18,062 nucleotides of DNA from the NCBI GenBank assembly GCA_013042255.1, contig JABDQK010000075.1, positions 1 through 18,062 of the forward strand. The letters run 5' to 3'. Positions 1-18,062 of this stretch are shown piece by piece (the stretch's first letter is position 1; the number at the start of each line of letters is the position of its first letter). The notes beneath the pieces are model-generated. The model was not told where the DNA came from. It made no database searches and saw only the letters and a program-made list of their open reading frames with translations. Origin of the DNA: Flavobacteriaceae bacterium (GTDB taxonomy: Bacteria; Bacteroidota; Bacteroidia; Flavobacteriales; Flavobacteriaceae). The translations under genes were made by a program, and so were the position numbers.

Positions 1-128
1 ACATGCTGTCTCACCCATTCTTCAGGCTGATAAACAACGAATTTTTTACGGATGATGTCAAAGATCAGGGATTTATTTTCCCTATTTTTGAAACGAAACT
101 GATACCCCGGAAAATTCAGGTTTTCCAT
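1..128 (-). CDS. HsdR N-terminal-domain protein, 5' part only
   Basis: This is a partial gene. The first 42 codons read leftward from an ATG at 128 and run off the window. The translation begins MENLNFPGYQFRFKNRE and continues through SLIFDIIRKKFV to PEEWVRQHV. That pattern (NFPxYxFRFK, IFDxIRKKFVxxxPEEWVRQH) is what I know from the small stand-alone flavobacterial proteins annotated as 'type I restriction enzyme HsdR N-terminal domain', a PD-(D/E)XK-nuclease-like fold without the helicase motor of true HsdR. Such proteins commonly sit head-to-head with holA, as here, with only 26 nt between the two start codons. The nuclease-fold residues lie beyond the edge, so activity cannot be judged. 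It should not be read as evidence for a restriction system, since no HsdM or HsdS is visible. Confidence 0.75.
   Translation of the reverse strand, partial: MENLNFPGYQFRFKNRENKSLIFDIIRKKFVVYQPEEWVRQH
83..90 (+). promoter_or_regulatory. candidate -7 element for holA
   Basis: TATTTTTG fits the Bacteroidota TAnnTTTG -7 consensus and lies 65 nt before the holA ATG, inside the divergent partial gene. I see no convincing TTG at the expected -33 distance, so this is weak. Confidence 0.25.
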
Positions 129-154
129 GGTACAAATTTGATGATTTTTTTTCG

Positions 155-1159
155 ATGGAAGAAGTAAAGCGACTTATTGATGAGATTCGAAAAGGGGAGA
201 TCAAACCGATCTATTTCCTGATGGGGGAGGAGGCTTATTACATTGATAGAATCGCTGAATACATCAGTAAAAATGTACTTTCTGAAGAAGAAAAAGGGTT
301 TAACCAGATGGTGCTTTACGGCAAAGATGTAACTGTAGACGATATAGTCTCAAATGCCAAACGTTTCCCCATGATGTCTGAACGCCAGGTGATTATCGTA
401 AAGGAAGCTCAGCATCTGTCGCGAACCATTGAACAATTGGCATCCTACGCCGAGAATCCACAACCTTCCACTGTGCTCGTAATTTGTTACAAGTATAAAA
501 AACTGGATAAACGCAAAAAACTACACAAGCTTCTTAAAGCTCCGAATGGACAGGTTTTTGAAAGTAAGAAATTATATGAAAACCAGGTATCTGAATGGAT
601 TAGGAAAATACTGAAGACGAAAGGTTATCCCATTTCGTATAAGGCTTCCATTCTTTTAGTAGAATTTTTAGGAACCGATCTGAGTCGAATTAATAATGAA
701 CTTGATAAATTGTCTGTTGTTCTACCTCAAAATACGGAGATAACTCCTGAAATCATTGAAAAGCATATCGGGATCAGTAAGGACTATAACAATTTCGAAC
801 TTAAGAAGGCCATTGGGGAAAAGGATATTGTCAAGGCCACAAAAATCATAACCTATTTCGCACAAAACCCAAAGGACAATCCCTTTGTAGTAACCATATC
901 TCTGCTTCACACATTTTTTACCCAACTGCTGCAGTATCACGGTCTGAATGACCATTCGGCCAGAAATGTGGCAAGCGCACTGAGGATCAATCCGTATTTT
1001 GTGGACGAATTTCAAACCGCGGCCCGCAATTATTCCATGAAAAAATCGAGTAAAGTGGTTTCTTATCTCAGAGAATTGGATATGAAAGGTAAGGGGGTAG
1101 GCGCGTACAATATCAGTCAGGCCGACCTGCTAAAAGAACTCCTTGTAAAAATTATGTAG
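155..1159 (+). CDS. holA: DNA polymerase III subunit delta
   Basis: At 334 aa this matches the usual length of HolA, the clamp-loader subunit that opens the beta sliding clamp and hands it to DNA. The N-terminus has the degenerate nucleotide-binding region typical of delta (KPIYFLMGEEAYYIDRI, residues 17-33), followed by FNQMVLYGKD and a region with RFPMMSERQVIIVKEAQ (residues 69-85), both familiar HolA blocks. Residues from about 210 onward form the helical collar domain. The protein lacks a functional Walker A motif, as delta does in general. The ATG at 155 is chosen because the earlier ATG at 141 is out of frame. No Shine-Dalgarno is seen. The gene diverges from the HsdR-N protein and converges on the DoxX gene with only 3 nt between stop codons. 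Identification is firm from the sequence pattern; the role is family knowledge. Confidence 0.93.
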   Translation: MEEVKRLIDEIRKGEIKPIYFLMGEEAYYIDRIAEYISKNVLSEEEKGFNQMVLYGKDVTVDDIVSNAKRFPMMSERQVIIVKEAQHLSRTIEQLASYAENPQPSTVLVICYKYKKLDKRKKLHKLLKAPNGQVFESKKLYENQVSEWIRKILKTKGYPISYKASILLVEFLGTDLSRINNELDKLSVVLPQNTEITPEIIEKHIGISKDYNNFELKKAIGEKDIVKATKIITYFAQNPKDNPFVVTISLLHTFFTQLLQYHGLNDHSARNVASALRINPYFVDEFQTAARNYSMKKSSKVVSYLRELDMKGKGVGAYNISQADLLKELLVKIM

Positions 1160-1162
1160 GCC

Positions 1163-1540
1163 CTATTTCTTATCGATACTGTATTTACCAGGTCCAAGAA
1201 GCATAATAGTAACAAAAATCGTAAGGAAAAGAAGTGCTTTTTCCTTGTTCCCAAACGGGTCCTGAGCGTGAACAATAAATGCTGCAACTGCCATAGTAAT
1301 AGCCGTTGGCAAGGCAGCCCATCGGGTTTTAAATCCGATCATCACAAGGATCGGGCAAATGAATTCGCCTATTATTGCCAAAAATAGAGAAGGAGTAGCA
1401 CCCAGGCCAAGGGGATCTCCAAATTCGAAATCTCCGGAGAGTAATTTTTGAAATTTAGGGTAACCGTGGGTGAGAATCATGGCAGAAGCCGATATTCTCA
1501 AAAATGCCAAACCGATATTAACTTGCAGGTTATTTTTCAT
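1163..1540 (-). CDS. DoxX family membrane protein
   Basis: This is a 125-aa integral membrane protein with four predicted membrane segments, at about residues 8-26, 49-71, 74-92 and 101-118. The pattern LRISASAMILTHGYPKFQKL in segment 1, the GEFICPILVMIGFKTRWAA block around residues 58-76 and HAQDPFG after segment 3 are characteristic of the DoxX/DoxD-like family. DoxX members occur as small membrane proteins of mostly undefined function; some are terminal quinol oxidase subunits or redox-linked partners. Nothing nearby points to a specific partner: the upstream gene is a kinase/aminotransferase fusion and the downstream one is convergent holA. The start is an ATG directly preceding KNNLQ, and a good candidate promoter lies just upstream. 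Family assignment is secure; a specific substrate or role is not. Confidence 0.85.
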   Translation of the reverse strand: MKNNLQVNIGLAFLRISASAMILTHGYPKFQKLLSGDFEFGDPLGLGATPSLFLAIIGEFICPILVMIGFKTRWAALPTAITMAVAAFIVHAQDPFGNKEKALLFLTIFVTIMLLGPGKYSIDKK

Positions 1541-1563
1541 GATTCTATTGGGGATATGTTAAC

Positions 1564-1593
1564 TAAATGTAAAATAATTTTAGAAAAAAACAA
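1564..1593 (-). promoter_or_regulatory. candidate promoter of the DoxX gene
   Basis: Reading leftward, TTG (1591-1593), a 19-nt spacer and TACATTTA (1564-1571) match the Bacteroidota -33/-7 arrangement with one mismatch in the -7 element (A for the final G). It sits in the 57-nt gap immediately after the stop codon of the upstream kinase/aminotransferase gene, so the DoxX gene need not depend on readthrough. Confidence 0.45.
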
Positions 1594-1597
1594 TAAT

Positions 1598-3841
1598 CTA
1601 GGAAAGAATAGTGCCAATTTGTGCGACCAGTTCATCAACATCGAATTTATTAAACGCCAGGGGAGGTTTTATTTTTATGACATTATCATAAGGACCATCA
1701 GTACCCACTAATATAAATTGCTCCCTTAATCTGTTTTTTAAAAAGCCGGCCAATTCTGTATTGGGTTGTCCCTTCTCATCGATCATTTCGATTCCCAGGA
1801 ATAATCCATGACCTCTAACATCACCTATGGTTTTATGTTTTATCTGTAGGCCATGCAATTGCTTCTTAAGGTATTCTCCAGTCTGCAGCGCATGTTCCTG
1901 TTTCTTTTCATTCTCGATAACCTCCAGAACTGCAAGTCCGATCGCACATGAAACGGGATTCCCACCAAAGGAGCTAAAAAATTCTGGTCCCTTTTCAAAG
2001 GAGGATGCTATCGCGTCAGTCGTTATTACAGCCCCCATTGGATGTCCGTTCCCCATGGGTTTCCCAATAACGACGATATCAGGGATGACATCGTATAGTT
2101 CAAATCCCCAGAAAACTTCTCCAAGCCTCCCAAAGCCAACCTGCACTTCGTCGCTTATACAGATTCCACCCTGCTCCCTGATCGCAGGATAAATCGCATT
2201 GAGATAGCCTTTAGCTAAAGGAACCTGCCCGCCACACCCCACTATAGGTTCAGCATTGAAGGCAGCAATACTGCCCGAATGTTTTTCTATCAGTTTCAGT
2301 GCATTTTGCGCATAGGCGGCACCGGCACTCCCATCGTTTTCCCATGAACTTCCATACACTTTAGGCATTGGGGTTTCAAGTGTGTCCTCGGGCTTTCCAT
2401 TTCCGAGGTCGGCATTGAATTTATAAGAACTAATCTCCATTCCGGACTGTGTATGTCCGTGGTAGCCGTGTTCAAGGACCATGATCTTTTTCTTCAGTGT
2501 ATGGGCTCTTGCCATTCTGATGGCCAGATCTGTTGCTTCACTTCCTGAGTTCACAAAGTAGACTTTGTTCAAGGGTTCCGGAAATCTTTTGAGCAAGGCA
2601 TCACTGTAATCCCGAAGGGCATTGTAGATATATCGGGTGTTGGTGTTTAAAGTTGCCATGGCTTTTTGCCCGGCTTGTACTACGTGGGGATGGCAATGGC
2701 CAACCAACATAATATTGTTATAGGCATCCAGAAAGGTGTTTTCTTCCGCATCATACATATACTGGAATGCCGCACCAACCATATGAATAGGTTTTTTATA
2801 GCTCAGGGAAAGATTTTTACCAAAATGCTTTCGCCTATGTTCGAGCAATGCTGTCCCGGAAACTGATTTGGTATTTGCGAAACCACAAACTTCTCTACAT
2901 TTTCTTTTTGCATGAAGTGGATTAATCTTCAACCACTGATAAAGTAATTTCCAGGCCCCATTTTCACTGATTGTTATATAATCCGATTTGGGATTTTCCC
3001 GACTATTGAATGCCGATTGGCAAACACTGATACAGAGCCTTGTGGCAATAAGATAGTAAAGGCTGTCACATTCCATTTCGGTCAGTGGGAATTCCCGGTG
3101 ATAGCCCTCGAGTACCTTGAGCCCAGAATCCAATGGATGGTCCTTTTGCATCATGGCATAGGTCATCCCAATGGCCACCTCATTGACCAACCAGGTATGG
3201 CACATGTCCCCAAAATCAATAATCCCTGTTACTTTATTATGGTCTGTAAGTATATTCCAGTCGTTTCCGTCATTGTGAATAAGGCTTTTACGATAATTGC
3301 TCGCAAATGGGGCAACATGTTCCCGAAACTGTAGCATGAAATATGAAACGAGATTGCGAGCAGAGGGATCTGAAATAAACTGAAGTAAGGGACTCGATAA
3401 ATGAAGATGTCTGAGATCCCACGGAATTTCTCTGGCCTCAAACACTTCTTCCTGATGGGTCAGTAATTTAAGGTCCATTTTACCAAGAAAACTGCCGAAT
3501 GATTCCAACAGGGCAGGGGTGTGGCGTATTTCTCCTAAAAAAGATCCTTCCACAAAAGTTAATAGCCTGTAAATATTTCCGCTTTCTACAACAAATACTT
3601 CTCCGGAGGAGGTTGCTATTCCTTTTGGAAAACTACTATTCCTTATGGTATTTAGTTGTTGCAGTACCCGTTCCTCTGCATGGAGTTCCTTTTTTATCCG
3701 AATGGAATTCTGATATATTTTCAGAATAAAAATACCTTCTTTGGCCTCAACCTTATAATTTGTACTTCCGTAGCCTTCCAGCCTGGAAACCGAGTTCAGT
3801 TGCAGCTTGTAATATTCTTTCAGGATGTTATTTATCCCCAT
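1598..3841 (-). CDS. APH-fold kinase / class-III aminotransferase-fold fusion, probable bifunctional kinase/phospho-lyase
   Basis: This 747-aa protein has two domains. Residues about 20-300 form an aminoglycoside-phosphotransferase-like kinase: a catalytic loop with HNDGNDWN (H189, D191, N196; pattern HxDxxxxN) and IIDFGD (D209) as metal ligand. Residues about 330-747 are a class-III PLP enzyme: SGSEA at 432-436, the PLP-ring aspartate in CISDEVQ (D564), and the Schiff-base lysine in VIGKPMGNGHP (K594). In this family, homologous animal proteins work as pairs: hydroxylysine kinase (APH fold) makes 5-phosphohydroxylysine, and AGXT2L-type PLP enzymes eliminate phosphate and ammonia from phosphohydroxylysine or phosphoethanolamine. 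A fusion therefore suggests an amino-alcohol kinase feeding an ammonia-phospho-lyase in one chain. The substrate is unknown. Larger relatives carry a peptidase-like domain in between; here the linker is too short for one. A true aminotransferase remains possible. Confidence 0.82.
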   Translation of the reverse strand: MGINNILKEYYKLQLNSVSRLEGYGSTNYKVEAKEGIFILKIYQNSIRIKKELHAEERVLQQLNTIRNSSFPKGIATSSGEVFVVESGNIYRLLTFVEGSFLGEIRHTPALLESFGSFLGKMDLKLLTHQEEVFEAREIPWDLRHLHLSSPLLQFISDPSARNLVSYFMLQFREHVAPFASNYRKSLIHNDGNDWNILTDHNKVTGIIDFGDMCHTWLVNEVAIGMTYAMMQKDHPLDSGLKVLEGYHREFPLTEMECDSLYYLIATRLCISVCQSAFNSRENPKSDYITISENGAWKLLYQWLKINPLHAKRKCREVCGFANTKSVSGTALLEHRRKHFGKNLSLSYKKPIHMVGAAFQYMYDAEENTFLDAYNNIMLVGHCHPHVVQAGQKAMATLNTNTRYIYNALRDYSDALLKRFPEPLNKVYFVNSGSEATDLAIRMARAHTLKKKIMVLEHGYHGHTQSGMEISSYKFNADLGNGKPEDTLETPMPKVYGSSWENDGSAGAAYAQNALKLIEKHSGSIAAFNAEPIVGCGGQVPLAKGYLNAIYPAIREQGGICISDEVQVGFGRLGEVFWGFELYDVIPDIVVIGKPMGNGHPMGAVITTDAIASSFEKGPEFFSSFGGNPVSCAIGLAVLEVIENEKKQEHALQTGEYLKKQLHGLQIKHKTIGDVRGHGLFLGIEMIDEKGQPNTELAGFLKNRLREQFILVGTDGPYDNVIKIKPPLAFNKFDVDELVAQIGTILS

Positions 3842-3860
3842 ATGAGTTTCTTATGCACTC

Positions 3861-3890
3861 TAAACATATAATATTTATCAGAGACACAAA
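3861..3890 (-). promoter_or_regulatory. candidate promoter of the kinase/aminotransferase fusion
   Basis: Reading leftward, TTTG (3887-3890), an 18-nt spacer and TATGTTTA (3861-3868) fit the Bacteroidota consensus with one mismatch at the last base. It lies within the 62 nt between the E1 stop and the fusion start, giving a leader of roughly 15-20 nt. Confidence 0.45.
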
Positions 3891-3903
3891 AAGAAACAGC
3901 AAC

Positions 3904-6315
3904 TTAACGAAGGCGTGGGTAGTCGGTAGGATTTACCTCGTGCATAATTTGATAAATTTTTTCAAAGATATCTTCAGCATTGGGTTTTGAAAAATAATCC
4001 CCATCTGATGCATAGGCCGGGCGGTGTGCATTGGCACTCAGCGTCTGCGGCGGACTGTCTAGGTATTGAAAAGCTCCCTGTTTTTCAATGATTTCCTGCA
4101 TGAGATAAGCGGCACATCCTCCGGGTACATCCTCATCAACTATCAATAGACGATTTGTTTTCTGTACACTCTTAAGGACGTCATTTTCAAGATCAAAAGG
4201 CAATAGGGTCTGGGCATCAATAATCTCTGCATCGATACCTACTTCCTTCAGCTCATTTGCTACTTCCATTACTATTCTCAGGGTAGACCCATAAGACAAA
4301 ACAGTAATATCGCTACCTTCTTTAACGGTTTCAACACGCCCGATGGGGGTACATAATTCTCCCAGATTAGAAGGTTTGGGTTCTTTTAGACGATATCCGT
4401 TGAGGCTTTCGATAACCAGGGCGGGTTCGTCGCTTTTAAGAAGGGTGTTGTAAAAACCGGCAGCCTTTGTCATATTCCGGGGCACAAGCACATACATCCC
4501 TCTGAGCAGATGTATTATTCCTCCCATTTGCGAGCCGGAGTGCCATATGCCTTCGAGTCTGTGCCCACGTGTGCGCACAATTAAAGGGGCTTTTTGTTTT
4601 CCAACCGTTCTGTAGAGTAACGTTGCCAGGTCGTCACTCAGGGTTTGCAGACAATACATCAGATAATCGAGATACTGGATTTCCGCAATTGGCCTCAGCC
4701 CTCGGAGTGCCATTCCGATACCCTGTCCTATTATGGTTGTTTCGCGTATCCCGGTATCGGAAACCCTTAATTTTCCGTATTTCTTCTGCAGGCCTTCCAG
4801 TCCTTGATTAACATCTCCTATAGCCCCGCTGTCTTCTCCAAAAATGAGGACCTGAGGGTATTTGGAAAACAAGGCGTCAAAATTATCCCTGAGGATAATC
4901 CGCCCATCAACAGATTCCGGGCTTTCCTCATACGTGGCTTTAATTTCAGAAATGTTAGTAGCTTTTGAGGGTAGTTCGCTGTACAGATGTGAACTGAAAA
5001 GGGGTTGATTTCTTTCGAGGAAATCAGAAATCCATTGTTGAAGTGATCTTTTCTGAGTCGTTTCTTCTCCGAGCACATACCTCAGTGCCTTTCGGGCATG
5101 GGAAGCCAGATCTTTTTTTAGAGGTTCTTCAATAGCAATTAGATCGTTCTTAACTTTACTGATAAAAGCTTTATTTGGACTGCTTTGCTCTAACGTACTA
5201 AGGAGACCAACCAGTTGTTTCTTGTCATCTTTGTGGGGATTGAGAAATTCATTCCAGGCGTCCTTTCTGGCCATTCTGATTTCTGTCTTAATCCTTTTCT
5301 CCAGCGCCGCCAGCTCTTCTTCCGTGGCAATTTTATTGGATAGAATCCATTCTTTAAACCGTTTGTTGCAATCATGTTCCTTTTCCCAGGCCAGCCTTTC
5401 ATCCGACTTGTATCTTTCATGCGATCCCGACGTACTGTGACCCTGTGGTTGTGTAAGTTCAGTAACATGAATCAAGACAGGGACATGTTCTTCCCTAGCT
5501 ATATCAGATGCATTTTCATAAGCGTGGATCAGTGCCGTGTAATCCCAGCCTTTTACCCTGAGAATTTCATAACCTGCTTCCTCCTCAGTTCGTTGAAACC
5601 CCTTCAGGATCTCAGAAATATTTTCTTTGGTGGTCTGATACTTTGCAGGAACAGAAATACCATAGGCATCATCCCAGACACTTATTACCATAGGCACCTG
5701 TAGCACACCTGCAGCGTTGAAGGTTTCAAAAAAATGCCCTTCACTTGTACTGGCATTCCCTATGGTTCCCCAGGCGACTTCATTCCCATTATTTGAAAAA
5801 TTATCCCCTTGGATTGATTTTTCATTGCGATAGATCTTGGAGGCGAGTGCGAGTCCGAGTAAACGGGGCATCTGGCCGGCGGTCGGGCTAATATCGGGGC
5901 TGCTGTTCTTTTGAGCAGTAAGGTCTTTCCAGCTTCCATCTTCCTGAAGGCTAAACGTACCAAAATGTCCCCCCATTTGCCGACCGGCACTCATGGGCTC
6001 TTTCTCTAAATCAGTGGTTGCGTAAAGTCCATGGAAAAACTCTTTAGGCGAGAGCAGCCCAAGTGCCATCATAAAAGTCTGATCCCGGTAATATCCGCTG
6101 CGGAAATCACCATCCTTAAAGGATCGCGCCATTGCGAGTTGAGGCAATTCTTTCCCGTCCCCGAATATTCCAAATTTAGCCTTACCTGTAAGAACCTCAC
6201 GTCTTCCGAGAAGACTGCATTCCCGACTCATGACTGCGATTTCATAATCGTAGAAGATCTGCTTGCGAAATTCATCAAAGGAAATATCCTCGCTGGTTTG
6301 AAGATCAGGGTTCAT
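3904..6315 (-). CDS. 2-oxoacid dehydrogenase E1, alpha and beta subunits fused (branched-chain type)
   Basis: This 803-aa protein joins an E1-alpha half (about residues 15-400) to an E1-beta half (about 465-803). It is the thiamine-diphosphate decarboxylase of a 2-oxoacid dehydrogenase complex, most like 2-oxoisovalerate/branched-chain E1. Alpha landmarks: SGYYRDQTFMMALG (73-86), GRQMGGHFG (111-119) and HSTSGSHERYKS (293-304). Beta landmarks: FGEDSG (492-497), RVSDTGIRE (517-525), the transketolase-type pyrimidine-binding region, and a C-terminal transketolase_C domain beginning near 655 with the PGGCAAY block at 731-737. The usual TPP motif GDG...NN is altered: GNASTSEG starts at 186 and WDDAYGIS at 214, in the normal spacing. 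No E2 or E3 gene is in the window, so the complex must be completed from elsewhere. Single-chain E1 enzymes of this kind are common in Flavobacteriia. The exact oxoacid is inference. Confidence 0.88.
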   Translation of the reverse strand: MNPDLQTSEDISFDEFRKQIFYDYEIAVMSRECSLLGRREVLTGKAKFGIFGDGKELPQLAMARSFKDGDFRSGYYRDQTFMMALGLLSPKEFFHGLYATTDLEKEPMSAGRQMGGHFGTFSLQEDGSWKDLTAQKNSSPDISPTAGQMPRLLGLALASKIYRNEKSIQGDNFSNNGNEVAWGTIGNASTSEGHFFETFNAAGVLQVPMVISVWDDAYGISVPAKYQTTKENISEILKGFQRTEEEAGYEILRVKGWDYTALIHAYENASDIAREEHVPVLIHVTELTQPQGHSTSGSHERYKSDERLAWEKEHDCNKRFKEWILSNKIATEEELAALEKRIKTEIRMARKDAWNEFLNPHKDDKKQLVGLLSTLEQSSPNKAFISKVKNDLIAIEEPLKKDLASHARKALRYVLGEETTQKRSLQQWISDFLERNQPLFSSHLYSELPSKATNISEIKATYEESPESVDGRIILRDNFDALFSKYPQVLIFGEDSGAIGDVNQGLEGLQKKYGKLRVSDTGIRETTIIGQGIGMALRGLRPIAEIQYLDYLMYCLQTLSDDLATLLYRTVGKQKAPLIVRTRGHRLEGIWHSGSQMGGIIHLLRGMYVLVPRNMTKAAGFYNTLLKSDEPALVIESLNGYRLKEPKPSNLGELCTPIGRVETVKEGSDITVLSYGSTLRIVMEVANELKEVGIDAEIIDAQTLLPFDLENDVLKSVQKTNRLLIVDEDVPGGCAAYLMQEIIEKQGAFQYLDSPPQTLSANAHRPAYASDGDYFSKPNAEDIFEKIYQIMHEVNPTDYPRLR

Positions 6316-6331
6316 AGTCGGAAAATTTCTA

Positions 6332-6362
6332 CGAAAATATCAAAAACTGAGGATTTTTACAA
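6332..6362 (-). promoter_or_regulatory. candidate promoter of the E1 gene
   Basis: Reading leftward, TTG (6360-6362), a 20-nt spacer and TATTTTCG (6332-6339) resemble the Bacteroidota promoter with one mismatch (C for T at position 7 of the -7 box). It lies 17 nt before the E1 start codon. The surrounding 156-nt gap (6316-6471) shows no coding potential. Confidence 0.35.
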
Positions 6363-6406
6363 TAGAAAAGAAGGGATAATCATTAACAATTTGTCAATAA
6401 AAAGCT

Positions 6407-6424
6407 ATGAATAGGCCAATTCAT
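6407..6424 (-). terminator. possible weak terminator after the M1-like gene
   Basis: ATGAAT/ATTCAT arms enclose a six-base loop, and on the minus strand the hairpin is followed within three bases by a run of five T. The stem is only six pairs and AT-rich, and lies 48 nt after the stop codon, so this is a tentative call. Confidence 0.3.
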
Positions 6425-6471
6425 TAAAAGAAGAGAAGTTTTTGGAGGAAAAATTAAGAATAATTTAATAT

Positions 6472-9306
6472 CTAAAACCACTTTCGCGTAAACAAACCGA
6501 TGAGTGTTCTGGGACTGAGTGTCACTATAAAACGGATCTTTTCATCATAATCTGGTTGGGCAATTTCCCAACCGTTATTTGAATAAAGCGGGAAATAAAG
6601 CTCAAAATAATCCGTAACCAGATTTAAACGAACCCCGGAATCGTATACAAACCTCGGGTCCATACCCCGGTTTCTTACATACCCAAGATCTCCGTATAAT
6701 TCTATCCAACGCCAGAGGTTAAAACTGGCATTGGCAGTGGTTATCCAATCATTGGCAAAGGGATTTTCGAGTTGGGATTTAAAACCACCTTCGGCAATAA
6801 TAATTTGCTGACTGGTGATTCCTGATTCTTCAGATCGTCCCAGGTAATTGTAATCAAACAAATAATCTGTAGGTCTGTCCAGGGCAAAACTGAAGAAATC
6901 AGAATTGGTCTCATTCCTGAGAAACTTCCCCGCGAAAAATCTCAGGTTTAGTTGCCTATTATTATCAAACAGTTTCCTGTATTCAAAATTTAGTGCCACC
7001 TTGGCAAAATCGGTTGAATACTGGGCATCCATAAACCAGGAGAAGAAATTGATAATCCCATTGTTATAATGGTTGTATCGCACATTGAACACGCTGTAAT
7101 CGGGATCGGTCTCTATGGTCAGGGAGGGGTCTATATCACGCAGAACATTCACATATCGGAAGACGAGTGACTTTCGTTCGTTGGAAATTAAATCATCAGG
7201 ACGCCAGCCGAGTCCCACGGCAGGAGTGATCGTACTGTATCGCGAATTGGTCTGAAAGTGAAAACTGGAAGCGTTAAGACTAAAGTTCATTACATACAAT
7301 CCACTTTTCTTTAAATATTTGCGGTAATTCAGGCCTGCATTCCCAACCAGAGATCTTTCTTTGAGTGCAAAAGAAGGGGCCGCGGTAAATATAAACGGCC
7401 TCTCTAACAGGGTTTTATTTGAGAATCTCAGACCGGGTGAAATTCCGTCATAGACGTTAAAGCCAGCTACGGGCATATAGAAGATCTGATTGTAGTAGGG
7501 ATTTTCGGCATCTTTCAGGAACTGCAGCTTAAACTTTTTATTACTTGAAAAGAATCCACTTAAAGACTTCCAGTTATCCCGTTGGTTAAATTCAGGGATT
7601 TTCTGATCGTAATTCAACACCAGTCGGTCTTCCTGCAAATTGGGGATAGTAACGGTATCCAGTTCTGTGATATTAGAAAACCAATAATTCGAAACCACGG
7701 TATCGTTACGTAAACCAAAGAGGGAAATAGGAACATTGGTCCCGCTTTTATTTTTCAGAAGAACTTCCAGGGTGTCATCCGACTTATTTACTTTTTTAAT
7801 TTTGAAATCGATTCGTTTATCGGTATTCACATAAGTGTCAAAAAACCAATCCACATCCTTTTCGGTATTGGAAAGGATACTTCTTTTAAAATCTTCAGGG
7901 GTAACTGGCTGAAGTTTATGACTATTGTAAAATTCTTTAATGCTTTTGTTTATTTCCTCCCTGCTGGTATATGCTGCGAGATATGCCAATCCCAGTCCGG
8001 CTTTGTAATTATTTGCGATTTTCTGATTGAATTTAATTAGGGAATCATTAGGGGTAGTAAGGCGTTGATCGAGGTTCTTCCTGGCTGTGAGCATGTATAG
8101 GAAGGGATATTGATCATTAAAAGACATCTTTGCAAGATTGAAAGAACTTACAGGCCAGATTGTAGACAATTTTCCAAGGAGTTTTTGATCGGGATAATAG
8201 GTGTCTACAAAATTGATCATCAGATAATTGACAATGGCATCGGAAACCCATTGCTCTTTCCGTGGATTCATGAAAAGGGTCTCACGCAAATAACTGAGTA
8301 TAGCCGTCTTTAGAAATTTCATCTCAAACTGAAACTGCTCCTCGTAGGGCCTGATAAAGGATGGTAACTGGTTGAGGCCATAAAGGGGATTTTTATTAAA
8401 GTCGATTTCACTCACCAGAAGTTGTTCGTAAGGGAAATCCCCCAGATTTTCATGAATAAACCTTGTAATTCGATTAATGGAAATCCCCTGGGAAACTTCA
8501 TCGTATTTGGGTGATCTTATATCCGTTACCACAATGAGGTAGGGGGTAACATGCTTTATAAACTTATTGGAAAAATTCAGAATAATATCACAGCTTTTGC
8601 GATTTTCCCCCTTTAAACTTGCCACCTGTTTATTGGGGTAGGTGGTGATATTGACCTCGTTAAAATTAGTTCCCAAAAAAAGTCCGGCCGGATAAGTAAA
8701 ATTGATGTTCGTATTTGTGATTCCGGTATAAAGATCTTCGAGATTCTTATTCGAATACAACTGCCAGGAACCGTCGTATACTGCTGGGGTGAGATACCAG
8801 TCTTTCAGATAGAAACCGCCCCTGGAATTATAGCCATATGGGGTATAGCGATTGGGTGGGAGTTTTACGGTATAGGTAAAATAAATTTTTAAGGATTCGT
8901 TGGGGGGGAGTGGGCTGTTTAGGCTAATTTCAATCAGGTCTTTTTGTTTTGTTCGCTTAAATGAAAGGTTCCTGAATTCGAAATCGGCCATACCTAAAAT
9001 TTGAGTAGAACCTCTTTCCTCCTCCTTGGCCAGGTGCAGACTTTTTTTAAAGTCTTCAGCAAACCTCTTTGCCAATGCCGTTTTCTTATCTGAATATGAA
9101 TGTGCCCAATCATTGAAATACAGAATATTTAAGGTGTCGGTAGAACTATTCAGGTAAGTGAATTCCTGCTGTATTTCTATAGTCTGGGTCTCCCGGTCTA
9201 GTTCTGCCTTGATAATATTGGTATGCTGTGCAGAAACCAAAGAGGTCCCCGATACTATGATCAGGCGAAAAATATTGAGTAATACAACATTGAGCTTTAC
9301 CTCCAT
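6472..9306 (-). CDS. secreted M1-peptidase-like protein without catalytic motif, with C-terminal outer-membrane barrel-like region
   Basis: At 944 aa, it begins with a signal peptide (hydrophobic residues 4-25, likely cut after VSA). Residues about 27-500 resemble the M1 (gluzincin) aminopeptidase fold: an N-terminal beta-sandwich with YFTYTVKLPPN (142-152), a degenerate GAMEN-like stretch YGLNQLP (309-315), and WVSDAIVNYL (353-362) where M1 enzymes have W-x-x-E-G-x-x-x-Y. No HExxH occurs anywhere; by spacing it corresponds to KTAIL (333-337). Residues about 505-570 look like a beta-rich linker. From about 600 on, alternating aromatic and polar strands (ALNFEYRKLF, LNLRFFAGKF, IRFIVTLSPR) end in a terminal Phe, as in outer-membrane barrels. 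It is probably a surface scaffold or binding protein and not an active peptidase. It starts 7 nt after the LOG-family gene stop, so it is likely co-transcribed with it. Flavobacterial homologues are usually annotated as metalloprotease or hypothetical. Confidence 0.7.
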   Translation of the reverse strand: MEVKLNVVLLNIFRLIIVSGTSLVSAQHTNIIKAELDRETQTIEIQQEFTYLNSSTDTLNILYFNDWAHSYSDKKTALAKRFAEDFKKSLHLAKEEERGSTQILGMADFEFRNLSFKRTKQKDLIEISLNSPLPPNESLKIYFTYTVKLPPNRYTPYGYNSRGGFYLKDWYLTPAVYDGSWQLYSNKNLEDLYTGITNTNINFTYPAGLFLGTNFNEVNITTYPNKQVASLKGENRKSCDIILNFSNKFIKHVTPYLIVVTDIRSPKYDEVSQGISINRITRFIHENLGDFPYEQLLVSEIDFNKNPLYGLNQLPSFIRPYEEQFQFEMKFLKTAILSYLRETLFMNPRKEQWVSDAIVNYLMINFVDTYYPDQKLLGKLSTIWPVSSFNLAKMSFNDQYPFLYMLTARKNLDQRLTTPNDSLIKFNQKIANNYKAGLGLAYLAAYTSREEINKSIKEFYNSHKLQPVTPEDFKRSILSNTEKDVDWFFDTYVNTDKRIDFKIKKVNKSDDTLEVLLKNKSGTNVPISLFGLRNDTVVSNYWFSNITELDTVTIPNLQEDRLVLNYDQKIPEFNQRDNWKSLSGFFSSNKKFKLQFLKDAENPYYNQIFYMPVAGFNVYDGISPGLRFSNKTLLERPFIFTAAPSFALKERSLVGNAGLNYRKYLKKSGLYVMNFSLNASSFHFQTNSRYSTITPAVGLGWRPDDLISNERKSLVFRYVNVLRDIDPSLTIETDPDYSVFNVRYNHYNNGIINFFSWFMDAQYSTDFAKVALNFEYRKLFDNNRQLNLRFFAGKFLRNETNSDFFSFALDRPTDYLFDYNYLGRSEESGITSQQIIIAEGGFKSQLENPFANDWITTANASFNLWRWIELYGDLGYVRNRGMDPRFVYDSGVRLNLVTDYFELYFPLYSNNGWEIAQPDYDEKIRFIVTLSPRTLIGLFTRKWF

Positions 9307-9313
9307 AGATCGT

Positions 9314-10000
9314 TTAAAAATTAGGACTCAGTGTATGTCCTTTGTAGAAAGCGTCGATTATTTCGACAACTTCTTCAGGGGTATCGGCAATTTTTACCAG
9401 ATCAAGATCTTCCGGACTAATATTCTTGGCTCCAAGCATGACATTTTTAATCCAGTCCATTAAACCCGACCAGAAATCTGAGCCAACAAGAATGATAGGG
9501 AACCTGCCAATTTTATTGGTTTGAATTAATGTAATGGCTTCAAATAACTCATCCAGTGTTCCAAATCCACCTGGCATAACAACAAACCCCTGGGAATATT
9601 TAACGAACATAACTTTACGGACAAAGAAATAATCAAAGTCGAGGCTTTTGTCCATGTCGATGTAAGGATTATCGTGTTGTTCAAAAGGCAGATCAATATT
9701 TAATCCCACTGAAGTTCCACCAGCCAGGTGAGCACCTTTATTTCCTGCTTCCATGATGCCGGGGCCTCCTCCGGTTATAATCCCGTAACCTGCTTCGGAG
9801 ACACTTTTGGCAATAGAAACTGCCATTTCGTAATAAGTATCCCCTGGCTTTGTCCGCGCCGATCCGAAAATAGTGACACAGGGACCTATAACACTCATTT
9901 TTTCAAAACCATTGACAAACTCGCCCATGATCTTAAAGATCGCCCACGAATCATTGGTTTTAATCTCATTCCAGCCTTTGTGATGTTGCTCTTTTCTCAT
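9314..10000 (-). CDS. LOG family protein (TIGR00730), nucleoside 5'-monophosphate phosphoribohydrolase-like
   Basis: This is a 228-aa Rossmann-like protein. Diagnostic motifs are ITGGGPGIMEAGNKGA (75-90), the FVRKVMF block (126-132, with R128) and PGGFGTLDE (143-151), the signature of LOG/lysine-decarboxylase-like proteins. Characterised members split the N-glycosidic bond of nucleoside 5'-monophosphates such as AMP or cytokinin ribotides, releasing the base and ribose 5-phosphate. They are not lysine decarboxylases, despite old annotation. The extra ~35 residues at the N-terminus (EQHHKGWNEIKTNDSWAIFK and onward) are typical of the longer bacterial form, whose physiological substrate is generally undefined. 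It lies 52 nt after uvrA and 7 nt before the M1-like gene, all on the minus strand. No strong promoter is seen in the 52-nt gap, which suggests transcription through from uvrA. Confidence 0.88.
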   Translation of the reverse strand: MRKEQHHKGWNEIKTNDSWAIFKIMGEFVNGFEKMSVIGPCVTIFGSARTKPGDTYYEMAVSIAKSVSEAGYGIITGGGPGIMEAGNKGAHLAGGTSVGLNIDLPFEQHDNPYIDMDKSLDFDYFFVRKVMFVKYSQGFVVMPGGFGTLDELFEAITLIQTNKIGRFPIILVGSDFWSGLMDWIKNVMLGAKNISPEDLDLVKIADTPEEVVEIIDAFYKGHTLSPNF

Positions 10001-10052
10001 AGTCTATTCCTTAAAACGCATAATTACTCAGCACATTATAAATGTCGTAAAA

Positions 10053-12905
10053 CTATTGTGAATGACTTACGGCAAGGTCCAATTCTTTTTTTAAATACTG
10101 GGCCGTAAAACTTTTATTGTGGAGTGCCACTTCCTCGGGAGTACCTTCTGCAACAATAGATCCACCACCTCGCCCACCTTCATAACCGATGTCGATAATA
10201 TGATCTACCATTTTTATTACATCCATATTGTGTTCGATGATGAGAATGGTGTTCCCCTTGTCTACAAGACGATTGAGCACCTCCATTAAAACACGGATAT
10301 CTTCAAAATGTAGTCCGGTCGTAGGTTCATCAAGGATATAGAAGGTATTACCCGTATCGCGCTTGGAAAGCTCTGTTGCCAGTTTTACTCTTTGCGCTTC
10401 ACCTCCGGAGAGGGTGGTTGATTGTTGTCCGAGGGAAATATAGCCTAGTCCAACATCCTGTATTGTCTTTAACTTTCTGTGAATCTTAGGAATATTTTCA
10501 AAAAAACTGACAGCTTCGTCAATGGTCATCTCCAGTACATCAGCTATCGATTTCCCCTTGTAGCGAATTTCAAGGGTTTCCCTGTTAAATCGTTTCCCGT
10601 TACAGGTTTCACATTCCACATATACATCAGGCAGAAAATTCATTTCGATCACCCGAAGCCCGCCTCCCTGGCAGGTTTCACATCGTCCGCCTTTTACGTT
10701 GAAGCTAAATCGCCCTGGTTTATAGCCCCTTATCGCAGCTTCTGGTGTTTTGGTAAACAATGCTCTGATCTCACTAAAGACGCCCGTATAGGTCGCGGGA
10801 TTTGACCTTGGAGTTCTTCCAATGGGAGACTGATTAATATCAATGACCTTGTCTACATACTCCAGTCCACTGATCTTTTTATAAGGCATTGGTTTTTTCA
10901 CCCCATTGAAGTAATGTGCATTCATGATAGGGTAGAGGGTTTCATTGACAAGGGTGGATTTTCCGCTGCCCGATACACCGGTTACACCAATCATTTTACC
11001 CAGGGGAAAGCGAGCCGTAATGTTTTTAAGGTTATTCCCTGTACATCCTTCGAGGATAATATCATTCCCATTTCCTTTCCTGCGTTTTTGAGGAATGGGG
11101 ATCTCCTTCTTCCCGGTGAGATAGTCTGCAGTCAGTGTCTGATGCTGTTTCAATTCAGCCGGGGTTCCTTCTGAAATGATTTCACCCCCGTGTTTTCCGG
11201 CCAGGGGGCCGATGTCGATTACGTGGTCTGCACTTTCAATCATATCCTTATCATGTTCCACCACAATGATCGAATTTCCGATATCTCTCAGGGCTTCCAG
11301 AGATTTTATAAGGCGTCCGTTATCCCGCTGATGCAGTCCAATGCTGGGTTCATCAAGTATATACAATACCCCCACCAGTTGAGAGCCTATTTGGGTTGCC
11401 AATCTGATTCGCTGAGCTTCACCACCCGAAAGCGATTTAGAACTTCTGTTCAGCGAAAGGTAGTCCAGGCCAACATCGAGTAAAAACTGAACCCGGCTAC
11501 TGATTTCTTTAATAATCTCTTCTGCGATAATCTTTTGATTTCCCTCCAGGGTATTCTCAAGGCCCTTAAAAAATGTCGCCAATTCAGCGATATCGAGAGC
11601 GGCAAGTTCAGCTATATTCTTATTTCCTATTTTGAAATTAAGGGAAGCTTTTTTTAGTCGGGACCCCTTACATTCTGGACATTGGATTTTATCCATGTAT
11701 TCTTTAGCCCACCGCTTTATCGATGTGGAATCGGCGCTGCTGAACTGACTTCGGATAAAATTGGCAATACCTTCATAGTCGATACTGTATTCCCGTTTTA
11801 CTCCAAGGGATTTCGAATCTAAGGTAAACCGTTCTTCCCCACCGCGAAGAATAATTTCCATCGCTTCTTCGGGGATATTTTCTATAGGATCGGTGAGTTC
11901 AAAGTTGAAACGTCTGGCTATCGTCTCCAGTTGTTTGAAGGCCCATGATTTCTTGTACTCGCCAAGGGGCGCAATTCCCCCGCCGGAAATGGAGAGTTTT
12001 CTATTGGGAAATATCTTTTTCTCGTTGATTTCATAGGTGTGTCCAAGGCCATTGCATTCATCACACATTCCCTTTGGGGAATTAAATGAAAAGGTGTTGG
12101 GCTCCGGACTAGGGTAGGAGATACCAGTTGTGGGGCACATCAGATCTCTACTGAAGTATCGAGGTTCTGTTTCCCCCTCAGCCAGGACCATCAAGGTGTC
12201 ATTCCCACTGTACATAGCAGTATTTATCGATTCTGCCAGTCGTTTTTCCAGATCTGCATCTGCACTCACGGCGAGACGATCCACAACAATCTCTATATCA
12301 TGGGTTTTATAACGATCGACCTTCATGCCTTTCTGGAGATCAAAAAGTTCTCCATCGACCCGCACCTTGATAAAACCCTGTTTGGCAATTTGCTCAAATA
12401 ATTCCCGATAATGTCCCTTTCTTGATTTAACCACCGGTGCCAGGATGTTTATACGTTGACCGGCAAAGGACGAGAGGATAAGCTCCCTGATTTGCTCATC
12501 GGAATAGCTAACCATTTTCTCCCCGGTATTAAAACTATAAGCATCAGCTGCTCTGGCGTAAAGTAATCTCAGAAAGTCATAAATCTCAGTAATTGTTCCT
12601 ACAGTTGATCTTGGGGATTTGGAAGTCGTTTTTTGCTCAATAGCAATCACCGGGGATAAGCCATCGATTTTATCTACATCGGGCCGTTCTAGTCCGCCCA
12701 AAAATTGCCTGGCATAGGCAGAAAAGGTTTCGATATAACGCCTTTGTCCTTCAGCATAAATGGTGTCAAAGGCCAAGGAGGATTTACCACTCCCGGACAA
12801 GCCTGTTATCACAACAAGTTTTTCCCTGGGAATACGTACATCGATATCCTTGAGATTGTGAACTCGAGCCCCATTAACTTCTATAAATTCTTCGAAATCG
12901 GTCAT
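10053..12905 (-). CDS. uvrA: excinuclease ABC subunit A
   Basis: UvrA is the dimeric ATPase that finds DNA lesions and loads UvrB in nucleotide excision repair. From the ATG at 12905 it is 950 aa, close to the E. coli length. Both ABC modules are complete: Walker A GLSGSGKSS (35-43) and GVSGSGKST (643-651), LSGGEAQR signatures (from 492 and 832), and LDEP Walker B (517-520 and 858-861). Cysteine pairs occur at 409/412 and 742/745 with 765/768. The insertion-domain finger has C257 and C281/C284 but Thr at 260, where E. coli has Cys. The N-terminal module also lacks the CPxCG after LLYAR, which I believe is common in Bacteroidota. A longer frame exists from TTG at 12917, but ATG at 12905 starts exactly at MTDFEEFIEV and fits the promoter just upstream. 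It is followed by the LOG and M1-like genes. Confidence 0.96.
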   Translation of the reverse strand: MTDFEEFIEVNGARVHNLKDIDVRIPREKLVVITGLSGSGKSSLAFDTIYAEGQRRYIETFSAYARQFLGGLERPDVDKIDGLSPVIAIEQKTTSKSPRSTVGTITEIYDFLRLLYARAADAYSFNTGEKMVSYSDEQIRELILSSFAGQRINILAPVVKSRKGHYRELFEQIAKQGFIKVRVDGELFDLQKGMKVDRYKTHDIEIVVDRLAVSADADLEKRLAESINTAMYSGNDTLMVLAEGETEPRYFSRDLMCPTTGISYPSPEPNTFSFNSPKGMCDECNGLGHTYEINEKKIFPNRKLSISGGGIAPLGEYKKSWAFKQLETIARRFNFELTDPIENIPEEAMEIILRGGEERFTLDSKSLGVKREYSIDYEGIANFIRSQFSSADSTSIKRWAKEYMDKIQCPECKGSRLKKASLNFKIGNKNIAELAALDIAELATFFKGLENTLEGNQKIIAEEIIKEISSRVQFLLDVGLDYLSLNRSSKSLSGGEAQRIRLATQIGSQLVGVLYILDEPSIGLHQRDNGRLIKSLEALRDIGNSIIVVEHDKDMIESADHVIDIGPLAGKHGGEIISEGTPAELKQHQTLTADYLTGKKEIPIPQKRRKGNGNDIILEGCTGNNLKNITARFPLGKMIGVTGVSGSGKSTLVNETLYPIMNAHYFNGVKKPMPYKKISGLEYVDKVIDINQSPIGRTPRSNPATYTGVFSEIRALFTKTPEAAIRGYKPGRFSFNVKGGRCETCQGGGLRVIEMNFLPDVYVECETCNGKRFNRETLEIRYKGKSIADVLEMTIDEAVSFFENIPKIHRKLKTIQDVGLGYISLGQQSTTLSGGEAQRVKLATELSKRDTGNTFYILDEPTTGLHFEDIRVLMEVLNRLVDKGNTILIIEHNMDVIKMVDHIIDIGYEGGRGGGSIVAEGTPEEVALHNKSFTAQYLKKELDLAVSHSQ

Positions 12906-12922
12906 GCAAATAGGCAAAGTTG

Positions 12923-12930
12923 CAAAGGTA
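12923..12930 (-). promoter_or_regulatory. -7 element of the uvrA promoter
   Basis: TACCTTTG on the minus strand is an exact TAnnTTTG match, ending 17 nt before the chosen uvrA ATG. The -33 region shows only T-rich sequence (TTCGTTTTT) at a fitting distance. A start site around 12916 would leave a leader of about ten bases and would place the alternative TTG codon at or before the transcript end. The rest of the 165-nt gap up to 13070 holds no gene and no recognisable hairpin. Confidence 0.5.
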
Positions 12931-13070
12931 CTCTTTTGAAGATTAAAAACGAAGTGACCTATATCTCACATCTGTTAAATCCATTTAATGAAATTTTATA
13001 ATCTTGCTAATGCCCAAAGTATCTACAACAAGCGTCCAAAAGAATATCAGCTACGATTAGGCTTTATAAA

Positions 13071-13757
13071 TCAGGCCAGTACTTCGAGGCTTCTTTTTCT
13101 TCTTTTCTTTTTATAAGCAGGAGAGGAAATAAGCGTTTTATCTTCGGTATTATTCCTAAGCTGTTCAGGTTTGATAGCCACAAAAGCAAGGCTCCCGCTT
13201 TGATGCTGCAGGCCGTAGTTTCTGTTTATATCACAGATCAGCCAGTCATCATTTCTGTATCTGGTTCTGAAATATCTGGAAATCAATGGAAGTATATTGT
13301 ATTTCGGTTTAATTAATTTAACATATGAAGTTTCAGGAAAATCGCCGGCCACGAGAAATCGTTCCACAGCTCTTTTTTCTTTTTCCACCAAGTTTGCCAG
13401 TTGATAAATCCTGGCAGAGCCTGTTGCCTTATCCGGTATTTGTTCGTCAATTCTCTGTTTTTGCCACGATATATAGAAATAGTACAACTGAATTTCAATG
13501 TTTTCCTCCTCACTTAAAAAAGCAAAATACAAGGTCTTTAAAGCACTGTAATTCTGGGATCTTAATCCATTCCATATTTGTTTCGCATCTTCCAGTCGGG
13601 TAGCTACATAATTAGGTTGAGGGAACAGGGCCGCCTGTTTATCTTTCAATTTTACAATAGCTTTTGGATGAACACCCTTATATCTCACTTCATGTAAGAG
13701 GGTAAGAAAGCCGTTAAAACTCCCGTCGTAATAGTAAGTGCCAGTTTTTTGTTTCAT
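13071..13757 (-). CDS. DUF4130 / TIGR03915-like putative DNA repair or modification protein
   Basis: At 228 aa, the N-terminus has the family hallmark YYYDGSFNGFLTLLHEV (8-24). It is followed by RLEDAKQIWNGL (54-65), an aromatic-rich region with ALKTLYFAFLSEEE (72-85), VEKEKRAVERFL (124-135), and the core motif PKYNILPLISRYFRTRY (151-167) with NDDWLICDINRNYGLQH (169-185). This is the pattern of DUF4130 proteins, normally partners of a radical-SAM protein and sometimes fused to a uracil-DNA-glycosylase domain; their reaction is not established. Two things are odd. No radical-SAM gene adjoins it here. The usual C-terminal block (LW..YF...RxNxKlxxxxMPxRYWkYL) is absent, and the protein instead ends in a short, very basic tail from about residue 215 (YKKKRRKRS). 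It diverges from the S24 regulator across an operator-like array and precedes uvrA by 165 nt, which supports a DNA-damage role by inference. Confidence 0.72.
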   Translation of the reverse strand: MKQKTGTYYYDGSFNGFLTLLHEVRYKGVHPKAIVKLKDKQAALFPQPNYVATRLEDAKQIWNGLRSQNYSALKTLYFAFLSEEENIEIQLYYFYISWQKQRIDEQIPDKATGSARIYQLANLVEKEKRAVERFLVAGDFPETSYVKLIKPKYNILPLISRYFRTRYRNDDWLICDINRNYGLQHQSGSLAFVAIKPEQLRNNTEDKTLISSPAYKKKRRKRSLEVLA

Positions 13758-13795
13758 TGTTGCAGCGTATTAAATTAAAACAACTCTACTGTATT

Positions 13796-13868
13796 TGTAT
13801 ATAATCCAAATATATGGATATATTCCACATTATGGAAATATTCCTAAATTTATTTTGGATATATTCCA
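13796..13868. repeat. array of four operator-like imperfect palindromes, consensus TGGAwATATTCCA
   Basis: There are three strong 13-bp copies: TGGATATATTCCA at 13815-13827, TGGAAATATTCCT at 13833-13845 and TGGATATATTCCA at 13856-13868, the last embedded in TTTGGATATATTCCAAA. A fourth, weaker copy TGTATATAATCCA lies at 13796-13808 (11 of 13 positions as in the consensus). Start-to-start spacings are 19, 18 and 23 bp, so neighbouring sites lie on roughly similar faces of the helix. Copies overlap the promoter elements on both strands. The arrangement is what one expects of operators for the adjacent XRE-S24 regulator, controlling itself and the DUF4130 gene. Binding is inference. Confidence 0.7.
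13807..13814 (-). promoter_or_regulatory. -7 element of the DUF4130 gene promoter
   Basis: TATATTTG on the minus strand is an exact TAnnTTTG match, 49 nt before the DUF4130 start codon. Palindrome copy 1 occupies the spacer directly upstream and the weak fourth copy overlaps it on the other side, so a bound repressor would block it. No clear TTG is seen at -33. Confidence 0.5.
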
Positions 13869-13883
13869 AATTCTGTATCTTTG
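13854..13883 (+). promoter_or_regulatory. promoter of the S24 regulator gene
   Basis: TTTG (13854-13857), an 18-nt spacer and TATCTTTG (13876-13883) give a full Bacteroidota promoter with no mismatch. Palindrome copy 3 overlaps the -33 element and fills the spacer, which implies autorepression. The expected leader is about 35 nt. Confidence 0.6.
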
Positions 13884-13925
13884 AGAAAACCAATATATTT
13901 TTTCAGCCTGTAAAACAATTGCGAA

Positions 13926-14678
13926 ATGGAAAATGAACTTACAATTAAAAGGTTTACCGATTTAAGACGTGAATTAGGGTATACACAGGCAGAATTTGCC
14001 TCTTTACTAGGTGTCTCAAATACAACAGCCGACATTGAAAGGGGCCGAACAAAACTATCGGGAAAGGTAGTGGCAACCCTGTTGAAACAATTTAAAATAA
14101 ATCCTCTGTGGCTCTACGGAGAGAGTGATCAACAATATATAGAAGCCTCTAATACCAGTGTTATCCCCAAGGTAGTTACTGTAGACAGCGCTGACAAAGA
14201 GAACATGGTTCTGGTCAACGCCAAGGCTGCAGCGGGCTACCCACAGAACATACACGACACCAGTTGGTATCGCCAATTACCTGCTTTCGACCTGCCGATA
14301 CCCGAGTTTCGAAATGCCACATACCGTGGTTTTCAGGTAGAAGGGGATAGTATGCTCCCCAACCTCAAACCCGGGGAATGGGTGCTTGCCAAAGCTGTTG
14401 AGGATCTGAGCGACGTGAGCAGCAATAAAATATATGTAGTGGTACTACAGGATTCTGTTATGGTAAAAAAGATTGAACGCCCGCCCAATACCAACAAGGT
14501 TATCTTAATTTCCCTGAACGAAACCTATCCGCCGTACGAAATTGAACCCTATCAGATTCAGGAATTATGGCAGGTGAGTAGTAAAATCACCTTCGGAGTA
14601 GACGCCACCACTGAGAATGGCCTCCTCCGTCAGCTTCAGCAATCCATGGAAGATTTAAAGAAACAACTGAAAGCTTAG
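13926..14678 (+). CDS. XRE-family HTH / S24 peptidase regulator (LexA-like)
   Basis: This 250-aa regulator has an N-terminal XRE-type helix-turn-helix (about residues 6-60: YTQAEFASLLGVSNTTADIERGR as the recognition region, residues 19-41) and a C-terminal S24 LexA/UmuD-like protease domain (about 95-225). The catalytic pair is Ser142 in VEGDSMLPNLKPG and Lys181 in VMVKKIE. An Ala-Gly pair at 103-104 (AAAGY) sits where LexA-type proteins self-cleave. Residues 228-250 form a probable short coiled coil. Architecture points to a repressor that could inactivate itself on DNA damage, as LexA and phage CI-type proteins do. However, it has no winged-helix LexA DNA-binding domain, and RecA-stimulated cleavage is unproven for Bacteroidota members. 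It faces the DUF4130 gene across four palindromes that overlap its own promoter. No phage genes surround it. Its stop overlaps the convergent downstream gene by 4 nt. Confidence 0.9.
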   Translation: MENELTIKRFTDLRRELGYTQAEFASLLGVSNTTADIERGRTKLSGKVVATLLKQFKINPLWLYGESDQQYIEASNTSVIPKVVTVDSADKENMVLVNAKAAAGYPQNIHDTSWYRQLPAFDLPIPEFRNATYRGFQVEGDSMLPNLKPGEWVLAKAVEDLSDVSSNKIYVVVLQDSVMVKKIERPPNTNKVILISLNETYPPYEIEPYQIQELWQVSSKITFGVDATTENGLLRQLQQSMEDLKKQLKA

Positions 14679-15382
14679 TCTCTTCTTCCTTTTACTGTGC
14701 CCAAATCGAGTGTGATGGGTCCCACCTTGTGATACTGAGGAAGCAAAACACCGCTTTCGGCCATCTGCCAGCCTTCCCATGTGGCTTCCAGTCCCTTTAA
14801 GGGTAAAATCTGAACCCACATACTAAATTTTTCAGGTATATAATCGTCATTGAGCTCCCAGAGATAAGTGTCCCCGGGGGTATCGCCACCGCTGGTATAG
14901 GTCACCCGTAATCCGGTTCGCCCATCCTCCAGATCAACAAGGGCGCGTTCGGTTCCCTTGTCAAATATCTTAAATGGGGCCACGAGCCAGAAAGAATCAT
15001 TGTTGAAAAGTGTTATAGCTTTGCTTACCAAAGTTCGTTTTGTTTCTCCTTCAACAGCTTTCCCCTGGTCCTTGACGACACTGTTTTGTGGGTTTACCAG
15101 GTCGATCTTACCCCAATATTCATCCCAGGACATTTCTACCACCCCATTTTTCTTATCCCAGATGTATTTGTTGCTTCCTCCTCTGTATGACCATTCCAGG
15201 TATCGGGTATCGCGATAGGCTTCATTATTGAGGGCCTGGAGCATTTTCATCGCGAGTTCATCTGCTTGTTTTGGGGACGACCCTACAGGCACCGCTTCGT
15301 TAAAGAAGGCCAAATAGATTCCCGTTAACAAGAGTAGCAGTAAAAAAAGAATACCCAAAGTTCGTTTAATCCAGCGGGGCAT
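14675..15382 (-). CDS. unknown membrane-anchored periplasmic protein
   Basis: I do not recognise this 235-aa protein. Residues 1-7 are basic, and residues 8-27 (LGILFLLLLLLTGIYLAFF) are one hydrophobic segment followed by a short linker. The rest should be outside the cytoplasm. No lipobox cysteine is present, so it is anchored by the segment itself, or possibly cleaved as a signal peptide. The soluble part is rich in Trp, Tyr and Gly, with blocks such as YLEWSYRGGSNKYIWDKK (61-78), WDEYWGKIDLVNP (86-98) and YLWELNDDYIPEKFSMWV (173-190). It looks beta-rich, loosely like LolA/LppX-type lipid-carrier folds, but that is an impression and not an assignment. It starts 27 nt after ggt on the same strand, so it is likely the last gene of an acpH-ggt unit. 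Its stop overlaps the end of the S24 regulator gene. Confidence 0.75.
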   Translation of the reverse strand: MPRWIKRTLGILFLLLLLLTGIYLAFFNEAVPVGSSPKQADELAMKMLQALNNEAYRDTRYLEWSYRGGSNKYIWDKKNGVVEMSWDEYWGKIDLVNPQNSVVKDQGKAVEGETKRTLVSKAITLFNNDSFWLVAPFKIFDKGTERALVDLEDGRTGLRVTYTSGGDTPGDTYLWELNDDYIPEKFSMWVQILPLKGLEATWEGWQMAESGVLLPQYHKVGPITLDLGTVKGRRD

Positions 15383-15409
15383 ATCTCACACTTTATTCGT
15401 TTAACTTAA

Positions 15410-17137
15410 TTAATACCCCACGGCAGTATCATCTCCTCTGGGATCGGCACCTCCTTCTTTTCTGCCATCAGGGAGTATCCTTATCGCATCTACTTTCCCG
15501 ATGACCGGAGTGCGTTCTTCATTGATTTCATAACCTTTTGTTCTCAGGAATTCCTTGGTGCTTTCTGGGAAACCATCGGGTTCAAAAATGATGTAATCAG
15601 GCAGCCACTGATGGTGAAATCTTGGAGCCTCAACAGCTTGCTGCATACTGAGGTTGAATTCATAAGTATTTATAATGGTCTGTGCCACCGCAGTTATAAT
15701 GGTTGACCCTCCGGGAGTTCCCACAACCAGCCAAAGTGCTCCATCCTTCTCTACGATAGTGGGTGTCATACTGCTCAGCATTCTTTTTTCTGCCTCAATA
15801 CTATTGGCTTCCGCCCCTATAAGGCCGAACATATTTGGTACCCCGGGTTTGGAACTGAAATCGTCCATCTCGTTATTCAGGAAAAAGCCGAGTTCGTCAC
15901 AATATAATTTAGAACCATAAGCGCCATTGAGCGTTGTGGTTACCGATACCGCGTTTCCCATTTCGTCAACGATGGAATAATGCGTGGTTTCATTACTCTC
16001 AAGGATTTCAACCGTCCCATGGGAAACTGCTTCAGATCTGGTTGCTTTTTTAAATGTAAAATCATCCATACGTTGTCGCAGATAATCCTCTTTCAACAAA
16101 AAGTCTAATGGTATTTCAACAAAGTCGGGATCCCCCAGATAATAGTTCCGGTCGGCATATGCTCGCCTAAAAGCTTCGGTTAGTAACTGAATGGCTTCTC
16201 CTGAATTGTGCCCTAAATCTCCTATATCATAAGGCTCGATCATTTTAAATATCTGATTAATTGTGACACCTCCACTGCTGGGCGGACTCATACTGATAAT
16301 GCGAAGGTCTTTGTAATTAAAAATGATCGGTTGTCTCCAGACGGCCTCGTATTTCGCAAGATCCTCTTCGGTAATATACCCCCCTCTCTCCTGAATAAAT
16401 GCAGCGAGTCTTTTTGCAGTTTCCCCCTTATAAAATTCATCTCTGCCATTTTTCATTATCCTCCTCAGGGTATTCGCGAGACTTGGGTATTTCAAGGTGT
16501 CTCCAACCCGGCATTTGGTATAGAAAAATGTTTCTTCTCCACTTATTTCAATAATCTGCTCTCTGTATCTCTCCAGGCGATTTTCCTGGTTGTCGGTTAC
16601 AACAACTCCCTTTTCTGCCAGGGCTATCACTGGTTCGAGTATCTTTTCGAGTGGCAGACTGCCCATTTTTTCATGAACCTCAAAGACACCCGCTATAGTA
16701 CCGGGTACTCCCACCGCTGTAGCCCCTTTTGTACTCTTCCCCGGAATCACATTTCCAAGTGAATCGAGGTACATATCCGCAGTAGCAGATAGTGGGGCCT
16801 TTTCCCTGTAATCAAGGGCCCCAACATCGCCATTCGACTTTCGATAAACCATAAATCCTCCTCCACCCAGGTTGCCTGCATAGGGATAAGCCACAGCAAG
16901 GGCGAGTTCTGTGGCGACCATGGCGTCAAATGCATTGCCTCCTTCTCGTAATATTGATATTCCGATTTCAGAGGCCTCTTCTCTCGCAGAAACCACCATT
17001 GCTTTTTCTGTGACTAACCCGGTAGGCGATGTTGGAGCTCGCCTGCATTGTACGCCGGTGATTAGGAGTAAAAATATAACAGCAATAGTAAGAGGCCTTC
17101 GAAAAAGGCTATGGCCAGACATTGATGTATTAATCAT
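15410..17137 (-). CDS. ggt: gamma-glutamyltransferase
   Basis: This is an N-terminal-nucleophile enzyme that hydrolyses or transfers the gamma-glutamyl group of glutathione and related compounds in the periplasm. From the ATG at 17137 it has 575 aa, a normal length. A signal sequence spans about residues 12-30 (RRPLTIAVIFLLLITG). A Cys at 31 follows, but the preceding GVQ is a poor lipobox. The large subunit has AREEASEIGISILREGGNAFDA (from 51) and NLGGGGFMVYR (89-99). The autocleavage point and nucleophile is Thr384 in ESNETTHYSIVD. The small subunit shows the expected MLSSMTPTIV (453-462) and the GTPGGS oxyanion region (473-478). A TTG at 17146 would extend the frame by three codons but overlaps the acpH stop, so ATG is preferred; an ATG at 17122 is also possible. 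It lies 5 nt after acpH and 27 nt before an unknown membrane-anchored protein. Confidence 0.95.
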   Translation of the reverse strand: MINTSMSGHSLFRRPLTIAVIFLLLITGVQCRRAPTSPTGLVTEKAMVVSAREEASEIGISILREGGNAFDAMVATELALAVAYPYAGNLGGGGFMVYRKSNGDVGALDYREKAPLSATADMYLDSLGNVIPGKSTKGATAVGVPGTIAGVFEVHEKMGSLPLEKILEPVIALAEKGVVVTDNQENRLERYREQIIEISGEETFFYTKCRVGDTLKYPSLANTLRRIMKNGRDEFYKGETAKRLAAFIQERGGYITEEDLAKYEAVWRQPIIFNYKDLRIISMSPPSSGGVTINQIFKMIEPYDIGDLGHNSGEAIQLLTEAFRRAYADRNYYLGDPDFVEIPLDFLLKEDYLRQRMDDFTFKKATRSEAVSHGTVEILESNETTHYSIVDEMGNAVSVTTTLNGAYGSKLYCDELGFFLNNEMDDFSSKPGVPNMFGLIGAEANSIEAEKRMLSSMTPTIVEKDGALWLVVGTPGGSTIITAVAQTIINTYEFNLSMQQAVEAPRFHHQWLPDYIIFEPDGFPESTKEFLRTKGYEINEERTPVIGKVDAIRILPDGRKEGGADPRGDDTAVGY

Positions 17138-17142
17138 GTAGT

Positions 17143-17736
17143 TCAAGAATTATTGAGGGAATTAAATTTCTCCCGGGAAAAGATAATTAAATCTTCAAAA
17201 AAGAGGGTGAATTCTTCTTCAAAAAGATCATAGTGCGCTTGAAGATCGAGTACAGCTTTGTTCATATTACTCTTTTTACCAGTCCTTCTGTACAATCCGT
17301 TCAAAACCTTGTCAATTCCATCCACAGTAGCATAATTATAAAGCCAGTTATCCCGAATCATGTATGGCATCAAATGTCTGGTAGGTTCGGGTAAAATAGG
17401 ATATCGACTTTTTAGAAGTCGGTAGAATTCCTCCGCAAAAAGTCGTAGTTCTATTTCCGAGTACGTATTCCAGTTTTTAGCGAGAAAATGATCGTAAAAA
17501 ACATCGACAACTACTCTGCTGTAATGACCCTGACTTGGATGAAGTCGTTTGCTGCTCTGTTTGTGGGTGGGATGGGCATCGGTGAAGGTGTCAATGGCCC
17601 TGTGCAGAACAATGCCCTGCTGAATACGTTCAGGGAAATGCCCGTAACGATTACCCCTTATGCTGTCAGCGATGAAATTCCCAATGCTGATCTCTTCATC
17701 GTTAAAGGACAAAAATATATGAGCGAGAAAGTTCAT
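17143..17736 (-). CDS. acpH: ACP phosphodiesterase (AcpH/DUF479 family)
   Basis: This is a 197-aa protein of the HD-like AcpH family, which removes the 4'-phosphopantetheine arm from acyl-carrier protein. Family landmarks are MNFLAHIFLS at the very start, IGNFIADSIRG (18-28), the metal-binding stretch LHRAIDTFTDAHP (44-56, with H45, D49, D53, H55) and VVVDVFYDHFLAKNW (75-89). The frame can be opened three bases earlier by GTG at 17739, but MNFLAH is the standard N-terminus, so ATG at 17736 is chosen. Length is typical (about 190-200 aa). It is the first gene of a tight unit with ggt (5-nt gap) and diverges from glmM across 72 nt. In Bacteroidota members of this family the true substrate has not, to my knowledge, been widely tested. 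Confidence 0.88.
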   Translation of the reverse strand: MNFLAHIFLSFNDEEISIGNFIADSIRGNRYGHFPERIQQGIVLHRAIDTFTDAHPTHKQSSKRLHPSQGHYSRVVVDVFYDHFLAKNWNTYSEIELRLFAEEFYRLLKSRYPILPEPTRHLMPYMIRDNWLYNYATVDGIDKVLNGLYRRTGKKSNMNKAVLDLQAHYDLFEEEFTLFFEDLIIFSREKFNSLNNS

Positions 17737-17760
17737 CACTCGAATTTACAAAGAAGGAGG

Positions 17761-17789
17761 TTGGAAACTAACCTATAGCTTTATATTTG
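17761..17789 (+). promoter_or_regulatory. promoter of glmM
   Basis: TTG (17761-17763), an 18-nt spacer and TATATTTG (17782-17789) give an exact TAnnTTTG -7 element with a matching -33, 19 nt before the glmM ATG. It overlaps the candidate minus-strand promoter of acpH. Confidence 0.55.
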
Positions 17790-17795
17790 CAAAAA
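17763..17795 (-). promoter_or_regulatory. possible promoter of the acpH-ggt unit
   Basis: Reading leftward, TTTTTG (17790-17795), a 19-nt spacer and TAGTTTCC (17763-17770) resemble the Bacteroidota arrangement, but the -7 box has two mismatches. It is supported mainly because the 72-nt divergent gap must hold a promoter for acpH. Confidence 0.28.
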
Positions 17796-17808
17796 CTTTT
17801 CAAGATTT

Positions 17809-18062
17809 ATGACACTAATCAAATCCATATCGGGGATCCGCGGAACCATTGGGGGAGAACCCGGCACCAACTTAACACCCATTGATGCTGTAAAGTTTGC
17901 CGCCGCCTACGGGGCTTTTTTAAAGAAGCAGAACGAGAACAAGCATCTTAAAATAGTCATAGGTCGGGATGCCCGGATTTCGGGCGAAATGATCCAGTCA
18001 CTCGTAGTATATACCTTGCTTGGAATGGGGATTGATGTTGTTGATCTTGGACTTTCCACCAC
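17809..18062 (+). CDS. glmM: phosphoglucosamine mutase / phosphohexomutase, 5' part only
   Basis: This is a partial gene: 84 complete codons from the ATG at 17809 to the right edge, with no stop. The translation begins MTLIKSISGIRGTIGG, continues with LTPIDAVKFAAAYG and reaches VIGRDARISGEMIQS and VDLGLSTT. The SGIRG start, GRDxRxSGxM and DLGxxxT blocks define the N-terminal domain of alpha-D-phosphohexomutases. The variant SISGIRGTIGG is the one I associate with Bacteroidota GlmM, which converts glucosamine 6-phosphate to glucosamine 1-phosphate for peptidoglycan and LPS precursors. The phosphoserine loop (near residue 100 in the family) and the sugar-binding loop lie beyond the window, so GlmM cannot be fully separated from phosphomannomutase/phosphoglucomutase here. 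Confidence 0.85.
   Translation, partial: MTLIKSISGIRGTIGGEPGTNLTPIDAVKFAAAYGAFLKKQNENKHLKIVIGRDARISGEMIQSLVVYTLLGMGIDVVDLGLST

Follow-up and report, generated by a model that had tools for sequence, protein, structure and literature searches.

The window, that is, the whole stretch of 18,062 nucleotides that was analysed, is contig C96 of a 2.0-Mb MAG (G000) whose completeness was judged to be 68%, and the closest named relatives are Muriicola and Eudoraea, Flavobacteriaceae. In the same MAG, the start of contig C62 and the end of contig C188 share DNA, and these two contigs therefore probably adjoin in the genome. Two divergent genes, with starts at 13926 (plus strand) and 13757 (minus strand), are separated in the window by a gap of 168 bp, and uvrA lies behind one of them:

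13926..14678, plus strand: predicted non-canonical LexA with a CI-like HTH_3 and an S24 peptidase domain, 250 aa (from domain scores and from residues kept in all homologues of the set described below)
13071..13757, minus strand: DUF4130 protein, 228 aa, by profile match, without the radical SAM protein TIGR03916 that is its partner in relatives
10053..12917, minus strand: uvrA, longest frame, downstream of DUF4130, by similarity

An alternative start of uvrA lies near 12905, and the gene may have its own promoter. Within the divergent gap there are four TGGA-N5-TCCA palindromes and a promoter on each side, the -33 and -7 elements being called from the promoter consensus TTG...TAnnTTTG:

13796..13808, no strand: operator site 1, weak, TGTATATAATCCA, two mismatches to TGGAWATATTCCA
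13807..13814, minus strand: -7 box TATATTTG of the DUF4130-side promoter, between sites 1 and 2, read from the sequence
13815..13827, no strand: operator site 2, TGGATATATTCCA, no mismatches to TGGAWATATTCCA
13833..13845, no strand: operator site 3, TGGAAATATTCCT, one mismatch to TGGAWATATTCCA
13855..13883, plus strand: regulator promoter with TTG at 13855-13857, an 18-nt spacer and TATCTTTG at 13876-13883, read from the sequence
13856..13868, no strand: operator site 4, TGGATATATTCCA, no mismatches to TGGAWATATTCCA, overlapping the regulator promoter at its -33 element and spacer

The starts of sites 1 to 4 are 19, 18 and 23 bp apart, and site 1 reads GTA-N5-TCC where the others read GGA-N5-TCC. 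A preliminary description of this DNA had reported three near-identical palindromes and one weak copy at 18-23 bp spacing in a 168-bp divergent gap, with one palindrome over the -33 and spacer of the regulator promoter and with the weak copy and copy 1 flanking the DUF4130-side -7 box, and each of these features was found again (sites starting at 13796, 13815, 13833 and 13856; box running from 13814 to 13807). When up to two mismatches were allowed, the palindrome was matched seven times in the 18-kb window, compared with a shuffle mean of 1.98; seven matches were reached in one of 200 shuffles, and four of the seven sit inside 73 bp, namely in the array. A scan for sigma-70 type promoters and terminators gave nothing above shuffles. 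The putative operators cover both divergent promoters and the array appears to shut off both genes, in agreement with the earlier proposal of operators common to the regulator and a divergent repair-type gene.

The locus was compared with a set of 101 loci, composed of the best 80 of 500 named loci, 20 more distant ones and the window's own. Regulator identity is 79-96% across the best 80 of the 500 named loci. In the family as a whole, a regulator homologue at E <= 1e-20 was present in 182/299 genomes of Flavobacteriaceae, and the matches listed form two bands, one of at least 45% and one of at most 39% identity. The regulator has an N-terminal penta-helical HTH (HTH_3, PF01381, 32.5 bits against a cut-off of 23) and a Peptidase_S24 domain (PF00717, 51.9 bits against 23.3). 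Its Ala103-Gly104 bond, Ser142 and Lys181 are invariant in 101/101 homologues and follow the order of a self-cleaving repressor. Hence, the S24 Ser/Lys dyad and the Ala-Gly site recorded in the preliminary description are present, and its view of a LexA-like, apparently autoregulated S24 regulator agrees with the two domains and with the sites at the regulator's own promoter.

Canonical LexA (PF01726 winged HTH plus S24) shares its role and its S24 domain with the window regulator, and its cleavage residues come in the same order, but its DNA-binding domain is LexA_DNA_bind and not HTH_3, and its operator differs, the GGA-N5-TCC form being, as the preliminary description had remarked, unlike the classical LexA boxes. 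The regulator had no match to PF01726 at E <= 0.001, and no PF01726 match was found in the window's own genome, which is 68% complete. Among 37 genomes, eight had PF01726 matches, six of them over the cut-off. One of the matching proteins, in Maribacter sedimenticola (G075, L251:1379-1999), has 206 aa, with PF01726 at 43.3 bits together with S24, and by eye carries Cys-Gly in place of Ala-Gly; from its sequence it is LexA-like, of the canonical type, and the phylum of this species was reported to be without canonical LexA (PMC8565304). Judging by their frame lengths (129-460 aa), the remaining PF01726 matches may be winged-helix proteins of other kinds.

The lambda and P22 CI-type repressors also share an HTH_3-type domain and S24 with the window regulator, and lambda has several adjacent operators over divergent promoters, as here. 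We considered a CI repressor of a prophage or mobile element that kept leftover operators. Such an origin would suit the CI-like HTH and the top Foldseek matches of the regulator model, which comprised LexA and the repressors of phage 186 and lambda, for a model that is poor (pLDDT 58.7); a search of solved structures with the regulator profile returned only the designed DNA-binding protein 8tac. However, the window system is chromosomal and stands before repair genes, and its operator is a short rigid palindrome, unlike in the case of lambda and P22. The DUF4130 and uvrA neighbourhood is common to several genera, and the high identity across the best 80 of the 500 named loci and the nature of the target genes, which are repair genes, likewise argue against a prophage repressor, to which we give almost no credence. 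A much older descent from a phage, of the kind proposed in PMC8565304, would still be compatible with these data.

A non-canonical LexA with a CI-like HTH and S24, comprising two groups, has been described in Bacteroidetes (Sanchez-Osuna et al. 2021, PMC8565304). The GGA-N5-TCC group was found primarily in Flavobacteriaceae, and gel shifts including site mutants, binding to its own promoter and induction by mitomycin C were shown for S. agarivorans (PMC8565304). The predicted targets of this group are dinB, an SplB-like radical SAM gene (COG1533), umuDC, SRAP, an exonuclease and a UDG/radical-SAM operon (COG1573-COG4277); at least two sites per promoter are mentioned, and an ancient phage origin of the non-canonical LexA is proposed (PMC8565304). 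The window regulator resembles this group in its CI-like HTH and S24 domains, its Ala-Gly and Ser/Lys residues and the GGA-N5-TCC sites at its own promoter, as well as in having the same sites before the gene for PA0069, an SplB-like radical SAM protein, in its own genome. By sequence it fits the GGA-N5-TCC group and is a candidate orthologue of the tested S. agarivorans protein WP_075324850.1.

The array is conserved. The exact GGA-N5-TCC site occurs 295 times in the 101 divergent gaps, compared with four occurrences of the control AGG-N5-CCT and an expectation of 4.8 from resampled sequences, which bears out the idea that the palindromes would be conserved while their flanks drift. Between neighbouring exact sites, spacings of 18 bp (79 cases) and of 22 or 23 bp (99 cases) dominate, and a three-site core with fixed spacing is present in 79/101 loci. 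A TAnnTTTG box follows the last site in 79/79 core arrays, and its mirror image (CAAAnnTA on the plus strand) precedes the second site in 78 of the 79. Site 1 is weak (GTA-N5-TCC, at 19 bp) in 67/79 core arrays and exact (at 23 bp) in the remaining 12, implying that the weakness itself is conserved. In an array alignment that 65 of the 101 rows entered, and whose half-site columns cannot vary because the search pattern prescribes them, the columns of the -7 box show 97-100% identity bar one position (74%), compared with a mean identity of 41-50% for the leader and upstream DNA. The exact site is absent from the 300 bp upstream in two of the 101 loci, both belonging to the distant 20. Over 21 loci (the 20 more distant ones and L205), the mean number of exact sites was 2.86 with a divergent repair gene (n=7) and 1.64 without (n=14; Mann-Whitney p 0.004, which is only indicative since the loci are related). 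The higher mean beside a divergent repair gene would agree with additional sites being used at the second promoter.

We also looked for operators elsewhere in the genomes, using a pattern that requires two sites at a distance of 15-26 bp (twelve spacings allowed). This pair was present in 35/36 genomes with a close regulator orthologue, the window's own included (reversed control, 0/36), the exception being G135, which has the orthologue and no operator pair. It was also present in 1/36 family genomes with no regulator match or a weak one (E 3.3e-28 or weaker), and the spacing there was 24 bp. That the palindromes serve another regulator, with the S24 gene as a mere neighbour, is very improbable given that the sites track the S24 regulator in this way, that the array stays upstream of the S24 gene whether its divergent neighbour is radical SAM, DUF4130, dinB or SRAP, and that gel shifts were published for a relative (PMC8565304).

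The genome of the window contains a second operator pair, which stops about 6 bp short of a radical-SAM gene of the PA0069 family (356 aa; 468.6 bits, cut-off 360), a further putative target of the sort for which a genome scan had been recommended. The two remaining strict sites outside the array and this pair lie within coding sequences, one in uvrA (at 11682) and one on C140. The site within uvrA was taken as chance, and it is not among the strict sites of the same-genus genome G182 (M. jejuensis, completeness 100). No dinB was found in the window's own MAG, which is 68% complete. In M. jejuensis, where dinB and PA0069 extend the SOS-gene sites beyond the window's own genome, the strict 15-base palindrome occurs six times, always at dinB, PA0069 or the regulator array. 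There are nine strict palindromes in G227, all at such repair-gene or array loci (some dinB and umuDC named by eye), and six in G032, of which two were examined.

A local switch, with a regulator that controls only itself and the DUF4130 gene, would agree with the position of the densest array in the divergent gap and with the small number of other strict sites in the genome. This is what the preliminary description meant by a self-contained switch, and here it was wrong: an operator pair of the same code stands before PA0069 in the same genome, and in relatives pairs or single sites stand before dinB, PA0069, SRAP and umuDC. We consider a purely local role scarcely credible; judging from its operators, the regulator is predicted to govern a regulon, not a local switch.

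To describe the targets, we took the 53 pairs listed outside the regulator promoter, drawn from 26 genomes that do not include the window's own. Beside them lie dinB (26), PA0069 (16), SRAP (4), umuDC (1, with the umuD beside it recognised by eye), a second Y-family polymerase together with an exonuclease (1), nothing but small unnamed ORFs (3) or none of these (2). One SRAP pair lies behind another small ORF, and one further SRAP gene shares its pair with dinB. The spacing is 19 bp in 52 of the 53 listed pairs and 20 bp in the other. A TAnnTTTG box occupies the gap between both sites in 16/16 PA0069 promoters; at dinB promoters, TAnnTTTG is found at the pair in 1/26 and TAnnTTAG just after the pair in 20/26.

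Small proteins of about 85-90 aa were also observed behind operator pairs (L126:1484-1989, L128:2055-2327, L141, L144, L152, L153, L115 and L159), some of which adjoin SRAP or the second Y-family polymerase. Five that were searched had no Pfam match near the cut-off, and they are likely to be uncharacterised SOS proteins. The two pairs without a known repair gene (L124:2001-2031 and L136:2001-2031) differ in their surroundings: the first kind of neighbour is a gene for an antitoxin-like protein with a SocA/Panacea domain, before which one pair stands, and the other pair overlaps the beginning of an 85-aa ORF.

In summary, we hold with high confidence that this Muriicola-like Flavobacteriaceae genome has the S24 protein, a non-canonical LexA of the GGA-N5-TCC group, as its SOS master repressor. 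Dimers of the regulator would bind the four-site array in the divergent gap. The array has site 4 over the regulator promoter's -33 element and spacer, sites 1 and 2 on either side of the DUF4130 promoter's -7 box and site 3 on its upstream side. Since the sites are placed over both promoters, one array would repress both genes, and from this placement we infer promoter occlusion on both sides. The repressor would also bind the 19-bp-spaced pair before the PA0069 radical-SAM gene elsewhere in the genome and, in relatives, would bind before dinB, SRAP, umuDC and other repair genes. Upon DNA damage, RecA filaments would trigger self-cleavage between Ala103 and Gly104 by means of the Ser142/Lys181 dyad, and the resulting fall in the dimer level would open all targets, including the regulator's own gene. 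RecA-driven cleavage is predicted on the strength of the residues and of the relatives described in print, and binding and induction in this organism are predictions too; the damage release that had been suggested gains support from both the conserved cleavage residues here and the mitomycin C induction in those relatives.

That the 19-bp spacing is so rigid in front of genes of several families hints at contact between two dimers. The repressor could then read composite operators, with two dimers binding cooperatively at 19 bp in its targets and at 19/18/23 bp in its own promoter, a proposal that we put forward tentatively and that falls a little short of being probable. Single strict sites in G227, one before dinB and one before umuDC, show that the operator pair is no strict requirement and count against a pure pair code. 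If true, the proposal would place a CI-like cooperative code within a LexA-type network and would give a steeper damage threshold than single-box LexA.

On the divergent side, the common gene order is radical SAM TIGR03916, DUF4130 and uvrA, which we take as ancestral. Radical SAM comes first in 57 of the 101 loci (12 with uvrA inside the locus), DUF4130 comes first with uvrA behind it in 26, DUF4130 stands alone in two and uvrA alone in one; 15 have none of these genes by this test, and two of these 15 face dinB and SRAP. TIGR03916 was detected in 19/37 genomes, with no matches in G000 (68% complete) or in M. jejuensis. In the window, DUF4130 itself faces the regulator because TIGR03916, which normally leads the operon, is not there. 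The window protein matches PF13566 (49.5 bits against a gathering threshold of 27), and its score for TIGR03915 (putative DNA repair protein), 105.7 bits, is under the NCBIfam cut-off of 112.25. In the one paper that text searches of the literature found to name it, DUF4130 is a predicted mutagenesis-related enzyme associated with uracil DNA glycosylases and with radical SAM proteins of the SplB-like type (PMC3765255); these searches returned no functional study of DUF4130 and no paper naming TIGR03915. The DUF4130 model may resemble RecJ/DHH proteins, a weak lead; Foldseek with this model gave no matches at E <= 0.001, and a comparison by hhalign with the longest frame of each of 12 DHH loci was negative, a weak test in view of the shallow alignments and of several frames that are not the DHH protein.

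The association between the two proteins extends to the DUF4130 C-terminus, where YWKYLSEK is present in 52/52 complete proteins with radical SAM and in 0/26 without it. The count excludes L176 and L077, whose frame could not be recovered, L180 and L070-L072, which the end of the locus truncates, and the protein of the window itself, which lacks this tail as well. Twenty-five of the 26 proteins without YWKYLSEK are in L171-L250 and one is that of L061. At 78-82% regulator identity, the mean pair identity of DUF4130 is 68% when both loci have radical SAM and 35% when neither has, a faster divergence where the partner is absent. On the regulator tree, the presence or absence of radical SAM has to change 10 times, four of these changes being forced by well-supported branches, and an independent-pairs test found four pairs on supported branches, all in the expected direction (p 0.125). 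Fisher values were disregarded, as they treat related rows as independent. With so few changes, the association of tail and radical SAM is suggestive and not proven by event count.

This raises the possibility, compatible with an SOS repressor, that the DUF4130 arm is a relic, still regulated but drifting or in a new role after the loss of radical SAM, so that its induction would no longer serve the ancestral repair reaction. The negative searches for TIGR03916 in G000 (68% complete) and in M. jejuensis, the missing tail, the low pair identity and the sub-threshold TIGR03915 score all point in this direction. However, the frame is intact and its N-terminal YDGSFNGFL region is kept, the array and the -7 box are retained, and DUF4130 without radical SAM persists in 26 of the best 80 named loci. 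We regard a relic as unlikely, although it deserves to be kept in mind. As for uvrA, it was considered as an SOS target and rejected, as the DUF4130-uvrA gap (94-2008 bp) contains an operator in 2/37 loci only; a -7-like box is present in this gap in 33/37 loci, and co-transcription of uvrA with DUF4130 is possible.

The main text of PMC8565304, in which "uvrA" and "cooperativ" have no occurrences and the sole "spacing" concerns the two half-sites of a single operator, does not describe the 19/18/23 array of four sites, target pairs fixed at 19 bp, the replacement of the radical-SAM operon by DUF4130 alone or the presence of uvrA in the operon. Hence, the ancestral radical SAM-DUF4130-uvrA order with the loss of the DUF4130 tail may be new, and so may the rigid 19-bp spacing of target pairs. 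The preliminary description was accurate in its observation and broadly right in its mechanism, apart from the word "self-contained". The window locus is an unexceptional yet informative case of an SOS system that was already in the literature. The analysis assigns an unnamed gene pair to that system and provides an operator grammar, that is, the fixed site spacing and which sites serve which promoter. The comparison with M. jejuensis, where dinB, PA0069 and the array account for all strict sites, shows how small such a regulon can be, and the joint loss of radical SAM and the DUF4130 tail offers a handle on the mutual dependence of two uncharacterised repair proteins.
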